A DNA stretch of 64,000 bases from Rhodospirillaceae bacterium (GTDB taxonomy: Bacteria > Pseudomonadota > Alphaproteobacteria > CACIAM-22H2): positions 1 to 64,000 of the forward strand of contig JALHMR010000001.1 in NCBI GenBank assembly GCA_022843945.1. The letters are read 5' to 3'. Below the pieces are notes generated by a model. It did not search any database and was not told where the DNA came from. It saw only the letters and a list, made by a program, of their open reading frames with translations. Each line of letters opens with the position of its first letter. Position 1 is the first letter of the stretch. Positions 1 to 64,000 of this stretch are shown piece by piece. Position numbers and translations under genes: made by a program.

Positions 1-350
1 CCGCCAGGCAGGGCCAGCGCCACGGCGAGCAGGCCGGCGAGCAGGGCCAGCGGCAGGGTGACGGCCAGGCGCTCGGCGATCAGCCCGGCGACCGGCACGC
101 GGTAGGTATAGGAAAGGCCAAGCTCGCCCGTGGCCAGGCCGGCAAGCCAACGCACGAAGCGCTCGAGTGCGGGCCGGTCGAGGCCGAGCTCGGCGCGCAA
201 AGCCGCCAAGGTCTCGGGCCGCGCCTCGACGCCGAGCATCACCGCCGCCGCGTCGCCCGGCAGCACTTCGAGCACCAGGAAGATGACACCCGCCGCGACG
301 AGCAGGGTGACCAGGGCGGCGAGCAGGCGGCGGGTCAGGAGGGCTATCAC
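1..350 (-). CDS. Dipeptide/oligopeptide ABC transporter permease (DppB type), partial
   Basis: This is the N-terminal part (about 116 codons) of an inner-membrane permease of the binding-protein-dependent family that forms half of a peptide import channel. A GTG at 350-348 begins a reading frame starting VIALLTRRLLAALVTLLVAA, a first membrane helix, followed by the family's VLPGDAA segment and the periplasmic stretch with ARPETLAALRAELGLDRP, which are standard DppB/GsiC landmarks. The next helix begins near residue 95. An in-frame stop lies just upstream of the GTG, so a longer start is excluded. The frame runs off the left edge of the window. The matching solute-binding protein lies on the same strand at 2133-3608, but a gene on the other strand and repeats separate the two. 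Confidence 0.85.
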   Translation of the reverse strand, partial: MIALLTRRLLAALVTLLVAAGVIFLVLEVLPGDAAAVMLGVEARPETLAALRAELGLDRPALERFVRWLAGLATGELGLSYTYRVPVAGLIAERLAVTLPLALLAGLLAVALALPG

Positions 351-358
351 GGCCCGAT

Positions 359-420
359 TGTCACCCCGGCGAAAGCCGGGGTCCATGATGCTTTAAGGCT
401 GGACCCGGGCGCTACACGGG
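359..420. repeat. Palindromic intergenic repeat, family A, degenerate copy
   Basis: CCCCGGC-GAAA-GCCGGGG at about 362-381 is a 7-bp perfect hairpin, followed by GTCCATGATG and a decayed second half with GGACCCGGGC. It matches the layout of better-preserved copies at 3642-3707, 6522-6608 and 39582-39680. It lies directly upstream of the permease start. Confidence 0.6.
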
Positions 421-433
421 CACGCGCCGCGCG

Positions 434-577
434 TCAGTTTGACTTTTCTTCCGCTCGCTTCCGGTCGGCTGCCTCGAAATGAGCGATCTGGTCGGCGCGG
501 GCCTTCTTGAATGAGGGACGATCGGTGAGGCGAGCGACATAGGCCTCGGTCGCCGGCCGCTTGGTCAGTTCGCTCAT
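434..577 (-). pseudogene. Remnant of a glutathione S-transferase C-terminal domain
   Basis: A 47-residue frame from the ATG at 577 reads MSELTKRPATEAYVARLTDR and continues PSFKKARADQ. This is the closing helix signature of bacterial glutathione S-transferases (the pattern RPa..ayvaRl..RPsfqkA). A complete enzyme has about 200 residues, so the thioredoxin-fold half and most of the helical domain are missing; nothing resembling them lies upstream, where the divergent serine hydrolase begins. I read it as a relic of a deleted gene. It could still be translated as a small orphan protein, but no convincing ribosome site is visible. Confidence 0.55.
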
Positions 578-730
578 CCCACTCGCTCCGTCACTCGCGC
601 TGCATGGGCAATGCCCCACCCAGAGGCTATTAGTGCAACCCCGTCACCATTTCGTCTAGTTTCGCCACGGCAAGAAGCAAAGCACGGCCGCGCCCCGGCG
701 CCAGCCGCGCACCAAAACGGGAGAGAAACG

Positions 731-1996
731 ATGCGACACCTGGCCCTCCGCCTGTTCACGGTTACGGCCCTCGCCGTCACGCCGATCCTCGCCCCAGCCT
801 GGGCCCAGGACGCGGCGCAAGCCCCGCAAGCCCGCGCGGGCCTTGAATCGGCAAAGCTCACGAAGATCGTCGACTGGCTCAAGGCCGATGTCGACAAGGG
901 CCGCATCCCCGGCGCCGTCGTGCTCGTCGCCCGCAACGGCCAGATCGTGCTGCACGAGGCGGTCGGCTGGGCCGACAAGGAGAAGAAGGTGCCGATGCGG
1001 AAGGATTCGATCCATCCCATCGCCTCCTCGACCAAGCTGATCACCACCGTCGCGGCCCTGCGCCTGTTCGAGGCGAACAAGCTGCCGCTCATGGCCCCGA
1101 TCGCCAGCTTCCTGCCGGAGCTGAAGGATCTCAAGATCGAGCGGCGTGACGCCGCCGGCGCCGCGACCGGAGAGATGGTGGCGCCGCCCCGCCAGCCCAC
1201 GGTACACGACCTGATGACGCACCGGGCCGGCTTCACCTACTTCTTCTTCCCGCCCAACGCCCTGCGCACCAAATACAAGGAACAGGGCATCGACCGGATC
1301 GACAACATGAGCGCCGGCGAGATGCTTCAGAAGCTCGCCGGGCTGCCGCTCGCCTTCCCGCCCGGATCGTCGTTCGAGTATTCGATAGCCACGGACATCC
1401 TCGGCCACATCATCGAGCGCGTGACCGGCAAGCCGCTCGACGCCGCGCTCAAGGAGCTGGTGCTCGATCCGCTGAAGATGAACGCCACCACCTTCCATGT
1501 GCAGGGCGCGCAGATGGAGCGCTTCGCCCGGCCGCTGGCCACCGATCCCGACATGTGGGTCTTCGACTGGCTCAACGTCACCAAGGCGCCCAAGCGCTTC
1601 TCGGGCGGGGCCGGCATGGCCTCGACCGCCGCCGACTACAACCGGCTGCTGCAGATGCTGCTCAACGGCGGAACGCTGGACGGCCAGCGGCTGCTCTCGC
1701 CGATGACCGTGCGCTGGGCGATGGCGGATCACATCGGCACGATGCGCGGCGCCGCCCACCCCGGTGACGGCTATTCCTGGAACCTGTTCAACCCGGTGCG
1801 GGTGGCCGAAGGCGCCCCCTTCTTCCCCGGCAGTGTCGGCGACATCTTCTGGGGCGGGATCACGGGCCCGCGCTACTTCATGGACCCGAAGGAGAAGCTG
1901 GTGGGCATCGTCTTCGTCCAGGGACCGTCGGTCCGCGCCGCCTACCATGCGGAGCTGCGCTCGATGGTCTACGCGGCGTTGAGCGGGAAGAAGTAG
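731..1996 (+). CDS. Secreted serine hydrolase of the class C beta-lactamase / esterase family
   Basis: A 421-residue protein with a signal peptide (MRHLALRLFTVTALAVTPIL, cleavage near AWA-QD at 25-26), so it is probably periplasmic. The catalytic SxxK motif is S99-S-T-K102 and the second motif is YSI in EYSIATDILGHIIERVTG, the arrangement found in EstB-like esterases and D-aminopeptidases rather than in true AmpC enzymes. The start at 731 is chosen because GGGAGA lies just upstream and the signal peptide begins there; the frame remains open further upstream without coding character. The substrate is not evident. It lies between two parts of a peptide ABC system on the other strand, which fits a peptidase or esterase role better than antibiotic resistance. 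Confidence 0.88.
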   Translation: MRHLALRLFTVTALAVTPILAPAWAQDAAQAPQARAGLESAKLTKIVDWLKADVDKGRIPGAVVLVARNGQIVLHEAVGWADKEKKVPMRKDSIHPIASSTKLITTVAALRLFEANKLPLMAPIASFLPELKDLKIERRDAAGAATGEMVAPPRQPTVHDLMTHRAGFTYFFFPPNALRTKYKEQGIDRIDNMSAGEMLQKLAGLPLAFPPGSSFEYSIATDILGHIIERVTGKPLDAALKELVLDPLKMNATTFHVQGAQMERFARPLATDPDMWVFDWLNVTKAPKRFSGGAGMASTAADYNRLLQMLLNGGTLDGQRLLSPMTVRWAMADHIGTMRGAAHPGDGYSWNLFNPVRVAEGAPFFPGSVGDIFWGGITGPRYFMDPKEKLVGIVFVQGPSVRAAYHAELRSMVYAALSGKK

Positions 1997-2013
1997 GGGC
2001 GACGGCGAGCAGC

Positions 2014-2126
2014 GAACCTCGCCCTTCGAGACGCGGCCGAAGACGGCCGCTCCTCAGGGTGAGGTTCGCCTCTGAACAAAAAGCCTCACCCTGAGGTGCG
2101 AGCGATAGCGAGCCTCGAAGGGTGAG
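2014..2126. repeat. Two palindromic repeats, family B
   Basis: Two hairpin-forming copies lie end to end: 2014-2067 (arms GAACCTCGCCCT and AGGGTGAGGTTC) and 2084-2126 (arms CCTCACCCT and AGGGTGAGG). They occupy nearly the whole gap between two convergent genes and could act as a bidirectional terminator. A third member is at 12963-13052, also between convergent genes. Confidence 0.8.
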
Positions 2127-2132
2127 ACAACG

Positions 2133-3608
2133 TCACCGCCACCTCAGCTCCGCCAGCGGGTTGGCGGGCAGCGGCCAGTTCTCCCACATGCCCTGCAGGG
2201 AGGCGTTCCACACGCCGATCTTGGGCAGCTGGAAGAGGAAGACGTTGACCGCGTCCTGGGCCAACATCCGCTGCGCCTCGCCGTAGAGCCGGTTGCGCTC
2301 CGCCGCGTCGAGCGTCGCGTCGATGCGCGTCATCAGGCTTTTGAACTCCGGCTTGCGATAGCCGAAGTAGTAGTCGTCGCGGGCGTAGATGTTGATATCG
2401 AGCGGCTCGGTATGGGCGATGATGGTCATGTCGAAGTTCCTGTTGCGGAACACCTGGTCGAGCCACTGGGCGAACTCGATCGGCTCGATGGTCAGGCGTA
2501 CGCCGATGCGCGCCAGCATGGCCGCGACGATCTCGCCCGAGCGCCGGGCATAGGGTGGGGGCGGCAGCCGCAGGGTGGCCGCGAAGCCGTTGGGGTGCCC
2601 GGCCTCGGCCAGCAGGGCCCGCGCCTTGGCCAGGTCCGGCGCGTACAGGTCGGTCAGGTCGACAGAGGCGGGATGCAGCGGCGAGAAATGGCTGCCGATC
2701 GGCGTGCCGTAGCCCGACATGGCGCCGGCCAGCACCAGCCGGCGATCGATGGCATGCGACAGGGCGCGGCGCACCCGCAGGTCGTTGAACGGCGCCTTCT
2801 GATTGTTGAGGCCGACGATGGTCTCGCCCTCGGTCGCCCCGACGACCACGGCGAACCGCCGGTCGGCCTTGAGCGCGTCGGCCGCCTCGGGCCCGGCCAG
2901 GTTGGCGATGGCGTCGATGTCGCCGGCGCGCAACGCGTTGGCCTGGGCCTGGGCGTCGGCGATGAAGCGGAAGGTGGCGCGGCGCAGCGAGCCCGTGCCG
3001 GCCTTCCAGTAGTTATCGAACTTGGACAGCTCGACCCGGTCGCCGCGCACCCAGCGCTCGAATTTGTAGGGGCCGGTGCCGACGGGGTTCGTCCGGTTGT
3101 TGGCGACACTCGCCGGCGAGAACATCACGGCGTCACCCCAGGCCAGGCCATAGAGGAAATTGGCCGCCGGCTGCTTGAGCGTCACGGTCACGGTGCGCGC
3201 ATCGGGCGCCTCGACGCCGGCGATGGGCGCGAAGACCCATTTCTGCGAGTTGGTGCTGTCCGCCGCCCGGGCGCGATCCAGGGTGAAGCGCACCGTCTCG
3301 GCGTTGAACGGCGTGCCGTCGTGAAAGGTGACCTCGGTGCGCAGCGTGAAGGTGTAGCTCAGGCCGTCGGGCGAGATCGTCCACTTCTCCGCCAGCAGCG
3401 GCTGGATCTCGCCGCGGTGGTCGAGCCGCACCAGCCCTTCGTAGATGTTGAGATAGGTGACCTCGCGGATCGCCTGCGCCGGGCTGCCGCCGGTGGGGTC
3501 GAGCTGCGGCGGCTCCAGGGTCATGCCGATGGTGACCGAGTCCTTCTGGGCGTGGGCGGGGAAGGAAAGGAGGAGGGCGGCGAGGCAGGTGGCGAAGAAG
3601 CGAGCCAT
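2133..3608 (-). CDS. Peptide ABC transporter solute-binding protein (SBP_bac_5 family)
   Basis: A 491-residue periplasmic binding protein that captures peptides or similar ligands for an ABC importer. The ATG at 3608 is preceded by AAGGAAAC and starts a signal peptide ending near SFPAHAQ. Family landmarks follow in order: LDPTGGSPAQAIREVTYLNI, YEGLVR, FHDGTPFNAETVRFTLDRA, GTGPYKFERW, and a C-terminal IGVWNASLQGMWENW. Length and architecture are normal for DppA/GsiB-type proteins. The companion permease is probably the partial gene at the left edge. An M20 deacylase lies upstream on the same strand, with the GIY-YIG gene between them, so the region looks like a peptide-use locus broken up by insertions. 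The ligand cannot be told from sequence. Confidence 0.9.
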   Translation of the reverse strand: MARFFATCLAALLLSFPAHAQKDSVTIGMTLEPPQLDPTGGSPAQAIREVTYLNIYEGLVRLDHRGEIQPLLAEKWTISPDGLSYTFTLRTEVTFHDGTPFNAETVRFTLDRARAADSTNSQKWVFAPIAGVEAPDARTVTVTLKQPAANFLYGLAWGDAVMFSPASVANNRTNPVGTGPYKFERWVRGDRVELSKFDNYWKAGTGSLRRATFRFIADAQAQANALRAGDIDAIANLAGPEAADALKADRRFAVVVGATEGETIVGLNNQKAPFNDLRVRRALSHAIDRRLVLAGAMSGYGTPIGSHFSPLHPASVDLTDLYAPDLAKARALLAEAGHPNGFAATLRLPPPPYARRSGEIVAAMLARIGVRLTIEPIEFAQWLDQVFRNRNFDMTIIAHTEPLDINIYARDDYYFGYRKPEFKSLMTRIDATLDAAERNRLYGEAQRMLAQDAVNVFLFQLPKIGVWNASLQGMWENWPLPANPLAELRWR

Positions 3609-3641
3609 GACAGTTTCCTTGGACGGAGATCTATATTTCAA

Positions 3642-3707
3642 TGTCACCCTCGGGCTTGACCCGAGGGTCCATCCGGATGGATGCCCGGGTCAAGCCCGGG
3701 CATGACA
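3642..3707. repeat. Palindromic repeat, family A, two inverted halves
   Basis: A 66-bp imperfect palindrome beginning TGTCACCCTCGGGCTTGACC and ending CAAGCCCGGGCATGACA. Each half is itself a hairpin around CTTGACCC / GGGTCAAG. The right half (3676-3707) is repeated base for base at 4019-4050 on the other side of the GIY-YIG gene. Translated, this half yields an N-terminal extension beginning MPGSSPGMT on the downstream gene, which should not be annotated as protein. Confidence 0.9.
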
Positions 3708-3728
3708 AGCAAGAGAAACGCGGGCGAC

Positions 3729-4019
3729 ATGGCGTACTACGTCTATATCCTCGCGAGCAAAAAGAGCGGCACGCTCTATATCGGTGTTACCAACGATCTC
3801 ATCCGACGTGTCTGGGAACATAAGAACGGCGCGGTCGCAGGATTCACCAAGACATACGCCGTGCACGATCTCGTGCATTTCGAGGAGTTCCTCGATGTAC
3901 GAGACGCACTCCAGCGCGAGAAAAACCTGAAGCACTGGAATCGCGCATGGAAGGTCGATCTCATTCAGACTGGTAACCCCGATTGGTCCGATCTCTACGC
4001 CAGCATCGCCGGTGGATAG
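3729..4019 (+). CDS. Small GIY-YIG endonuclease-domain protein, repeat-flanked
   Basis: A 96-residue protein consisting of a single GIY-YIG domain. It opens MAYYVYILASKKSGTLYIGV, giving the VYIL strand and the Y17-I-G19 motif, then R26/R27 on the catalytic helix, and the conserved block REKNLKHWNRAWKVDLI at 63-79. This matches the compact UPF0213-like GIY-YIG subfamily, whose members are thought to act on DNA though most are untested. The start is placed at 3729 because upstream in-frame codons come from the palindromic repeat. The stop codon (4017-4019) abuts the second repeat copy, so the gene fills the space between two identical 32-bp repeats. Its codon use is less GC-biased than that of its neighbours. 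I infer a mobile or formerly mobile unit. Confidence 0.88.
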   Translation: MAYYVYILASKKSGTLYIGVTNDLIRRVWEHKNGAVAGFTKTYAVHDLVHFEEFLDVRDALQREKNLKHWNRAWKVDLIQTGNPDWSDLYASIAGG

Positions 4020-4050
4020 ATGGATGCCCGGGTCAAGCCCGGGCATGACA
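4019..4050. repeat. Palindromic repeat, family A, single half
   Basis: This 32-bp element is identical to 3676-3707 and in the same orientation, making a direct repeat around the GIY-YIG gene. It contains the hairpin GCCCGGGTCAAGCCCGGGC. The stop codon of the deacylase gene on the other strand begins at the next base. Confidence 0.9.
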
Positions 4051-5355
4051 CTAAGAAGAAGCGAGGAGGCGCAGCGCCGCGGCGGCCATGACCTTGGCCG
4101 AGGCGACCATGTCGTCGATGATGACGAACTCGTCGGGCTGGTGCGCCTGCTCCAGCAGGCCGGGGCCGTAGGCGACGCAGTCCTGCAGGTGGCCGATGCG
4201 CGAGACGTGCTTCTGGTCGTAGGTGCCGGGGCTGGCGATGTGCTGCGCCGGGCGGCCGAGCACCTGCAGGATCGAGGCGTCGAGCGCCTGGACCACCGGC
4301 GCGTCCGGCGCGGCCATGGTCGGGTGGAAGACCACGATGTCGCGCAGGGTGTAACCGAGGCCGGCGCGTTCCTGCTTCACCCGCTCCAGCAGCTCGACCA
4401 CCTCGGCCTTCACCGCCTCGATGTCTTCTTCGATCAGGAAGCGGCGGTCGAGCACCAGCCGGCAGCTATCGGCGACCAGCGGGCTGGGCACGCCCTCGTA
4501 GCCTTCGGCGAGGCCGCCATGGATCGAGTTCCAGTTGAGGGTCGAGGCGCGCGCCCCCGGCGGCTCGACCGGCATGCGGGTGCGGCGGGCGTCGAGCTTG
4601 GGGTGCAGCTCCTGCTCGACCAATGACAAAAAGCGGCCCATGCCGCGGATCGCCGAGACGCCGAGGAAGGGCATCGAGCCGTGGCCCACCCGGCCGCGCA
4701 TCTCGACCTCGGCCCACCAGACGCCGCGATGGCCGAGGCAGACGCGGTCGACCTGCAGCGGCTCCGGGATGATCACGTGATCGACGCGCGGCTTCGAAAA
4801 GAATCCCTGGCGCGCCAGGAAGGCGACGCCGCCGAAGCCGCCGGTCTCCTCGTCGACCGTGCCGGAAATCTCCAGGGCGCCGTGGAACGGCAGGCGCTCG
4901 TCGAGGATCGCCTCGACCGCGACGATCGCGGCGGCGAGGCCGCCCTTCATGTCGCAGGAACCGCGGCCGTAGAGCCGGCCGTCACGCACCACACCGGCGA
5001 AGGGATCGACGGTCCAGCCGTGACCAGGATCGACCACGTCGATGTGGCCGTTGAAATGCACGCAAGGGCCGGGGCGGTTGCCCTCGACGCGCGCGATGAC
5101 ATTGGTGCGCGGATAGCGGTCGTTGTCGCCTTGCGTGCCTTCACCGCGCTTGTACTGCACGGCGAAGCCGCGCGGCCGCAGCCGGTTGCCGATCAGCTCG
5201 GCGCAAGGGGTGTAGGCATCGCCTGGCGGATTGACGGTCGGGATGCGGATGAGATCGCGCGCCAGCCCGACCATGTCCTCGCGGCTTGCGTCGATACGCG
5301 CAAAGACGCGATCGAGCAGCGCCGGCGACAGGAGCTCGGCTAGCGGCAGGGGCAT
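4051..5355 (-). CDS. M20 family metallo-deacylase (ArgE/DapE-like)
   Basis: A 434-residue cytoplasmic zinc hydrolase of the acetylornithine deacetylase / succinyl-diaminopimelate desuccinylase family, which cleaves N-acyl amino acids or peptides. Visible metal and catalytic motifs are FNGHIDVV (ligand His and base-adjacent Asp), GRGSCDMKGG (bridging Asp), DEETGG (catalytic Glu followed by ligand Glu), IIPEP, and a late His in YDQKHVSR. The true DapE is at 28152-29306, so this copy probably serves another substrate. It lies next to a peptide-binding protein gene, suggesting degradation of imported acyl amino acids or peptides. The biosynthetic ArgE role is possible but unsupported, as no arginine genes are adjacent. 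Confidence 0.85.
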   Translation of the reverse strand: MPLPLAELLSPALLDRVFARIDASREDMVGLARDLIRIPTVNPPGDAYTPCAELIGNRLRPRGFAVQYKRGEGTQGDNDRYPRTNVIARVEGNRPGPCVHFNGHIDVVDPGHGWTVDPFAGVVRDGRLYGRGSCDMKGGLAAAIVAVEAILDERLPFHGALEISGTVDEETGGFGGVAFLARQGFFSKPRVDHVIIPEPLQVDRVCLGHRGVWWAEVEMRGRVGHGSMPFLGVSAIRGMGRFLSLVEQELHPKLDARRTRMPVEPPGARASTLNWNSIHGGLAEGYEGVPSPLVADSCRLVLDRRFLIEEDIEAVKAEVVELLERVKQERAGLGYTLRDIVVFHPTMAAPDAPVVQALDASILQVLGRPAQHIASPGTYDQKHVSRIGHLQDCVAYGPGLLEQAHQPDEFVIIDDMVASAKVMAAAALRLLASS

Positions 5356-5391
5356 GGGGGGAGGCTAGAGGCGGCAGCGGAGGGGGTCAAA

Positions 5392-5778
5392 TCACATGAG
5401 ACTTCGCAATACGTGGACAGCACGAGGCTTCATAGCCGAGGGCAGAGACCGATAGGCATCAAGGAGCTTTCGCTCATCATCCGGCAAAGTCTCTACAGAT
5501 TCGATCTCAGCAGCCCGAGCGTCGAAAAAATAATTTAGGTCAGTCTGAAAGACCCGCGCAAGTTCGTATAGCTGTCCTGCCGACACACGATTTGTGCCGT
5601 TCTCGTACTTTATGAATTGGGCGCGACTGACATCTATCTTATCTGCGACCCATTGCTGGGTCAGTCGCATCCCCTTGCGGCGTTGCCGAATCCGTTTTGA
5701 TACCAATAAATCTATGGGGTTAGGCTGTTGCGCCAAGGTTGCCCCGTTCTTACGAACTTGCGCCATCTCACTCACCAT
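5392..5778 (-). CDS. XRE-family helix-turn-helix transcriptional regulator
   Basis: A 128-residue DNA-binding protein. Residues about 27-80 form the HTH_3 domain: ISKRIRQRR-like entry (SKRIRQRRKGMRLTQQWVAD), recognition helix around VSRAQFIKYENG, then RVSAGQLYELARVF. The C-terminal helices (LPDDERKLLDAYRSLPSAMK) resemble those of phage-like and alphaproteobacterial XRE regulators. The start may be the ATG at 5778 or one four codons later that has a GGTGAGTGAG ribosome site. The gene is clearly richer in A and T than all its neighbours, a sign of separate origin. A perfect inverted repeat lies just upstream of its start, so self-regulation is likely. Confidence 0.88.
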   Translation of the reverse strand: MVSEMAQVRKNGATLAQQPNPIDLLVSKRIRQRRKGMRLTQQWVADKIDVSRAQFIKYENGTNRVSAGQLYELARVFQTDLNYFFDARAAEIESVETLPDDERKLLDAYRSLPSAMKPRAVHVLRSLM

Positions 5779-5784
5779 AGTTAT

Positions 5785-5818
5785 TCTAGATACTCACTAT
5801 ATATTATGATTATCTAGA
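5785..5818. promoter_or_regulatory. Palindromic operator candidate in the divergent XRE promoter region
   Basis: Perfect 8-bp inverted arms TCTAGATA (5785-5792) and TATCTAGA (5811-5818) flank 18 bp of very AT-rich DNA containing TATATTATGAT. They lie 7 bp upstream of the regulator start and between it and the divergent DUF6134 gene. Spacing of about two and a half helical turns suits a dimer-of-dimers or looped XRE repressor site; this is inference. Confidence 0.55.
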
Positions 5819-5871
5819 GTTTCAATATGCCTTCGCGAACTGCCCGCATTTTTATCGCGTACAATCGAAGG

Positions 5872-6510
5872 ATGGGTCGGTCCCTCCGCCTGTTCGTGTT
5901 TCTGCTGGCACTTGTTTCGCCGGCGCCCGTCTCGGCGCAGCCGCAGACTCCCGCGTCCCTCCTCTTCACCGTCACCCACAACGGCGCGCCGATGGGCACG
6001 CACCGCGTGGACTTCGCGCGCGAGGGCGACACGCTGGTCGTCACCATCGCCATCCGCTTCGAGGTCAAGCTCGCCTTCATCACCGTGTTCCGCTACCAGC
6101 ACGACGCGCGCGAGGTCTGGCGCGGCGGGCGGCTGATCGGTTTCGACAGCCTGACCGACGACGACGGCGACCGTTTCCAGGTGGCGGCGCGGGCGACGCC
6201 GGAGGGACTGCGCGTCGCCGGGACGGGCGGCCAGTACCTGGCCCCGGCCGAGACCGTGACCTCGAGCTACTGGCATGTCGGCATGACCCGGCACGCCAAG
6301 GTGCTCGACAGCCAGAGCGGGCGGATGATCGACCTAGTGGCGACACCGGCTGGGTCGCGCGAGGAGACGGTGGGCGGGCGCCGGGTGCCGGTGCGGCTCT
6401 ACCGCCTGGCGGGCGAGATCACCGGCGAGCTGGCCTACACCGAGACCGACGAATGGGCCCTGCTGCGCTTCCAGAGCCGCGGGTCGGAGATCGCGTACCG
6501 GCGGGAGTGA
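5872..6510 (+). CDS. Secreted DUF6134 family protein
   Basis: A 212-residue protein with an N-terminal signal peptide (MGRSLRLFVFLLALVSPAPV, cleavage after VSA). The mature part is beta-rich with the DUF6134 pattern: FTVTHNGAPMGTHRVDF near the start, ITVFRYQHDAREVWRGGRLI, a YWHVGM motif in the middle, then LDSQSGRM and a closing WALLRFQSRGSEI strand. The family is of unknown function and occurs in alphaproteobacterial envelopes. The start at 5872 is chosen because it begins the signal peptide; an ATG at 5827 is also in frame but has no ribosome site. It is divergent from the XRE gene and may share its operator. Confidence 0.75.
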   Translation: MGRSLRLFVFLLALVSPAPVSAQPQTPASLLFTVTHNGAPMGTHRVDFAREGDTLVVTIAIRFEVKLAFITVFRYQHDAREVWRGGRLIGFDSLTDDDGDRFQVAARATPEGLRVAGTGGQYLAPAETVTSSYWHVGMTRHAKVLDSQSGRMIDLVATPAGSREETVGGRRVPVRLYRLAGEITGELAYTETDEWALLRFQSRGSEIAYRRE

Positions 6511-6521
6511 CCTTTCTTAAT

Positions 6522-6608
6522 TGTCATGCCCGGGCGAGCGAAGCGATGACCCGGGCATCCATCGTGCCGCTGGAACCATGGATGGCCGGGTCAAGCCCGG
6601 CCATGACA
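6522..6608. repeat. Palindromic repeat, family A, full element
   Basis: An 87-bp imperfect palindrome running from TGTCATGCCCGGGCGAGCGA to GGCCGGGTCAAGCCCGGCCATGACA-like sequence, with the connecting stretch CATCGTGCCGCTGGAA. The same connector occurs in the copy at 39582-39680, showing that the two halves spread as one unit. Confidence 0.88.
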
Positions 6609-6719
6609 GGAAGAATAAGCCCGCAACAAAAGAGACACGGGGGGCCCCCGCCGTCGCTCTCGCCGCGGGCCCTCGTCTCTGCTAGAAATCGCCGTCCTGG
6701 CGTACTTTTGAAGGCAGGA

Positions 6720-8639
6720 ATGCCCGGCGACGTTAACCGGCTTCTCGGGGGAGCGGTCTCGGTGAATTCGGGGAGGGGAGAGCAAGCGGCCGCGCCCTGG
6801 CGCGGGGTCCGCCGCTGGGCCGCACTCGCGGCGCTGGCGGCGTGGGCCGTTCTGGCGGTGGCCCCGACCCTCGCCCAGGCTCCCGCGCCAACAGCTCCCG
6901 CCCAGCCCGCCAGTCCCGCCCAGCCGGAAGGCCCGTCCGAGATCCAGGCGCCGCGGCGCCCCGCCGTCGCCACGCGGCACATGGCGGTGGCCGCCAATCC
7001 GATCGCCGCCGAGGTCGGGCGCGAGATCCTGCGGCAGGGCGGCAGCGCGGTCGACGCGGTGATCGCCATGCAGATGGTGCTGACCCTGGTCGAGCCGCAA
7101 TCCTCGGGCATCGGCGGCGGCGGCTTCCTGCTGCACTACGATGCCTCGCGCAAGACCATCATCACCTATGACGGGCGCGAAACCGCGCCGGCCGCGGCGA
7201 CGCCGGAGATGTTCCTGCAGGCCGACGGCAATCCCCTGCCCTTCGCCGAGGCCTCGGTCGGCGGGCACGCGGTCGGCACGCCCGGCCTGGTGCGCATGCT
7301 GGAGACGGCGCACCGCGAATACGGGCGGCTGCCCTGGCACCGGCTGTTCGAGCCGGCGATGAGCCTGGCCGAGGGCGGCTTCGCGGTCAGCCCGCGCCTG
7401 GCCCAGCTGATCGTCGACACGCCGCAGCTCAAGGAGATGCGCGGCACGCGCCAGCATTTCTACAAGGACAACGGCAAGGGCGAACCCTATGCCGCGGGCG
7501 AGCGCATCTATAATCCTTCGCTGTTCGAGACGTTCCGCCGCGTCGCCAATGGCGGCTCGGACGCCTTCTATCGCGGGGTCATCGCCCGGGACATGGTGGC
7601 CGCGGTCGGCGACCCGAAGGAGCAGGGCGACCCGGCGAAAGCCGAGCGCCGGGCCGGGCGCCTGTCGCTCGCCGACCTCGCCCTCTATCGCGCGATCAAG
7701 CGCGACCCGGTCTGTGTCATCTACCGGGGCCTGCGCATCTGCGGCATGGGCCCGCCCTCGTCGGGCGGCGTCACGGTCGCCCAGATCCTGCTGCTGCTCG
7801 AGCGCTTCACCCTGCGCGACCACGCGCCGGGCTCGATCGAGGCGGTGCACCTGATCTCCGAGGCGCAGCGCCTGGCCTTCGCCGACCGCAACCGCTACCT
7901 CGCCGATGCCGACATGGCCAACGTGCCGGTGCGCGCCCTGACCAGCCGCTCCTATCTCGAGCCGCGCTCCGAGCTGATCGTGCCGTTCAAGGCCATGGGC
8001 CGCGCCGAGCCGGGCCGCCCCGGTGTCGCGCATCTCATGCTCAACCCGGCCCCGGACAACACGCGCGAGATCCCCTCGACCTCGCATCTGAGCGCGGTCG
8101 ACTCGGCCGGCAACGCCGTGGCCCTGACCAGCAGCATCGAGAACGCCTTCGGCTCGCGCCTTTTCGTGCGCGGCTTCCTGCTCAACAACCAGATGACCGA
8201 CTTCGCGCTCAAACCGACCGACGAGCGCGGCCAGCTGGCGCTCAACCGCATCGAGCCCGGCAAGCGGCCGCGCAGCTCGATGTCGCCGACCATCGTCACC
8301 GACCGCGAGCGCCGCCTGGTGATGACCCTGGGCTCGCCCGGCGGGGCGCGCATCATCCCCTATGTGGCGCAGGCGCTGATCGCCACCATCGACTGGCGGC
8401 TCGACATCCAGAAGGCCGTCGAGCTGCCGCACCACGCCAACCTCAATGGCGCGACACAGCTCGAGGAAGGCACCCGGCTGGCGGCGCTGGCCGAGGAGCT
8501 GAAGCGGCTCGGCCACAATGTGGAGACCGGGCCGATGACCAGCGGCCTGCACGGCATCCAGGTGGTGCGGCGCGGCGACAAGACGCAGCTGCTGGGCGGC
8601 GCCGACCCCCGGCGCGAGGGCGTGGCGCTGGGAGACTGA
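6720..8639 (+). CDS. ggt: Gamma-glutamyltransferase / glutathione hydrolase
   Basis: A 639-residue Ntn-hydrolase that hydrolyses or transfers the gamma-glutamyl group of glutathione and related peptides in the periplasm. The precursor is cut autocatalytically before T454 (STSHLSAVD), which becomes the nucleophile and N-terminus of the small subunit. Other landmarks: GGSAVDAVIAMQMVLTLVEP, SSGIGGGGF, GRETAP, and in the small subunit SSIENAFGS, RGFLLNNQMTDF and GSPGGARI. The ATG at 6720 is preceded by AAGGCAGGA. A hydrophobic stretch (AALAALAAWAVLAVAPTLA) follows about 28 residues later and acts as a late signal or anchor; upstream in-frame codons come from a repeat and are not coding. The N-terminus is unusually long and rich in Pro and Ala. 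Confidence 0.93.
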   Translation: MPGDVNRLLGGAVSVNSGRGEQAAAPWRGVRRWAALAALAAWAVLAVAPTLAQAPAPTAPAQPASPAQPEGPSEIQAPRRPAVATRHMAVAANPIAAEVGREILRQGGSAVDAVIAMQMVLTLVEPQSSGIGGGGFLLHYDASRKTIITYDGRETAPAAATPEMFLQADGNPLPFAEASVGGHAVGTPGLVRMLETAHREYGRLPWHRLFEPAMSLAEGGFAVSPRLAQLIVDTPQLKEMRGTRQHFYKDNGKGEPYAAGERIYNPSLFETFRRVANGGSDAFYRGVIARDMVAAVGDPKEQGDPAKAERRAGRLSLADLALYRAIKRDPVCVIYRGLRICGMGPPSSGGVTVAQILLLLERFTLRDHAPGSIEAVHLISEAQRLAFADRNRYLADADMANVPVRALTSRSYLEPRSELIVPFKAMGRAEPGRPGVAHLMLNPAPDNTREIPSTSHLSAVDSAGNAVALTSSIENAFGSRLFVRGFLLNNQMTDFALKPTDERGQLALNRIEPGKRPRSSMSPTIVTDRERRLVMTLGSPGGARIIPYVAQALIATIDWRLDIQKAVELPHHANLNGATQLEEGTRLAALAEELKRLGHNVETGPMTSGLHGIQVVRRGDKTQLLGGADPRREGVALGD

Positions 8640-8719
8640 GCGGGGATTGCCCCTCCAGGCTTGACCGTTTCTCTACCGTCGGTTGAAATGGCCCCTACAC
8701 GTTGGCGAAGGGGGCTACC

Positions 8720-9730
8720 ATGCGTCGCGCAGCGTTTGCATTCGTGTCTATTCTGGCGTCAGTCATTCCAGCCTACGCCGCTGCGCAACAGTCCCCCGCG
8801 ACGATTACGCGCGATCGCTCGAAGATCGTTCTCAGCATGCCCGGTCTTCAAGGAGGTCGGGAGATCTACCAATACATGGGGTGGGATGCTCGATATCACG
8901 TAGAGACTTCTTATGCCGCCCAGGTCTCTTCAAGCGGGAATTACCCGCGCGCCCAAGTTTACGTCCGACTTCTCTCACCTGGAATTGTCTGGACACACAA
9001 CAAGGACATTACCGAGCAATCCGTAAAAAGCTTCGCTCCCTTCTTTAAAGATCGAGCGGTCCGAATGACGGTTACGAGCAGCGGCGGCGGGAACGAAGCA
9101 CGGCGTTTCGCGCGCTTCGAGGTCGATAACGCAGATTGCATTCTGTTTCACGTTACCGATGCCTACGCTGTCGGCGGCAGCGCTCCGACCTTACATTCGG
9201 GTGGCGGAAAATTGACTCCATCTGCAAGCGGCATCTATTGCGGCGCGCAGGGTGCGAAATTGACCGACACTGAAATCGCTGCAGTTTTCAACGGCTATCA
9301 GATCATTCAGAATCCAGGTGCATCTGCGGCAGCGGTGACTCCCCCACCTCCTGCCCCGACCACGCCTCCCGCGCTCGTTCGAACCCCGTCCATCCCGCAG
9401 GCTGCTCTACCCGGCCCAACCAAGCCCGTCCCAATTCCTTTCGCCGCGTCATGGGAAGGTGTTGCACGTCTCATCGCAGGCTCGCTGCAGCGGGACGAGG
9501 CGGACCGGAACGTCGGCGAGGTCAAAGCCACTCTTCCGGACAACCGCGGCTCCTGTACCGGCAAATGGCATCTTCTTGCTTCTGATGCCGAGGCTGGGGG
9601 GACCTGGACGTTAAGCTGCGATAGCGGGTTGGCGGCAAGCGGCACGTTCAAGCCCGCCGGTGTGAATCGTGGCAGCGGGCAGGGTTTCGACGCACAAGGT
9701 CGCCGCATCGAAGTAAACTTCGGCCAATAA
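8720..9730 (+). CDS. Secreted hypothetical protein with Pro-rich linker
   Basis: I do not recognise this 336-residue protein. The ATG at 8720 follows a GAAGGGGG ribosome site and starts a signal peptide (MRRAAFAFVSILASVIPAYA). Residues about 25-195 form a first region with two cysteines (NADCILF, GIYCGAQ). A linker of alternating Pro, Ala and Thr (about 208-240) leads to a smaller C-terminal region (about 245-336) with another cysteine pair (GSCTGKWHLL, WTLSCDSGL) and a lipocalin- or META-like strand pattern ending GQGFDAQGRRIEVNFGQ. Base composition is less GC-rich than in ggt and rlmI on either side, hinting at separate acquisition. The layout suggests a two-domain envelope protein with two disulfides. 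Confidence 0.7.
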   Translation: MRRAAFAFVSILASVIPAYAAAQQSPATITRDRSKIVLSMPGLQGGREIYQYMGWDARYHVETSYAAQVSSSGNYPRAQVYVRLLSPGIVWTHNKDITEQSVKSFAPFFKDRAVRMTVTSSGGGNEARRFARFEVDNADCILFHVTDAYAVGGSAPTLHSGGGKLTPSASGIYCGAQGAKLTDTEIAAVFNGYQIIQNPGASAAAVTPPPPAPTTPPALVRTPSIPQAALPGPTKPVPIPFAASWEGVARLIAGSLQRDEADRNVGEVKATLPDNRGSCTGKWHLLASDAEAGGTWTLSCDSGLAASGTFKPAGVNRGSGQGFDAQGRRIEVNFGQ

Positions 9731-9773
9731 ACGCCCCTACCGCCTCCGGCGCGGCGCTGTATGCTGCGCCGCC

Positions 9774-10952
9774 ATGACGCCTCCGATCATTCGCCTGCAG
9801 CCCGGCCGCCACAAGCGCGCCAAGTTCGGCCACCCCTGGGTCTACTCCAACGAGATCGCCATGGATGCGGCGGCCAAGGCACTGCCGCGCGGCTCGATCG
9901 TCCGGCTCGAAGCCTCAACCGGCGAGGCGCTGGGTGTCGCCCTGTTCAATCCGCACACCTTGATCGCGGCGCGCCTGCTCGCCCGCGATCCGGCGACCGT
10001 GATCGATGCAGGATTCCTCGCAGCGCGGCTGCGCGCGGCGCTCGCCTTGCGCGAGACGCTCTATCCGGGCGGGCATTACCGGCTGATCCATGCCGAGGCC
10101 GACGGCTTGCCGGGGCTGGTGGTCGACCGCTACGGCAAGGCTATTTCGCTGCAGGCCAACACCGCCGGCATGGAGGCGCTGCTGCCGCCACTGCTGGAAG
10201 CGCTTGACGCGGTGCTGGCGCCGGAGATCGTGGTGCTGCGCAACGACAGCAGCGCGCGCGGCCTCGAAGGCGTTCCCCAGGAAGTGAAGGTCGCCAAGGG
10301 CAGCCTAGACGGACCGGTTGAATTGATCGAGAACGGCGCCCGCTTCCTCGCCGATCTCCAGGGCGGGCAGAAGACCGGCTGGTTCTACGACCAGCGCGAG
10401 AACCGCGCGGCGGTGGCGCGCCTCGCCCGCGGGTGCCGCGTGCTCGACCTCTACACCTATGGCGGCGGCTTCGCGGTGACGGCGGCGCTGGCCGGGGCGG
10501 CCGAGGTCACGGCCGTCGACAGCTCCGAATCAGCACTGGCGCTGGCCGCGCGCTCGGCCGAGCTCAATGGCGTGAAACTGACGACGCAGCGCGCGGAAGT
10601 CTTCGCCGAGCTCGAGCGGCGGGCGGCGGCGGGCGAGCGCTACGACATCGTGGTCGCCGATCCGCCGGCCTTCGTCAAATCCAAGAAGGATCTCGCGGCC
10701 GGCTCGCGCGGCTACCGCAAGCTCGCGCGCCTCTCGGCTTCGCTTGTGAGCCCTGGCGGTTTCCTGTTCATCGCCTCGTGCTCGCACAATGTCGAGCGCG
10801 CGCTGTTCGACGAGGAAGTGCGTCGCGGCCTGGGCGATGCCCGGCGCGGCGGGCGCATCCTGCTGTCCAGCGGCGCCGCCCCCGACCATCCGGTGCATCC
10901 GGCGCTGCCGGAGTCGGTCTATCTCAAGGGCTCGCTGATCCAGCTCGATTAG
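9774..10952 (+). CDS. rlmI: 23S rRNA (cytosine-C5) methyltransferase, RlmI family
   Basis: A 392-residue SAM-dependent RNA methyltransferase with an N-terminal PUA domain. It begins with the PUA-like RLQPGRHKRAKFGHPWVYSN, followed by the RlmI middle part with HAEADGLPGLVVDRYG and LADLQGGQKTGWFYDQRENR. The SAM-binding motif is VLDLYTYGGGFAVTAALAGA with VDSSESAL, and the catalytic motif is VVADPPAFVKSKKDL, followed by IASCSHNV, where the C-S-C type motif VI lies. Length and order are normal for the family. It converges with the DUF547 gene, their stop codons overlapping by 4 bp. Confidence 0.9.
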   Translation: MTPPIIRLQPGRHKRAKFGHPWVYSNEIAMDAAAKALPRGSIVRLEASTGEALGVALFNPHTLIAARLLARDPATVIDAGFLAARLRAALALRETLYPGGHYRLIHAEADGLPGLVVDRYGKAISLQANTAGMEALLPPLLEALDAVLAPEIVVLRNDSSARGLEGVPQEVKVAKGSLDGPVELIENGARFLADLQGGQKTGWFYDQRENRAAVARLARGCRVLDLYTYGGGFAVTAALAGAAEVTAVDSSESALALAARSAELNGVKLTTQRAEVFAELERRAAAGERYDIVVADPPAFVKSKKDLAAGSRGYRKLARLSASLVSPGGFLFIASCSHNVERALFDEEVRRGLGDARRGGRILLSSGAAPDHPVHPALPESVYLKGSLIQLD

Positions 10953-11773
10953 CGGGCGTCGTTGAGTGACCAGTCGTAGGCGTCGCGGTCGATCCGCGTA
11001 CGCCCCTCGAGGGCGGCGCCGTAGCGCTTCAGGTGCTCGATCACGCCCGTGTCGCTGCCGCCGAAATCCTCGCGGAACCAGACGTAGAGGCTGGACACGA
11101 CCAGCCGCCCCTCGGCGATGCGGGCTCCACGGGGATGCGCGGCATAGGCCCGCGCCCCCTCATCCAGCAAACGCTCGGCATTGGACGCGGTGAAGGCCTC
11201 GCGCGCCAGGTTCGGACAGCCGAGCGAGGCGCAGTTGACGGCGTAGTGCAGGCGCGCATCGCGCCAGATCGGCCGCAGGATACGGTGCTCGATATCGTCG
11301 AGCGAAACCTCCTCGCCGGCGATCCTGACCAGCTTGCGGCCCCACGGGCCGCTGCTGAACAGGCCGGGCGAGATGTCGATGTCGCGGATGCTCTTCACCG
11401 GATAATGGGCAAGCACTGTCTTCACGGTGAGCGCGTTGTAGAGGTTGATCCACAGCGCGAGCTGCTCCGGCCGGTTCAGCCGGTCGACGGGGGTCGCCGC
11501 CAGCGCGTCGACATAGGCGGCGAGGCGGGCCTTGTCGTCGGCGGTCACCCGCGCATAGGCAACGCGGTGGATGCCGTCCGCACCCGCCGTCACGTAGGCC
11601 TTGAGCCAGCGCTCCCAGGCGGTGTGATCAACGACGACGCCCGAGGCCGGATCGTGCTTCTCCCAGCGCGGCCAGAGGTGGGCGCGTGGCGCGGCTTCGG
11701 CCAGCGCCAGGCTGAACAGGGTAAAGCCGAGAACGATGGCGAGGAGACGCAGGATGGGCCCGAGCATACCCAT
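10949..11773 (-). CDS. DUF547 domain protein, secreted
   Basis: A 274-residue protein with a signal peptide (MGMLGPILRLLAIVLGFTLF) and a DUF547 domain. Characteristic pieces are the LALWINLYNALTVKTVLAHY block, ISPGLFSS, and HYAVNCASLGCPNL, where the Cys, Ser and Cys residues resemble a thiol-protease-like active site that has been proposed but not established for the family. The start at 11773 is chosen for the signal peptide. Function is unknown; DUF547 proteins are generally envelope proteins. It ends on top of rlmI and has no obvious operon partner. Confidence 0.82.
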   Translation of the reverse strand: MGMLGPILRLLAIVLGFTLFSLALAEAAPRAHLWPRWEKHDPASGVVVDHTAWERWLKAYVTAGADGIHRVAYARVTADDKARLAAYVDALAATPVDRLNRPEQLALWINLYNALTVKTVLAHYPVKSIRDIDISPGLFSSGPWGRKLVRIAGEEVSLDDIEHRILRPIWRDARLHYAVNCASLGCPNLAREAFTASNAERLLDEGARAYAAHPRGARIAEGRLVVSSLYVWFREDFGGSDTGVIEHLKRYGAALEGRTRIDRDAYDWSLNDAR

Positions 11774-11824
11774 ATGTACGCATGGGCGGACCCACGGGCC
11801 AGCCTGGCTCACGACGATGTGAGG

Positions 11825-12589
11825 CTAACGGCGCGTCGCGACGATGAACAGCCGGCGCATGGTCAGCAGGGTGCGGCCATCGGCGCGGCGCGGATAGGCC
11901 GCCGCGACCTTCTCGCCGTAGAGCCGGATGAAGGCTTTGCGCTCCGCTCCCTTGAGCCGCTCGAGCACCGGCGTGAGCAGCGAGCCCATGAACCATTGCA
12001 GCATCGGGTTGTCGCCTTCGAGCACATGCTGGTATTCGGTCTCCCAGATATCGAGCGCCGCCTGCGGCGCCAGAAGATCGTAGTACTGCGCCGGCTCCAG
12101 CACCGGGTTGCTGAACACCGCGCCTGCGAGCTTCGCCGACCAGGCCGGGTCGCGCGCGAGCGCAAAGAGGCTCTGATGCGACGGGTTCGCCGCCTGGTGC
12201 GGCATCTGGACGGCGAGCACGCCGCCCGGCCGCAAGGCGGCGAGCAGGCGGGCGAACAACGTCGCGTGGCCGTCGACCCAGTGCAGGGCGGCGTTGGAAA
12301 AGATCAGGTCGGCCGGCACGGGCGGCCGCCAGGCAGCGACATCGGCCTGCTCCCAGGCGATGCCGGGGATGGCGCGCGCCTTGTCCAGCATCGCCGCCGA
12401 GCCGTCGATGCCGGTGACCCGGGCCTGTGGCCAGCGCTCGGCCAGCAGCTTTGTGGCGTTGCCGGGACCGCAGCCCAGATCGTAGACCGAGGCCGGCCGC
12501 TCCAGCGGGATACGCGCCATCAGGTCGATGACCGGTCGCAGCCGGTGGTCGGCGAATTTCAGGTACTGCGCGGGGTCCCAGTTGCTCAT
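11825..12589 (-). CDS. tam: Trans-aconitate 2-methyltransferase-like SAM methyltransferase
   Basis: A 254-residue class I methyltransferase nearly the same length as E. coli Tam (252). It starts MSNWDPAQYLKFADHRLRPV, the family N-terminus, and shows SAM motif I VYDLGCGPGNATKLLAERWP, motif II VTGIDGSAAML, and LIFSNAALHWVDGH. The C-terminus with DGRTLLTMRRLFIVATRR is also Tam-like. Tam methylates trans-aconitate, a by-product that inhibits aconitase. It is divergent from the cupin gene with only 39 bp between starts, so the two probably share a promoter region. Confidence 0.85.
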   Translation of the reverse strand: MSNWDPAQYLKFADHRLRPVIDLMARIPLERPASVYDLGCGPGNATKLLAERWPQARVTGIDGSAAMLDKARAIPGIAWEQADVAAWRPPVPADLIFSNAALHWVDGHATLFARLLAALRPGGVLAVQMPHQAANPSHQSLFALARDPAWSAKLAGAVFSNPVLEPAQYYDLLAPQAALDIWETEYQHVLEGDNPMLQWFMGSLLTPVLERLKGAERKAFIRLYGEKVAAAYPRRADGRTLLTMRRLFIVATRR

Positions 12590-12628
12590 GCCTTGAGTAT
12601 ACTCACGCGGCCAAGCCGGAGTACTGCG

Positions 12629-12961
12629 ATGAAGATCCCCACCCTGCCCTTCACCATCACCGACTGGAAAAAGGTCGAGCCGACGCGCCATCCCGGCGAC
12701 AGCGGCGAGGCGCTGTGGCGCACGCTCAACATCGGCGACCTGCGGGTGCGGCTGGTCGAGTACTCGCCGGGCTACGCCGCCGATCACTGGTGCGACCGCG
12801 GCCATGTGCTCTACGTCGTCGAGGGCGAGCTGGTGACCGAGCTCAAGGACGGCCGCAGCTTCACCCTCAAGCCCGGCATGAGCTACCAGGTCTCCGATCA
12901 CGGCGACGCGGCGCACCGCTCGACCACCACGACCGGGGCCAAGCTCTTCATCGTCGACTAA
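12629..12961 (+). CDS. Small cupin protein with a DHWC motif
   Basis: A 110-residue single-domain cupin. The first cupin motif contains ADHWCDRGHVLYVVEGELV and the second RSFTLKPGMSYQVSDHGDAA with a final H96. The D52-H53-W54-C55 run marks a family catalogued as DHCW-motif cupins, small metal-binding beta-barrels with no known reaction. It lies divergently from the methyltransferase gene with a 39-bp gap and is followed by a family B repeat. Its metal-binding residues look intact (H53, H59, H96). Confidence 0.8.
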   Translation: MKIPTLPFTITDWKKVEPTRHPGDSGEALWRTLNIGDLRVRLVEYSPGYAADHWCDRGHVLYVVEGELVTELKDGRSFTLKPGMSYQVSDHGDAAHRSTTTTGAKLFIVD

Positions 12962-12962
12962 A

Positions 12963-13052
12963 AACCCTCGTCCTGAGGAGCGAGCACAGCGAGCGTCTCG
13001 AAGGACGTCGACATCCTTCGAGACAGCCCTTCGGGCCTCCTCAGGATGAGGT
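12963..13052. repeat. Palindromic repeat, family B, full element
   Basis: A 90-bp inverted repeat with outer arms ACCCTCGTCCTGAGGAG and CTCCTCAGGATGAGGTT, and inner pairs CTCGAAGGA / TCCTTCGAG. It fills the gap between the convergent cupin and sensor kinase genes and is followed by ATCTTTTTATT, so it probably works as a terminator for one or both. Confidence 0.85.
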
Positions 13053-13059
13053 TATCTTT

Positions 13060-14478
13060 TTATTCCGCGGCCCGGCTGCCGGTGGCGACCACGCCCGGCA
13101 GCTCGAGCCGGAAGACCGTGCCGGTGGCGGCGGTCGTGACCAGCGTGAGCTCGCCGCCATGGCCACGCACCAGGTCGCGGGCGATGGCCAGGCCGAGGCC
13201 CGTGCCGCCGGCGCGCGCCGAGCCGGTGAAGGGCATGAACAGCTTGTCGCGCGCCTTGGGGGCGAGCCCCGGCCCGTCATCGGCAACCTCGACGGCGATT
13301 CCACCACCGCCGGTCTGCGAGCCGCTCAGGCGCACGCTGCGTGCGCCCGCCTCGACGGCGTTGCGCGCGAGATTCACCAGCACGCGGAAGAGCTGGTCAC
13401 GGTCGGCGACGATGTCGAGCGCCGGCAGAGCGAGCTCGATCCGCGCCCGCTCGGCGGTCAGCAGGTTGACCACGCGGGCGGCCTCGGCGCCCAGCCCGTC
13501 GAGGCTGAAGCGCTGGCGGCGCGGCGGCGGCACGTCCTCGCGCGCGTAGTCGAGCGTCTGGCTGCACAGGGCGATGGCCCGGTCGATCGAGGCGATGACC
13601 GTGGGCGCCAGGCGCCGGACCTCGGGATCGGCCGAGTCCGACAGCCGGTCGGAGACCAGCTGCGCGGTGGACAGAATCCCGCGCAGGTCATGACTGATCT
13701 TGGCCACCGCGATGCCCAGCGCCGCCAGGCGTTCCTTCTGGCGCAGGCTGGCGCGCAGCGCCTGCTGCAGGTCGGCGAGCCCGCCCTCGGCGATGCCGAT
13801 CTCGTCGCTGCGGCCGCTGGAATGGATGTCGCTCAGCGGATCCTCGGGCGCGTCGCGGAAGGCGATCATGTGGCCGGTCAGCCGGCGCAAGGGGCGCACG
13901 AACATCCACTGCAGCGAGAGATAGACGAGACAGGCGGTGATGAAGGAGATGACCAGCGACAGGCCGAGGATGCGCCAGGAGAAATCGATCATGCCCTGGC
14001 GCAGCGGCGATTCGTCGACCAGCACCTCGATGATCACGCCGTCCTGGCGCGGCGAATCTCCGATCACATGCAAGGTGCGCGTGCCCTCGCCGAGCAGGGT
14101 CATGTAGGCCTCGCGCACCGGCCCGACCATGTCCATCATGCCGTCACCGCGCAGATCGAAGCGCGCATCGGCCTGCGGCGGCATGTCGCCGGCCAGCACG
14201 CGGCGCGGCTCGCCGGGCTTCTGGATGACGATGGCATGCGCCTCGGCATGGGCGAGCAGCTCGGCCTTGAGCTCTTCGCTGACCATGTGGTCGGGCGTCG
14301 CATCGAGGGCCAGCGAGGCGAGTCGCGCGGCGGTCAGCCGGTCGACCATCCAGTCCATGCGGAACTTGGCGATCGACGGCGTATAGATCAGGAACTCGGC
14401 CAGCATGACGAAGAAGATGGTCAGGCCGAGCAGCCGGGCCGAGAGCCCGGTGAGGCCGGTGGGCAGCGCGGTCTTCAT
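13060..14478 (-). CDS. Membrane sensor histidine kinase
   Basis: A 472-residue two-component sensor. It has a membrane helix at about 13-33, a periplasmic sensor region to about 165, a second helix at 167-190, a HAMP-like segment to about 245, then the kinase core. The phosphorylated residue is H263 in KISHDLRGILS; this HDLRG form of the H-box differs from the usual HExRTPL. N-box LVNLARNAVEAGA (N373), G1 DDGPGL and G2 GGTGLGLAIARDL are intact. The ATG at 14478 starts 2 bp after the stop of the upstream reductase gene, giving strong translational coupling. No response regulator lies nearby, so it is an orphan kinase whose operon partners suggest redox sensing. Confidence 0.9.
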   Translation of the reverse strand: MKTALPTGLTGLSARLLGLTIFFVMLAEFLIYTPSIAKFRMDWMVDRLTAARLASLALDATPDHMVSEELKAELLAHAEAHAIVIQKPGEPRRVLAGDMPPQADARFDLRGDGMMDMVGPVREAYMTLLGEGTRTLHVIGDSPRQDGVIIEVLVDESPLRQGMIDFSWRILGLSLVISFITACLVYLSLQWMFVRPLRRLTGHMIAFRDAPEDPLSDIHSSGRSDEIGIAEGGLADLQQALRASLRQKERLAALGIAVAKISHDLRGILSTAQLVSDRLSDSADPEVRRLAPTVIASIDRAIALCSQTLDYAREDVPPPRRQRFSLDGLGAEAARVVNLLTAERARIELALPALDIVADRDQLFRVLVNLARNAVEAGARSVRLSGSQTGGGGIAVEVADDGPGLAPKARDKLFMPFTGSARAGGTGLGLAIARDLVRGHGGELTLVTTAATGTVFRLELPGVVATGSRAAE

Positions 14479-14480
14479 CG

Positions 14481-15890
14481 TCAGCCCAACCGCGCCAGCA
14501 GACGCACCAGGCGGCGCGTCTTCGGCGAAAAGAGGGTGGGCGTGAAGAAGCTGCCGGCGGCACGCTTCGACACCTCGCTCAAGGTGGGATAGGGCGCGAT
14601 CACGCCGGCCATGTCGCGCAAGGTCAGCTTCTTCTGGATCGCCAGGCACCAGGGCAGCAGCAGCTCGCCGGCCTGCGGGCCGACGATACCGGCGCCGTGG
14701 ATCCGGCCGCGCGCGTCGGCCACCACCTTGATCAGCCCCTCGGTCTGGCGCTCCGTCTGGGCACGGTCGTTCTCGTGGAACGGCCAGCGCGCCAGGCGCA
14801 ACCCGTCGCCCAGCGTCTTCTTTGCCTCGGCCTCGGTGAGACCGACATTGGCCAGCTCCGGCTCGGTATAGGTCACCCAGGGCACCGCCGAGTGGTCGAC
14901 CTTGGTCCAGGGCAGGCGGAAGAGCGCATGGCGGATGACGATGCCGGCGTGATAGCCGGCCATGTGGGTGAACTGGAAGCCGCCGATACAGTCGCCGATG
15001 GCGTAGATGCGCCGATTGCTGGTGCGCAGCTTTGAATCCACCCCGATGCCCTTGGGCGTGAACTGCACGCCGGCCTTGTCGAGATCGAGACCGTCGACGG
15101 TCGGCTTGCGGCCTGCCGCCACGAGAAGATGCGAGCCCTCGAGGCGCTCGCCGTCCTCCAGCACCACCGTGCTGCCCTCCACCCGCGCGATCTTGATGCC
15201 TTCGCGGATCGTGATGCCGTCGTGGCGCAGGCGGCGGCGCACGAAATCGGCGAGCTCGGGATCGTCCTTAGGCAGCAGCGTGGCGAGCTCGAGGATCGTC
15301 ACCTTGGCGCCCAACCGGCGATGGGCCTGGGCCAGCTCGCAGCCGATCGGCCCGCCGCCGATGACGATGAGATGATCGGGCCGGCGATCGAGATCGAACA
15401 CCGTTTCGTTGGTCAGGAACGGCCCGTCGCGCAGGCCGGGGATCGGTGGCACGGCCGCCGAGGAGCCGGTGGCGATGACGAAGCGCCGGGCCCGCACCCG
15501 GATGTCGCCGGCCACGACCTCGTTCGGGCCGGTGAAGCGCGCGGCCTGCTGGATGACGCGCACACCCAGGCCGGTGAAGCGCTCCACCGAATCGTTGGGC
15601 GCGATCGCCGCGATCACGCCGCGCACATGCTCGCGTAGCCTGGCGTAGTCCACCAGCGGCTCGCCCGCCGTGATCCCGAACCGTGTCGCCTCTCGTATGG
15701 CGGCGGCGGCGCGCGACGCGGCGATGGTCGCCTTCGACGGCACGCAGCCATAGTTCAGGCAGTCACCGCCCATTCTGGCGCGCTCGAACAGCACGACCTT
15801 CTGGCCGAGCTGCGAGGCGCCGGCCGCGACCGACAGGCCACCCGAGCCGCCGCCGATCACGGCGATGTCGACGTCGAGAGTCTCAGCCAT
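14481..15890 (-). CDS. FAD-dependent pyridine nucleotide-disulfide oxidoreductase (mercuric reductase-like)
   Basis: A 469-residue flavoprotein of the lipoamide dehydrogenase / mercuric reductase family. It shows the FAD motif VIGGGSGGLSVA, the redox disulfide C44-LNYG-C49 in GGDCLNYGCVPSKA, the NAD(P) motif VIGGGPIGCELAQ, and the second FAD motif IYAIGDC. The C-terminal active-site region reads APYPTLSEVSKRA, where classical lipoamide dehydrogenases have HxHPTxSE; the first ligand His is replaced, so it is unlikely to be a dihydrolipoamide dehydrogenase. No N-terminal heavy-metal domain or C-terminal vicinal cysteine pair is present, arguing against true MerA. Its start overlaps the TVP38 stop by 8 bp (ATGGCTGA), a pairing often seen in bacteria. 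Confidence 0.9.
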   Translation of the reverse strand: MAETLDVDIAVIGGGSGGLSVAAGASQLGQKVVLFERARMGGDCLNYGCVPSKATIAASRAAAAIREATRFGITAGEPLVDYARLREHVRGVIAAIAPNDSVERFTGLGVRVIQQAARFTGPNEVVAGDIRVRARRFVIATGSSAAVPPIPGLRDGPFLTNETVFDLDRRPDHLIVIGGGPIGCELAQAHRRLGAKVTILELATLLPKDDPELADFVRRRLRHDGITIREGIKIARVEGSTVVLEDGERLEGSHLLVAAGRKPTVDGLDLDKAGVQFTPKGIGVDSKLRTSNRRIYAIGDCIGGFQFTHMAGYHAGIVIRHALFRLPWTKVDHSAVPWVTYTEPELANVGLTEAEAKKTLGDGLRLARWPFHENDRAQTERQTEGLIKVVADARGRIHGAGIVGPQAGELLLPWCLAIQKKLTLRDMAGVIAPYPTLSEVSKRAAGSFFTPTLFSPKTRRLVRLLARLG

Positions 15891-16635
15891 CGCCGCGCCC
15901 CTTCCAGCGCTTGTAGCCGACGGGGATCAGGGCGAGCAGCGCCAGGCCGAGGATGGGCAGCAGGATCTGCGGCTTCAGGATGATGCGCAGGTCCGGCGTC
16001 TGGCCGGCGTCGAACACCGCGCCCAGGCCATTGCCAACACTGGCGAAGACGAAGGCACCCGGGATGATGCCGATGAAGGTGGCGGCCACGTAGATCCGCA
16101 CCGGCACGCCGGCGAAGGCCGGCACGATGTTGACCAGGAAGAAAGGAAACAGCGGCACCAGGCGCAGCACCAGCAGGTAGCTGAAGGCGTCCTGGCGGAA
16201 GCCTGCCTGCAGCCGCTGCAGCGACGAGCCGGCCTTGGCGCGCAGGCGCTCGCCCAGAGCCGTGCGCGCCGCGAGATAGACGCAGGTCGCGCCGCCGGTG
16301 GCGCCGAGAATGGCGAACAGTGCGCCGAAGACCGGGCCGAACAGGAAGCCGCCGGTGACGGTGAGCAGCACCCCGCCGGGCAGCGAGAAGGCGATCGCCG
16401 CGATGTAGCCGACGATATAGAGGAGCGGCGCCAGCAACGGGCGGGTCTCGACCCAGGCCAGGAGGTCGCCGCGGTGGCGCGCCAGGGTGTCGAAGGTCAC
16501 GTAGTCGTCGAGCCCGAAGGCGAAGAAAGCGGCGGCCCCGGCCACCAGCACGGCCAGCGGCAGCCAGCGCAGCCAGGCCGGGCGGTTCTTGGGCCTCTCT
16601 ACGGCGCCGTCGGACGGGGGATCGGGCAGGGTCAA
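15883..16635 (-). CDS. TVP38/TMEM64 (DedA-like) membrane protein
   Basis: A 250-residue multi-pass inner-membrane protein. Hydrophobic segments include LPLAVLVAGAAAFFAFGL, LLAPLLYIVGYIAAIAFSL, VTGGFLFGPVFGALFAILGA and a C-terminal helix ILLPILGLALLALIPVGY. The SNARE-associated domain core is visible in SLPGGVLLTVTGGFLFG and in LVLRLVPLFPFFLVNIVPAF, where R and the two Pro residues are family hallmarks. Members are thought to move lipids or ions; the exact substrate is unknown. The best available start is a TTG at 16635, since no in-frame ATG precedes the conserved region. It is the first gene of an operon with the reductase and the sensor kinase. Confidence 0.85.
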   Translation of the reverse strand: MTLPDPPSDGAVERPKNRPAWLRWLPLAVLVAGAAAFFAFGLDDYVTFDTLARHRGDLLAWVETRPLLAPLLYIVGYIAAIAFSLPGGVLLTVTGGFLFGPVFGALFAILGATGGATCVYLAARTALGERLRAKAGSSLQRLQAGFRQDAFSYLLVLRLVPLFPFFLVNIVPAFAGVPVRIYVAATFIGIIPGAFVFASVGNGLGAVFDAGQTPDLRIILKPQILLPILGLALLALIPVGYKRWKGRGDG

Positions 16636-16719
16636 GGCACGGATATTTCAGTGAAATTCGGCGCCAGTCTAGCGGACCCGGCCAGCCCTCACCAATAAAA
16701 GCCTCGTGAGCGCCTTCAT

Positions 16720-16748
16720 TTGACTTCCCAAGGGGCGGCCTTTATAAG
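16720..16748 (+). promoter_or_regulatory. Sigma-70 promoter of the rpmH-rnpA-yidD-yidC operon
   Basis: TTGACT (16720-16725) and TATAAG (16743-16748) are separated by exactly 17 bp, close to the housekeeping consensus. The start codon of rpmH lies 75 bp beyond the -10 box, leaving an untranslated leader with GGAGATTGAGG near its end as ribosome site. Confidence 0.8.
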
Positions 16749-16823
16749 CCGGGGCCTGTTTCCGGCCCCCTGCGCCTTGCGCGCAAGCGTCGGAATTCCC
16801 AAAGATTTCGGGAGATTGAGGTC

Positions 16824-16958
16824 GTGAAGCGCACCTATCAACCCAGCAAGCTCGTCCGCAAGCGCCGCCACGGCTTCCGCGCTCGCATGGCCACGGTCGG
16901 CGGCCGCAAGGTCATTGCCACGCGCCGCGCCAAGGGCCGCAAGCGCGTCTCGGCCTAG
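16824..16958 (+). CDS. rpmH: Large ribosomal subunit protein bL34
   Basis: A 44-residue, strongly basic ribosomal protein beginning with a GTG codon: [20 protein letters not shown] and ending GRKRVSA. This is the near-universal L34 sequence, including the [16 protein letters not shown] and RRAKGRKR blocks. It is part of the 50S subunit. A GGAGATTGAGG site precedes the GTG. It is the first gene of the conserved operon that continues with rnpA 31 bp later. Confidence 0.97.
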
Positions 16959-16989
16959 GCCGGGAACGCCGTCGCCGAGGGATCGGGTC

Positions 16990-17391
16990 ATGCCGATCGA
17001 GCGGCTGACGGTTGAGCGCCTCAAGCGCCGTGCCGATTTCCTGCTCGTGGCCGGCACTCGCCGCAAATACGTGACCCCGGCGTTCGTCCTCCAGGCGCGC
17101 GAGCGCGGCGCCACGCCCCAATCCGAGCTCGAAAGCGGGGCCGAGCACGACAACGGCGCCGTGCGCATCGGCTTCACCGCCACCAAGAAGATCGGCTCCT
17201 CCGTGGCGCGCAACCGCGCGCGCCGCCGCCTGCGCGAGGCCGCGCGGGCCACGCTGGCGCAATCTGCCAGTGCCGGCCACGACTACGTGCTGGTGGCCCG
17301 CGCCGACTCGCTCAAGCGCGACTACGCGACCATCGTCGCCGAGCTGCACACCGCGCTGAAGGCCCTCGCGCCCAAAGGCCCCCGCTCATGA
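16990..17391 (+). CDS. rnpA: Ribonuclease P protein component
   Basis: A 133-residue basic protein that binds the RNase P RNA and helps process tRNA 5' ends. Landmarks are [20 protein letters not shown] at the start, [20 protein letters not shown] (the RNR motif) in the middle and [17 protein letters not shown] near the end. The insertion [17 protein letters not shown] lengthens the first half compared with enterobacterial RnpA, as is common in alphaproteobacteria. The ATG at 16990 is preferred because family similarity starts right after it. It overlaps yidD by 4 bp (ATGA). Confidence 0.95.
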
Positions 17392-17678
17392 TCAGAAGGG
17401 GCATGAACCTGCTGACGCCCTTGCTGCGCGGCGCCATCCGCGCCTATCAATGGGTTCTCGCGCCGCTGCTGGGCTCCAACTGCCGCTACCTGCCGAGCTG
17501 CTCGCACTACGCCCACGAGGCGATCGGCACGCACGGCCCGCTGGCCGGCAGCTGGCTGGCGCTCAAGCGCATCGCGCGCTGTCATCCCTGGGGCGGCAGC
17601 GGCTACGATCCGGTCCCCGGTTCGCACGACCACGCCCCTTCTCACGATCATTCAAGGCCGCATACGGCCGGCCACTGA
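17388..17678 (+). CDS. yidD: Membrane protein insertion efficiency factor YidD
   Basis: A 96-residue amphipathic membrane-associated protein that assists YidC. It has the family core [20 protein letters not shown], with conserved Cys residues, then [13 protein letters not shown] and [19 protein letters not shown]. The His-rich tail ([14 protein letters not shown]) is an extra that might bind metal. Its start overlaps the rnpA stop, and yidC follows 12 bp later, as usual. Confidence 0.95.
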
Positions 17679-17690
17679 CGGAAGTTTCCA

Positions 17691-19493
17691 ATGCAGTTCG
17701 ACCAAAAGAACCTCGTTATCGCGATCGTGCTCTCGATCGCCATCGTCCTGGGGTTCGAGTTCTTCTACAACCTGCCGCGCCTCGAGCAGCAGAAGGCCCA
17801 GAAAGCCCAGGAAGCCGCCAAGCAGGCGACCACCGAGGTGCTGACGCCTTCGCCCGCGCCCGGGATGGCACCGGCGGCGCCCGGCAGTATGCCGCCGACC
17901 GTGCCGGGGACAGCGGCCCCTGCCGCGCCGGCCGCCGCCGTCGCCCCGGCCCAGCAGCCGCGCGTCAGGATCGACGCCCCGCACGTCGCCGGCTCGATCC
18001 GCATCGCCGGTGCCAGGCTCGACGACCTGCAGCTGCTCAAGCATCGCGAGACCGTGGATCCCACCAGCCCGCCGATCACGCTGCTGGCGGCGCAGGGCAC
18101 GGCCAATCCCTATTTCGCCGAGTTCGGCTGGGTGCCCGTGACGCCCGGCGTCGCCGTGCCCAACTCGGACACGGTGTGGACGCCCGACCGCCCGACGCTG
18201 ACGCTCAACCAGCCGGTGACCTTCAGCTGGGATAACGGCCAGGGCCTGCGCTTCGAGCGCCGCCTGGCCATCGACGACGAATACATGTTCCAGGTGACGC
18301 AGCGCGTGGTGAACACCGGTTCAGCCGCGGTGCAGCTCCATCCCTTCGGCCTGGTCTCGCGCCACGGCACGCCTGTCACCGCCGGCTTCTACATCCTGCA
18401 CGAAGGCCCGATCGGCGTGTTCGGCGGCACGCTGGCCGAGTACAGCTACGACGACCTCAAGAAGCAGAAGACCATCGAGAAGAAGGCCACCAGCGGCTGG
18501 ATCGGCATTACCGACAAGTACTGGCTCGTGGCGCTGGTCCCCGACCAGGGCCAGGAAAAGAGCGCGCGCTTCAACCATATCGGCGCGAATGGCGGCGACC
18601 GCTATCAGGTCGACTATCTCGAGCCGGCGCTCACCGTGCCGGCCGGCGGCTCGGTCGAGGTCACCAACCGGCTTTTTGCCGGCGCCAAGGAGGTCGGCCT
18701 GCTCGACCGCTACGCCAGCCAGTACAAGATCGACCGTTTCGACCTCGCCGTCGACTGGGGCTGGTTCCCCTTCCTGACCAAGCCGATCTTCCTCGCCCTC
18801 GACTGGTTCAACCGGCTGCTCGGCAATTTCGGCCTCGCCATCCTGGCGCTGACCGTGGTCATCAAGCTGCTCTTCTTCCCGCTCGCCAACAAATCCTACA
18901 AGGCGATGAGCAAGATGAAACTGCTCCAGCCCGAGATGGAGAAGCTGCGCGAGAAATACGGCGAAGACCGGCAGAAGATGTCGCAGGAGCTGATGGGCCT
19001 CTACAAGAAGCACGGCGCCAACCCGATGGCCGGCTGCCTGCCCATCATCATCCAGATCCCGGTCTTCTTCGCGCTCTACAAGGTGCTGTTCGTCACCCTC
19101 GAGATGCGCCACGCGCCGTTCTACGGCTGGATCAAGGACCTCTCGGCCTACGACCCGACCTCGGTCTTCAACCTGTTCGGGTTGCTGCCCTGGTCGCCGC
19201 CCGAGGTCTACCTGCTCGGCGGCACGCTCGGCCTCTGGCCCATCATCATGGGCGCGACCATGTTCGCGCAGCAGAAGCTCAACCCGCAGCCGCCCGATCC
19301 GATCCAGGCCAAGATCTTCATGCTGATGCCGTTCTTCTTCACCTTCCTGCTGGCCACCTTCCCGGCCGGCCTGGTCATCTACTGGGCGTGGAACAACGTG
19401 CTCTCGGTGGCCCAGCAGTGGGTGATCATGAAGCGCATGGGCACCTTGCCGGCCAATCCCAAGCCGGTGAAGGCCGCGGCCAAGAGCAAATGA
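17691..19493 (+). CDS. yidC: Membrane protein insertase YidC
   Basis: A 600-residue inner-membrane insertase that integrates membrane proteins alone or with SecYEG. It begins with the first membrane helix (LVIAIVLSIAIVLGFEFFYN), followed by an Ala/Pro-rich linker, a large periplasmic beta-sandwich domain (about 80-350) and the conserved five-helix core starting around PFLTKPIFLALDWFNRLLGN. The core shows KLLFFPLANKSYKAMSKMK, the cytoplasmic coiled hairpin LREKYGEDRQKMSQELMGLY, and GCLPIIIQIPVFFALYKVL with the helix containing the conserved Arg environment. The length is normal for Gram-negative YidC. The GTPase gene starts 1 bp after its stop. Confidence 0.97.
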   Translation: MQFDQKNLVIAIVLSIAIVLGFEFFYNLPRLEQQKAQKAQEAAKQATTEVLTPSPAPGMAPAAPGSMPPTVPGTAAPAAPAAAVAPAQQPRVRIDAPHVAGSIRIAGARLDDLQLLKHRETVDPTSPPITLLAAQGTANPYFAEFGWVPVTPGVAVPNSDTVWTPDRPTLTLNQPVTFSWDNGQGLRFERRLAIDDEYMFQVTQRVVNTGSAAVQLHPFGLVSRHGTPVTAGFYILHEGPIGVFGGTLAEYSYDDLKKQKTIEKKATSGWIGITDKYWLVALVPDQGQEKSARFNHIGANGGDRYQVDYLEPALTVPAGGSVEVTNRLFAGAKEVGLLDRYASQYKIDRFDLAVDWGWFPFLTKPIFLALDWFNRLLGNFGLAILALTVVIKLLFFPLANKSYKAMSKMKLLQPEMEKLREKYGEDRQKMSQELMGLYKKHGANPMAGCLPIIIQIPVFFALYKVLFVTLEMRHAPFYGWIKDLSAYDPTSVFNLFGLLPWSPPEVYLLGGTLGLWPIIMGATMFAQQKLNPQPPDPIQAKIFMLMPFFFTFLLATFPAGLVIYWAWNNVLSVAQQWVIMKRMGTLPANPKPVKAAAKSK

Positions 19494-19494
19494 C

Positions 19495-20136
19495 ATGACC
19501 GACGCCGCGCCCGGCATCGAGGCGGGCCGGCGGCTTTTTGCTGGCTCCTGCGATTTCGTCGCCGGCGCCGCCACCGAATCGGCCCTGCCGACGCTTGGCC
19601 TGCCGGAAGTCGCCTTCGCCGGGCGCTCGAATGTCGGCAAGTCGAGCCTGATCAATGCGCTCACCGGGCGCAAGGCGCTGGCCCGCGTCTCGCACACGCC
19701 CGGCCGCACGCAGCAGATCAACTTCTTCAACATCGCCAACCGGCTGATGCTGGTCGACCTGCCGGGCTACGGCTACGCCAAGGCGTCGAAGCAGAAGATC
19801 GGCCAGTGGTCGGGGCTGATCCTGACCTACCTGCAGGGACGGCCGGCGCTGCGCCGCGTCATGGTGCTGATCGATGCGCGCCACGGCCCCAAGGACAGCG
19901 ACCGCGACTTGTTTGAACTGCTCGACAAGATCGGCGTCAGCTACCAGATCGTCATGACCAAGGCCGACGAGGTGCCAAAGACCGCCGCGGCCACGCGCGC
20001 GGCCATCGCCACCGAGCTGGCGCAGCACCCCGCCGCCTTTCCCGAGATCGCCCTGACCAGTGCCCGCGCCGGCACCGGCATGCCCGAGCTGCGCGCCGTG
20101 ATGGCCGGCCTAGCCGAGGCGCCTCCGCGCCGTTGA
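19495..20136 (+). CDS. yihA: Ribosome biogenesis GTPase (EngB/YihA/YsxC family)
   Basis: A 213-residue TRAFAC-class GTPase needed for 50S subunit assembly. It carries G1 GRSNVGKSSLINALTG, G2 with TPGRTQQINFF, G3 DLPGYGYAKAS and G4 TKADEVPK, followed by the G5-like LTSARAGTGM. The length is standard. It directly follows yidC (1 bp gap). A short GC-rich inverted repeat, CGCGCCGT-TG-ACGGCGCG, spans the stop codon. In many alphaproteobacteria argB follows soon after; here about 2 kb with other genes intervenes. Confidence 0.95.
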   Translation: MTDAAPGIEAGRRLFAGSCDFVAGAATESALPTLGLPEVAFAGRSNVGKSSLINALTGRKALARVSHTPGRTQQINFFNIANRLMLVDLPGYGYAKASKQKIGQWSGLILTYLQGRPALRRVMVLIDARHGPKDSDRDLFELLDKIGVSYQIVMTKADEVPKTAAATRAAIATELAQHPAAFPEIALTSARAGTGMPELRAVMAGLAEAPPRR

Positions 20137-20576
20137 CGGCGCGGCGCTGAATTGCGGCAAGTGAGGCGGCGACGCTGCCCTCACCTGCGGATAATCGATA
20201 GATACGATACATATGAGATAGGTTGAGACACTGGTGTCTCGTAAATCGGGCCGTCGAATCAACGGCTCAGCGCGCGGGTGTCTGAACGGCCAGAAGAAGC
20301 CATAAAGCCGCACTCCCGCCGCAATCGCGAAAAACAGAAGCTAAGTGACGGCGCGCGTCGCCTGTGCCACATCGAAAGTCTTCACCATGTCAAAGAGCCA
20401 ACCTCGGAATATGGTAGACGAATTGGCTGATACAAGGGGCTCGGCCGGATGCTGCCCGGCAGCCTGGAGTCCCGCAAGCCAGTGCCCGTCCCCAGGCCCC
20501 GACTGTCTTCTCCAAACTCGCTGATCTCAAAATCCGGGTATGCTATCCGCTGTTGTCAGCCACTCAGGGCCAATCC
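20137..20576. other. Intergenic region of 440 bp with no clear gene
   Basis: This stretch separates the yidC operon from the TPR-methyltransferase. Near its left end GTGAGG and CCTCAC (about 20160-20184) could form a hairpin, possibly a terminator, but there is no T-run. The middle is AT-richer than the surroundings (around ATAATCGATAGATACGATAC) and may hold a promoter, though no convincing -35/-10 pair was found. No coding pattern, tRNA or family A/B/C repeat is visible. Confidence 0.6.
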
Positions 20577-21827
20577 ATGCCTTCGAACGAAGATCCGCTC
20601 GCCGAAGCCAAACACTGCATTGTCGCAAGAGCGTACGCCGAAGCAGAGGCGTTGTGCCGGACCGCTCTCGCCACCCGACCAGACGATGCCGACGCCTTGA
20701 ACACCCTGGGGGCAGCGCTTGTCGGCTTGCAGCGGATCGATGAAGCACTCGACGTGCTGCGTCCGCTGGTGTCGCGCGGCGGAGACAATATCGAGGCTTG
20801 GTACAACTATGCCATGGCCCTGTATCTGTCGGGCAATCCTGACGAGGCCTTGAACTATTTCCGGGCGCTGCTTGCCGCGAACCCAAAGTATGCCCTCGCG
20901 CACTTTCGTATCGGCCTCATTCACCATCAGCGGGGTGATTTTGAGCGCGCCAGCACGTGCTATCGCCGGGCGCTCGGCCTCGATCCTGCGCTCGGCGTTG
21001 TCCAGGATTGTCTCGACTCCGCCCAGGCGCGCTTGTTCTTCGGCTCTGGCGCGGGTTTCCAGGGGGCGCATGCGCCGCAGCGCCAGGTTTTTCTCAGCGC
21101 CGCCGTCCATTCAATGCGCGACGCTACCCCCCCCCTGAGGATTCTGGAGATCGGCTCATACATGGGGTCGTCGGCCCTGACCTTGGCCCACGCCATTCAC
21201 GGGCTGACCGGCAAGCCGGGCTCGATCCTGTGCATAGACCCGTGGCTCCCGGCACAGAAGTACATCACGCAAGAAATGAATCTCATGCTCGGCCACCACG
21301 ACGGGGCCTATCAGGCTTTCTTGCGGAACATCGCCACGGCGCCGCCATCCGTGACGATCGATCATCGTCGCGGCGACAGCCACGAGATCATGCCCACGCT
21401 GGACGAGGCCAGCTTCGATATCGTTTATATCGACGGATCTCATCATTACCCTGACGTTCTCGCCGACATTCGCGATGCCATGCGGGTATTGCGGGCGGGC
21501 GGGCTGGTGGCTGGCGACGATCTCGAGCTCCAAGGGCATGAATGCGACATCGCTCATGCCCGAGGGCATATAAGCCTGGATACGACCGTCGACCCGAAGA
21601 CAGGCATTCTCTTTCACCCCGGAGTGACCCTGGCCGTGGCCGAGACGTTCGGCCCCGTGTCCGCCTACGATGGGTTCTGGATCATGCGGAAATCAGAATC
21701 CGGCTACGCAACCGTCGAGCTCGGCGGATGCGAAGGAAACCTGCCCCTGCACTGGCCAAAAGCCGCCGTTCATCAGCTTCGCGAGCGATTTCGCGCCTCC
21801 GGGGAATTACGCCGCGTCCATGGCTAA
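20577..21827 (+). CDS. TPR-repeat protein fused to a class I SAM methyltransferase domain
   Basis: A 416-residue two-domain protein. The first ~155 residues hold about four tetratricopeptide repeats (for example DALNTLGAALVGLQRIDEAL, then EAWYNYAMALYLSGNPDEAL and ALAHFRIGLIHHQRGDFERA). The second half is a Methyltransf_24-type domain with SAM motif LRILEIGSYMGSSALTLAHA, an acidic IDPWLP, then SFDIVYIDGSHHYPDVLADI and GGLVAGDDLE. Such proteins often act in glycan or sugar modification, but the substrate is unknown. The start at 20577 has CAGGG upstream. Base composition is less GC-rich than in yihA and argB, and it breaks the usual spacing between them, suggesting insertion. The next gene starts inside its last codons (8 bp overlap). 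Confidence 0.82.
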   Translation: MPSNEDPLAEAKHCIVARAYAEAEALCRTALATRPDDADALNTLGAALVGLQRIDEALDVLRPLVSRGGDNIEAWYNYAMALYLSGNPDEALNYFRALLAANPKYALAHFRIGLIHHQRGDFERASTCYRRALGLDPALGVVQDCLDSAQARLFFGSGAGFQGAHAPQRQVFLSAAVHSMRDATPPLRILEIGSYMGSSALTLAHAIHGLTGKPGSILCIDPWLPAQKYITQEMNLMLGHHDGAYQAFLRNIATAPPSVTIDHRRGDSHEIMPTLDEASFDIVYIDGSHHYPDVLADIRDAMRVLRAGGLVAGDDLELQGHECDIAHARGHISLDTTVDPKTGILFHPGVTLAVAETFGPVSAYDGFWIMRKSESGYATVELGGCEGNLPLHWPKAAVHQLRERFRASGELRRVHG

Positions 21828-22095
21828 GGGCGGCGCTGATGGCGTGGCGCTGACCGCCGTGAGCACGCCCAAGCCCACCGTCCTCGTCAGCCTTGAAGAC
21901 CCGGAAGGCCGGCGCTGCGTCGACATCTTCCGGCGCGCCGACGGCAGCTTCGGTTTCAAGGAGTTCCGCAAGGATCCCGAGGATAGCGGTGGCTGGACGA
22001 TGACCGCCGACTTTTCCCAGCTGGCCTATCCCTCGCAGGACGCCGCCCTGGCGGCCGCCGCGGCGACGCTGGGCTGGCTGCCGCCCCGGCGCTGA
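21820..22095 (+). CDS. Small hypothetical protein, 91 residues
   Basis: An uncharacterised acidic protein: it begins MAKGGADGVALTAVSTPKPT and contains LVSLEDPEGRRCVDIFRRAD and GSFGFKEFRKDPEDSGGW, then an Ala-rich tail ending LGWLPPRR. The pattern of strands, then a conserved Trp and helix, suggests a compact alpha/beta fold. It uses strongly GC-biased codons like the core genes, unlike the methyltransferase it overlaps by 8 bp. It may originally have followed yihA, with the methyltransferase inserted later. No function can be given. Confidence 0.7.
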   Translation: MAKGGADGVALTAVSTPKPTVLVSLEDPEGRRCVDIFRRADGSFGFKEFRKDPEDSGGWTMTADFSQLAYPSQDAALAAAAATLGWLPPRR

Positions 22096-22172
22096 TGCCT
22101 CGCTAGCCGACTTAAGGGCTATCCGCTACTCTCCCGCGCGTCTCAACCAGCAAGCGACTCGGGACCTGACGG

Positions 22173-23078
22173 ATGAGCGGCAAGCCGGAACAATCTCGCG
22201 CCGAGGCGGAAAGCACCGCCCGCACCCTGGCCGCGGCGCTGCCCTACATGAAGCGCTATGCCCGCCAGACCATCGTGGTCAAATACGGCGGCCACGCGAT
22301 GGGCGAGATCGACGCGGCCAGGAATTTCGCCCGCGACATCGCCCTGCTCAAGCAGGTCGGCATCAACCCGATCGTCGTGCATGGTGGCGGCCCGCAGATC
22401 GGCGAGATGCTCAAGCGCCTGAAGATCAAGAGCGAGTTCATCGACGGGTTGCGCGTCACCGACGCGGCCACGGTCGAGATCGTCGAGATGGTGCTCTCCG
22501 GCTCGATCAACAAGGAGATCGCCGCGCTGATCAATGCGGCGGGCGGGCGGGCCATCGGCCTGTCGGGCAAGGATGGCGGGCTGATCCGCGCCCGCAAGCT
22601 GACCCGCACCAAGCGCGATCCCGATTCCAACATCGAGAAGGTGCTCGACCTCGGCTTCGTCGGCGAACCCGAGCGCATCGACCCGGCGATGATCAGCTCG
22701 ATGATCCAGGCCGACCTCATCCCGGTCATCGCCCCGATCGGCCTCGGGCCCGACGGCGAGACCTACAACATCAACGCCGACACGGTGGCCGGCGCCGTCG
22801 CCGCGGCGATGCGCGCCTCGCGCCTGCTGCTGCTCACCGACGTCACTGGCGTGCTCGACAAGAGCAAGAAGCTGCTGCCGCGCCTCTCGATCGGCGAGGT
22901 GCGGGCGCTGATCGCCGACGGCACCATCTCCGGCGGCATGATCCCCAAGGTCGAGACCTGCCTCACCGCGGTCGAGGCCGGCGTCGGCGCCTCGGTCATC
23001 CTCGACGGGCGCGTGCCGCATGCCGTGCTCCTCGAGCTCTTCACCGAAGGTGGCGCCGGCACCATGATCGGCGACTGA
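22173..23078 (+). CDS. argB: Acetylglutamate kinase
   Basis: A 301-residue amino-acid kinase catalysing phosphorylation of N-acetyl-L-glutamate, the second step of arginine biosynthesis. Landmarks: [10 protein letters not shown] (phosphate-binding Lys and Gly), [82 protein letters not shown] and [19 protein letters not shown]. The N-terminal helix of about 25 residues (with [17 protein letters not shown]) is the type linked to hexamer formation and arginine feedback. No other arg gene is adjacent. A family C repeat follows it. Confidence 0.97.
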
Positions 23079-23120
23079 GGCTTTGCGTCCGTGATCCAGA
23101 TCACGGAGATTGAATCGTGC

Positions 23121-23264
23121 GAGCCCTCTCCGCCGCGAAGCGGGGGAGAGGGAGGGGACCCGTCGCGTAGCGATGGGGAGGGTGAGGTGGTCTTTTGCGG
23201 CACCACCCACCTCACCCGCTCGCTGCGCTCGCACCCTCTCCCCCCGCAAGCGGGCGGAGAGGGT
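23121..23264. repeat. Long palindromic intergenic repeat, family C
   Basis: An inverted repeat of about 144 bp. The outer arms are GAGCCCTCTCCGCC...GGGGGAGAGGG and CCCTCTCCCCCCGC...GGCGGAGAGGG, each a hairpin by itself, and the inner arms are GGTGAGGTGG and CCACCTCACC around a 16-base loop. Only this one copy is in the window. It lies downstream of argB and could end its transcript. Confidence 0.85.
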
Positions 23265-23332
23265 AACTTGTGCCTTGCGCTTCGATCTTCTTGGATCAGA
23301 CTCTAGTCACGCCGAGCGAAGCCGCTGCAGAC

Positions 23333-23346
23333 GTGACGGCCGTCAC
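23333..23346. promoter_or_regulatory. Perfect 14-bp palindrome, CRP-like operator candidate
   Basis: GTGACGGCCGTCAC, followed by AT, is a perfect dyad. Its half-sites match the CRP/FNR-superfamily form GTGA-N6-TCAC. It ends 35 bp before the ATG of the small secreted protein. The identical 16-bp string occurs at 33901-33916 ahead of the VOC gene. Confidence 0.5.
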
Positions 23347-23381
23347 ATGACGCAGGGCGGGCCGCCCGGTAAGGTTGCGGC

Positions 23382-23627
23382 ATGCGAATCGGCCGCCGCC
23401 TCCTGTTGGTTGTCCTCCTGCTCGCCGGGGCGACGGTCGTCCTGACCGGTGCGCGCGAATGCGACATGGAGGTCCGGGGCATGACCGTGCGCGTGCGCGC
23501 CACCGGCGAGGACATCACCGGGAACGCCGGCGACTATGCAAGGAGCTGCCTGGCGCGGGCCTTCAGGAGCGACGAGGCCCGCGATGACAGCGAGCCGTTC
23601 CGCCCGAGGTCCACACGCAGCCTTTGA
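23382..23627 (+). CDS. Small secreted or membrane-anchored hypothetical protein
   Basis: An 81-residue protein with a hydrophobic N-terminus (MRIGRRLLLVVLLLAGATVV) that works as a signal or anchor. The short outer part has ECDMEVRGMTVRVRATGEDI with two cysteines in the mature part (REC, RSC) that could pair. The tail is charged and disordered. An AAGG ribosome site precedes the ATG, and a CRP-like palindrome lies 35 bp upstream. No family is recognised; given the small size, translation is probable but not certain. Confidence 0.5.
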   Translation: MRIGRRLLLVVLLLAGATVVLTGARECDMEVRGMTVRVRATGEDITGNAGDYARSCLARAFRSDEARDDSEPFRPRSTRSL

Positions 23628-23643
23628 CCCGGTCAGCGGCCGG

Positions 23644-24921
23644 TCAGCCGCCGAAGAACTCGATCTGCCAGGTCATCTCGTCGGGGGATAACGGGTAGTC
23701 CTTGCCGCCGCGCGCCGGCAGAGCCTGGCGCGGCGAAATGCCGCCGATGCGGGTCTGCAGCTGGACCGCCATGCGCATCGGCAGGCCGGCCTTCCAGGCC
23801 AGCGCCGTCACGCCCTTGGCGCTGCGCGCCTGCAGGATCTTGTCGACCACCTCGAGCCGCACCTCGGCCATGACGGCAAGCGCGGCACGCACGAAAGCCC
23901 TCTGGCCGGCGTCGAGCGCCTCGGCCACCGCGTCCTCGTCGAGCTTGCCCTCCTTCTTGAGGCGCGTGACCTTCTCCTCGGCGGTCTCACCCTCCTCCTT
24001 TTCTTCCTCCGCTTCCGGCGCTGCCGTCTTGGCGCTCGCCTTCTCCGCCGCCTCGGCGGCCTTCTCCGCCGCCTCCAGGCGCTGGGTGATGGCGGCGGCG
24101 ACCTTGTCGCGCGTCTCGCGCGGCAGGTCCTCGCGGCCCTTGAGGATGCCGAGCAGCGATTCGGTGATGAAGCTGGCGATGCGCTGGGCGGCGCGCGCCG
24201 GCAGGGTCGGCCGGCGAACCAGCGGCTCGTGCCAGGCGGCGCGCTTGGGCGCGCGCTCGACGATCAGGTCCAGCGTCTCCTCGCGGATCTGCGCCGACTT
24301 GTTGGCCAGCAGGGCGGCGACCGCCGGCTCGTCGTCGGCCGCTACGATGGCATCGGAGACCCGCGCCCGCACGTCGCGGCGCTGGGCGATGGCGGCCAGC
24401 GCGCCGGAAGCCGGACCGGCGGTGATGATGTCGATGAGGTCGTCGTCGGTGAGCAGCGGCGAGAAGCGCAGGACGGGACTGGCGACGATGAGCTCGGCAT
24501 CGCGCGCCAGGCGCTTGATCATCTCCGGCGGCACGTTGTCGACGCTGCGCACGGCTTCGGCGATCACGGCGCGCACCCGCACCGCTTCGTCCCGGGCCAG
24601 CTTCTCCAGCATGGCGATGACGCGCTTGCCGGCCTCGTCCTGGGCGTCGGCGGTCAGGCCGGGCAGCAGCCGGGCCACCTTCTGGGCGAGCTCGGCGCGC
24701 ACCGCCTCGTCGCGGTCGCGCAGCAGCAGCTCGTCCGCCTGGTAGGGTGTCGCCTCGTTGCCGGCGATGGCGCGGCGCACTTCCGGCGCCTTGTCCTCGG
24801 CCAGGTAATAGAGGATCTCCGGCCGCACGTCGCCGCGCATGGCGAGGTTGCGTCGGGCGTAGACATCGCCGCCGCTCGCCAGGCGCTTGGCCTGCTCGTA
24901 GTCGGTATCGCCGGGGCTCAT
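23644..24921 (-). CDS. DUF2336 domain protein
   Basis: A 425-residue soluble helical protein starting MSPGDTDYEQAKRLASGGDV. The DUF2336 domain covers roughly residues 40-280, a HEAT-like array with repeated pieces such as ARRNLAMRGDVRPEILYYLA, AVRRAIAGNEATPYQADELL and LRFSPLLTDDDLIDIITAGP. A highly charged coiled-coil segment (AAEKAAEAAEKASAKTAAPE, then EEEKEEGETAEEKVTR) links to a C-terminal helical bundle. DUF2336 proteins occur mainly in alphaproteobacteria, and some have been tied to signalling or motility. The start overlaps the stop of the diguanylate cyclase gene by 4 bp (ATGA), implying that the two act together. Confidence 0.85.
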   Translation of the reverse strand: MSPGDTDYEQAKRLASGGDVYARRNLAMRGDVRPEILYYLAEDKAPEVRRAIAGNEATPYQADELLLRDRDEAVRAELAQKVARLLPGLTADAQDEAGKRVIAMLEKLARDEAVRVRAVIAEAVRSVDNVPPEMIKRLARDAELIVASPVLRFSPLLTDDDLIDIITAGPASGALAAIAQRRDVRARVSDAIVAADDEPAVAALLANKSAQIREETLDLIVERAPKRAAWHEPLVRRPTLPARAAQRIASFITESLLGILKGREDLPRETRDKVAAAITQRLEAAEKAAEAAEKASAKTAAPEAEEEKEEGETAEEKVTRLKKEGKLDEDAVAEALDAGQRAFVRAALAVMAEVRLEVVDKILQARSAKGVTALAWKAGLPMRMAVQLQTRIGGISPRQALPARGGKDYPLSPDEMTWQIEFFGG

Positions 24922-26678
24922 GTCGCCGCCCCTTTGGCGGCGCGGAAGGCCTTCACGTCCATGGCCACGATATAGGAGCCCTTCCCGGATTTCTTGACCG
25001 TGTACATCGCCTGGTCGGCGCGGTCGAGAAGCTCCGAGGTGCTCTCGCCGCTGCCGGGAATGTGCACGGCGACACCGACCGAGAGGCCGAGCGGCTTGTC
25101 CGGGCCCGCCGAATACGGGGCAATCTCCGCCGTCAACGCCAGGATCTGCTTGGCCCGCTCGATCGAGGCCGGCTGGTCGGTGTCGACCAGCCAGAGCGCG
25201 AACTCGTCGCCGCCCAGGCGGGCGACGAGATCGCCCGAGCGCACCGCGCCGCGCAGCGCCGCGGCGAGACCCTTGAGGGCCGCATCGCCGGCGGGATGGC
25301 CGAGGCGGTCGTTGACCGCCTTGAAATTGTCGAGGTCGACATAGACCAGCGTGCCGGGCTTGCCGGTCGAAACGCATTGTGCCATCTGGCGGTCCAGGCG
25401 CTTGGCAAAGCCGCGCCGGTTGAGCAGACCGGTGAGCACATCGGTGCGCGCCTGGAGAGCCAACGCCTCGTGGTTGGCGATCTGCTCCTGGGCGATGCCG
25501 ATCTGGTCGGCGATCTTGGCCATCACCTCGCGCTCGGACTCGCTCCATTCCGCGTCGCCGTCGTCGCGCCACAGGCCGATGGCGCCGTTGATCTTCCGGC
25601 GGAAGCGGGTCACGGCTCCCAGGAAGCGGCTGCTGCCGGCGGATATGGCGAACTGGTCGTCGCGGTCGGGCCCCGGCGTGCCGGTGCCGGCTTCGAGGCG
25701 GCGGACATGGGCCGCCATGTGGCGGTCGAGATTGAGGCCTTCGGGGGCGCGGGCACCGAACTCGGTGGCGGTCGATAGGCTGCCCTCGCGGTCGGCGTCC
25801 CAGACGCGGCAGCCGGCGGCACCCAGCGCGCGGGCGATCGCCGAGGCCGCGGCGGAGAGCATCGCCTCGGGCTCGACCTCGTCGCGGATGGTGCGCGTCA
25901 GGTAGCCGACCAGGCGCTCGCGATTCTCGGCTTCGGCGAGGGCCGCTTCGCGGGCATGGGTTTCGGTGACGTCGCGCCAGACGCCGCGCGCCCCGCTCCA
26001 CTCGCCTTCGGGGCCGCGCAAGGGGACGGCCGAGATGGCAACGCAGGCCGGTGTGCCGTCGGGGCGGCGCAGCCAGAGCTCGGCCTGGTCGACGGGAGCG
26101 TGGGCGGTGAACGGCGTGGCCTGCGCCTCGCCGTCGCCGGCGTCATCGATGAACGAGGCCGCCTCGCGGCCGAGCAGGTCCGTCGCCTTCCAGCCCAGCG
26201 CTCCCTTGGGCGAGACGAAGGTGAAGGCGCCGGCGGCGTCGGTCTCCCAGGCGAAGTCGCTGGAGATCTCGACCAGGTCCTTGAAGCGCTGGCGCGACTC
26301 GCCCAGCGCCTGGCGCAGATTGGTGGCCAGCGAGACATCGCGGCCGAGCAGCAGCACGTCCTGGCCGCTCACCGGCACGAGCGAGAAGTCGAAGGTCACG
26401 GCGGCGGGAGCAGCCGCCACCACGATGGTGTCCGAGCGCGCCTGGCCGTCGGCCAGCGCCGCCGCAACGAGGCTAGTGAAGCCGCCATCGCCGACCCGCA
26501 ACCGTAACTCTTCCAGAAGCGCCGTGGCGGCCGGGTTGGAGGCGATCACGCTGCCGTCGGCCGCCAGCCGCGCGGCGGGGCCCGCCCACGACGCCACGAG
26601 CGCGTCGAGCGCCGGTCCGTCCGGCGTCTTCGAGCCGGCGCGGCGGCCTGCCGGGCGTTCGATCGCGGCCTTGGGCAC
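24918..26678 (-). CDS. PAS-GAF-GGDEF diguanylate cyclase
   Basis: A 586-residue enzyme likely to make cyclic di-GMP. Order: degenerate PAS at about 25-120, a clear PAS at about 125-245 (RFKDLVEISSDFAWETDAAG), a GAF-like domain at about 260-400, and a GGDEF domain at 410-575. The active site RLGGDEF is intact at 487-493, and R480-S-G-D483 is a canonical inhibitory I-site, so product feedback is expected. No EAL domain follows. The start is a GTG at 26678 with AAAGGA upstream; longer frames would run into the divergent dapD gene. No membrane segment is visible, so it is a cytosolic sensor. It forms an operon with the DUF2336 gene. Confidence 0.88.
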   Translation of the reverse strand: MPKAAIERPAGRRAGSKTPDGPALDALVASWAGPAARLAADGSVIASNPAATALLEELRLRVGDGGFTSLVAAALADGQARSDTIVVAAAPAAVTFDFSLVPVSGQDVLLLGRDVSLATNLRQALGESRQRFKDLVEISSDFAWETDAAGAFTFVSPKGALGWKATDLLGREAASFIDDAGDGEAQATPFTAHAPVDQAELWLRRPDGTPACVAISAVPLRGPEGEWSGARGVWRDVTETHAREAALAEAENRERLVGYLTRTIRDEVEPEAMLSAAASAIARALGAAGCRVWDADREGSLSTATEFGARAPEGLNLDRHMAAHVRRLEAGTGTPGPDRDDQFAISAGSSRFLGAVTRFRRKINGAIGLWRDDGDAEWSESEREVMAKIADQIGIAQEQIANHEALALQARTDVLTGLLNRRGFAKRLDRQMAQCVSTGKPGTLVYVDLDNFKAVNDRLGHPAGDAALKGLAAALRGAVRSGDLVARLGGDEFALWLVDTDQPASIERAKQILALTAEIAPYSAGPDKPLGLSVGVAVHIPGSGESTSELLDRADQAMYTVKKSGKGSYIVAMDVKAFRAAKGAAT

Positions 26679-26868
26679 GGGGGGTGGTCCTTTGCGGTAG
26701 TCCTGGAGCAGCAAGATCGCGGGCAACGATAAAGAAGCCCTTAAAGCCTGTGAAGGCAGGCCTTTTCCGGGTCCCCGGGCGGCCTTGCCGTAACCCCGGG
26801 GTAGCGTTGACAGGATCAGGGTTCTCACCCATGGTTCGGCCGGTTTTTTTGTGAGCGGAAATGAGGCG

Positions 26869-27723
26869 ATGAGCAGCACTCTCGAAGCGACGATCAACAA
26901 GGCCTGGGACGAGCGCGACGGCGTCAACGCCGCCACCAAGGGCGCCGTGCGCGAAGCCGTCGAAGCCGCCCTCGACGGGCTGGATTCGGGCACGCTGCGT
27001 GTCGCCGAGAAAGCCGGCCCTGCGTGGCAGGTCAATCAGTGGCTCAAGAAGGCGGTGCTGCTGTCCTTCCGGCTTTACGATTCGGTGCCGGTTCCCGGCG
27101 GGCCGGTCGATCCGGTGCGCGGTCCCGCTCCCTGGTTCGACAAGGTTGCTTCGAAATTCGCCGGCTGGGACGAGAAGCGCTTCAAGGCGGCGGGCTTCCG
27201 CGCGGTGCCCAACTGCGTGGTGCGCCGCTCGGCCTATATCGCCTCGGGTGTTGTCCTGATGCCGAGCTTCGTCAATGTCGGCGCCTATGTCGATTCGGGC
27301 ACCATGGTCGATACCTGGGCGACGGTCGGCTCCTGCGCCCAGATCGGCAAGAACTGTCACATCTCGGGCGGTGCCGGCATCGGCGGCGTGCTCGAGCCGC
27401 TGCAAGCCGGGCCGGTGATCATCGAGGACAATTGCTTCGTGGGGGCGCGCAGCGAGGTGGTCGAGGGCGTGGTCGTCGAGACCGGCGCGGTCATCTCCAT
27501 GGGCGTGTTCATCGGCGCCTCGACCAAGATCGTCGACCGCAACACCGGCGAGATCCATGTCGGCCGCGTGCCCGCCTATTCGGTGGTCGTGCCGGGAAAC
27601 CTGCCGGGCAAGCCGCTGCCCGATGGCAGCCCGGGCCCGTCGACCTACTGCGCCGTGATCCTCAAGCGCGTCGACGCCGGCACGCGCGCCAAGACTTCGA
27701 TCAACGAACTGCTGCGGGGCTGA
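26869..27723 (+). CDS. dapD: 2,3,4,5-tetrahydropyridine-2,6-dicarboxylate N-succinyltransferase
   Basis: A 284-residue acyltransferase of the lysine/diaminopimelate pathway that adds succinyl from succinyl-CoA. The left-handed beta-helix is visible as hexapeptide-like repeats: [80 protein letters not shown], followed by [13 protein letters not shown]. The N-terminal domain has LLSFRLYDS and WFDKV. The ATG at 26869 is preceded by GGAAATGAGG. A TTGACA at 26807-26812 may be part of its promoter. It is followed after 7 bp by the GFA gene and then by dapE. Confidence 0.96.
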
Positions 27724-27730
27724 CGGCACG

Positions 27731-28150
27731 ATGGCACGCGGCGTCACTCGCAGCGGTGGATGCCGGTGCGGCGCCGTGCGCTTCCGCGCCGAGGGCGAGC
27801 CGAACTGGGTCGCCCATTGCCATTGCAGGGATTGCCGCAGCGTCACCGCCTCGCCGATGACCACCTACGTCGCCTACCCACGCGACAAGGTGAGCATGGT
27901 CAAGGGAGCACCCAGGACCTTCGCCTCGTCGCCCGGCGCCACCCGCGGCTTCTGCAGCGCCTGCGGCACGCCGATCAATTTCGAGGGTGAGCGCTGGCCG
28001 GGCGAGACTCATCTCTTCGTCTGCACCTTCGACGAGCCGCGGGACTTCGAGCCATCGGTCCATGTGCAGGTCGCCCAGCAGCTTCCCTGGCTCCATCTTG
28101 GTGATACGCTGCCCCGCTACGAGCGCTTCCCTCCCGACGAAGAAGCCTGA
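27731..28150 (+). CDS. GFA (glutathione-dependent formaldehyde-activating-like) zinc protein
   Basis: A 139-residue Mss4-fold protein. Zinc ligands are visible in [21 protein letters not shown] and FCSACGTPI, the standard GFA/CENP-V pattern. Despite the name, most members have no shown formaldehyde activity. It lies between dapD and dapE with tiny gaps (7 and 1 bp), so it is transcribed with lysine genes, though a role in that pathway is not implied by the domain. Confidence 0.88.
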
Positions 28151-28151
28151 C

Positions 28152-29306
28152 ATGAGCTCCATCGATCCCGTCGCCCTGACCCAGGCGCTGATCCGCCACC
28201 CCAGCGTGACACCCAAGGACGAGGGGGCGCTGGGCCGGCTCGAAGCCGTGCTGCAGCCGCTCGGCTTCACCTGCCATCGCCTGCGCTTCAGCGAGCCGGG
28301 CACGCCCGACATCGACAACCTCTACGCCCGCTGGGGCACGGGAGCCCCGCATTTCTGCTTCGCCGGCCACATGGACGTGGTCCCGGTGGGCGACCTCAAG
28401 GGCTGGACCGTCGATCCCTTCGCCGGCGAGATCGTCGACGGCCAGGTCTATGGCCGCGGTGCCGCCGACATGAAGGGCGCGGTCGCCGCCTTCACCGCCG
28501 CCGCCGCCGCCTTCCTCGAGAAGCACGGCAAGGGCTTCAAGGGCTCGATCAGCCTGCTGATCACCGGCGACGAGGAAGGCCCGGCGATCAACGGCACGGC
28601 CAAGATGCTGAAATGGGTGGCCGAGCGCGGCGAGACCATCGATGCCTGCGTGGTCGGCGAACCGAGCAACGAATCGCACATGGGCGACATGATCAAGGTC
28701 GGCCGGCGCGGCAGCGTGAACTACGGTCTCACCGTGACGGGCACGCAAGGCCACGTCGCCTATCCGCATCTCGCCGACAACCCCAACCACCGGCTGGTGA
28801 CGATGCTCGCCGCCCTGACCGAGCCCGAGCTCGACAAGGGCAACGAGTGGTTCCAGCAATCGAGCCTTCAGGTCACCACCATCGACGTCGGCAACCCGGC
28901 GCACAACGTCATCCCGGCCATCGCCCGCGCGGGTTTCAACATCCGCTTCAACGACCAGCACACCTCCGAAAAGCTGACCGACTGGGTGCGCAAGCGCCTC
29001 GACAAGGTCGGCGGTACGTACGACCTCGACGTCTACGTCTCGGGCGAATCCTTCCTCACCCAGCCCGGCAGGCTCAGCGAGACGGTCTCGGCCGCCGCCG
29101 CCGCGGTGACAGGGCGCAACGCCCGGCTCAGCACCACCGGCGGCACCTCGGACGCGCGCTTCATCTGCCGCTACGCGCCGGTGGTCGAGTTCGGCCTGAT
29201 CAGCCGCACCATGCACAAGGTCGACGAGCGCGCTGCCGTGGCGGACATCCGCACGCTGACCACGATCTACGGCGGCATCCTCGACCGCTTCTTCGACGGC
29301 CAATGA
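28152..29306 (+). CDS. dapE: Succinyl-diaminopimelate desuccinylase
   Basis: A 384-residue M20 metallopeptidase that removes succinate from N-succinyl-diaminopimelate. Metal ligands are visible in [28 protein letters not shown], the catalytic DEEG, VGEPSNE and the late His in [12 protein letters not shown]. Length and order fit DapE, and the neighbour dapD supplies the previous pathway step. The start is 1 bp after the GFA stop. This makes the other M20 gene (4051-5355) unlikely to be the DapE of this organism. Confidence 0.96.
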
Positions 29307-29318
29307 TCGATTCCACCC

Positions 29319-29894
29319 ATGCTTGATCTTGCCGGCGCCGCGCGAGGCATCGCCGGCGCCTGGCGTCTGGCCCGGCTCGATGCCAACGGCTTTCGCTATT
29401 TCGACATCTCGGACGAAGGGTTCTGGAAATCCTTCCAGGCGGCGATCGTTGCCGCGCCGCTCTTTATCCTGCTGGTCGTGCTGCGCACCGATGAGCATCC
29501 GCTCTCGGACGATCCCTTGCGCGCCATCTTCATCGAGACGATCGGCTACGTGATCGGCTGGACCGCCTATCCGCTCGCCGCCTGGTACCTGGCCTCGGCG
29601 CTCGACAAGGGTCAGCGCTACATCGCCTATATCATCGCCTACAACTGGGCGAACATCCTGCAGGTCACGGCCTTCGTGCCGGTGGCGCTGCTCTCGGCGA
29701 GCGGTCTGCTGCCCGGCAGCTTCATCGTGCTGCTCGCCCTGCTGCTGACCGGGGCGGTGATCTACTACCAGTTCTTCATCGTGCGCACGGCGCTGGGGGT
29801 CGACGTCCTGCCCGCCCTGGGCTTCGTCGCCATCGACCTGATGCTGGGCCTGGCCATCGACGCGGTCGAGACCAGCCTGCACCGCGCCGGTTAG
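29319..29894 (+). CDS. Multi-pass membrane protein of unknown function
   Basis: A 191-residue integral membrane protein with four to five hydrophobic segments: [75 protein letters not shown] and [20 protein letters not shown]. The N-terminus [16 protein letters not shown] is conserved in small alphaproteobacterial membrane proteins found next to dapE and truA, somewhat Yip1-like. No catalytic motif is visible. It ends 4 bp inside the end of the convergent truA gene. Confidence 0.78.
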
Positions 29895-30628
29895 TAGGTT
29901 ACCTCGACCAGGCAGAGGCCCGAGGGGATCGCTGTCGGCCCGCCCTTGGCGCGGTCGCGCGCGGCCAACGCCCGGGCGACATCGTCGGCGCTCCACTTGC
30001 CCTCGCCGACGAGCTTCAGCGTGCCGACCATGTTGCGCACCTGGTGGTGCAGAAAGGAGCGCGCCAGGGCGCTGACGCGGATCTCATCGCCGTCGCGCGT
30101 CACGTCGAGCCGGTCGAGCGTCTTCACCGGCGACTTGGCCTGGCACAAGCTGGCCCGGAAGGTCGTGAAATCGTGATGGCCGACCAGCACCTGGGCGGCG
30201 ACATGCATGGAAGGCGCGTCGAGCGGCTTCGACACGTGCCAGACACGGTCACGCTCCAGCACCGGCGGGGCGGGGCGGTTGAGGATGCGATAGAGATAGC
30301 GCCGCGAGCGCGCCGAGAGGCGGGCATTGAAGTCGGGCGCGGCCGCCTCCACCTCGCGCACGCTCACCGGATGCGGCCGCATATGATAGTTGAGCGCGTC
30401 GCGCACCTCATCCGTGGGCCAGTCCTTGGCCAGATCGGCATGCACGACCTGCCCGGTTGCATGGACGCCGGCATCGGTGCGGCCGGCGGCGGTCGTTCTG
30501 ACCGTTTCACCGCAGAAGCGGCCGAACGCCGTCTCGAGAACGCCCTGCACCGACAGCCCGTTGTTCTGCATCTGCCAGCCGACGAAGGGCGTGCCGTCGT
30601 ATTCGAGCGTGAGCTTGTAGCGCGGCAT
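29891..30628 (-). CDS. truA: tRNA pseudouridine(38-40) synthase
   Basis: A 245-residue enzyme that isomerises uridines 38-40 in the tRNA anticodon arm. It starts [20 protein letters not shown] and has the catalytic Asp in [20 protein letters not shown], followed by [13 protein letters not shown] and [20 protein letters not shown], all TruA hallmarks. The ATG at 30628 overlaps the last base of the fmt stop codon (TGATG). It is last in a def-fmt-truA operon. Confidence 0.96.
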
Positions 30629-31542
30629 CAGCCGATCGTCGTGCCGGCGGGCAGCGCGAAGCCGCGCAGGAAATCGCCGGCGGCCAGCGCCCCCTTGCCC
30701 GGGCGCTGCAGCCGCAGGAGCTGCAGCGCCCCCTCGCCGCACATGACTGTCGCGGCCCCGTCGAGCACCACGCCGGGCGCGGCATGGGCATCGGTGCCGA
30801 CGGCGCTCGCCCGCAGCACCTTGATGCGCTCGCCGCGATGCTCGAACCAGGCGCCCGGCCAGGGATCGAAGGCCCGCACCTGCCGCTCCAGCAGTGCCGC
30901 CGGCTTGGACCAATCCAGCCGGCCTTCGTCCTTCGTCAGCTTGGCGGCGTAGGTGACGCCATTGGCCGGCTGCGGCTGCACCCTGAGCTGATCAAGCCCC
31001 GCCAGCGCCTCGACGATCAGCCGACCGCCCATCTCGCTCAGCCGGTCGTGCAGCGTCTGCCCGGTCTCCTCACGGCCGATCGGTGTCGTCTCCCAGAGCA
31101 GCATCGGTCCGGTGTCGAGGCCTTCGTCCATCTGCATGATGGTGATGCCGGTTTCGCTATCGCCGGCGAGCAAAGCGCGCTGGATGGGGGCCGCGCCGCG
31201 CCAGCGCGGCAGCAGCGAGGCGTGGATATTGAAGCAGCCGCGCCGGGGTGCGGCCAGCACCGGCTTGGGCAAGATCAGGCCATAGGCCACGACCACGGTG
31301 GCGTCGGCCTGGAGCGCGGCGAACGCCGCCTGCTCGCTCTCGCCTTTCAGCGACTTCGGCGTCAGAACGGGTATGCCCCGCTCGGCCGCGAACTCGTGCA
31401 CCGGCGAGCGCTGCTCGCGCTGGCCGCGACCGGCGGGACGCGGCGGCTGGCTGTAGACGGCGGCGATCTGGTGCCCGGCCTCGCTCAGCGCCCGCAGCGC
31501 GGGCACGGCGAAGTCCGGCGTGCCCATGAAGACGAGGCGCAT
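30628..31542 (-). CDS. fmt: Methionyl-tRNA formyltransferase
   Basis: A 304-residue enzyme that formylates initiator Met-tRNA using 10-formyl-tetrahydrofolate. It begins [19 protein letters not shown] and has the catalytic block [20 protein letters not shown] with Asn and His, then the Asp-containing [11 protein letters not shown]. The C-terminal OB-fold domain starts near [14 protein letters not shown]. The def gene ends 7 bp before it, the normal pairing in bacteria. Confidence 0.96.
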
Positions 31543-31549
31543 GAACGGG

Positions 31550-32074
31550 TCAGGCCGACACGGTGGCTTTGAGCTTCTTGGTCTTGGTCATCTTGCGCAG
31601 GATCATGTTCCGGCGCAGCGCCGAGATGTGGTCGACGAACAGGATGCCCTCGAGATGATCCATCTCGTGCTGCAGGCAGACGGCCAGCAGCTCCTTGGCG
31701 TGCACTTCCTGCTTCTTGCCGGTCTCGTCGAGGTAGCGGACCATGACCTCGACCGGGCGCTCGACTTCGGCGAACTGCTCGGGCAGCGACAGGCAGCCCT
31801 CTTCCCAGGGCCGCGTCTCTTCCGAGGCCCAGACGATCTCCGGGTTGATGAACTTCATCGGCGCCGGCGGCGCGCCGTCACGCGCCAGGTCGATGACCAG
31901 GATGCGCAGCTCCGAGCCGACCTGCGGGCCCGCCAGGCCGATGCCGGGGGCGGCGTGCATGGTCTCGACCATGTCGTCGAGCAGCTGGCGCAGCCGGTCG
32001 TCGACCGCCTTGACCGGCTTCGCCTTGATCTTCAGGCGCGGGTCCGGGGCCTCGATGATGGGTAGGATCGCCAT
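31550..32074 (-). CDS. def: Peptide deformylase
   Basis: A 174-residue iron/zinc hydrolase that removes the formyl group from new proteins. All three motifs are present: [18 protein letters not shown] (metal Cys) and QHEMDHLEG (two metal His and the catalytic Glu). The start at 32074 gives the typical [21 protein letters not shown]-terminus. It is the first gene of the def-fmt-truA operon and is divergent from the lyase gene, with 107 bp between the starts. Confidence 0.96.
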
Positions 32075-32181
32075 GTCCGGTAAATATGAGTTTGGACGCC
32101 CCCGGTCAAGCCGCATTGCGGCGCTGGCGATCGCCTGATATCGTTTTCAAAACAACACCTTGCGTTTATAGGAGAGCGCCC

Positions 32182-33048
32182 ATGACCCCCGCGCAACGCT
32201 TGCGCGACCTGCTGGCCCAGCCGGGCTTTCTGCCGATGCCCGGCTGCTTCGACGGCCTCTCGGCCAAGCTTGTGGCCGCCGCCGGATTCAAGCTCAGCTT
32301 CATGAGCGGCTTTGCCGTTTCCGGCGCGCGGCTGGGCATGCCGGATACCGGCCTGATCAGCTTCAGCGAGATGTTGGATACGTTGCGCGCCTGCGTCGCG
32401 GCCGCGCCCGAGATCCCGCTGATCGGCGACGGCGACACCGGCTACGGCAACGCGCTCAACGTTCAGCGCACGGTCGTCGAGTACGCACGGGCCGGTGCCG
32501 CCGCGGTGATGATCGAGGACCAGGTGAGCCCCAAGAAATGCGGCCACACCAAGGGCAAGGCGGTGATCGGCCGCGACGAGGCGCGCATGAAGATCCGCGC
32601 CGCCGTCGAGGCGCGCCAGAACCATGACATTTTGATCCTGGCCCGCACCGATGCCCGCGCCACCCACAATTTCGACGAGGCGCTGGAGCGCTGCCGGATT
32701 TTCGTCGCCGAAGGGGCGGACATCATCTTCCTCGAGGCGCCGGAGAGCGAGGCCGAGATGAAGGCCTTCTGCGCCGAGATCAGGAGGCCGTGCATGGCCA
32801 ACATGGTCCATGGCGGCAAGACCCCGGTCCTGCCCGGCGAGCAGCTCGGCAAAATGGGCTACAAGCTCGCCGTCTATCCCATCGTCACCCTGTCGGCGGC
32901 GATCACCGCCATGCAGACGGCGCTGGAGGCGATCAAGCCCGGCTCCAACACGACGCTGCCGCCCATGGTCAGCTTCCCGGAGATGCAGAAGATCGTCGGC
33001 TTCCCCGCCTATTGGGAGCGCGAGGCGCGCTACCAGGCGGCGGAGTAA
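32182..33048 (+). CDS. Isocitrate lyase / PEP mutase family carbon-carbon lyase
   Basis: A 288-residue TIM-barrel enzyme. The Mg-binding GDGDTGYGNALN and the catalytic loop EDQVSPKKCGHTKGK are visible; KKCGH with its Cys is typical of lyases (methylisocitrate-lyase-like, oxaloacetate or dimethylmalate lyases) rather than of PEP mutases. The swivelling C-terminal helix is present but without strong substrate clues. AGGAGA precedes the ATG. No prpC/prpD or phosphonate gene is nearby. The ABC ATPase gene starts 4 bp after its stop, so the two are co-transcribed and may concern the same organic acid. Confidence 0.88.
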   Translation: MTPAQRLRDLLAQPGFLPMPGCFDGLSAKLVAAAGFKLSFMSGFAVSGARLGMPDTGLISFSEMLDTLRACVAAAPEIPLIGDGDTGYGNALNVQRTVVEYARAGAAAVMIEDQVSPKKCGHTKGKAVIGRDEARMKIRAAVEARQNHDILILARTDARATHNFDEALERCRIFVAEGADIIFLEAPESEAEMKAFCAEIRRPCMANMVHGGKTPVLPGEQLGKMGYKLAVYPIVTLSAAITAMQTALEAIKPGSNTTLPPMVSFPEMQKIVGFPAYWEREARYQAAE

Positions 33049-33052
33049 GGGG

Positions 33053-33901
33053 ATGGCCGCCAGTCCCGATCAAACAGTTCACGCCGAGATCCGCAACGTC
33101 ACCCGGGTCTATCCCGCCGCTACCGCCGGCCAGCCGCCGGTGCACGCGCTGGGTCCGCTCGACCTCAGCCTGGCGCGCGGCGAGTTCTTCGCCGTGGTCG
33201 GCCCCTCGGGCTGCGGCAAGTCGACCCTGCTCGAAGTGCTCGCGGGGCTGCAGCCGGCAACCGAGGGAACGATTACCTTCGAGGGCAAGCCGGTGCGGGG
33301 CGAGGTGCCCGACGGGATCGGCGTCGTCTTCCAGGAGGATGCGAGCTTCCCCTGGCTCAGCGTCTGGGACAACGTCGCCTTCGGCCTGCGCCGCGCCGGC
33401 ATGGAGGGGGCGGAGACCGAGCGCCGGGTGCGCGACGCGCTCGCCTTCATGGGCCTCAAGGATTTCGCCAGGGCCTATCCCGCCCAGCTCTCCGGCGGCA
33501 TGCGCCAGCGCGTCTGCATCGCCCGCACGCTGGTGCTGCGCCCACGCCTGATCCTGCTCGACGAGCCGTTCGGGGCGCTCGATGCTCAGACTCGCCTGCT
33601 GATGGGCGACGAGCTCCTGCGCCTGTGGCGCGAGACCGGGGCCACCGTCTTTCTCATTACCCACGCGCTCGACGAGGCGACGATGCTCTCCGACCGGGTG
33701 GGCGCCATGTCAGCCCGGCCCGGCCGCTTCATCGACGTTATCCAGACCGGCTGGCCGCGCGAGCGCGACAGCCGCATCGTCGCCCGGCCCGAATTCGGCG
33801 CCGTCACCAGCCGGCTCTGGGAGCTGCTGCGCGAGGAATCGATCAAGGCGCTGGGCCATGCGGTCGGCACGCCGACGCCCGAGGCCGCGGCCGCGCAGTA
33901 G
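33053..33901 (+). CDS. ABC transporter ATP-binding protein, nitrate/sulfonate/taurine type
   Basis: A 282-residue ATPase subunit. Walker A GPSGCGKSTLLEVLAG, Q-loop VVFQEDASFPWLSVWDNVAF, signature LSGGMRQRVCIARTLVLRP, Walker B LILLDEPFGALD and H-loop LITHALDEATMLSDRVGAMS are intact and match the SsuB/TauB/NrtD subfamily. No permease or periplasmic binding protein gene is next to it, so it either works with components coded elsewhere or is left from a reduced operon. It follows the KKCGH lyase closely. A CRP-like palindrome begins at the last base of its stop codon. Confidence 0.9.
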   Translation: MAASPDQTVHAEIRNVTRVYPAATAGQPPVHALGPLDLSLARGEFFAVVGPSGCGKSTLLEVLAGLQPATEGTITFEGKPVRGEVPDGIGVVFQEDASFPWLSVWDNVAFGLRRAGMEGAETERRVRDALAFMGLKDFARAYPAQLSGGMRQRVCIARTLVLRPRLILLDEPFGALDAQTRLLMGDELLRLWRETGATVFLITHALDEATMLSDRVGAMSARPGRFIDVIQTGWPRERDSRIVARPEFGAVTSRLWELLREESIKALGHAVGTPTPEAAAAQ

Positions 33902-33914
33902 TGACGGCCGTCAC
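33901..33914. promoter_or_regulatory. Perfect 14-bp palindrome, second CRP-like operator candidate
   Basis: GTGACGGCCGTCAC followed by AT, identical over 16 bp to 23333-23348. It ends 58 bp before the GTG of the VOC gene and could control that gene and, by read-through, rmuC and its partners. Confidence 0.5.
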
Positions 33915-33972
33915 ATCGACAACCACCGTTGCCGGCCTATCCTTGGGCCGGGTTCAACCGCGGAGACGTGCC

Positions 33973-34359
33973 GTGACGACACTCCCTCCCAAGACCAGAC
34001 TGGGACCCCTGGGCCAGATCGCCTTGTCGGCCGCCGACGCCGAGCGCACGCTCGCCTTCTATCGTGACACGCTCGGCCTGCCCTTCCTGTTCCGTTACGG
34101 CAACCTGGTGTTCTTCGATTGCGGCGGCGTGCGGCTGCTGATCGAGTGCGGCGAGGAGGCGCCCGAGGCCGAGAAGTCCGGCTGCCTCTACTACCGGGTC
34201 GACGATATCGACCGCGCCTACGCCGACCTGAGCGCGCGCGGTGTCGCGTTCGACGGCAAGCCCCATCTGATTGCGCGCATGCCGGACCACGAGCTGTGGA
34301 TGGCCTTCTTCAAGGACCCGGACGGCAACCAGCTCGCCCTCATGCAGGAGAAGCGCTGA
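33973..34359 (+). CDS. VOC family (glyoxalase-like) protein
   Basis: A 128-residue protein with two beta-alpha-beta-beta-beta modules. LGQIALSAADAERTLAFYRD begins the first and VDDIDRAYADLSARGVAF the second, ending FFKDPDGNQLALMQEK with the conserved metal-binding Glu region. The GTG at 33973 is preceded by GGAGA. VOC members include glyoxalase I, dioxygenases and resistance proteins; the substrate here is unknown. A CRP-like palindrome lies 58 bp upstream. Confidence 0.85.
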   Translation: MTTLPPKTRLGPLGQIALSAADAERTLAFYRDTLGLPFLFRYGNLVFFDCGGVRLLIECGEEAPEAEKSGCLYYRVDDIDRAYADLSARGVAFDGKPHLIARMPDHELWMAFFKDPDGNQLALMQEKR

Positions 34360-34429
34360 GGGACGCTCGACCGGGCCGTTTTCCGGGCGTATGTAGGCTA
34401 CTGACCGTCAGTTCCTCTCCGAGTCGCCC

Positions 34430-35902
34430 ATGGATATCCTGGCCCTCCTTCCCTGGCTCGCCGCCCTCGTATGGCTGGTTGCCACCGTCATTTTTTACAA
34501 AAAGATGCGGACGGCCCAGGATGATGCGACACAGGCGCGCAGCGATCTCTACGATCAAGCGACCATGGCCGCGGCAGCCAATCTCGAGGAGGCCCGCAAG
34601 GCCGCAGCCGCCGAAGCCAAGCTCACCGAGGCCCGCGCCCGCATCGAGGATCTCGAGGCGCAACATAACATAGCGACGACACGTGCCACCCAGGCGGAGA
34701 AAGACGCCGCGCTGGCGCGACAATCCGTGGCTGAGATGCAAGCCCGCATCGCGGATTGGGAGACGGTGAAGCAGCAAGGCCAGGAGGCGGCGAAGGCGGC
34801 GGTTCTGGAAACCGCGGCAACGGTCTCGACCAAGCTGCTGGAGGACCACAAGCGCGAGACCGAAGCCGCCAAGAAGGAGAGCGAAGCCAAGGTCCAGCAG
34901 GCGAAGGAGGAGTTCTCCAAGCACGTGAATACGATCGCTGGCTCCGTCGCCACCTTGAATACGTTGGTGAGCGAAAACCGCACGACGGTCGATACCGTGG
35001 TGCGGGCGCTGTCAACACCCGGGGGCGCCGGCCAATCGGCGGAAATCGGGCTGGAAAATACGCTGAAGTCCTTCGGGCTGGAGCGCGGCCGCGATTTCCT
35101 GATCCAGCATTCGCTCACCGACGGCGACAGCAATCGCAAGCTGCGGCCTGACGCCATTGTCTTCTTGCCAAGCGAGTCGGTCCTGGTCGTGGACAGCAAG
35201 GCCTCGAAGTTTGTGCTCGAGATCGCTCAGGCCGAGGGCACATCGGACGAGGCGGCCGCCTACGCCCGGCTGGCGAGTTCGATGAATGCCCATCTACGTT
35301 CGCTGGCCAGCAAGGACTACAGAGGCATCATTCTGGAGGTGTATCGCAAAGCCGGCCGGCAGGGTGACATCCGTCGCATCATCAGCGTCATGTATGTGGC
35401 GCAGGACGGGGTTCTGGAACGGCTGAAGCGCGCCGATCCCGATTTCGCCCGCAAGGCGGCGGAGTTCCAAATCATTCCCGTCGGCCCCGCCGGCCTCGCC
35501 TGCATGGTCGGCTTCGCCCGGGTCGATATCGACGCCGGTCGGCAGGTCGCCAACCAGGAATCGATCGTGCGGGCCTCGCAGAAGCTTCTCGATGGCATCA
35601 CCGCCACCCTCACCCACGCGGCCGCGGTCGGCACGAGCATCAAGGGTGCGGCAGAACACTTCGCCAAGTTTGCCGGCTCGGTGAATAAGACGCTGCTTCC
35701 GAGCGCGCGCCTGCTGCCCCCGCTCGGTGTGCGGCCGGAGAAGAAGCCCCTACCGGCCAACCTGCCGGTCATCCAGGTTGTCGGGCTCGACGGCCACACC
35801 ACGATCAACGGCGAGGCCAGCGAAGATGAAGCGCTGGCGCTAGCGTCGCCGGCAGAGGAACAAGCCGACCCCGCCGCCGCCCTGGCTCCGCCCAAGGTGT
35901 AG
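34430..35902 (+). CDS. rmuC: DNA recombination protein RmuC
   Basis: A 490-residue protein of the RmuC family, which limits recombination at inverted repeats. It has an N-terminal membrane anchor (LLPWLAALVWLVATVIFYKK), a long coiled coil at about 28-180 and the PD-(D/E)XK-like nuclease domain. Its core is visible as RGRDFLIQH, KLRPDAIVFLP and VLVVDSKASKF, giving the Asp and DSK catalytic pattern, followed by ANQESIVRASQKLL. The C-terminal tail is acidic. A palindromic ACTGAC-C-GTCAGT lies 18 bp upstream of the start. The quinone-reductase-like gene starts 1 bp after it. Confidence 0.9.
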   Translation: MDILALLPWLAALVWLVATVIFYKKMRTAQDDATQARSDLYDQATMAAAANLEEARKAAAAEAKLTEARARIEDLEAQHNIATTRATQAEKDAALARQSVAEMQARIADWETVKQQGQEAAKAAVLETAATVSTKLLEDHKRETEAAKKESEAKVQQAKEEFSKHVNTIAGSVATLNTLVSENRTTVDTVVRALSTPGGAGQSAEIGLENTLKSFGLERGRDFLIQHSLTDGDSNRKLRPDAIVFLPSESVLVVDSKASKFVLEIAQAEGTSDEAAAYARLASSMNAHLRSLASKDYRGIILEVYRKAGRQGDIRRIISVMYVAQDGVLERLKRADPDFARKAAEFQIIPVGPAGLACMVGFARVDIDAGRQVANQESIVRASQKLLDGITATLTHAAAVGTSIKGAAEHFAKFAGSVNKTLLPSARLLPPLGVRPEKKPLPANLPVIQVVGLDGHTTINGEASEDEALALASPAEEQADPAAALAPPKV

Positions 35903-35903
35903 C

Positions 35904-36494
35904 GTGCGGATCCAGGTCGTCCACGGCCATCCGCTCACCGACAGCTACAATGCCGCGCTGTTCCAGCGCATCACCGGGACGCTGCGCGACGGCGGCCACG
36001 AGGTGGTCGCCACCGACCTCTACCGCGAGAATTTCCAGCCGGCGCTGACCGAGGCCGAGCGCCGCTCCTACTTCGCGCCGCCCTACGACGGCGGCGGCGT
36101 GGCCCGCTACATCGAGACCCTGCGCTCGATCGACGGCCTCATCCTGTGCTTTCCGCACTGGTGGTATTCGATGCCGGCGATCATGAAGGGCTATGTCGAC
36201 CGCGTCTGGGGCCCCGGCATCGCCTTCACCCATGACCGCGCGGGCGGGCGTATCCTGCCGCTCCTGACACACATCAAGTTGTTCGGCGTGGTGACCAGCT
36301 ACGGCGCGCCGTGGTGGGTGGTGCGGCTCCATGCCGGTGATCCCGGCCGCAAGGTGCTGATGCGAGGGCTTCGGCCGTTGTGCCATGCCAAGGCCAGGAG
36401 CTTCTACCTGGCGCATTACGACATGGACCGCTCGACCCCGGCGACGCGCAGCGCATTTCTCGATAAGGTGACGCAGCAGATGAAGAGGGTCTGA
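35904..36494 (+). CDS. Flavodoxin-fold NAD(P)H-dependent oxidoreductase
   Basis: A 196-residue protein of the MdaB/KefF/NQO-type flavodoxin-like family, which carries FMN or FAD and reduces quinones or similar acceptors. It begins (GTG) MRIQVVHGHPLTDSYNAALF, the phosphate-binding loop, and has the FPHWWYSMPAIMKGYVDRVW block typical of the family and the TSYGAPWW substrate loop. It starts one base after the rmuC stop and overlaps the following isomerase by one base, so it is in an operon. Confidence 0.87.
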   Translation: MRIQVVHGHPLTDSYNAALFQRITGTLRDGGHEVVATDLYRENFQPALTEAERRSYFAPPYDGGGVARYIETLRSIDGLILCFPHWWYSMPAIMKGYVDRVWGPGIAFTHDRAGGRILPLLTHIKLFGVVTSYGAPWWVVRLHAGDPGRKVLMRGLRPLCHAKARSFYLAHYDMDRSTPATRSAFLDKVTQQMKRV

Positions 36495-37078
36495 TGGCCC
36501 AGCCCGTCGATTTCTTTTTCTTCTACGGCAGTCTCTACACCTATATCGCGGTCATGCGCATCGACGCGGCGGCGAAGGCCGCCGGCGTCAGCGTGCGCTG
36601 GCGGCCGTTCAACCTGCGCGCCATCATGATCGAGCAGAACAACGTGCCGGCGCGCAACCCGGTGAAGATGCGCTATGTCTGGCGCGACATCGAGCGGCGC
36701 TGCCAGGCCTACGGCCTGCCCTTCCGCGCCGGCCCGCCCTATCCCGTCGATCCGGAGCTCCGGGTCAACCGCGTCGGCACGGTCGCCGCGGTGGAGGGCT
36801 GGTGCCCGGAATTCAGCCGCGCCGTCTACACGGCCTGGATGCGGGACCACCAGGCGCCGCACGAGCACCTGGAGAGAACCCTGCGTGACCTGGGCAAGGA
36901 CCCCCTTGCCGTGCTGGTCCAGGCCGATGACGACGTCACCAAGGCGCAGCTCGAATCCGAGACGAACGCGGCGCGTGACCTGGGCATCTTCGGCGCCCCG
37001 ACCTTCGCCGTGGGCAGCGAGATCTTCTGGGGCGGGGATCGGCTGGACGAGGCCCTGGCCTACGCCAAAGGACGCTGA
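36494..37078 (+). CDS. 2-hydroxychromene-2-carboxylate isomerase family protein (DsbA-like)
   Basis: A 194-residue thioredoxin-fold protein of the glutathione S-transferase kappa / HCCA isomerase family. The start PVDFFFFYGSLYTYIAVMRI shows the DF..ySP..Y pattern with Ser in place of the DsbA cysteines; RWRPFNLRAIM, NPVKMRYVWRDIERRCQAYG and the end GIFGAPTFAVGSEIFWGGDR are family hallmarks. Such enzymes isomerise aromatic breakdown products using glutathione. No naphthalene genes are near, so the substrate is open. Coupled with the flavodoxin-like gene by TGATG. Confidence 0.9.
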   Translation: MAQPVDFFFFYGSLYTYIAVMRIDAAAKAAGVSVRWRPFNLRAIMIEQNNVPARNPVKMRYVWRDIERRCQAYGLPFRAGPPYPVDPELRVNRVGTVAAVEGWCPEFSRAVYTAWMRDHQAPHEHLERTLRDLGKDPLAVLVQADDDVTKAQLESETNAARDLGIFGAPTFAVGSEIFWGGDRLDEALAYAKGR

Positions 37079-37083
37079 CGCCG

Positions 37084-38055
37084 ATGTTGCAGCCGGTCGA
37101 CAAGCTCGAGATCCGGATTCTGGTCGACAACGCCACCGACGGCTTGTCGAGCATCCCGGGCCATGTCGAATCGGAGTTCACCGATCACTGGCGCCGCGGC
37201 CTGGGCGTGCTCGCCGGCAAGGATCTGTGCTGCGCGGCGCACGGCCTGTCCTGCCTGATCACCGCGACACGCGGCACGACCAGCCACACAATGTTGTTCG
37301 ATGCCGGCCCGGACCCCGACGTGTTCGAGATCAACGTCCGTCGCCTGGGTGTCGACCTCGGCGGCGTCGAGGCGATGATGCTGTCGCACGGCCACTGGGA
37401 CCATGCCGGCGGCATGCTGCGGGCACTCGAGCTGATCCGGGCGCGCAACGGCGGCGCTGCGGTCCCCTACTACGCCCACCCCGAGATGTTTCATTCGCGG
37501 GCCCGGCAGCTGCCCAACGGCGCCAAGCAGCCGATGGAAGATGTGCCGTCGATCGCCGCGCTGACGGCGCACGGGGCCCGCGTCGTCGCCACCGCCGAGC
37601 CGCAGACCCTCCTCGACGACATGTTCAATGTCAGCGGCGAGGTGCCGCGCGTCACGGCGTTTGAAAAGGGATTGCTCAACCACTTCCGCCGCAAGGACGG
37701 CGGTGACTGGGAGCCCGATCCCTGGGTGACCGACGAGCGCTGGCTGGCCGTCCATGTCGCCGGCAAGGGGCTGGTCGTGTTCTCCGCCTGCTCCCATGCC
37801 GGCGTGGTCAACGTGCTGAAGCATGCGAAGGCGACGTTTCCGGATACGCCGCTCCATTGCGTGATGGGAGGCCTGCACCTGTCCGGGCCGACCGAGAAGG
37901 TCATCCCTGAGACAATCGGCGGGCTCGGAGAATTCGGCCTGGCCTATATCGCCGCCGGACACTGCACCGGCTTTCGCGCCACCGCCGCCCTGCTCAACGC
38001 CTTCAGCGACAAGGTGCTCACACCCACCGCCGTGGGCAAGCGCTTCAGCTTCTAG
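37084..38055 (+). CDS. Metallo-beta-lactamase fold hydrolase (COG1237-like)
   Basis: A 323-residue metal hydrolase. The metal motif is MLSHGHWDHAGGM and the preceding MLFDAGPDPDVF loop, FSACSHAGVVNVL and VMGGLHLSG are typical of the subgroup related to dihydropterin-ribofuranosyl-aminobenzene phosphate synthases. The name of that subgroup refers to an archaeal pathway, so only the fold and metal chemistry are inferred here. It starts 5 bp after the isomerase and ends the rmuC operon; 4 bp separate it from the convergent EcsC gene. Confidence 0.87.
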   Translation: MLQPVDKLEIRILVDNATDGLSSIPGHVESEFTDHWRRGLGVLAGKDLCCAAHGLSCLITATRGTTSHTMLFDAGPDPDVFEINVRRLGVDLGGVEAMMLSHGHWDHAGGMLRALELIRARNGGAAVPYYAHPEMFHSRARQLPNGAKQPMEDVPSIAALTAHGARVVATAEPQTLLDDMFNVSGEVPRVTAFEKGLLNHFRRKDGGDWEPDPWVTDERWLAVHVAGKGLVVFSACSHAGVVNVLKHAKATFPDTPLHCVMGGLHLSGPTEKVIPETIGGLGEFGLAYIAAGHCTGFRATAALLNAFSDKVLTPTAVGKRFSF

Positions 38056-38059
38056 GGCT

Positions 38060-38932
38060 TCAGGTCAGCGAGCGGGCGATGACGTCATAGCCGGCCTTGA
38101 CGATCCGCCCGCCATGGGCGCGCTCCAGCCGGCGGACGATGAAGTGGCCGCGGGCCTTGTCCTGGAAGTGATCCATGAAGACGAAGTTGATCGTCGCCCC
38201 GGCCAGCGCGCCGGCGATCGGCACGGCCTGGGCCGAGACCTTCATCAGCGCGGCACTGCCGAACTTGTTGGCGATCTTCACGGCGAGCTTGGGCAACAGG
38301 TCGGCGAGAGACATGCCGGCCGCCTGGACGAGCGCGTCGGCGATGGCCACGCGCACGGCGTAGTAGCCGCTCTCGCCCGCGTCGTCGGAGGGCGAGCGCC
38401 CGCCCATGGCCAGCACCGACAGGCAGGTGGCCTTGAACTCGTCGCTGGCGATGTCCTCGCCTTCGTCGAGGCCGATCTGGGCGATGCCGCGCAGAATCAG
38501 GGCCGTGGTCACCGGCAGCTCGACGATCGTGCCGGCAAAGCCGCCCGCCCCGCCCATGCCGCCGGCGATCACCGTGCTGGCCTTGGCCACCCAGTCATGC
38601 CGCAAGGCCGCGGCGAGCCAGGGCCGGCGCCGGATGCTCGCGGGCGGCGGGCCCAGGCTGAGCAGGGCCGCCTTCATGCTGTAGGCGAGGGCCGCATCGA
38701 CGGCCGTCTTGACCACCGCCGTCGCCGGTCCCGGCAGCTGGCCGACCAGTTTTTCCACCGGCGAGCCGACGAGATTGGCGAGGCGCACCGGCAGGCTGGC
38801 GGATTCCAAGAGCCCGACGGCGCGCGTCAGGTCGGCCAGCTCCTGCGCCGACAGTCCCGCGAAATCGGGGCCGGGAACATAGGCTTTGGGTTGAGTGCGG
38901 GGTTGCGCGGCAAGCGCGGTGTTGTGTCTCAT
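38060..38932 (-). CDS. EcsC family protein
   Basis: A 290-residue protein named after B. subtilis EcsC, a membrane-linked protein of unclear role. Conserved parts are VKTAVDAALAYSMKAAL, GGMGGAGGFAGTIVELPVTT (a Gly-rich segment that could enter the membrane), ALILRGIAQIGLDEGEDI and VPIAGALAGATINFVFMDHF. It lies between the rmuC operon and recR, 41 bp past the recR stop, and may be transcribed with recR. Confidence 0.85.
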   Translation of the reverse strand: MRHNTALAAQPRTQPKAYVPGPDFAGLSAQELADLTRAVGLLESASLPVRLANLVGSPVEKLVGQLPGPATAVVKTAVDAALAYSMKAALLSLGPPPASIRRRPWLAAALRHDWVAKASTVIAGGMGGAGGFAGTIVELPVTTALILRGIAQIGLDEGEDIASDEFKATCLSVLAMGGRSPSDDAGESGYYAVRVAIADALVQAAGMSLADLLPKLAVKIANKFGSAALMKVSAQAVPIAGALAGATINFVFMDHFQDKARGHFIVRRLERAHGGRIVKAGYDVIARSLT

Positions 38933-38973
38933 TCCAGCAGCCTAGCCGACAATTCGGGCGAAATGAGGCAGCC

Positions 38974-39567
38974 CTAGACGGACCGTCGCGCGCGGAGCGC
39001 CGCGGTCAGGGTGCCGTCGTCGAGATAGTCCAGTTCCCCGCCCACCGGCACGCCGTGGGCCAGGCGCGTGACCTGGACCTGCGTGCCGGCCAGCCGGTCG
39101 GTGACGTAATGCGCGGTGGTCTGGCCTTCCACCGTGGCGTTCATGGCCAGGATGATCTCCTTGACCTCCGAGGCCGAGGCGCGCTCCACCAGCCGGGCGA
39201 TGCTCAGGTCCTCGGGGCCAACGCCGTCGAGGGCCGAGAGCACGCCGCCGAGCACATGATAGCGCCCGCGGAAGGCCGCCGAGCGCTCGATCGCCCAGAG
39301 ATCGGCGACTTCCTCGACGACACAGATCTGCGAGACGTCGCGCTTGGCCCCGGCGCAGATCGAGCAGGGATCGATGGTGTCGAGATTGCCGCAGGTCGTG
39401 CAGGTCACGATGCGCTCGGCGGCCAGGTCGAGCGCCTCGGCCAGCGGCTTGAGCAGCGTCTCGCGTTTCTTCAGGAGATCGAGTGCGGCACGCCGGGCCG
39501 AGCGCGGCCCCAGGCCGGGAAGTTTGGCGAGGAGTTGGATCAGCGTCTCGATTTCGGGGCCGGTCAT
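38974..39567 (-). CDS. recR: Recombination mediator RecR
   Basis: A 197-residue protein that with RecO and RecF loads RecA at gaps. It begins [20 protein letters not shown] with the helix-hairpin-helix ([15 protein letters not shown]), the four-Cys zinc finger [16 protein letters not shown] and the Toprim domain starting [19 protein letters not shown], plus the C-terminal [19 protein letters not shown]. It follows ybaB and dnaX on the same strand, the usual order, but a repeat of about 100 bp separates it from ybaB. Confidence 0.96.
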
Positions 39568-39581
39568 CGTTCGTCCCAGTC

Positions 39582-39680
39582 GTCACCCCGGGCAAGCCGC
39601 GTCCGCGCGGCGCGACCCGGGGTCCATTGTGCCGCTGGAAAGATGGACCCCGGCTCGCGCTTCGCTTGGCCGGGGTGACA
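39582..39680. repeat. Palindromic repeat, family A, full element
   Basis: A 99-bp imperfect palindrome with outer arms GTCACCCCGG and CCGGGGTGAC, a second pair CCCGGGGTCCAT / ATGGACCCCGG, and the connector ATTGTGCCGCTGGAA, which matches the 6522-6608 copy. It lies within the ybaB-recR gap and may process or weaken the transcript there. Confidence 0.88.
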
Positions 39681-39710
39681 GTTGGAACTAAGCGTCGACA
39701 ATCGCGCCAC

Positions 39711-40034
39711 TTAGAAAGGAAGCTTCATGCCCGGCGGCAGGTTGAGGCCGCCGGTCACCTCTTTCATCTGCTCGGCCGCCGCGGTCTCGACCTTGGCGCG
39801 GGCGTCGTTGATCGCCGCGACGATCAGGTCCTCGAGAACCTCGACCTCTTTGGGATCGACGAGCGAGGGCTCGATCTTGAGCTTCTTGATCTCGCCCTTG
39901 CCGCTGACCGTGGCGCGCACCAGGCCGCCGCCAGCCGCCCCATCGATCTCCATCTGGGCCAGTCTTTCCTGCATCTCGGCCATCTTAGTCTGCATCACTT
40001 GCGCCTGCTTCATCAGCTGGCCGAGATTCTTCAT
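39711..40034 (-). CDS. ybaB: YbaB/EbfC nucleoid-associated protein
   Basis: A 107-residue DNA-binding protein with the family's helix-rich start ([20 protein letters not shown]), a central beta-sheet with [20 protein letters not shown] and the closing [15 protein letters not shown]. Members dimerise into a tweezer-like shape and bind DNA. It starts 3 bp after the dnaX stop, the classic arrangement. Confidence 0.95.
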
Positions 40035-40037
40035 CGT

Positions 40038-41822
40038 CTAGTCCTCCACGTCCTCGTCGCTGCCGAGCGGCATCTCATCGCCGCCGGATGCGGGTGTTGC
40101 CGTCTCGGCGGCCATGCCGCGCACCGCCTCGATGGTCGCCCCGGGAAAGGCCTTGAGCACAGCATCGACCAGCGGATGGGTCGCCGCCGCGGCCTTCACC
40201 GCCTCGCGCTGGACATGCGCCTGCTGGGCCAGGGTCGGCGCCCCGTCAGCGTTGACGTCCATGAAGATCGTCCAGGTGCGGCCGGTCCAGCGCTCGAGCA
40301 GCGGCTTGAGCAAGGCGTTCAGATTGCGCGGCGCGTGCGAGCCGGGATGGAAGACCAGCTTGCCCGGCTCGAAGCTCACCAGGTGGACGTTGTTCACCAG
40401 ATGCGCATGCAGGATGCCCTCGCGCTTGGCCTCGAAAAGCTGGACGAGCTCGGCGAAGCTCTGCGGATCGGGGCGATCGGCAGCGGGGGCCGGCGCCGCG
40501 TCCGGCTGCTGGCGCAGCGCCTGGACCTGGCCATTGCCGCCCATTCCGTTACCAGAAGGAGAACGAACACTCGTCGACGCGACGGCGGAGGTCCCCGGGC
40601 CGTTGCCGCCGCGCGTCGGCACGCTGCCGCGCGAGGCGGGGGCGGCCGAGCCGTTGCCGCTGGCGCTGCCGGCGATGATCTCGCCCGGTGTCGGCAGGTC
40701 CGCCGTATAGGTGAGCCGCACCATGACCATCTCGGCCGCGGCCAGGGGCGAGGGCGCGTACTGGATCTCCGACAGGCCCTTGAGCAGCATCTGCCAGGCG
40801 CGGGCCAGCGTCGGCATCGCCAGCTTGGCAGCGAGATCGCGGCCGCGGGCCCGCTCGGCCTCGGGCACGGTCACATCGTCGGCCAGATCGGCGGCGATCT
40901 TGAGCCGGGTGAGCCAGTGCGTGACGTCGAGCAGGTCCTGCACGATCACCGCCGGATCGGCGCCCGAGCGATAGGCCTCGGCGAGCTGGGACAGCGCCGC
41001 CCTGGCGTCGCCCTTCATCAGCGATTCGAACAGGTCGAAGACCTGGGTGCGGTCGGCGAGGCCGAGCAGGCCGCGCACATCCGTCTCGCCGACATCGCCT
41101 TCGACATGGGCCAGGGCCCGGTCGAGCAGTGACAGACCGTCGCGCGCACTGCCGTCAGCGGCGCGACCAAGCAGCGCCGCGGCGGCCGGCGACAGCTTGC
41201 GGCCCTCTTTCTCGGCGATGGTCGACAGGTAGTTGCCCAGCACCGCCTGGTCGATACGCCGCAGGTCGAAGCGCTGGCAGCGCGACAGGACGGTGATCGG
41301 GACCTTGCGGATCTCGGTGGTGGCGAAGATGAACTTCACATGCTCGGGCGGCTCCTCGAGCGTCTTGAGCAGGGCGTTGAACGCCGGCTTCGACAGCATG
41401 TGGACTTCGTCGAGGATGTAGATCTTGTAGCGCGCCTTGACCGGGCGGTAGCGGGCCCCATCGGTCAGGTCGCGGATGTCGTCGACGCCGTTGTGGCTGG
41501 CGGCGTCCATCTCGACCACGTCCATGTGCCGGTCCTCGGCGATGCCCACGCAATGCTCGCACACGCCGCAGGGATCGAGGGTCGGCCCGCCCTTGCCGTC
41601 CGGGCCGACGCAGTTGAGCGCCCGGGCAACGATGCGTGCCGTGGTCGTCTTGCCGATACCGCGCACGCCGGTCATGACGAAGGCGTGGGCGATGCGGCCC
41701 GAGGCAATGGCGTTCGACAGGGTGCGGACCATCGCTTCCTGGCCGATCAGGTCGGCAAAGCGGGTCGGCCGGTACTTGCGGGCGAGGACGCGGTAGGGAG
41801 CGGGAGCCGGGCTGTCGGTCAT
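40038..41822 (-). CDS. dnaX: DNA polymerase III subunit tau (gamma/tau)
   Basis: A 594-residue clamp-loader ATPase. Walker A is MTGVRGIGKTTTARIVARAL, the zinc module has CGVCEHC plus an upstream Cys, Walker B and sensor parts are KIYILDEVHMLSKPAFNALL, and the arginine finger is SRCQRFDLRR. Domain III covers about 230-360, and a Ser/Gly/Pro-rich linker (about 385-430) leads to the tau-specific part that binds polymerase. No A-rich slippery site of the E. coli kind is visible, so a gamma product by frameshift is not predicted. SRP RNA lies upstream on the same strand. Confidence 0.96.
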   Translation of the reverse strand: MTDSPAPAPYRVLARKYRPTRFADLIGQEAMVRTLSNAIASGRIAHAFVMTGVRGIGKTTTARIVARALNCVGPDGKGGPTLDPCGVCEHCVGIAEDRHMDVVEMDAASHNGVDDIRDLTDGARYRPVKARYKIYILDEVHMLSKPAFNALLKTLEEPPEHVKFIFATTEIRKVPITVLSRCQRFDLRRIDQAVLGNYLSTIAEKEGRKLSPAAAALLGRAADGSARDGLSLLDRALAHVEGDVGETDVRGLLGLADRTQVFDLFESLMKGDARAALSQLAEAYRSGADPAVIVQDLLDVTHWLTRLKIAADLADDVTVPEAERARGRDLAAKLAMPTLARAWQMLLKGLSEIQYAPSPLAAAEMVMVRLTYTADLPTPGEIIAGSASGNGSAAPASRGSVPTRGGNGPGTSAVASTSVRSPSGNGMGGNGQVQALRQQPDAAPAPAADRPDPQSFAELVQLFEAKREGILHAHLVNNVHLVSFEPGKLVFHPGSHAPRNLNALLKPLLERWTGRTWTIFMDVNADGAPTLAQQAHVQREAVKAAAATHPLVDAVLKAFPGATIEAVRGMAAETATPASGGDEMPLGSDEDVED

Positions 41823-41880
41823 ATGGAAACGGCCCCTAGGCTCCTCGGCGCGGGCGTGGAGAACCGGAATAGCGTGAGGT

Positions 41881-41975
41881 GGGAGGCTGGCAACGACCCG
41901 AACCGAAACTCGTTACGGCTGCTTCCTTCCGGACCTGACCGGGTTGGCGAGGAGTCCGTCCACCACCAACCTCCC
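41881..41975 (-). ncRNA. ffs: Signal recognition particle RNA, small bacterial (4.5S) type
   Basis: On the minus strand the tip of the hairpin reads GGTCAGGTCCGGAAGGAAGC followed by AGCCGTAACGA, the universally conserved SRP domain IV with the GGAA tetraloop and symmetric and asymmetric loops that bind Ffh. The ends GGGAGGTTGG (41975-41966) and CCAGCCTCCC (41890-41881) pair fully with one G-U, giving a single long hairpin of about 95 nt. Position directly upstream of dnaX is common in alphaproteobacteria. It targets membrane proteins to SecYEG together with Ffh. Confidence 0.96.
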
Positions 41976-41981
41976 GAGGGC

Positions 41982-42012
41982 ACTATATCAGCTTTCCGAG
42001 GCCCCGACGCAA
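41982..42012 (-). promoter_or_regulatory. Promoter of the SRP RNA gene
   Basis: On the minus strand TATAGT (41987-41982), preceded by TGA as part of an extended -10, lies 6 bp before the predicted first base of the RNA (41975). A -35-like TTGCGT (42012-42007) is 19 bp upstream, a little far. Placement relative to the RNA 5' end supports the -10 box. Confidence 0.6.
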
Positions 42013-42168
42013 GGGTGGCCGTGAGCCTCAGTCCCTCGAGGCAGGCGCCGCTGGCGTTCGCCAGGCGCACGGCACGGGCAGATTTTCCCAGACACTCAAA
42101 CCGCGTATTCCTGACAAAAGAACAAGCTTAAGATGCAGAACGTCGGCAGCTAATCCTGGGGGGTGTCA

Positions 42169-42837
42169 ATGGATGAATTTGGAACCGTCGTCGACCAGCT
42201 GGCAAAGATCGCGGCGGTCGCCGGAGGACTGATCGCCGCCTTCAAGGCCATCGATGAAATGCGCAAGAAGCGCGAGGAGGATGCGCGGCAACTCCAGTGG
42301 ACTCAGGCCAAGGAGGCGCAACGCATCCTAGAGGCGGGCCTGTCAACCAAACCCGTGCGCGATGCGCTGACCATGCTCGATTGGAGCCGTCCGTTCACCC
42401 TGCCCGACAATAGCGTCGTCCACATTTCCCAACAGGAAGCCAGAGACGCCCTGCGGACTCGAGGCTTGGGGTTCACGGACAAGGAGACCTACATCCGGGA
42501 TTGTTTCGACGCACTGTTCGGTTTCTTCGACCAGGTAGAGCAGGCGCTCAAGGTGAAGCTGGTCCTGTTCAACAATGTCGAGCCGGCGCTTGCCTACTAT
42601 GTCGGGCTGATGGCCCGTCACCGGCCTGTCTTCGAGGGCTTTATGACCAACTACCATTACCTCCAGGCCACGGATCTCGTGGCCAGGTTCGACATCTGGC
42701 GCGCTGAGGAAAGCGTCACATCCGATAGGGAGGAGCTCAACCATGGCAAGCAGGAAGCCCGGAAGGCGAAAAGCAGGCAGCGCAAGAACGTCGCGCGCCG
42801 CCAACCGGCCGCCGAAGACCAAGCAGCAAGCGCCTAG
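42169..42837 (+). CDS. Hypothetical protein with N-terminal helix and basic tail
   Basis: I do not recognise this 222-residue protein. It starts MDEFGTVVDQLAKIAAVAGG, with a weakly hydrophobic helix (AKIAAVAGGLIAAFKAI) that could touch a membrane, followed by a charged helix (EMRKKREEDARQLQWTQAKE). A conserved-looking core has LTMLDWSRPFTLPDNSVVHI, CFDALFGFFDQVEQALKVKL and EPALAYYVGLMARHRPVFEG, and the tail is very basic (KQEARKAKSRQRKNVARRQ). The start may be ATG 42169 or the GTG two codons earlier. Base composition is less GC-rich than the neighbourhood and it stands alone between SRP RNA and nudC. It may be a mobile or defence-associated gene, but no domain supports that. Confidence 0.6.
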   Translation: MDEFGTVVDQLAKIAAVAGGLIAAFKAIDEMRKKREEDARQLQWTQAKEAQRILEAGLSTKPVRDALTMLDWSRPFTLPDNSVVHISQQEARDALRTRGLGFTDKETYIRDCFDALFGFFDQVEQALKVKLVLFNNVEPALAYYVGLMARHRPVFEGFMTNYHYLQATDLVARFDIWRAEESVTSDREELNHGKQEARKAKSRQRKNVARRQPAAEDQAASA

Positions 42838-43040
42838 ACGATCGACCCGCGAAGAAGAACCCGGCGAACTGCCGCGCAAGGCCACGCGGCAGGCGACTGG
42901 GAGCCCGTATAGGGAAGAGGAAACGGGAGGAGGAGGAACACGAGCAATCGCGGGAACAGGTGGAGGAAGGCTGACTCTGCCGCCGCGCGACACCGGGGCG
43001 GCATTGCCAGAGCCCGCTGACCACGGCATTCTCCGGCCCG

Positions 43041-43949
43041 ATGAAACCCAATTTCTATGCCGGGCTGGAACTCGACCGCATGGCCGAGCGCCGCGGCGAC
43101 CAAGCCTGGATCGAGTCGCTCTTTCGTAAGCCCGACAGCCGCTTGGTGCCGGTCTGGCGCTCGCGCAACCTGGTGGTCGAGGGCGAAATGCCACAAGCGG
43201 TATTTCTGTCGACGATCGAGGTGTCGGCCACACTCAACGGCAGCACCATGTTCCTGGGCCTCCACGGGGAGACGGCCTATTTCGCCGCCGACCTCTCGCC
43301 GGTCGAGGAAGCGGCCCTGCCCGGCGTGGTGGGCCCCCAGGGCAAGTTCATCGACCTGCGCGCGGTGGGGGCGGTCATGGACCGCCAGCACGGCGCCCTG
43401 CTCGCTTACGCCCGCGGCCTCGCCCACTGGCACAGCCGGCACCAGTTCTGCGCCAATTGCGGCGCGCCGAGCGAGGCCGCCGAGGGCGGGCATGTCCGCA
43501 AATGCACGAGCGCGGCCTGCGCAGCCCAGCATTTCCCGCGCACCGATCCCGCCGTCATCATGCTGGTGACCCACGGGGACAAGGCTTTCCTCGCCCGCAA
43601 CAACCGCTTTCCCTTCCCGATGTATTCGACGCTGGCCGGCTTCGTCGAGCCGGGCGAAAGCCTCGAGGAGACGGTGGCCCGCGAGGTTTGGGAGGAGGCG
43701 CAGATCCGGGTGACCGACGTGCGTTACCAGTCCTCGCAGCCCTGGCCGTTCCCCTGCTCGATCATGCTCGGCTTCCGGGCCCGCGCCCTGAGCCTGGATT
43801 ACAAGATCGACAATATCGAGCTGATCGACGCCGGCTGGTTCGACCGGGCGCACTTGCGCGCCCGCCACGACCCCGACAAGTTCCGCACGCCGCGCGGCGA
43901 CTCGATTGCCCGGCGCCTGATCGACGAGTGGATCGCCGAGGAGCCGTGA
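43041..43949 (+). CDS. nudC: NAD(H) pyrophosphatase, NudC family
   Basis: A 302-residue Nudix hydrolase that splits NAD(H) and can remove NAD caps from RNA. The zinc finger begins FCANCGAPSEAAEGGHVRKC, the Nudix box GFVEPGESLEETVAREVWEE is complete, and the NudC-specific SQPWPFPCSIMLGF follows. The N-terminal domain is the usual NUDIX-like fold. Its stop overlaps the GTG of the next gene by 4 bp (GTGA), so it opens a three-gene operon. The 203 bp upstream contain no convincing gene. Confidence 0.94.
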   Translation: MKPNFYAGLELDRMAERRGDQAWIESLFRKPDSRLVPVWRSRNLVVEGEMPQAVFLSTIEVSATLNGSTMFLGLHGETAYFAADLSPVEEAALPGVVGPQGKFIDLRAVGAVMDRQHGALLAYARGLAHWHSRHQFCANCGAPSEAAEGGHVRKCTSAACAAQHFPRTDPAVIMLVTHGDKAFLARNNRFPFPMYSTLAGFVEPGESLEETVAREVWEEAQIRVTDVRYQSSQPWPFPCSIMLGFRARALSLDYKIDNIELIDAGWFDRAHLRARHDPDKFRTPRGDSIARRLIDEWIAEEP

Positions 43950-44959
43950 CCCTCGTCGCCGCCGAACAGGGCGAGGTGTGCGATGCTCTCGTGCGGATGG
44001 GCCTCGTGCGCAGCGGCGATTCCCCCGAGTTCGAGCGCCTGACCGGCGGGGTATCCTCGGATATCTGGAAGGTCGAGGTCCCCGGTCGTCCCGCGTTCTG
44101 CGTCAAGCGCGCGCTCAGCCAGCTGCGCGTGGCCCAGGAATGGAAGGCGCCGGTCGAGCGCAACGGCTATGAGATCGCCTGGATGCAGACCGCCGCGGCC
44201 GTGGTGCCGCAGGCCGTGCCGCGCATCCTCGGCGTCGACCCGCAGGCGCGGCTGTTCGCCATGGAGTATCTCGATCCCGGGCGCTACGTGCTCTGGAAAC
44301 AGCAGCTGCGCGATGGCATCGCATTGGTCGACACCGCACAGGCGGCGGCCAGGGCCCTGGCCCGCGTGCACGCGGCGACGGCCGGGCAGATCCAGGTCGC
44401 CGAGCGCTTCCCGACCGACGCGATCTTCCATGCCATCCGCCTCGAACCCTACCTGCTGGCGACGGCCAAGCGGCATCCGGACCTGGCGCCCGCTTTGAAC
44501 ACGTTGGTCGAGACGACCGCGCGAACCAAGCGCGCGCTGGTGCACGGCGATGTCAGCCCCAAGAACATCCTCATCGGACCCGACGGGCCGGTGTTCCTCG
44601 ACGCCGAATGCGCCTGGTACGGCGATCCGGCCTTCGACGTCGCCTTCTGCCTCAACCACCTGCTGCTCAAGGCCGTGTGGAACCGCGGGGCGGTCGACGG
44701 CTTCCTCGCCTGCTACGACGCCTTTGCGGCAGCGTACTTCGATCGCGTGACCTGGGAATCGCCGGCCGACCTGGAGCAGCGCACGGCGCGCCTGCTGCCC
44801 GGCCTGTTCCTGGCCCGCGTCGATGGCAAGTCGCCGGTGGAATACATCACCCAGGACAGCGATCGCGACCTCGTGCGGAGCACCGCGATCCCCCTGCTGC
44901 GCCAGCCGCCGAAGCACCTGGCTCAGATCCGCGACGCCTGGAAGAGGACTCTGCAGTGA
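43946..44959 (+). CDS. Aminoglycoside phosphotransferase-fold small-molecule kinase
   Basis: A 337-residue protein of the APH/choline kinase fold. The start is a GTG overlapping the nudC stop. Kinase landmarks are the Gly-rich LTGGVSSDIWKVE with FCVKRALSQL (ATP-anchoring Lys), the hinge region FAMEYLDPG, the catalytic HGDVSPKNILIG and the metal-binding DAECAWYGDPAFDVAFCLNH. Members phosphorylate sugars, amino alcohols, nucleosides or antibiotics. The LTGGVSSDIWKV opening is common to many uncharacterised bacterial kinases. Its close coupling on both sides (GTGA overlaps with nudC and the enolase paralogue) suggests that it makes the substrate for the enolase-like enzyme. Confidence 0.88.
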   Translation: MTLVAAEQGEVCDALVRMGLVRSGDSPEFERLTGGVSSDIWKVEVPGRPAFCVKRALSQLRVAQEWKAPVERNGYEIAWMQTAAAVVPQAVPRILGVDPQARLFAMEYLDPGRYVLWKQQLRDGIALVDTAQAAARALARVHAATAGQIQVAERFPTDAIFHAIRLEPYLLATAKRHPDLAPALNTLVETTARTKRALVHGDVSPKNILIGPDGPVFLDAECAWYGDPAFDVAFCLNHLLLKAVWNRGAVDGFLACYDAFAAAYFDRVTWESPADLEQRTARLLPGLFLARVDGKSPVEYITQDSDRDLVRSTAIPLLRQPPKHLAQIRDAWKRTLQ

Positions 44960-46221
44960 GGATCGAGAAAGTCATTGGCCGGCGCGTCTGGGATTCGCGC
45001 GGGCGGCCCACGGTCGAGGCCGAGATCCATGTCGCCGGCGGTTTCGTCGGCCGGGCGATCGCCCCCGCGGGTGCTTCCGCCGGCTCGGGCGAGGCCGTCG
45101 ATTTGCGGGACGGCGGCAAGGCCTTCGGCGGGCTCGACGTCGGCAAAGCCGTCGGGAATGTCGGCGGCGAGATCGCGGCTCTCCTCGTCGGCCGGGACGT
45201 GCACGACCAGGAGGGCTGCGACCGGGCTCTCATCGATTGCGACGGGACTGCGAACAAGAGCCGGCTCGGCGGCAATGCGCTGGTGGCCGTGTCGATGGCG
45301 CTTGCCCATGCCGCCGCGGCCGCGCGTAGGCTGCCGCTGTGGAAGCATCTGAGCGGCGGCCGGCCGCCGCGCGTCGCCGTGCCCGAGATCCAGATCTACG
45401 GCGGCGGCGCGCATGCCGGGCGGCGCGTCGACCTGCAGGACTTCATGGTCATCGCCACCGGCGCCACGTCGTTTGCCCAGGCTCTCGACTGGACGGCGGA
45501 AATCTATCGCCATGCCGGGCTGATCCTGGCCCGCGACAGCCGCCTGCACGGGGTGGCCGACGAGGGCGGCCACTGGCCGGCCTTCAGCAGCAACGAGGAA
45601 GCGCTCGACTGCCTGGTGCAGGCCATCGCCGCGGCAGGCTTTCGCACCCCCGATCAGGTCGCCATCTCGCTCGACATCGCGGCGACACAGCTCTGGCAGG
45701 ACGGGCGCTACCGCCTCGGCCTCGAAAAGCGCGAACTGACCAGCCAACAGTTCGAAACGCTTCTCGCCGGCTGGCTCGAGCGCTACCCGGTCGTGGCGAT
45801 CGAAGACCCGGTCGCCGAGAACGAGATGGCGGCGATGGCGCGCTTCACCGCGCGGGTACGCCAGCGGGCCATCATCATCGGCGACGATTTCCTGGTGACC
45901 AATGCCGGCCGCATCCAGCAGGCGGCCGAGAAGGCCGCCGTCACCGCCGCCCTGATCAAGCCCAACCAGGCCGGCACCTTGACCGAAACCAAGGCCGCCT
46001 TCGACGCCGCCGGGAAGGCCGGCATGCGCACCATCATCTCCGCCCGCTCCGGCGAAACCGAGGATGTGACGATCTGTCACCTCGCTGCCGGCTGGGGGGC
46101 GGACGTGCTGAAGGTCGGCTCCTTCGCCCGCTCCGAGCGCATGGCCAAATGGAACGAGTGCCTGCGCCTGGCCGAGATCGAGGGCGCCAGCTTCACCGCC
46201 TGGCGTCCTACTTCCGTCTAA
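44956..46221 (+). CDS. Divergent enolase paralogue
   Basis: A 421-residue enolase-superfamily protein of the phosphopyruvate hydratase type, starting with a GTG that overlaps the kinase stop. Compared with E. coli enolase it retains the N-terminal VWDSRGRPTVEAEI, S41, H153 (GGAHAG), E203 (ADEGGHWP), Mg ligands D240, E283 and D310/D311, the base K335 (LIKPNQAGTLTET) and K386 (LKVGSFARSERMAKWN). Two changes affect the active site: the metal-loop Glu of QEF is Asp (D162), and the catalytic His of SHRSGETED is Ala (A363). Metal binding and proton abstraction look possible, but normal 2-phosphoglycerate dehydration is doubtful. Genuine glycolytic enolase is expected elsewhere in the genome. Probably acts on a related phosphate ester. 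Confidence 0.85.
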   Translation: MRIEKVIGRRVWDSRGRPTVEAEIHVAGGFVGRAIAPAGASAGSGEAVDLRDGGKAFGGLDVGKAVGNVGGEIAALLVGRDVHDQEGCDRALIDCDGTANKSRLGGNALVAVSMALAHAAAAARRLPLWKHLSGGRPPRVAVPEIQIYGGGAHAGRRVDLQDFMVIATGATSFAQALDWTAEIYRHAGLILARDSRLHGVADEGGHWPAFSSNEEALDCLVQAIAAAGFRTPDQVAISLDIAATQLWQDGRYRLGLEKRELTSQQFETLLAGWLERYPVVAIEDPVAENEMAAMARFTARVRQRAIIIGDDFLVTNAGRIQQAAEKAAVTAALIKPNQAGTLTETKAAFDAAGKAGMRTIISARSGETEDVTICHLAAGWGADVLKVGSFARSERMAKWNECLRLAEIEGASFTAWRPTSV

Positions 46222-46338
46222 GCTCAATCACTTAGGCGTTACTAATCCAGCCGCGCGGGGCGTGCGTAGAAATTGCACGTCGTTGGGGTCGGCCACGGCG
46301 AAAACCGCAACCGGTTCATTCACCGTTGGGAGAATCCA

Positions 46339-46947
46339 ATGACCCCGTCCTCTATCGCTGTGCCTACCGGCCCCATCGCCAAGGGTCTCATCACCGAACG
46401 TCGCGCCTTTTTCCGTGCCGCCGGAGCCGCCACCCTGTCCGCCACCGCCGTCGCCCTGATGGCCGGCTGTGAATCCATGGCCCAGGGCAACATGACCGCG
46501 GCCGATGTGAACATCCTCAACGTGGCGCTGGGCCTCGAGCACGAGGCGATCAACGCCTATCAGCTCGGCGCCGAGAGCGGCCTGCTGCAGCAGCCCGTGC
46601 TCAACACCGCCGTCGCCTTCCAGACCCACCACAAGGAGCATCGCGACGCGCTGATCGCCACCATCCGCAAGATGGGCGGCATGCCGGTCGCCGAGAAGCC
46701 GAAGGCCGAGTACGCCCGGGCGCTCAACGCCGGATCCTTGCGCAACCAGGCCGATGTCCTCAAGCTCGCCCAGCGTCTCGAGCGCGGGGCGGCCAACGCC
46801 TATCTCGGCGTCATTCCCTCCTTCGGCGACAAGGGTCTCGCCCAGGTCGCCGCTCGCCTCGCCGCCGACGAGACGATGCACTGGACCGCGCTGACCAGCG
46901 CCATGGGCGAGATGCTGCCGCAAAAGGCCCTGACGTTCGGCGCCTGA
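46339..46947 (+). CDS. Tat-exported lipoprotein with ferritin-like domain
   Basis: A 202-residue protein. The N-terminus has a twin-arginine signal (TERRAFFRAAGAATLSATAV) running into a lipobox LMAGC with C44, so it is likely exported folded and lipid-anchored. The mature part is a four-helix ferritin-like domain with candidate metal ligands in E67/E69 (LGLEHEAINAYQLG), H97-H98 and H101 (THHKEHRDAL), the Glu of RLERGAANAY and DETMHW. The ligand set suits a di-metal centre. GGGAGA precedes the ATG. A strong terminator follows, separating it from the cytochrome c gene. The role may be metal or peroxide handling in the periplasm; this is inference. Confidence 0.85.
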   Translation: MTPSSIAVPTGPIAKGLITERRAFFRAAGAATLSATAVALMAGCESMAQGNMTAADVNILNVALGLEHEAINAYQLGAESGLLQQPVLNTAVAFQTHHKEHRDALIATIRKMGGMPVAEKPKAEYARALNAGSLRNQADVLKLAQRLERGAANAYLGVIPSFGDKGLAQVAARLAADETMHWTALTSAMGEMLPQKALTFGA

Positions 46948-46972
46948 AGCACCGGACGCCTTGGTGGGGCGC

Positions 46973-47001
46973 CCCCGCGACGGCCGACCCCTGTCGCGGG
47001 G
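46973..47001 (+). terminator. Hairpin terminator after the ferritin-like gene
   Basis: CCCCGCGAC (46973-46981) and GTCGCGGGG (46993-47001) form a perfect 9-bp GC stem with an 11-base loop, followed by CCGTTT. The T-run is short. Confidence 0.65.
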
Positions 47002-47040
47002 CCGTTTCCGCCCACCCTTTCACTGTTCCGGAGCTGTCCC

Positions 47041-47415
47041 ATGAATTCGCGCCGATGGCTGCCCGCTGCCCTGGCGCTCGTTCCGGCCTTCGTCGATCCG
47101 GCGTTGGCCAACGGCAATGCCGAGCGCGGCCGTGATCTCTACGAAAGCCGCTGCATCAGCTGTCATTCGCTCGATGCCAACCGCATCGGCCCCAAGCATC
47201 GCGGCGTTTACGGCCGCAAGGCCGGCTCGGTGCCTGAGTTCACCTACTCGCCGGCGGTCAAAAGCTCGTCGGTGGTCTGGAACGACCAGACCCTGATGCG
47301 CTGGCTGACCAACCCGCAGGAGGTGATTCCCGGCCAGCGCATGAACTTCCGCGTCTCGCAGCCGCAGGACCGCGCCGACATCGTCGCCTATCTCAAGAAA
47401 GAGTCCGGCCAGTAA
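47041..47415 (+). CDS. Class I cytochrome c, periplasmic
   Basis: A 124-residue secreted haem protein. A signal peptide (MNSRRWLPAALALVPAFVDP, cleavage after ALA) precedes NGNAERGRDLYESRCISCHS with the haem site C38-I-S-C41-H42. The distal methionine lies in IPGQRMNFRVS. The pattern GPKHRGVYGRKAGSVPEFTY places it in the cytochrome c2/c550 group of alphaproteobacteria, which carry electrons between membrane complexes. A GC-rich hairpin with TTT follows. Confidence 0.93.
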   Translation: MNSRRWLPAALALVPAFVDPALANGNAERGRDLYESRCISCHSLDANRIGPKHRGVYGRKAGSVPEFTYSPAVKSSSVVWNDQTLMRWLTNPQEVIPGQRMNFRVSQPQDRADIVAYLKKESGQ

Positions 47416-47419
47416 GCGC

Positions 47420-47451
47420 CGAGGCGGCCGGGCCTACCCGCCGCCTCGTTT
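47420..47451 (+). terminator. Rho-independent terminator after cytochrome c
   Basis: CGAGGCGGC (47420-47428) and GCCGCCTCG (47440-47448) form a perfect 9-bp stem around CGGGCCTACCC, followed by TTTC. It starts 5 bp after the stop codon. Confidence 0.75.
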
Positions 47452-47573
47452 CATGCTAGCATCGGGTATCGTCGGCAAACGCAACCCGGGCGCCGGCGGC
47501 TGAGAGACAAGCAGGCCCCACCAAACGCGGGCCTCGCGTGCTCCCGCCTCCCTCGTTGCGGACGGAGCGTCCC

Positions 47574-47882
47574 ATGCTGGATAAACCAGTCGATCTCGAC
47601 GCCCATCGCGGCATGTCGGCCCAGAGATCCACGAAACTCCGCCGGGGACTGCTCGAAGTGCGCGCCGATCAGGCCGCTTTGCGACGGCGCCGCGAGGAGC
47701 TCGAGACCTGCCTGCTGGCGGCGCCGGCGGTGACCTGGTCGGAAGCCGCGGCCAAAGCCCGCTATCTCATCCAGCTCTTTGCCGCGACGCCCGAGGCCGG
47801 CGATCCGCGACGCCGAAAGCTGATCGCCACGGTGCTCGATGAGCTGACGCGTCTCTCGGACGGACCGAAGCCCGATGCCTGA
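47574..47882 (+). CDS. Small hypothetical alpha-helical protein, 102 residues
   Basis: A short charged protein starting MLDKPVDLDAHRGMSAQRST. It is mostly helical and Arg-rich (LRRGLLEVRADQAALRRRRE), with a central AVTWSEAAAKARYLIQLFAA and a helix ending LIATVLDELTRLSDG. Similar small proteins with this DLDAHRGM opening are common in alphaproteobacteria, with no known role. GGACGGAG precedes the ATG. The downstream 81-residue gene starts 35 bp later and probably shares its transcript. Confidence 0.72.
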   Translation: MLDKPVDLDAHRGMSAQRSTKLRRGLLEVRADQAALRRRREELETCLLAAPAVTWSEAAAKARYLIQLFAATPEAGDPRRRKLIATVLDELTRLSDGPKPDA

Positions 47883-47917
47883 TCGTTTCCTTGCTCATCC
47901 GGGAGAGTGAACCGGCA

Positions 47918-48163
47918 ATGAAAGATCGGGGAGATGCGCGCCGCCGCGAGAATGCCCTGGCAGCCCGGATGTCCGCCTATCTGGAGTTCATCAGCCAGCG
48001 GGGCTCGGACGCCGGGTTCAACGAGGTCACCGGCCAGGATCTTCGGGACCTGCGGCAGGCGGCGATCGCTGACGATCTGGTCGTGGTGGAGACGGTCGGC
48101 CTGACCCTGACCGAGAAAGGGCGCTGGATGCTGGCCACCGCCGCCCAGGAGAAGCGCTCCTGA
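47918..48163 (+). CDS. Small hypothetical protein, 81 residues
   Basis: It starts MKDRGDARRRENALAARMSA with a GGGAGAG ribosome site. The middle, FNEVTGQDLRDLRQAAIADD, and the end, VETVGLTLTEKGRWMLATAA, look like the wing and final helix of a winged-helix fold, but the domain is too short to be sure. It follows the 102-residue protein on the same strand. No function can be given. Confidence 0.65.
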   Translation: MKDRGDARRRENALAARMSAYLEFISQRGSDAGFNEVTGQDLRDLRQAAIADDLVVVETVGLTLTEKGRWMLATAAQEKRS

Positions 48164-48179
48164 AGGAAGCAGCCCCGGC

Positions 48180-49058
48180 CTAGTCGTCGCCGCTGGCGCC
48201 GCCCTTCAGGCGATGCGGATGGGCGTGATAGACACCCAGAATCTTCACTTCGTGCGAGAAGAAGCGCAGTTCATCGAGCGCCAAGGCCAGCGCGCGATCC
48301 CTGGGGTGGCCTTCGACGTCCGAATAGAACAGCGTCGCCTCGAAGCGGCCGCCGACCATGTAGCTCTCGAGCTTGGTCATGTTGACGCCGTTGGTGGCGA
48401 AGCCGCCCATCGCCTTGTAGAGCGCGGCCGGCACGTTGCGCACGCGGAAGACGAAGCTGGTGATCACCGGACCCTTGCGCTTGTCGGGGTCGACGGTCTC
48501 GCGCGACAGCACGATGAAGCGCGTCGTGTTGTGCTCGGCGTCCTCGATGTTCCGGCGCAGTGACTTGAGGCCGTAGATCTTGCCCGCCAGCTCCGAGGCG
48601 ATGGCGGCGCGCGTGTTGTCGCCGGCCTTCGCCACCTCGGCGGCCGAGCCGGCCGTGTCGGCGCCGACCACGCGCTTGAGGCCGAGCTGGCGTGTCACCT
48701 TGCGGCACTGGTCGAGCGCCTGGACGTGGCTCTGCACGGTCTTGAGCGTCTTGAGGGTGGCCCCGGACACCGCCAGAAGGTGGTGCTCGACCCGCTGGAA
48801 ATGCTCGCCGACGATATGCAGCTCCGAATGCGGCAGAAGCTGGTGCGGCTCGGCGACGCGGCCGGCGACGGAGTTTTCGATCGGGATCATGGCCAGCCGG
48901 GCGCGCCCGGTGCGCACGGCGTCGAAGGCATCCTCGAAGCCCGGGCAGGGCAGCGTTTCCATGCGCGGAAAGGCCGTGCGGCAGGCGAGGTCGGAATAGG
49001 CTCCCGGCTGCCCCTGAAAGGCGATACGGCCGGTGGCCGGCTGCTTGGATCGGCTCAT
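48180..49058 (-). CDS. pheA: Prephenate dehydratase
   Basis: A 292-residue enzyme converting prephenate to phenylpyruvate for phenylalanine synthesis. It has GRIAFQGQPGAYSDLACRTA, the substrate-binding IPIENSVAGRV, SHVQALDQCRK, the catalytic NTTRFIVLSRE and a C-terminal ACT domain (SFVFRVRNVPAALYKAMGGF, NGVNMTKLESYMVGG). In the ACT domain the usual ESRP motif is ESYM, as often in alphaproteobacteria, so feedback may differ. No chorismate mutase domain is fused. It starts 3 bp after the kdsB stop. Confidence 0.95.
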   Translation of the reverse strand: MSRSKQPATGRIAFQGQPGAYSDLACRTAFPRMETLPCPGFEDAFDAVRTGRARLAMIPIENSVAGRVAEPHQLLPHSELHIVGEHFQRVEHHLLAVSGATLKTLKTVQSHVQALDQCRKVTRQLGLKRVVGADTAGSAAEVAKAGDNTRAAIASELAGKIYGLKSLRRNIEDAEHNTTRFIVLSRETVDPDKRKGPVITSFVFRVRNVPAALYKAMGGFATNGVNMTKLESYMVGGRFEATLFYSDVEGHPRDRALALALDELRFFSHEVKILGVYHAHPHRLKGGASGDD

Positions 49059-49061
49059 TGT

Positions 49062-49838
49062 CTAGCGAGTTCCCGCGAGGAGCGCGCGGGCGCGCTCAAG
49101 ATCGGCCGGAGTATCGACACCGAGCGGAACCGTGTCAACGCGCGCCGCGTCGATGCGCATGCCGTTCTCCAGCGCCCGCAGCTGCTCCAGCCGTTCGCGC
49201 TTCTCGAGCACGCCCTGGGGCAGCCGGACGAAGCGCGCCAGCGCCTCCCGGCGAAAGGCATAGAGACCGATATGGTGGTAGAGCGGGCCGGCGCCGGACG
49301 GCGCGGTCGCCCGTGTGAAATAGAGAGCACGCCCCATCGGCGGCTGTGCGCCGCCGCCGCGAGTGAAGGCGACGACCGCCTTGACCACGCTCGGCTCCGT
49401 CTTCTCCTCTTCGCGCACGATCTCGGCCACGATGGTGCCGATATCGACCGGCGGATCCCCGGCCGTGGGGTCGGCCAGCGGGGCGAGTGCGGCCCGCACC
49501 GCCTGGGGCGCGATGGTCGGCAGATCGCCCTGGATGTTAATCACGGCGTCAAAGCGCCGGTCGGCATCGAACGTCTCGAGCGCCTCGAAAATACGGTCCG
49601 AGCCCGAGGGGTGATCCGGCCGGGTCAGCACCGCCTCGCCGCCGACGGCGCGAATCGCCTCGGCCAGCTCGGGCTCGGCCACGGCCACCAGCACCGGCCC
49701 AAGGTCGGCCTCCACGGCCCGTCGCCAGACATGGACGATCATCGGTTCGCCGTGGATGTCGGCCAGGGGCTTATTGGGCAGCCTCGTCGCGGCCAGCCGG
49801 GCCGGGATCATGACGATAGGGCGGCGCGGTGCGGTCAT
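49062..49838 (-). CDS. kdsB: CMP-KDO synthetase (3-deoxy-manno-octulosonate cytidylyltransferase)
   Basis: A 258-residue nucleotidyltransferase that activates KDO for lipopolysaccharide core synthesis. It starts [20 protein letters not shown] with the [17 protein letters not shown] nucleotide-binding loop, then [32 protein letters not shown] and [19 protein letters not shown] replaces the commoner GDEP or GDEPLI. The start at 49838 is chosen from family similarity. It is the first gene of a kdsB-pheA pair. The 213 bp between it and the divergent cytochrome gene hold no gene. Confidence 0.94.
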
Positions 49839-50051
49839 TGGATGGGGCGCCCGGGAAGGCGGGATTCCAGTAAGTTTTGGCGGGGTGGCGGTGCCATGCG
49901 GCGCAAGGTATATAACGGCATCGGGGGCTGCCAAACTTAATCCTTCAGCATTGATTCAGCGGCAAAATGGGTTGAATCGGCAGGGGTTGGGCGGCTACTC
50001 TCCGGGCCGGCGACGGCGGCTGAACGCCGGGTTTTCGAGGACCTGCACGGA

Positions 50052-50606
50052 ATGAACGCGTACGAATTCAATAAGATCGCTGGAGCCCTCCTGACGGCGC
50101 TCCTGGTGACCACGGTGATTGGCTTCATGGGCAATGCCCTGATCCATCCCAGGAAGCTGGAGAAGCCGGTGGTGGTGATCGAGGGCGTCGAGGCCAAGGC
50201 CGACACCCAGACCGCCGCCGCACCCGCCGTGATCGAGCCGATCGCGCCGCTGCTGCGCCAGGCCAATGCCGAAGCCGGCAAGGCCCTGTTCAAGCAGTGC
50301 GCCGCCTGCCACACGCCGGACAAGGGTGGCCGCAACGGCGTCGGTCCAAATCTGTACGACACCATCGGCAACAAGAAGGCCCATATCCCCGGCTACGCCT
50401 ATTCGAACGCCATGCAGGCTGCAGCGGCGAAGGGCGGCGAAGACGGCCAGTGGACCTACGAGCAGCTGAACGCCTTCCTCGCCAACCCGAAGGCCGTCGT
50501 GCCGGGGACGAAGATGACGTTCGCCGGACTGCGCAAGCCCGAGGATCGCGCCAATATCGTGGCCTTTCTCCGCTCGCTGTCCGATCAGCCCAAACCCCTT
50601 CCCTAG
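50052..50606 (+). CDS. Membrane-anchored cytochrome c (CycM type)
   Basis: A 184-residue cytochrome. The N-terminal helix (GALLTALLVTTVIGFMGNAL) is uncleaved, anchoring it to the membrane, followed by an Ala/Val-rich linker and the haem domain with C83-A-A-C86-H87 and the distal Met in PGTKMTFAGLRKPEDRANIV. The layout matches the CycM/cytochrome c552 proteins that bring electrons to the aa3 oxidase in rhizobia and Paracoccus. It is divergent from kdsB. A PAS-domain gene lies 43 bp downstream. Confidence 0.93.
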   Translation: MNAYEFNKIAGALLTALLVTTVIGFMGNALIHPRKLEKPVVVIEGVEAKADTQTAAAPAVIEPIAPLLRQANAEAGKALFKQCAACHTPDKGGRNGVGPNLYDTIGNKKAHIPGYAYSNAMQAAAAKGGEDGQWTYEQLNAFLANPKAVVPGTKMTFAGLRKPEDRANIVAFLRSLSDQPKPLP

Positions 50607-50649
50607 AGAGCGAAGCGCTGGCCAGGGAGGCAGGCGCGACGCTTAAGAG

Positions 50650-51165
50650 ATGAACCAAGCTGTGACCCAATCCGCCTCCCCGCAATGGCCGCTGACCCCG
50701 CAGACCATCGTCCGCTCCGACGGCGTCGAGCGCCGCGCCAATAGCCGCGCGCTGCGTTACTGGCAGGAGCTGGCCGGCTCGCGCCGTTTCCCCAGCCGCA
50801 GCCAGGTCACCCGGCAAGGGGCGACCGATCTCTGGGATCATCTGTTCATCGTCGAGGTCACCGCCAATCCGGCCGATTACCGGTTCGTGCTGGCGGGCGA
50901 GATCCTGCGCACCGCTCTCGGGCGCGACCCGACCGGTGAGAAGGTCAGCGAGGTCCTGCCGGGCGGCATGGGCACGCGCACGCTGTTCCTTCATCAGGCC
51001 GCCGTCGGCCTCAAGGGCCCGGTGGACGACGCCGCCAAGTGGGTGCGCGAGGACGGCGTCGAGGTGCTCTACCGCTCGATCCTGCTGCCGCTCAGCGACG
51101 ACGGCAACACGGTCAACGCGCTGCTCGGCGCGTTCAGCTTCCGGCCGGTCATCTCCCCCGCCTGA
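50650..51165 (+). CDS. PAS domain protein (PAS_5 / DUF1457 type)
   Basis: A 171-residue single-domain protein. It shows the family signature RALRYWQELAGSRRFPSRSQ, DLWDHLFIVEVTANPADYRF, LGRDPTGEKVSEVLPGG and a closing LLPLSDDGNTVNALLGAFSF. These PAS_5 proteins are abundant in alphaproteobacteria and carry no catalytic domain; most have unknown ligands, some affect the cell envelope or sensing. AAGAGA precedes the ATG. It may be read through from the cytochrome gene. Confidence 0.88.
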   Translation: MNQAVTQSASPQWPLTPQTIVRSDGVERRANSRALRYWQELAGSRRFPSRSQVTRQGATDLWDHLFIVEVTANPADYRFVLAGEILRTALGRDPTGEKVSEVLPGGMGTRTLFLHQAAVGLKGPVDDAAKWVREDGVEVLYRSILLPLSDDGNTVNALLGAFSFRPVISPA

Positions 51166-51183
51166 GGCGGGCGCTTCATCCGG

Positions 51184-51747
51184 TCAGCGGCCCGGCCGCC
51201 GGCAGATCAGCAAAGACTTGTAGGTTTCGGGCTTCGTCAGCGTTCCACGCTTGAGGAACGACTCAACGATCGGCTCCGATTTCCGCCAGCCGTTCGAGCC
51301 GCGATAAAAAGCGACGCGCCCGCCCGGCCTGGTCTTGCGCACCATCAGCGCCAGCAGCTTGCGATCGTCGAGCGGGGCATATTTCTGCCGCACCGGATCG
51401 TGGAACTCGCCGAGATGAAACAGGCTCACCACGTCGAACTCGGGCAACAGCTTCGGCTCCAGGGTGTAGATGTCGACGAACATCGCCTTGTAGGTGTTGG
51501 CCAGCGCCGGCTTGCTGACGACGAGATCGATATAGCTTTCGTATTCCTCTTTGGAGGCAGTCACGCCGAGGACGTGGTTCGGCTTGCGCTGCTTCGCATT
51601 CTCGACCGCGACCACATGGTGCGAGCCGGTGCCGAAATGGAAGACCGCCTTGCCGCGGACGGCGCGCGACCGGAGATAGTCGACGAAATGGACGTCGCAG
51701 GGACATTCGCTGACGTCGAGCGCCCAGTTGTCCTTGTAGTAGTTCAT
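51184..51747 (-). CDS. Hypothetical protein with a degenerate methyltransferase-like Rossmann fold
   Basis: A 187-residue protein starting MNYYKDNWALDVSECPCDVH. The order AVFHFGTGSHHVVAVEN, HVLGVTASKEEYESYIDLVV, KAMFVDIYTLEPKLL, FDVVSLFHLGEFHDP and TRPGGRVAFYRGSNGW follows class I SAM methyltransferases, with FHFGTGSHH in the place of the SAM-binding Gly loop. The acidic ligand after strand 2 is missing, so SAM binding is uncertain. GGGAGG lies about 18 bases upstream of the ATG, which may favour a GTG two codons earlier. It is divergent from hisN. No family name is recognised. Confidence 0.68.
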   Translation of the reverse strand: MNYYKDNWALDVSECPCDVHFVDYLRSRAVRGKAVFHFGTGSHHVVAVENAKQRKPNHVLGVTASKEEYESYIDLVVSKPALANTYKAMFVDIYTLEPKLLPEFDVVSLFHLGEFHDPVRQKYAPLDDRKLLALMVRKTRPGGRVAFYRGSNGWRKSEPIVESFLKRGTLTKPETYKSLLICRRPGR

Positions 51748-51861
51748 CTTCACCGGCGGATCCTCCCTCTGGAGCTTCTTGCTTGCAGGAACTTTGGCCG
51801 GCGAAAGCGCGGAATACAAGCATTGCTGCTGCCGTAGCCAGGGTGTTACAAGCCGGCCATC

Positions 51862-52656
51862 ATGAGCCAGGAAACAAGCGCCTATGTCGCTCTTGCCGAA
51901 GAACTCGCCGATGCGGCGGGTGCGATCGCGCGGCGCTATTTCCGTACCCGCGTCACCATCGACGACAAGGCCGACCAGTCACCGGTGACCATCGCCGACC
52001 GCGAGGCCGAGGCGACGATGCGGGCGATGATCGAGAAGCGCTTCCCCGGGCACGGCATCATCGGCGAGGAGCATGGCAGCCGGAATGCTGGCGCCACCCA
52101 TGTCTGGGTCCTCGACCCGATCGACGGTACGCGCTCCTTCGTCACCGGCCGGCCGATGTTCGGATCCCTGGTGGCCCTGTGCCGCGACGGGCGCCCGGTC
52201 GTCGGGGTGGTCGACTGCCCGGCCATGGAAGAGCGCTGGGTTGGCGCCCTGGGTCAGCCGACGCGGCACCGCAGCCGCTTCGCTCCCGAGCAGGTCGTGC
52301 GCGTGCGCGACTGTCCGCGCCTCGCCGACGCGGCGGTCTACAACACCTCGCCGCAGATGTTCGATGCGGACGGTTTCCAGCGCTTCGAGCGGGTGCGCAA
52401 GGCGACGCGGCTGATCCTCTATGGCGGTGACTGCTACGCCTACGGCTTGCTGGCCAGCGGCTTTGCCGACCTGGTGGTCGAGGCCGATCTCAGCGGCTAC
52501 GACTGGGCGGCGATCGAACCCGTGATCGCCGGGGCGGGCGGCAGCCTGACCGGCTGGGACGGCAAGCCGCTGCCCGTGACGGCGCCCAAGAGCCGCGTCC
52601 TGGCCGTCGGCGATCCCAGGCTCCTGCCGCAGACCATCGCCCTCCTCCAGGGTTAA
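51862..52656 (+). CDS. hisN: Histidinol-phosphatase of the inositol monophosphatase family
   Basis: A 264-residue Mg-dependent phosphatase. Metal motifs GEEHGS, WVLDPIDGTRSFVTG and the late YDWAAIEPVIAGAGG are complete. The RSF after DPIDGT and the KADQSPVTIADREAE start are typical of the HisN subgroup, which makes histidinol in alphaproteobacteria and actinobacteria. Inositol monophosphatase activity cannot be excluded by motif alone. It precedes the yej operon by 69 bp, but a metabolic link is not apparent. Confidence 0.88.
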   Translation: MSQETSAYVALAEELADAAGAIARRYFRTRVTIDDKADQSPVTIADREAEATMRAMIEKRFPGHGIIGEEHGSRNAGATHVWVLDPIDGTRSFVTGRPMFGSLVALCRDGRPVVGVVDCPAMEERWVGALGQPTRHRSRFAPEQVVRVRDCPRLADAAVYNTSPQMFDADGFQRFERVRKATRLILYGGDCYAYGLLASGFADLVVEADLSGYDWAAIEPVIAGAGGSLTGWDGKPLPVTAPKSRVLAVGDPRLLPQTIALLQG

Positions 52657-52725
52657 AAGGCGGCGTCGCCCGCCCTGGCGGGAGCTTGCTATAGTCAGGC
52701 CCCCGAGGCTTTGGCGAGACATTGC

Positions 52726-54549
52726 GTGTTGCGTTTCGCTTTCCTGCTGGCAGCGTTGGGCGTCCTGGCCTCCACCACCGCCGCTCCGGCCATGACCGAC
52801 GGGCCGGCGCACGCCCTGGCCCTGTTCGGCAAGCCCAGGCAGCCCGAAGGCTTTCGTCATTTCGACTATGTCGATCCGGCGGCGGTGCCAGGCGGCGAGT
52901 TGCGGCTGCACGAGACCGGCACGTTCGACAGCTTCAACCCCTTCGCCCTCGGCGGGATCGCGGCCAACGCCGTCGGCCATACCTACGAGACCCTGATGGT
53001 GCGGTCGGGGGACGAGCCGTTCGCGCGCTATTGCCTGATCTGCAAGACGGTCGAAGTCGCCGGGGACCGCTCCTGGATCGAGTTCACGCTGCGGCCGGAA
53101 GCGCGCTTCCACGACGGCAGCCCGATCACGGCGGAGGATGTCCTGTGGTCGTTCGAAACCCTGCGCAGCAAGGGACACCCCTTCTTCCGCACCTACTACG
53201 CCGATGCCACGGGCGCCGAGAAGACGGACGCGCATCGGGTGAAATTCAAACTGGCGGGAGACAACCGCGCGCTGCCATTGCTGCTGGGCGACCTGCCCGT
53301 CCTGTCGCGGGCCTGGTGGAGCCGCCGCGATATCGGCAAGGTGGCACTCGAACCGCCGCTTGGCTCGGGACCCTACCGTGTCGAGAGCTTCGAGCCCGGC
53401 CGCTTCGTCGTCCTGCGGCGGGCCGACAATCACTGGTCCAAGGACCATCCCGTGAACCGGCACCGCTTCAATTTCGAGCGCCTGCGCATCGAGTATTTCC
53501 GCGATGAGACCGTGGCCCTCGAAGCCTTCAAGGCGGGCGCCATCGACATCCGGGTGGAGGGCCAGGCGGTCACCTGGGCAACACAGTACGACAGCCCGGC
53601 GATACGCCAGGGCCTGATCGCCAGGCGCGAGATCCCGGAGGACCGCGTCTCGGGCATGCAGGGCTACGTGTTCAACACGCGCCGCCCGCCCTTCGACAAC
53701 CGCCTGTTCCGCAAGGCGCTGACCTATGCCTTCGATTTCGAATGGACCAACCGCACGCTGTTCCATGGCGCCTATGTCCGCACGCGCAGCTATTTCAACA
53801 ACGCGGAGCTGGCGGCGCGCGGCCTGCCGGGTCCGGACGAGCTGGCGCTCCTTGAGCCCTGGCGCGGCCGGATTCCGGACGAGGTCTTCACGCGCGAGTA
53901 CAACCCGCCCGCCACCGACGGCAGCGGCGGATGGCGGCAGAACCAGCGCACGGCCACGCGACTGTTGCGCGAAGCCGGCTATCGCATAGAGAAGCAGACG
54001 CTGGTGAGCCCGGACGGCGCGCCCGTCTCGTTCGAGATCCTGCTGAACAACCCGCAATTCGAACGCGTGACCTTGCCCTATGTCGAGCACCTGAAACGGC
54101 TGGGCATCGCCGCGCGGGTCCGCACCGTCGACACGGCCCAGTTCCAGGCCCGGCTGAACAGCTACGACTTCGACATGACCGTGGCGACCTTCGGCCAGTC
54201 CGAGGTGCCCGGCGCCGAGCAGCGCGGCTATTGGGGATCGGACAGGGCCGACCGGCCCGGCGGCCTGAACCTCGCCGGCATCCGCGACCCGGCGGTCGAC
54301 GCCCTGGTGGAGCTCATCGTCCGGGCCCGCGATCATGACACGCTTGTAACGCGCGTCCGGGCGCTGGATCGGCTATTGCAGTGGGGCATCTATGCCGTGC
54401 CGCACTGGCATTCGAAGGTCGATCGCGTGGCCTATTGGGACCGCTTCCGCCGGCCGGAAAGGAGCCCGAAATACGGCTTTGATCCGGATACCTGGTGGCG
54501 GGCTTCCGATGGCGCCGCCGGGCCGCGCGACGGTGCCGCGATACGGTGA
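52726..54549 (+). CDS. Oligopeptide ABC transporter solute-binding protein, YejA paralogue 1
   Basis: A 607-residue periplasmic binding protein of the YejA type. The best start is a GTG at 52726 (GGCGAGA upstream) giving signal peptide VLRFAFLLAALGVLASTTAA; a TTG at 52711 is an alternative. Landmarks: GFRHFDYVDPAAVPGGELRL, FDSFNPFALGG, ARYCLICKTVEV, HDGSPITAEDVLWSFETLRS, LGSGPYRVESFEPGRFV and a closing AYWDRFRRPE. It is clearly similar along its whole length to the next gene, so the pair arose by duplication. Extra basic tail residues (GPRDGAAIR) are present. It probably gives the yejBEF channel a second ligand range. Confidence 0.92.
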   Translation: MLRFAFLLAALGVLASTTAAPAMTDGPAHALALFGKPRQPEGFRHFDYVDPAAVPGGELRLHETGTFDSFNPFALGGIAANAVGHTYETLMVRSGDEPFARYCLICKTVEVAGDRSWIEFTLRPEARFHDGSPITAEDVLWSFETLRSKGHPFFRTYYADATGAEKTDAHRVKFKLAGDNRALPLLLGDLPVLSRAWWSRRDIGKVALEPPLGSGPYRVESFEPGRFVVLRRADNHWSKDHPVNRHRFNFERLRIEYFRDETVALEAFKAGAIDIRVEGQAVTWATQYDSPAIRQGLIARREIPEDRVSGMQGYVFNTRRPPFDNRLFRKALTYAFDFEWTNRTLFHGAYVRTRSYFNNAELAARGLPGPDELALLEPWRGRIPDEVFTREYNPPATDGSGGWRQNQRTATRLLREAGYRIEKQTLVSPDGAPVSFEILLNNPQFERVTLPYVEHLKRLGIAARVRTVDTAQFQARLNSYDFDMTVATFGQSEVPGAEQRGYWGSDRADRPGGLNLAGIRDPAVDALVELIVRARDHDTLVTRVRALDRLLQWGIYAVPHWHSKVDRVAYWDRFRRPERSPKYGFDPDTWWRASDGAAGPRDGAAIR

Positions 54550-54617
54550 GTTTCCCTTGCGGGCCTAGGCCCGGGTCCCCATTATCGCGACGGGTCGCCT
54601 GGCGACTGAGAGGTTTC

Positions 54618-56462
54618 ATGCCCCCTGCCCCCCGCTTTCAAGCCGCATTTCTCGCCGCTCTATTCGCGGCTTTCGGCGCCGTTCCGGCGGCTGCGCAGTC
54701 CGCCACCTCCGGCCCGGTGCATGGTTTCGCCATGCACGGCGACGTCAAATACCCGGCAGGCTTCAAGCATTTCGACTACGTGAACCCGGCAGCCCCCAAG
54801 GGCGGCGAGGTCAAATACGGCGTCGCGGGCACGACCTTCGACAGCTTCAATCCGTTCATCCTGCGCGGCGTGCCGACCGGCATCGTGATGTCGACCCTGG
54901 AGACGCTGATGGTCTCCTCCGGCGACGAGCCGTTCACCAAATACTGTCTGGTCTGCGAGACCATCGAGGTGCCGCAAGACCGGTCATGGGTTGAATTCTC
55001 GATCCGCCGCGAGGGCAAGTTCCATGACGGCAGCCCGATCACCGTCGACGACGTGATCTGGACGTTCGAGACGCTGAAGACCAAGGGTCACCCGGCCTAT
55101 CGCTCGTACTACGCCGACGTCATCAAGGCCGAGAGAGTCGGCGAGCGCAACGTGCGCTTCACCTTCAAGCCGGGCATCAACCGCGAGCTGCCCCTGATCG
55201 TCGGTGAGCTTCCGGTTCTGTCCAAGGCCTACTGGGCATCGCGGGACTTCGAGAAGACGACGCTCGAGCCGCCGCTCGGCTCAGGACCCTATCGCATCGA
55301 TTCCTTCGAGGCCGGCCGCTACGTCACGCTGCGCCGCGTGCCCGACCATTGGGGCGCCAACCTGCCGGTGAATGTCGGCCGCAACAATTTCGGCGTCATC
55401 CGTTACGACTACTATCGCGACCAGACGGTGGCGCTCGAAGCCTTCAAGGCCGGTGCCTACGACATCCGCTCCGAGAATACAGCGCTTCTCTGGGCCACCG
55501 GCTACGACGGCCCCGCAGTGACGCAGGGCATGATCAAGAAAGAGGAGATTCCGGAGGAGCGCGTCTCCGGCATGCAGGCGCTGGTGATGAACGCCCGCCG
55601 AGCGCCGTTCAACGACCGCAAGTTTCGCGAAGCAATGGCCTACGGTTTCGATTTCGAATGGTCGAACCGCACGCTCTTCCATGGCGCCTACACGCGCACC
55701 CGCAGCTTCTTCGACAATTCGGAGCTTGCCGCAAGGCAGCTGCCGTCGCCCGGCGAGCTCAAGCTGCTCGAGCCGTTCCGCGGCAAGGTGCCGGAGGAGG
55801 TGTTCACCACCGAGTACAACCCGCCCAAGACCGACGGCAGCGGCAATACCCGCGACAACCAGCGCGTGGCGACACGCCTGCTGCGCGAGGCCGGGTACAA
55901 GGTCGAGAACCAGCAGCTTCTCGACAAGCAAGGCAAGCCGGTCGCCTTCGAGATCCTGCTGGTCAGCCCGCAATTCGAGCGCATCGTCCTGCCCTATGCC
56001 GAGAACCTCAAGCGGCTCGGAATCACCGCGCGCGTGCGTACGGTCGATTCCTCCCAGTACCAGCGCCGGATGGACGAGTTCGACTTCGATATGACCGTCT
56101 CCGGCTGGGGCCAGTCCGAATCGCCCGGCAATGAGCAGCGCAGCTTCTGGAGCTCGGCCCAGCGCGACGTGTCCGGCAGCCGCAACCTCGCCGGCATCGC
56201 CGACCCCGCGATCGACGCCATGATCGAGAAGATCATTGCCGCCGAAACCCGCGAAGACCTGGTAACCGCGACGCGCGCCCTCGATCGCCTGCTGCAATGG
56301 GGCCATTACGTCGTGCCCAACTGGCACGTCCGCGTCGACCGGGTGGCTTACTGGGATCGCTTCTCGCGCCCCGCGGTGACGGCCAAGGTCGGCTACGATC
56401 CGGGCGCCTGGTGGGTCGATCCGCAGAAGGACGCCGCCTTGCGTGAGAAGCGCGGCCGCTAG
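54618..56462 (+). CDS. yejA: Oligopeptide ABC transporter solute-binding protein YejA
   Basis: A 614-residue periplasmic binding protein. GAGAGG precedes the ATG, and the signal peptide ends near VPAAAQS. It has [80 protein letters not shown] and [14 protein letters not shown]. The CLVC pair (CLIC in paralogue 1) is a possible disulfide. E. coli YejA feeds microcin C and peptides to YejBEF. The permease yejB starts 32 bp after the stop, so this copy is the more direct operon partner. Confidence 0.93.
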
Positions 56463-56494
56463 GCCGCCTTCGGTCCGAGGACAGCTCCCGCCCG

Positions 56495-57601
56495 ATGCTT
56501 GCCTACATCGTTCGCCGCCTGCTGCTGATCATCCCGACCCTGCTCGGGATCATGGTCATCAACTTCGCAGTGATCCAGTTTGCCCCCGGCGGCCCGGTGG
56601 AGACCGTGATCGCCCGCTTCCAGGGCACGGCGGTCGACGCCACGGCCCGCATCAGCGGCCAGAGCGGCGAGCTGCAGCAATCCAGCCGGGAAGACCGGCA
56701 GCAGGGCAGCGGCTCGACCTCGCGCTACCGCGGCGCCCAGGGTATAGACCCGGAGATCATCAAGGAAATCGAGCGCCAGTTCGGCTTCGACAAGCCGCCG
56801 GTCGAGCGTTTCTTCCTGATGATGGGCAAGTTCATCACTTTCGATTTCGGCCAGAGCTTCTTCCGCGACCGGGCGGTGGTTCAGCTCATCTTCGACAAGA
56901 TGCCGGTGTCGATTTCGATCGGCCTGTGGACGACGCTGATCACCTATCTGATCTGCATCCCGCTCGGCATCCGCAAGGCGGTGCAGGACGGATCGCGCTT
57001 CGACGTGTGGACCAGCGCCCTGGTGATCGTCGGCAATGCGATACCGAGTTTTCTCTTCGCCGTGCTGCTCATCGTGCTGTTCGCCGGCGGCAGCTTCCTC
57101 GACCTGTTTCCGCTGCGCGGCCTGGTTTCGGAGAACTTCTCGTCCCTGCCGTGGTGGAAGAAGATTCTCGACTATTTCTGGCATATGACCCTGCCGCTGC
57201 TGGCCATGGTGATCAGCGGCTTCGCCAGCCTCACCATGCTGACCAAGAACTCGTTCCTCGACGAGATCAACAAGCAGTACGTGGTGACGGCGCGCGCCAA
57301 GGGCCTGACCGAGAACCGCGTGCTCTACGGCCACGTCTTCCGCAACGCCATGCTGATCGTCATCGCCGGCTTCCCCGGCGCCTTCATCAGTGTCCTGTTC
57401 GCCGGCTCGCTGCTGATCGAGATCATCTTCTCGCTCGACGGGCTCGGCCTGCTGGGGTTCGAGGCGGCGATCAATCGCGATTACCCGGTGATGTTCGCCA
57501 CCCTCTACTTCTTCACCCTGCTCGGCCTGGTGATGCGCATCATCAGCGACATCATGTACACGCTGGTCGACCCACGCATCGACTTCGAGGCGCGCGGCTG
57601 A
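56495..57601 (+). CDS. yejB: Oligopeptide ABC transporter permease YejB
   Basis: A 368-residue permease with the typical N-terminal helix ([20 protein letters not shown]), a long periplasmic loop containing [20 protein letters not shown] (a YejB-specific insertion), and the channel core with [37 protein letters not shown] and the EAA-loop [20 protein letters not shown]. Helices end with [18 protein letters not shown]. Overlaps yejE by one base (TGATG). Confidence 0.95.
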
Positions 57602-58650
57602 TGCACGCGGCCTCCCCCCAGGCGTCTCGCCTCTCGCCCTTGAACCAGCGCCGCCTGGCCAACTTTAGGGCCAACCGGCGCGGCTTCTGGTCGCTGTGGA
57701 TCTTTCTCGTGCTGTTCGTGCTCAGCATGTTCGCGGAGCTGATCGCCAACGACCGGCCGATCCTGGTGCGCTACGACGGGAATTTCTATGTTCCCATCGT
57801 CCAGTCCTATCCCGAAACAGCCTTCGGCGGCGAGTTCGAGACCGAAGCCGATTACCGCGACCCCTTCGTCGCCGACGCCATCGCCGAAAAGGGCTGGATG
57901 ATCTGGCCAGCGATCCGCTTCAGCTATCGCACGGTCAACCGCAACCTGACGGTGCCGGCTCCTGCCCCGCCCTCGGCCGAGAACTGGGTCGGCACGGACG
58001 ACCAGGGCCGCGACGTGCTGGCCCGGCTGATCTACGGGTTTCGGGTCTCCGTGCTCTTTGGCCTCATTCTCTGTGTCGTATCGTCGATCATCGGCGTCAT
58101 CGCCGGCGCGGTGCAGGGCTATTTCGGCGGCTGGGTCGATCTCCTGTTCCAGCGCTTCCTCGAGATCTGGTCGGGCCTGCCGGAACTCTACCTGCTGATC
58201 ATCCTCGCCTCCGTCATCACCCCCAGCTTCGGCATCCTGCTCGCCCTGCTGCTGCTCTTCTCCTGGACCGGGCTGGTCGGGGTGGTGCGGGCCGAGTTCC
58301 TGCGGGCGCGCAACTTCGACTATGTGCGCGCCGCCAAGGCGCTGGGGGCGACCGATACCGTCATCATGTTCCGCCATGTTCTGCCCAACGCCATGGTCGC
58401 CACCCTGACCTTCATGCCGTTCATCCTGTCCGGCTCGGTGGTGGCCCTGACCTCGCTCGACTTCCTCGGCTTCGGCCTGCCGGCGGGCTCGCCGTCGCTG
58501 GGCGAGCTGCTGGCCCAGGGCAAGGCCAACCTGCACGCGCCCTGGCTCGGCATCACCTCGTTTTTCGTCATCGCCATCATGCTCTCGCTGCTGGTGTTCA
58601 TCGGCGAGGCGGTGCGCGATGCCTTCGACCCCCGCAAGATCTTCCGGTGA
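57601..58650 (+). CDS. yejE: Oligopeptide ABC transporter permease YejE
   Basis: A 349-residue permease. The N-terminus NQRRLANFRANRRGFWSLWI leads into the first helix, then a periplasmic domain with RYDGNFYVPIVQSYPETAFG, and the core beginning NWVGTDDQGRDVLARLIYGF, the DppC/YejE signature. EAA-loop: AAKALGATDTVIMFRHVLPN. Ends EAVRDAFDPRKIFR. The ATP-binding gene starts 6 bp later. Confidence 0.95.
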   Translation: MHAASPQASRLSPLNQRRLANFRANRRGFWSLWIFLVLFVLSMFAELIANDRPILVRYDGNFYVPIVQSYPETAFGGEFETEADYRDPFVADAIAEKGWMIWPAIRFSYRTVNRNLTVPAPAPPSAENWVGTDDQGRDVLARLIYGFRVSVLFGLILCVVSSIIGVIAGAVQGYFGGWVDLLFQRFLEIWSGLPELYLLIILASVITPSFGILLALLLLFSWTGLVGVVRAEFLRARNFDYVRAAKALGATDTVIMFRHVLPNAMVATLTFMPFILSGSVVALTSLDFLGFGLPAGSPSLGELLAQGKANLHAPWLGITSFFVIAIMLSLLVFIGEAVRDAFDPRKIFR

Positions 58651-58656
58651 GCCGCA

Positions 58657-60293
<1,637 letters not shown>

Positions 60294-60294
<1 letters not shown>

Positions 60295-61223
60295 TGGCGC
60301 TGCTCTTTCTTTCCAAGGGCGATGATCCGGTGAAGTGGTCCGCCGCCCTGCGGGTCCATCTTCCCGACCTCGACATCCGCGTCTGGCCGGAGACCGGCAA
60401 CATCGAGGACATCGAGGCCGCCATGGTGTGGATGCATCCGCCCGGCGAGCTCAAGCGCTATCCCAAGCTGCGGCTGATCCTGTCGCTGGGCGCCGGGGTG
60501 AACCACGTGCTCGACGATCCCGACCTCCCGCCGGGCGTGCCGATCGCCCGCATGGTTGATCCCGGCCTCACCGCCGGCATGGTCGAGTACGCGGTGGCGG
60601 GGGTTCTGCGCTACCACCGCAACTTCGACGTCTACGAGCGCTTCCAGCGCGAGTCCCGGTGGAAGAAGCTGCCGACCCCCGACACGGCCAGGCGCGGAAT
60701 CGGCGTGCTCGGCCTCGGCGAGATCGGCGGCGCCTGCGCACAGGCGCTCTCGGCCTTCGGCTTCGCCGTCGCCGGCTGGAGCCGCACGCCGAAGAGTCTC
60801 GAGGGCGTGACCGGCTATTTCGGCGCCGAGGGGCTGAAGCCGTTCCTGGCCCGCACCGATATCCTGCTCTGCGTCCTGCCGCTGACCGCTGCGACGCGCG
60901 GCATCATCAACAGGGAGCTGCTGGCGGCGCTGCCCAAGGGGGCCTTCGTCATCAACATCGCGCGCGGCGGCCACGTGGTCGACCGGGACCTGATCGCTTC
61001 TCTCGACTCAGGCCACATCGCCGGCGCCCTGCTCGACGTCTTCGAGCCCGAGCCTCTGCCGTCCGATCATCCCTACTGGCACCATCCGAAGGTCACGCTG
61101 ACGCCACACATCGCCAGCCTGACCAATCCGGAGACGGCCGTGCTGCCGATCGTCGAGAACCTGAAGCGCCTCAAGTCCGGCGCGCCGCTCCTCAACCTGG
61201 TCGACCGCGTCTCGGGTTACTGA
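60294..61223 (+). CDS. ghrA: Glyoxylate/hydroxypyruvate reductase A
   Basis: A 309-residue D-2-hydroxyacid dehydrogenase that reduces glyoxylate and hydroxypyruvate with NADPH. The nucleotide motif is IGVLGLGEIGGACAQALSAF, and the catalytic pattern is present as the Arg of NIARGGHVVDRDLIASL, the acidic residue of LLDVFEPEPLP and the His of LTPHIASLTNPE. The first part, LILSLGAGVNHVLDDPDLPP, is GhrA-like. Translational coupling to yejF suggests the transported peptides or their breakdown products relate to its substrate, or just shared expression. Confidence 0.92.
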
Positions 61224-61230
61224 GGAGCGG

Positions 61231-64000
61231 CTACTGACGGACCGGGGCGCCGCCCTCGCCGACGACCACGAAGGGCGCCCAGAACATCGGATGGGCGTAG
61301 TACTCGGTCTCCTTGTCGGCGGCGAGCGCCAGCATCGCCCGGCGATGGGCCTCGGCCCGGCCGAGAGATGAATCCTTGGCCATCTCCCCGAGCATCGTCG
61401 TGGTCAGCTTGACGGTCGCCTCGGACAGCACCGCCCAGTGCGACACCAGCAGGGCGCGGCTGCCGGCATAGAAGAAGGCACGCGCCAGGCCCGACAGGCC
61501 CTCGGCCCCGGGCGTGCCGTCGGCCGCCGCCGTGTTGCAGGCCGACAGGATCACCCAGTCGGCATCCAGCTTGAGCCCGGCAATTTCACTGGCCGTGAGC
61601 ACGCCGTCATCCTCGAGCGACGATTGAGCCGGCGGCGTCATCACCAGGGCCGGCTCGCCGACGTCGGAGAACTCTCCGGCCATCAGCCCATGGGTGGCAA
61701 AGGCCAGCACGCGATAGCGCTGCAAGTCCATCCCGCGCACCGCGCGCTCGGTCGCCCGCGGGCCGAGATAGAGATTGGGCTCGCCGACTTTCAGGGTCCT
61801 GGCCATGGCCCGCAGCTCGTCCGCGGTTTCAGGCAGCGGGGGAAGCTTGCGGATCTCCGCGGCATCGGCAACGGCACCGCGCGCGAAAAGGGCCGCCACA
61901 TTGATCCCGCGCGAGCTGCCCGGCGGGCCCTCGAGCGTGGGATCGCCGATGCCCAGGAACGGTTCCGGGGCGCGCGCCGTGCGCGCGAAGCGGCGCAGGG
62001 ACTTGAGGGCACCGACCGAAGGTAGAACCGTGCTGGCATAACGCTTGGCCAGCCACTGCGTCTGGCGATAGCCGGAGAAGTCGGCGACCGGCGCCTCCGG
62101 TGCCTCGCTCACCAGCACGCCCAGGGGCAGGCTCTGCAGCCCGGCATCCGGGACGATGAAGACGTTGCGGGCGCCGCTTAGCGCCGGCTCGATTGGCGCG
62201 AAGATTGACTTGTAGAGTTCGTGCGCCTTGGTCGTGTCGAAGCGTGGAATATCCTGCAGGCTGGTGACGTTGCTCGGATCGAGTCCCAGGCGCAGCTCGC
62301 GGATCGCGTCGTTCAGCGCCTGCCGGCCGATATCGAGACGCACGAACATGGCGGTGTCACGTCGAATGGCCATGACCAGGGTGCGTCGGTTGCCGACCAG
62401 CCAGAGGACCACGGCTTCATCGCGAGCGAGCAACCCCTGCATCTCGGCCAGAGGGACGGGCTGCGGCGAGGCCAGCGAGGCATAGTCGGGGTAGTCCTTC
62501 GCGATCCGGGCATCGAGCTCCTTCAGCCGGACGTCGAGCTGCTGCAGCTCTGTGCGGAGCGCCGCTTCACGGGCGGCGTCACGCTCGGCGCTCGGCCGGC
62601 CGAGGAACTGCACCAGGGCCGCATCCTTGCTGCGCCAGCGCTCGATCGTGTCCTCACGCGCCCGCACGACTTCCGCCAGGCCGCCGGTGCCGGAGGCGAA
62701 ACGGGCTGCCATCCGGGCCACGGCCGCCTCGGTCCCCGTGGCCTGGGCAAGCTGCGCCACCTCGAAGGCTTCGGCGGTCAGAACTCCGCTGCGGGCCGCA
62801 TCGGCCGCCTGCGCCCGCCACAGCAGGAACACGTGATCCATGAAGGCGCCGCGGTAGCTGGCCTGCTCGGCCTGATTGGCGGTGGACCGCTCGTCCTTGG
62901 AGCGCGCCATCTGCGTGCGGAAGGAGCGCGTTGCCTGGCGCAGCTCGGTCAGCGCCGGCTCGAAACGGTCCTGGTTCTCCAGCGCCGACGCCAGCTGGAT
63001 GCGGGCCCAGGCGGTCTCGAAGTCCTCGGCGCCGCGCAGCCGCGTCAGGTTGGCGACGGCCTGCGCAGCGAGCGTCTCGGCTTCCGCGTGCCGGCCGAGT
63101 CGCAGTTTGATGCGTGCGAGGTTGACCTTGTCGAAAGCCACGGCCACGGAATCCGCGCCCAGCTGGGCCTCGTTGATGGTCAGGGCCCGCGCCAGCAGCG
63201 GCTCGGCTTCGCCAAGACGGCCGGTTTCCAACAAGGACCGGGCCAGCGAGCCGATCGTCTGGGCGACGCGGCGGTTATCCGGGCCATAGGCCGCTTCGGC
63301 GACGCCCACGGCCCGGGCCAGGAACGGGATGCCTTCCGGGGTCCGGCCCATCCGGCGGTAGCTCTGCCCGATCATGCGCAGCGGGAAGACCAGATGCGGG
63401 TGCGAAGGACCGGAAGACTTCACAATGATCTCGGCCGCCCGGCGGAACATGTCGATCGCCTCGGCATGGCGACCTTGCGTGTAGTAAGTCTCCGCCAGGC
63501 TGGCGAGCCCCGAACCGGTCTGCCGGTGCTCGGGGCCGAAGACGCGTTCGAAGGTCTGCAGGGAGCGCCGCTTCAGCTGCTCCGACTCGGCGAAGCGACC
63601 CATCACCATGTAAAGGATGCCGAGCTCGTCGGCGCTGTACGCGGTGAATTCATGATCGGCGCCAAAGAGTTTTTCGCGGATGGCCAGTGCCCGCTTGCCT
63701 ACCTCTTCCGCCTGCGGGAAGCGTTCGGTCCAGCGGTAGGTCCGGGCCAGCCCATTCAGCACCGGCGGAATCCGGAAATCCTCAGGCCCGTACACCTCTT
63801 CCCGGATCTTCAGGCTGCGCAGCAGCAACGGTTCCGCATCCTGGAAGCGATAGGCGGAGATGTAGAAATCCGCCATCGCAAGGGCCGTCAACGCAAAATC
63901 CGCAGAGTCCGCACCCTTGCTCGCCTCCATGATCGCCAGCGCCCGCTGGAACGTCTCCTCGGCGGCGGCATAGCGCCCTTGTGACGCATGACAGCGCGCC
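61231..64000 (-). CDS. TPR-repeat CHAT-domain (caspase-like) protein, 5' end outside window
   Basis: The last 922 residues of a large protein; the frame is open through the right edge, and the visible part begins inside TPRs (GRYAAAEETFQRALAIMEAS). Residues about 1-400 hold eight or more kinesin-light-chain-type tetratricopeptide repeats (GRFAESEQLKRRSLQTFERV and others). After a helical linker with ERWRSKDAALVQFLGRPSAE comes the CHAT peptidase domain. Its catalytic pair is visible as the His of FATHGLMAGEF (codon 61692-61690) and the Cys of ILSACNTAAADG (codon 61539-61537), both intact. CHAT proteins are proteases related to caspases and separase; several act in antiviral gasdermin or CRISPR-linked defence. 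No such partner is within the window. Confidence 0.92.
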   Translation of the reverse strand, partial: ARCHASQGRYAAAEETFQRALAIMEASKGADSADFALTALAMADFYISAYRFQDAEPLLLRSLKIREEVYGPEDFRIPPVLNGLARTYRWTERFPQAEEVGKRALAIREKLFGADHEFTAYSADELGILYMVMGRFAESEQLKRRSLQTFERVFGPEHRQTGSGLASLAETYYTQGRHAEAIDMFRRAAEIIVKSSGPSHPHLVFPLRMIGQSYRRMGRTPEGIPFLARAVGVAEAAYGPDNRRVAQTIGSLARSLLETGRLGEAEPLLARALTINEAQLGADSVAVAFDKVNLARIKLRLGRHAEAETLAAQAVANLTRLRGAEDFETAWARIQLASALENQDRFEPALTELRQATRSFRTQMARSKDERSTANQAEQASYRGAFMDHVFLLWRAQAADAARSGVLTAEAFEVAQLAQATGTEAAVARMAARFASGTGGLAEVVRAREDTIERWRSKDAALVQFLGRPSAERDAAREAALRTELQQLDVRLKELDARIAKDYPDYASLASPQPVPLAEMQGLLARDEAVVLWLVGNRRTLVMAIRRDTAMFVRLDIGRQALNDAIRELRLGLDPSNVTSLQDIPRFDTTKAHELYKSIFAPIEPALSGARNVFIVPDAGLQSLPLGVLVSEAPEAPVADFSGYRQTQWLAKRYASTVLPSVGALKSLRRFARTARAPEPFLGIGDPTLEGPPGSSRGINVAALFARGAVADAAEIRKLPPLPETADELRAMARTLKVGEPNLYLGPRATERAVRGMDLQRYRVLAFATHGLMAGEFSDVGEPALVMTPPAQSSLEDDGVLTASEIAGLKLDADWVILSACNTAAADGTPGAEGLSGLARAFFYAGSRALLVSHWAVLSEATVKLTTTMLGEMAKDSSLGRAEAHRRAMLALAADKETEYYAHPMFWAPFVVVGEGGAPVRQ

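Follow-up and report, generated by a model that had tools for sequence, protein, structure and literature searches.

A conserved kinase and enolase paralogue that look like an undescribed route from small hydroxy acids to phosphoenolpyruvate

An APH-fold kinase and an enolase paralogue, encoded by overlapping genes in a Rhodospirillaceae bacterium, look like an undescribed route by which a small hydroxy acid is phosphorylated and turned into phosphoenolpyruvate (PEP) or a close analogue. The pair, its co-inheritance, its kept and changed residues and its neighbours were observed from the sequence. We found no description of the pair in the openly accessible papers that were searched. Coordinates are positions in the window, the whole 64,000-nt stretch of contig JALHMR010000001.1 (forward strand) that was analysed, and the features discussed are these.

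43041..43949, + strand: nudC, NAD(+) diphosphatase / NADH pyrophosphatase, first gene of the overlap series (profile matches)
43946..44959, + strand: APH-fold small-molecule kinase, 337 aa, GTG start (Pfam, predicted structure, conserved columns)
44549..44551, + strand: codon for Asp202 (HGD), predicted catalytic residue of the kinase (alignment column)
44956..46221, + strand: enolase paralogue, 421 aa, GTG start, altered C3/leaving-group pocket (profiles, alignment, phylogeny)
45439..45441, + strand: Asp162, in place of Glu167 (E. coli) / Glu168 (yeast), a C3-OH ligand of 2-phosphoglycerate (alignment; PMC6863902 for the Glu167 role)
45562..45564, + strand: Glu203, equivalent to E. coli Glu208 (general acid), kept (alignment)
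45958..45960, + strand: Lys335, equivalent to E. coli Lys341 (base taking the C2 proton), kept (alignment; PMC6863902 for the role)
46042..46044, + strand: Ala363, in place of His369 (E. coli) / His373 (yeast), which also holds the C3-OH (alignment; PMC6863902 for the role)

The three genes run in the order nudC, kinase, enolase paralogue. A four-base GTGA overlap occurs at both the nudC/kinase and the kinase/enolase junctions, so the GTG start of each downstream gene lies inside the stop of the gene before it, which bears out the tight operon described in the first-pass annotation. A scan of the operon for promoters and terminators found none. NudC scored 228.8 bits against NCBIfam NF001299 (NAD(+) diphosphatase; cut-off 158), and PF00293, PF09296 and PF09297 were all above cut-off; the protein has an N-terminal NUDIX-like domain, a zinc ribbon and a NUDIX domain.

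The product of the third gene exceeded the cut-offs of PF03952 (150.8 bits), PF00113 (242.1 bits) and TIGR01060 (417.3 bits against 300). It is nevertheless a paralogue, because a second, canonical eno lies elsewhere in the same genome (G000:C30) and the two are 43% identical. The first-pass annotation had called for a phylogeny against glycolytic enolases; when this was run, the paralogue fell in a clade of its own, apart from the canonical enolases.

In E. coli enolase, Lys341 is the base abstracting the C2 proton, and Glu167, His369 and Lys392 hold the C3-OH analogue of an inhibitor (PMC6863902). E. coli Glu167 and His369 correspond to E168 and H373 in yeast numbering. The 16-row alignment of the paralogue clade was invariant at K335, E203, D240, E283, D311, Q161, K386, H153, R364 and S365; among these, Gln161, Asp311 and Lys386 are assigned to the carboxylate, His153, Arg364 and Ser365 to the phosphate, Lys335 to the base and Glu203 to the acid. 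At the Glu167 position, all 77 paralogues have Asp, whereas all 13 canonical enolases have Glu. Likewise, the His369 position is Ala in 76 and Gly in one of the 77 paralogues, and His in 13/13 canonical enolases. The paralogue clade therefore lacks Glu167 and His369, the C3-OH ligands that mark a glycolytic enolase, and the active-site alteration claimed at first pass (E168 to D, H373 to A) proved fixed or nearly so clade-wide. Because neither of the side chains dedicated to holding the C3-OH is kept unchanged, the C3 group of the substrate is probably unlike that of 2-phosphoglycerate, and the difference would probably be the leaving group itself or a C3 substituent. Overall, the paralogue shares with glycolytic enolase (EC 4.2.1.11) the fold, the Lys base, the Glu acid, three metal ligands, and the carboxylate and phosphate ligands. 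It differs in the two C3-OH positions, in Gly to Ala and Ala to Trp changes around the DEGG loop, in an Asn to Gly change before the loop-2 His, and in having a kinase nearly always alongside.

That kinase scored 58.4 bits against Pfam APH (cut-off 23.2). Its motifs are intact (GGVSSD loop, 34–39; K54; E76; HGDxSxxN, 200–207; D219), with G201, D202, N207 and D219 invariant and H200 at 90% or more in the clade alignment columns. The HGDxxxxN motif and the downstream metal-binding Asp place it in the APH superfamily, and by analogy to APH kinases generally we take Asp202 of the HGD to be the catalytic residue. The AF2 model had a pLDDT of 94.7, and its top Foldseek match was 2pyw, a 5-methylthioribose kinase (TM 0.79 by query length). 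This enzyme, MtnK, is a member of the APH superfamily and provides both the nearest solved fold and the best NCBIfam match, but is only 15–17% identical to the kinase. Methionine or 5-methylthioribose salvage was rejected as the role of the pair, since the score against the 5-methylthioribose kinase equivalog TIGR01767 (61.8 bits) was far under its cut-off of 275 and no methionine-salvage genes were seen around the pair. A Pfam search of the kinase gave no match to PF13660, the MOFRL glycerate 2-kinase domain.

We surveyed 385 genomes of the class. The kinase was present in every genome with the paralogue (33/33) and adjacent to it in 29 of them (Fisher P = 6 × 10−42 for co-occurrence across the 385 genomes, uncorrected for relatedness). 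Pairwise identities of the two proteins also co-varied (Mantel r = 0.76; best of 1000 permutations, 0.40). Members of at least three bacterial phyla carry the pair, which also sits on plasmids in Rhizobium, Cupriavidus, Paraburkholderia, Rhodococcus and Persicobacter. These data support the kinase and paralogue as one functional unit; the first-pass annotation had proposed as much, and its pairing has turned out to span phyla instead of being confined to this strain. Three genomes estimated to be 99–100% complete (G026, G339 and G360) have the kinase with no adjacent paralogue, and canonical enolase only. Canonical eno was present in 32 of the 33 paralogue genomes, and a PF13660 MOFRL glycerate 2-kinase, encoded by a separate gene, in 32 of 39 kinase genomes, including that of the window. 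We rejected the pair as a substitute for a missing glycerate kinase or eno, as both genes are usually present too.

The commonest third gene encoded a D-2-hydroxyacid dehydrogenase, which lay near the pair in 35 loci and was absent around it at many others, the window included; an unrelated ApbA-family 2-oxoacid reductase was nearby in two loci (L106 and L146). Outside the genus, the pair follows unrelated housekeeping genes (coaD, pdxH, sspB) or sits within catabolic clusters containing transporters, FAA hydrolases, sugar-acid dehydratases, ring-cleavage dioxygenase, D-2-hydroxyacid dehydrogenase and PEP carboxylase. The CTP_transf and pyridoxamine-oxidase neighbours were discarded as pathway clues, being coaD and pdxH. 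Transporters of several kinds are operonic with the pair. Sugar-acid neighbours included GarD/UxaA dehydratases and a D-threonate-kinase-like protein with PdxA, and further neighbours were FAA hydrolases, Gfo/Idh/MocA enzymes and a TRAP solute receptor, whose ligand was not fixed by comparison. The PEP carboxylase gene, ppc, occurs in the same plasmid cluster as the pair in Rhizobium, Pararhizobium, both Cupriavidus and Rhodococcus opacus. It was seen only in such aromatic-type plasmid clusters and not at metagenome-genome loci; a tblastn search of the window alone with the plasmid-cluster ppc and dehydrogenase proteins also gave no ppc match. Because the neighbourhoods are this diverse, the substrate is not readable from any single one.

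At two loci there was a hint of sulfolactate: a TPP pair like sulfopyruvate/phosphonopyruvate decarboxylase at L110, and a two-part GarD-like dehydratase at L127. Sulfolactate was rejected as a general substrate, with matches under their cut-offs (102/148 and 115/222 bits) and a split dehydratase that fits galactarate dehydratase; it is one candidate among others.

Phosphorylation followed by enolase-type elimination, as first proposed, is still the best mechanism. We give an even chance to the kinase and paralogue being a conserved catabolic module that takes a 2-oxoacid through a D-2-hydroxyacid and a 2-phospho acid and ends in PEP or a near analogue; here the sequence of steps, the position phosphorylated and the product are what we infer. 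A 2-oxoacid reductase encoded close by in many relatives, whether the D-2-hydroxyacid dehydrogenase or a different one, would yield a small C3-substituted D-2-hydroxy acid, the 2-OH of which the APH-fold kinase would phosphorylate. The paralogue would then bind as enolase does, through the 2-phosphate and an Mg2+-coordinated carboxylate, while Lys335 took the C2 proton, and expulsion of the C3 substituent would give PEP or its analogue. In clusters that include a PEP carboxylase, the PEP could then be carboxylated to oxaloacetate. Counting against this module are the diversity of the neighbourhoods, the three kinase-only genomes, the finding of ppc in aromatic-type plasmid clusters alone, and the many loci with no 2-hydroxyacid dehydrogenase nearby. 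A more specific version, which we advance tentatively, makes the paralogue a new enolase-family lyase that expels a non-hydroxyl C3 group (e.g. alkoxy, aryloxy or sulfite) from a 2-phospho-3-substituted lactate made by a new APH-fold 2-hydroxyacid 2-kinase, the whole forming a phosphorylate-then-eliminate-to-PEP pathway moved between phyla on plasmids. There is a precedent for an enolase homologue with another substrate in carboxyphosphonoenolpyruvate synthase of bialaphos biosynthesis; unlike that system, the pair has no recognised phosphonate biosynthesis genes nearby.

The PEP arm of the serine cycle (hydroxypyruvate reductase, glycerate 2-kinase GckA, enolase and PEP carboxylase) has the same reaction types in the same order, and plasmids of Rhizobium, Pararhizobium, Cupriavidus and Rhodococcus carry enzymes of these four types in one cluster. 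The pair could thus belong to a similar arm, in which hydroxypyruvate is reduced to D-glycerate, a new APH-fold glycerate 2-kinase makes 2-phosphoglycerate, the paralogue acts as a phosphopyruvate hydratase and PPC yields oxaloacetate. The hydroxypyruvate or glycerate could come from the sugar-acid and ring-cleavage neighbours, and canonical enolase could serve the kinase-only genomes. However, this reading is doubtful given the MOFRL glycerate 2-kinase and canonical eno that most of these genomes already have and the loss of the C3-OH ligands in 77/77 paralogues; the kinase is also of a family unrelated to that in the serine cycle, and the setting is one of ring-cleavage and sugar-acid clusters. 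Alternatively, the substrate may be a longer 2,3-dihydroxy acid (tetronate, pentonate or hexonate), phosphorylated at O2 and dehydrated by the paralogue to a substituted PEP, so that a 2-oxo-3-deoxy acid for FAA hydrolases or aldolases would be reached through phosphorylated intermediates. Room for a C3 substituent would follow from the Glu to Asp and His to Ala changes, and the sugar-acid enzymes, FAA hydrolases, Gfo/Idh/MocA enzymes and TRAP receptor of the clusters point the same way. Yet a substituted PEP would not be used by PPC, and the route would be redundant where a sugar-acid dehydratase is already in the cluster, so we consider it unlikely.

Two further readings fare worse. The two active-site residues unlike canonical enolase might suggest a non-catalytic or moonlighting protein, for example a regulatory one, but with the base, acid, metal, carboxylate and phosphate residues invariant and the partner kinase motifs intact this is very improbable. 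The first-pass annotation also placed NudC in one operon with the pair, and a single pathway in which all three proteins repair or recycle NAD(H) or NAD-capped RNA would be consistent with the two overlaps in the window and with the identical gene order in its one congener (L056). The adjacency was, however, seen only in this genus: among the ~100 loci read, nudC was beside the pair in no other, and elsewhere coaD, pdxH, sspB or catabolic genes precede the pair. The NAD link is therefore unsupported, as is a role in nucleotide repair, and the three-protein pathway is scarcely credible; nudC is a neighbour that probably shares a transcript in this genus, and stands outside the pathway.

Enolase is usually regarded as a single-function enzyme, and here an enolase-type protein is tied to a kinase of its own in at least three phyla. 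Automatic annotation accepts the paralogue, whose leaving-group pocket is systematically changed, as 'eno: phosphopyruvate hydratase'. Its genes are probably misannotated and can mislead metabolic models. The kinase and paralogue may give small hydroxy acids a new way into PEP.

The kinase and the enolase paralogue of the window follow nudC in a plus-strand series, identified by domain search as follows.

Genes of the nudC operon
43041-43949, plus strand, nudC, NAD(+) diphosphatase match above cut-off
43946-44959, plus strand, kinase, APH domain
44956-46221, plus strand, enolase paralogue, Enolase_N and Enolase_C domains

GTGA is present at both the nudC/kinase and kinase/enolase junctions, matching the position and overlaps of the three-gene layout in the first-pass annotation. 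A scan of the operon and the sequence just upstream detected neither a consensus promoter nor a terminator. An ordinary eno, sharing 43% identity with the paralogue, lies on a different contig of the same genome (5.38 Mb, 82 contigs). Upstream of nudC, both species of the genus (the window and L056, the locus of its one congener) carry a minus-strand block.

Minus-strand block in the window
38974-39567, minus strand, block gene
39711-40034, minus strand, block gene
40038-41822, minus strand, apparently the DNA polymerase III gamma/tau subunit

Uncharacterised ORFs (42163-42837 in the window) separate this block from nudC. The next gene after the paralogue encodes a ferritin-like protein (46360-46947), and two related small proteins (47041-47415, a c-type cytochrome, and 50052-50606) are encoded on either side of a prephenate-dehydratase-like gene.

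The kinase was found in 23 genomes in a search of 143 relatives, with the paralogue directly downstream in most, and in 39 of 385 genomes drawn evenly from the class. Scored against the paralogue profile, enolases in these 385 genomes separated into a group at 653–759 bits, in 33 genomes, and canonical enolases from 523 bits down. All 33 paralogue genomes carried the kinase (Fisher P = 6e-42, relatedness left uncorrected); the two genes were adjacent in 29, 1.7 kb apart in G308 and on separate contigs in G102, G178 and G318. Canonical eno was also present in 32 of the 33, the one without being a genome 63% complete. Among the six remaining kinase genomes, the pair was interrupted by a contig end in G312 and was of a divergent, Rhodococcus type in G367 and G103, and no paralogue adjoined the kinase in G026, G339 or G360. 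In G131 (C59:6570-7529; loci L024/L076) a TAA lies inside the kinase match beside an intact enolase, possibly a pseudogene or an assembly error.

With the kinase alignment as query, a wider scan yielded 571 loci or more. The 80 highest-ranking came mostly from metagenome-assembled genomes of Alpha-, Beta- and Gammaproteobacteria, with isolates including Methylobacterium sp. WSM2598, Bosea sp. BH3, Neoroseomonas and Roseococcus. Plasmid-borne pairs occurred in Rhizobium, Pararhizobium, Sinorhizobium, Azospirillum, Methylobacterium, Paracoccus, Roseibium, Cupriavidus, Paraburkholderia, Caballeronia, Rhodococcus (Actinomycetota) and Persicobacter (Bacteroidota). Pairwise identities of kinase and paralogue co-varied across 70 loci (Mantel r 0.76; permutation maximum 0.40). 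Because the pair is widespread and a second eno is present, confinement to one strain and absence of another eno, either of which was to count against a kinase-then-elimination route, are both excluded.

The paralogues formed one side of a branch (SH-aLRT 95) in a 91-row enolase tree built by a quick method with a midpoint root. The AF2 model of the paralogue was confident (mean pLDDT 89.7) everywhere but in the two mobile loops of enolases. In E. coli enolase, Gln166, Asp316, Lys392 and Mg1 bind the carboxylate, His158, Arg370, Ser371, loop 1 and Mg2 bind the phosphate, Lys341 is the base, and Glu167, Lys392 and His369 hold the group that corresponds to the 2-phosphoglycerate C3-OH (PMC6863902). 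When matched through sequence alignment, the paralogue retained all of these side chains but two, the C3-OH ligands Glu167 and His369. Glu167 was replaced by Asp162 in 77/77 paralogues and His369 by Ala363 in 76 and Gly in one, whereas all 13 canonical enolases had Glu and His, bearing out the earlier suggestion of an altered active site. The Asp and Ala changes extend to the Rhodococcus and Persicobacter paralogues. Further fixed changes surround this site: the DEGG acid loop is flanked by Gly to Ala201 and by Ala to Trp207, and Asn to Gly149 precedes the loop-2 His. On the simplest reading, the paralogue would still form a 2-phospho enediolate but would expel or accommodate a different C3 group. 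A third, very divergent enolase of G075 (C16; L081:8852-10123), with SERSGETED placing Glu at the His373 position, has a long branch and falls outside the kinase-linked clade.

The APH motifs of the kinase were invariant, and its AF2 model had a pLDDT of 94.7. The closest solved fold was 5-methylthioribose (MTR) kinase (TM 0.79 by query length, 15–17% identity). Its score on the MTR-kinase equivalog was 61.8 bits where the cut-off is 275, which makes it a relative and not a member. A homologue with 37% identity (L168; Enterobacter chuandaensis plasmid pE20191216, 80056-80940) belongs to an unrelated operon that also encodes a U32 peptidase, an aminotransferase, an M14 metallopeptidase, an MFS transporter and a nucleotidyltransferase and that resembles a small biosynthetic cluster.

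Among third genes, the one that recurred most strongly encodes a D-isomer-specific 2-hydroxyacid dehydrogenase and lies close to the pair in 35 loci; at L106 and L146 it is replaced by the gene of an unrelated 2-oxoacid reductase from the ketopantoate-reductase family. Operonic partners also included transporters (TRAP, EamA, MFS, ABC), FAA hydrolases, GarD/UxaA dehydratases, alpha/beta hydrolases, a D-threonate-kinase-like protein with PdxA, and a PEP-mutase/PrpB-superfamily protein. At other loci the pair just sits behind housekeeping genes (gyrA-coaD, pdxH, sspB), and nudC in the window is therefore best taken as another host operon of this sort.

Most informative are the plasmid clusters of Rhizobium, Pararhizobium, Paraburkholderia, Cupriavidus and Rhodococcus, which have in common the kinase and the paralogue, a CtBP-type 2-hydroxyacid dehydrogenase, a homoprotocatechuate-dioxygenase-like extradiol enzyme (the Rhodococcus one scored 296 bits, under its cut-off of 321), a zinc ADH, a CMD protein and a cupin, with an HpaG-like FAA hydrolase in most. 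PEP carboxylase (PPC) was present in the annotated Rhizobium clusters and also in the Pararhizobium, both Cupriavidus and the R. opacus clusters; it was not seen in the stretch of the Paraburkholderia cluster that was read, and the metagenome-genome loci of the pair yielded no ppc. That PPC has been kept alongside the pair across three classes suggests, by association, that the enolase-type step delivers PEP. This ring-cleavage-type arrangement with an HpaD-like dioxygenase (L163, L165, L170, L174, L182, L184-L186) is conserved in Rhizobiaceae, Burkholderiales and Rhodococcus, with ppc in most.

We propose a pathway in which the dehydrogenase would reduce a 2-oxoacid to a D-2-hydroxyacid, the kinase would convert this to a 2-phospho acid, the paralogue would release a leaving group to give PEP or an analogue, and PPC, where present, would carry PEP to oxaloacetate. 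Were the substrate plain glycerate, the module would be a serine-cycle arm; however, 32 of the 39 kinase genomes already have a MOFRL glycerate 2-kinase, canonical eno being present as well, and the whole paralogue clade has lost the C3-OH ligands. The pocket changes would better suit a 2,3-dihydroxy acid longer than glycerate or a lactate substituted at C3. We found no published description of the pair in the open literature, subscription journals being mostly outside coverage. Both fold families were already known; what appears new, as a variant, is their combination, together with the clade-specific active site and the proposed pathway.
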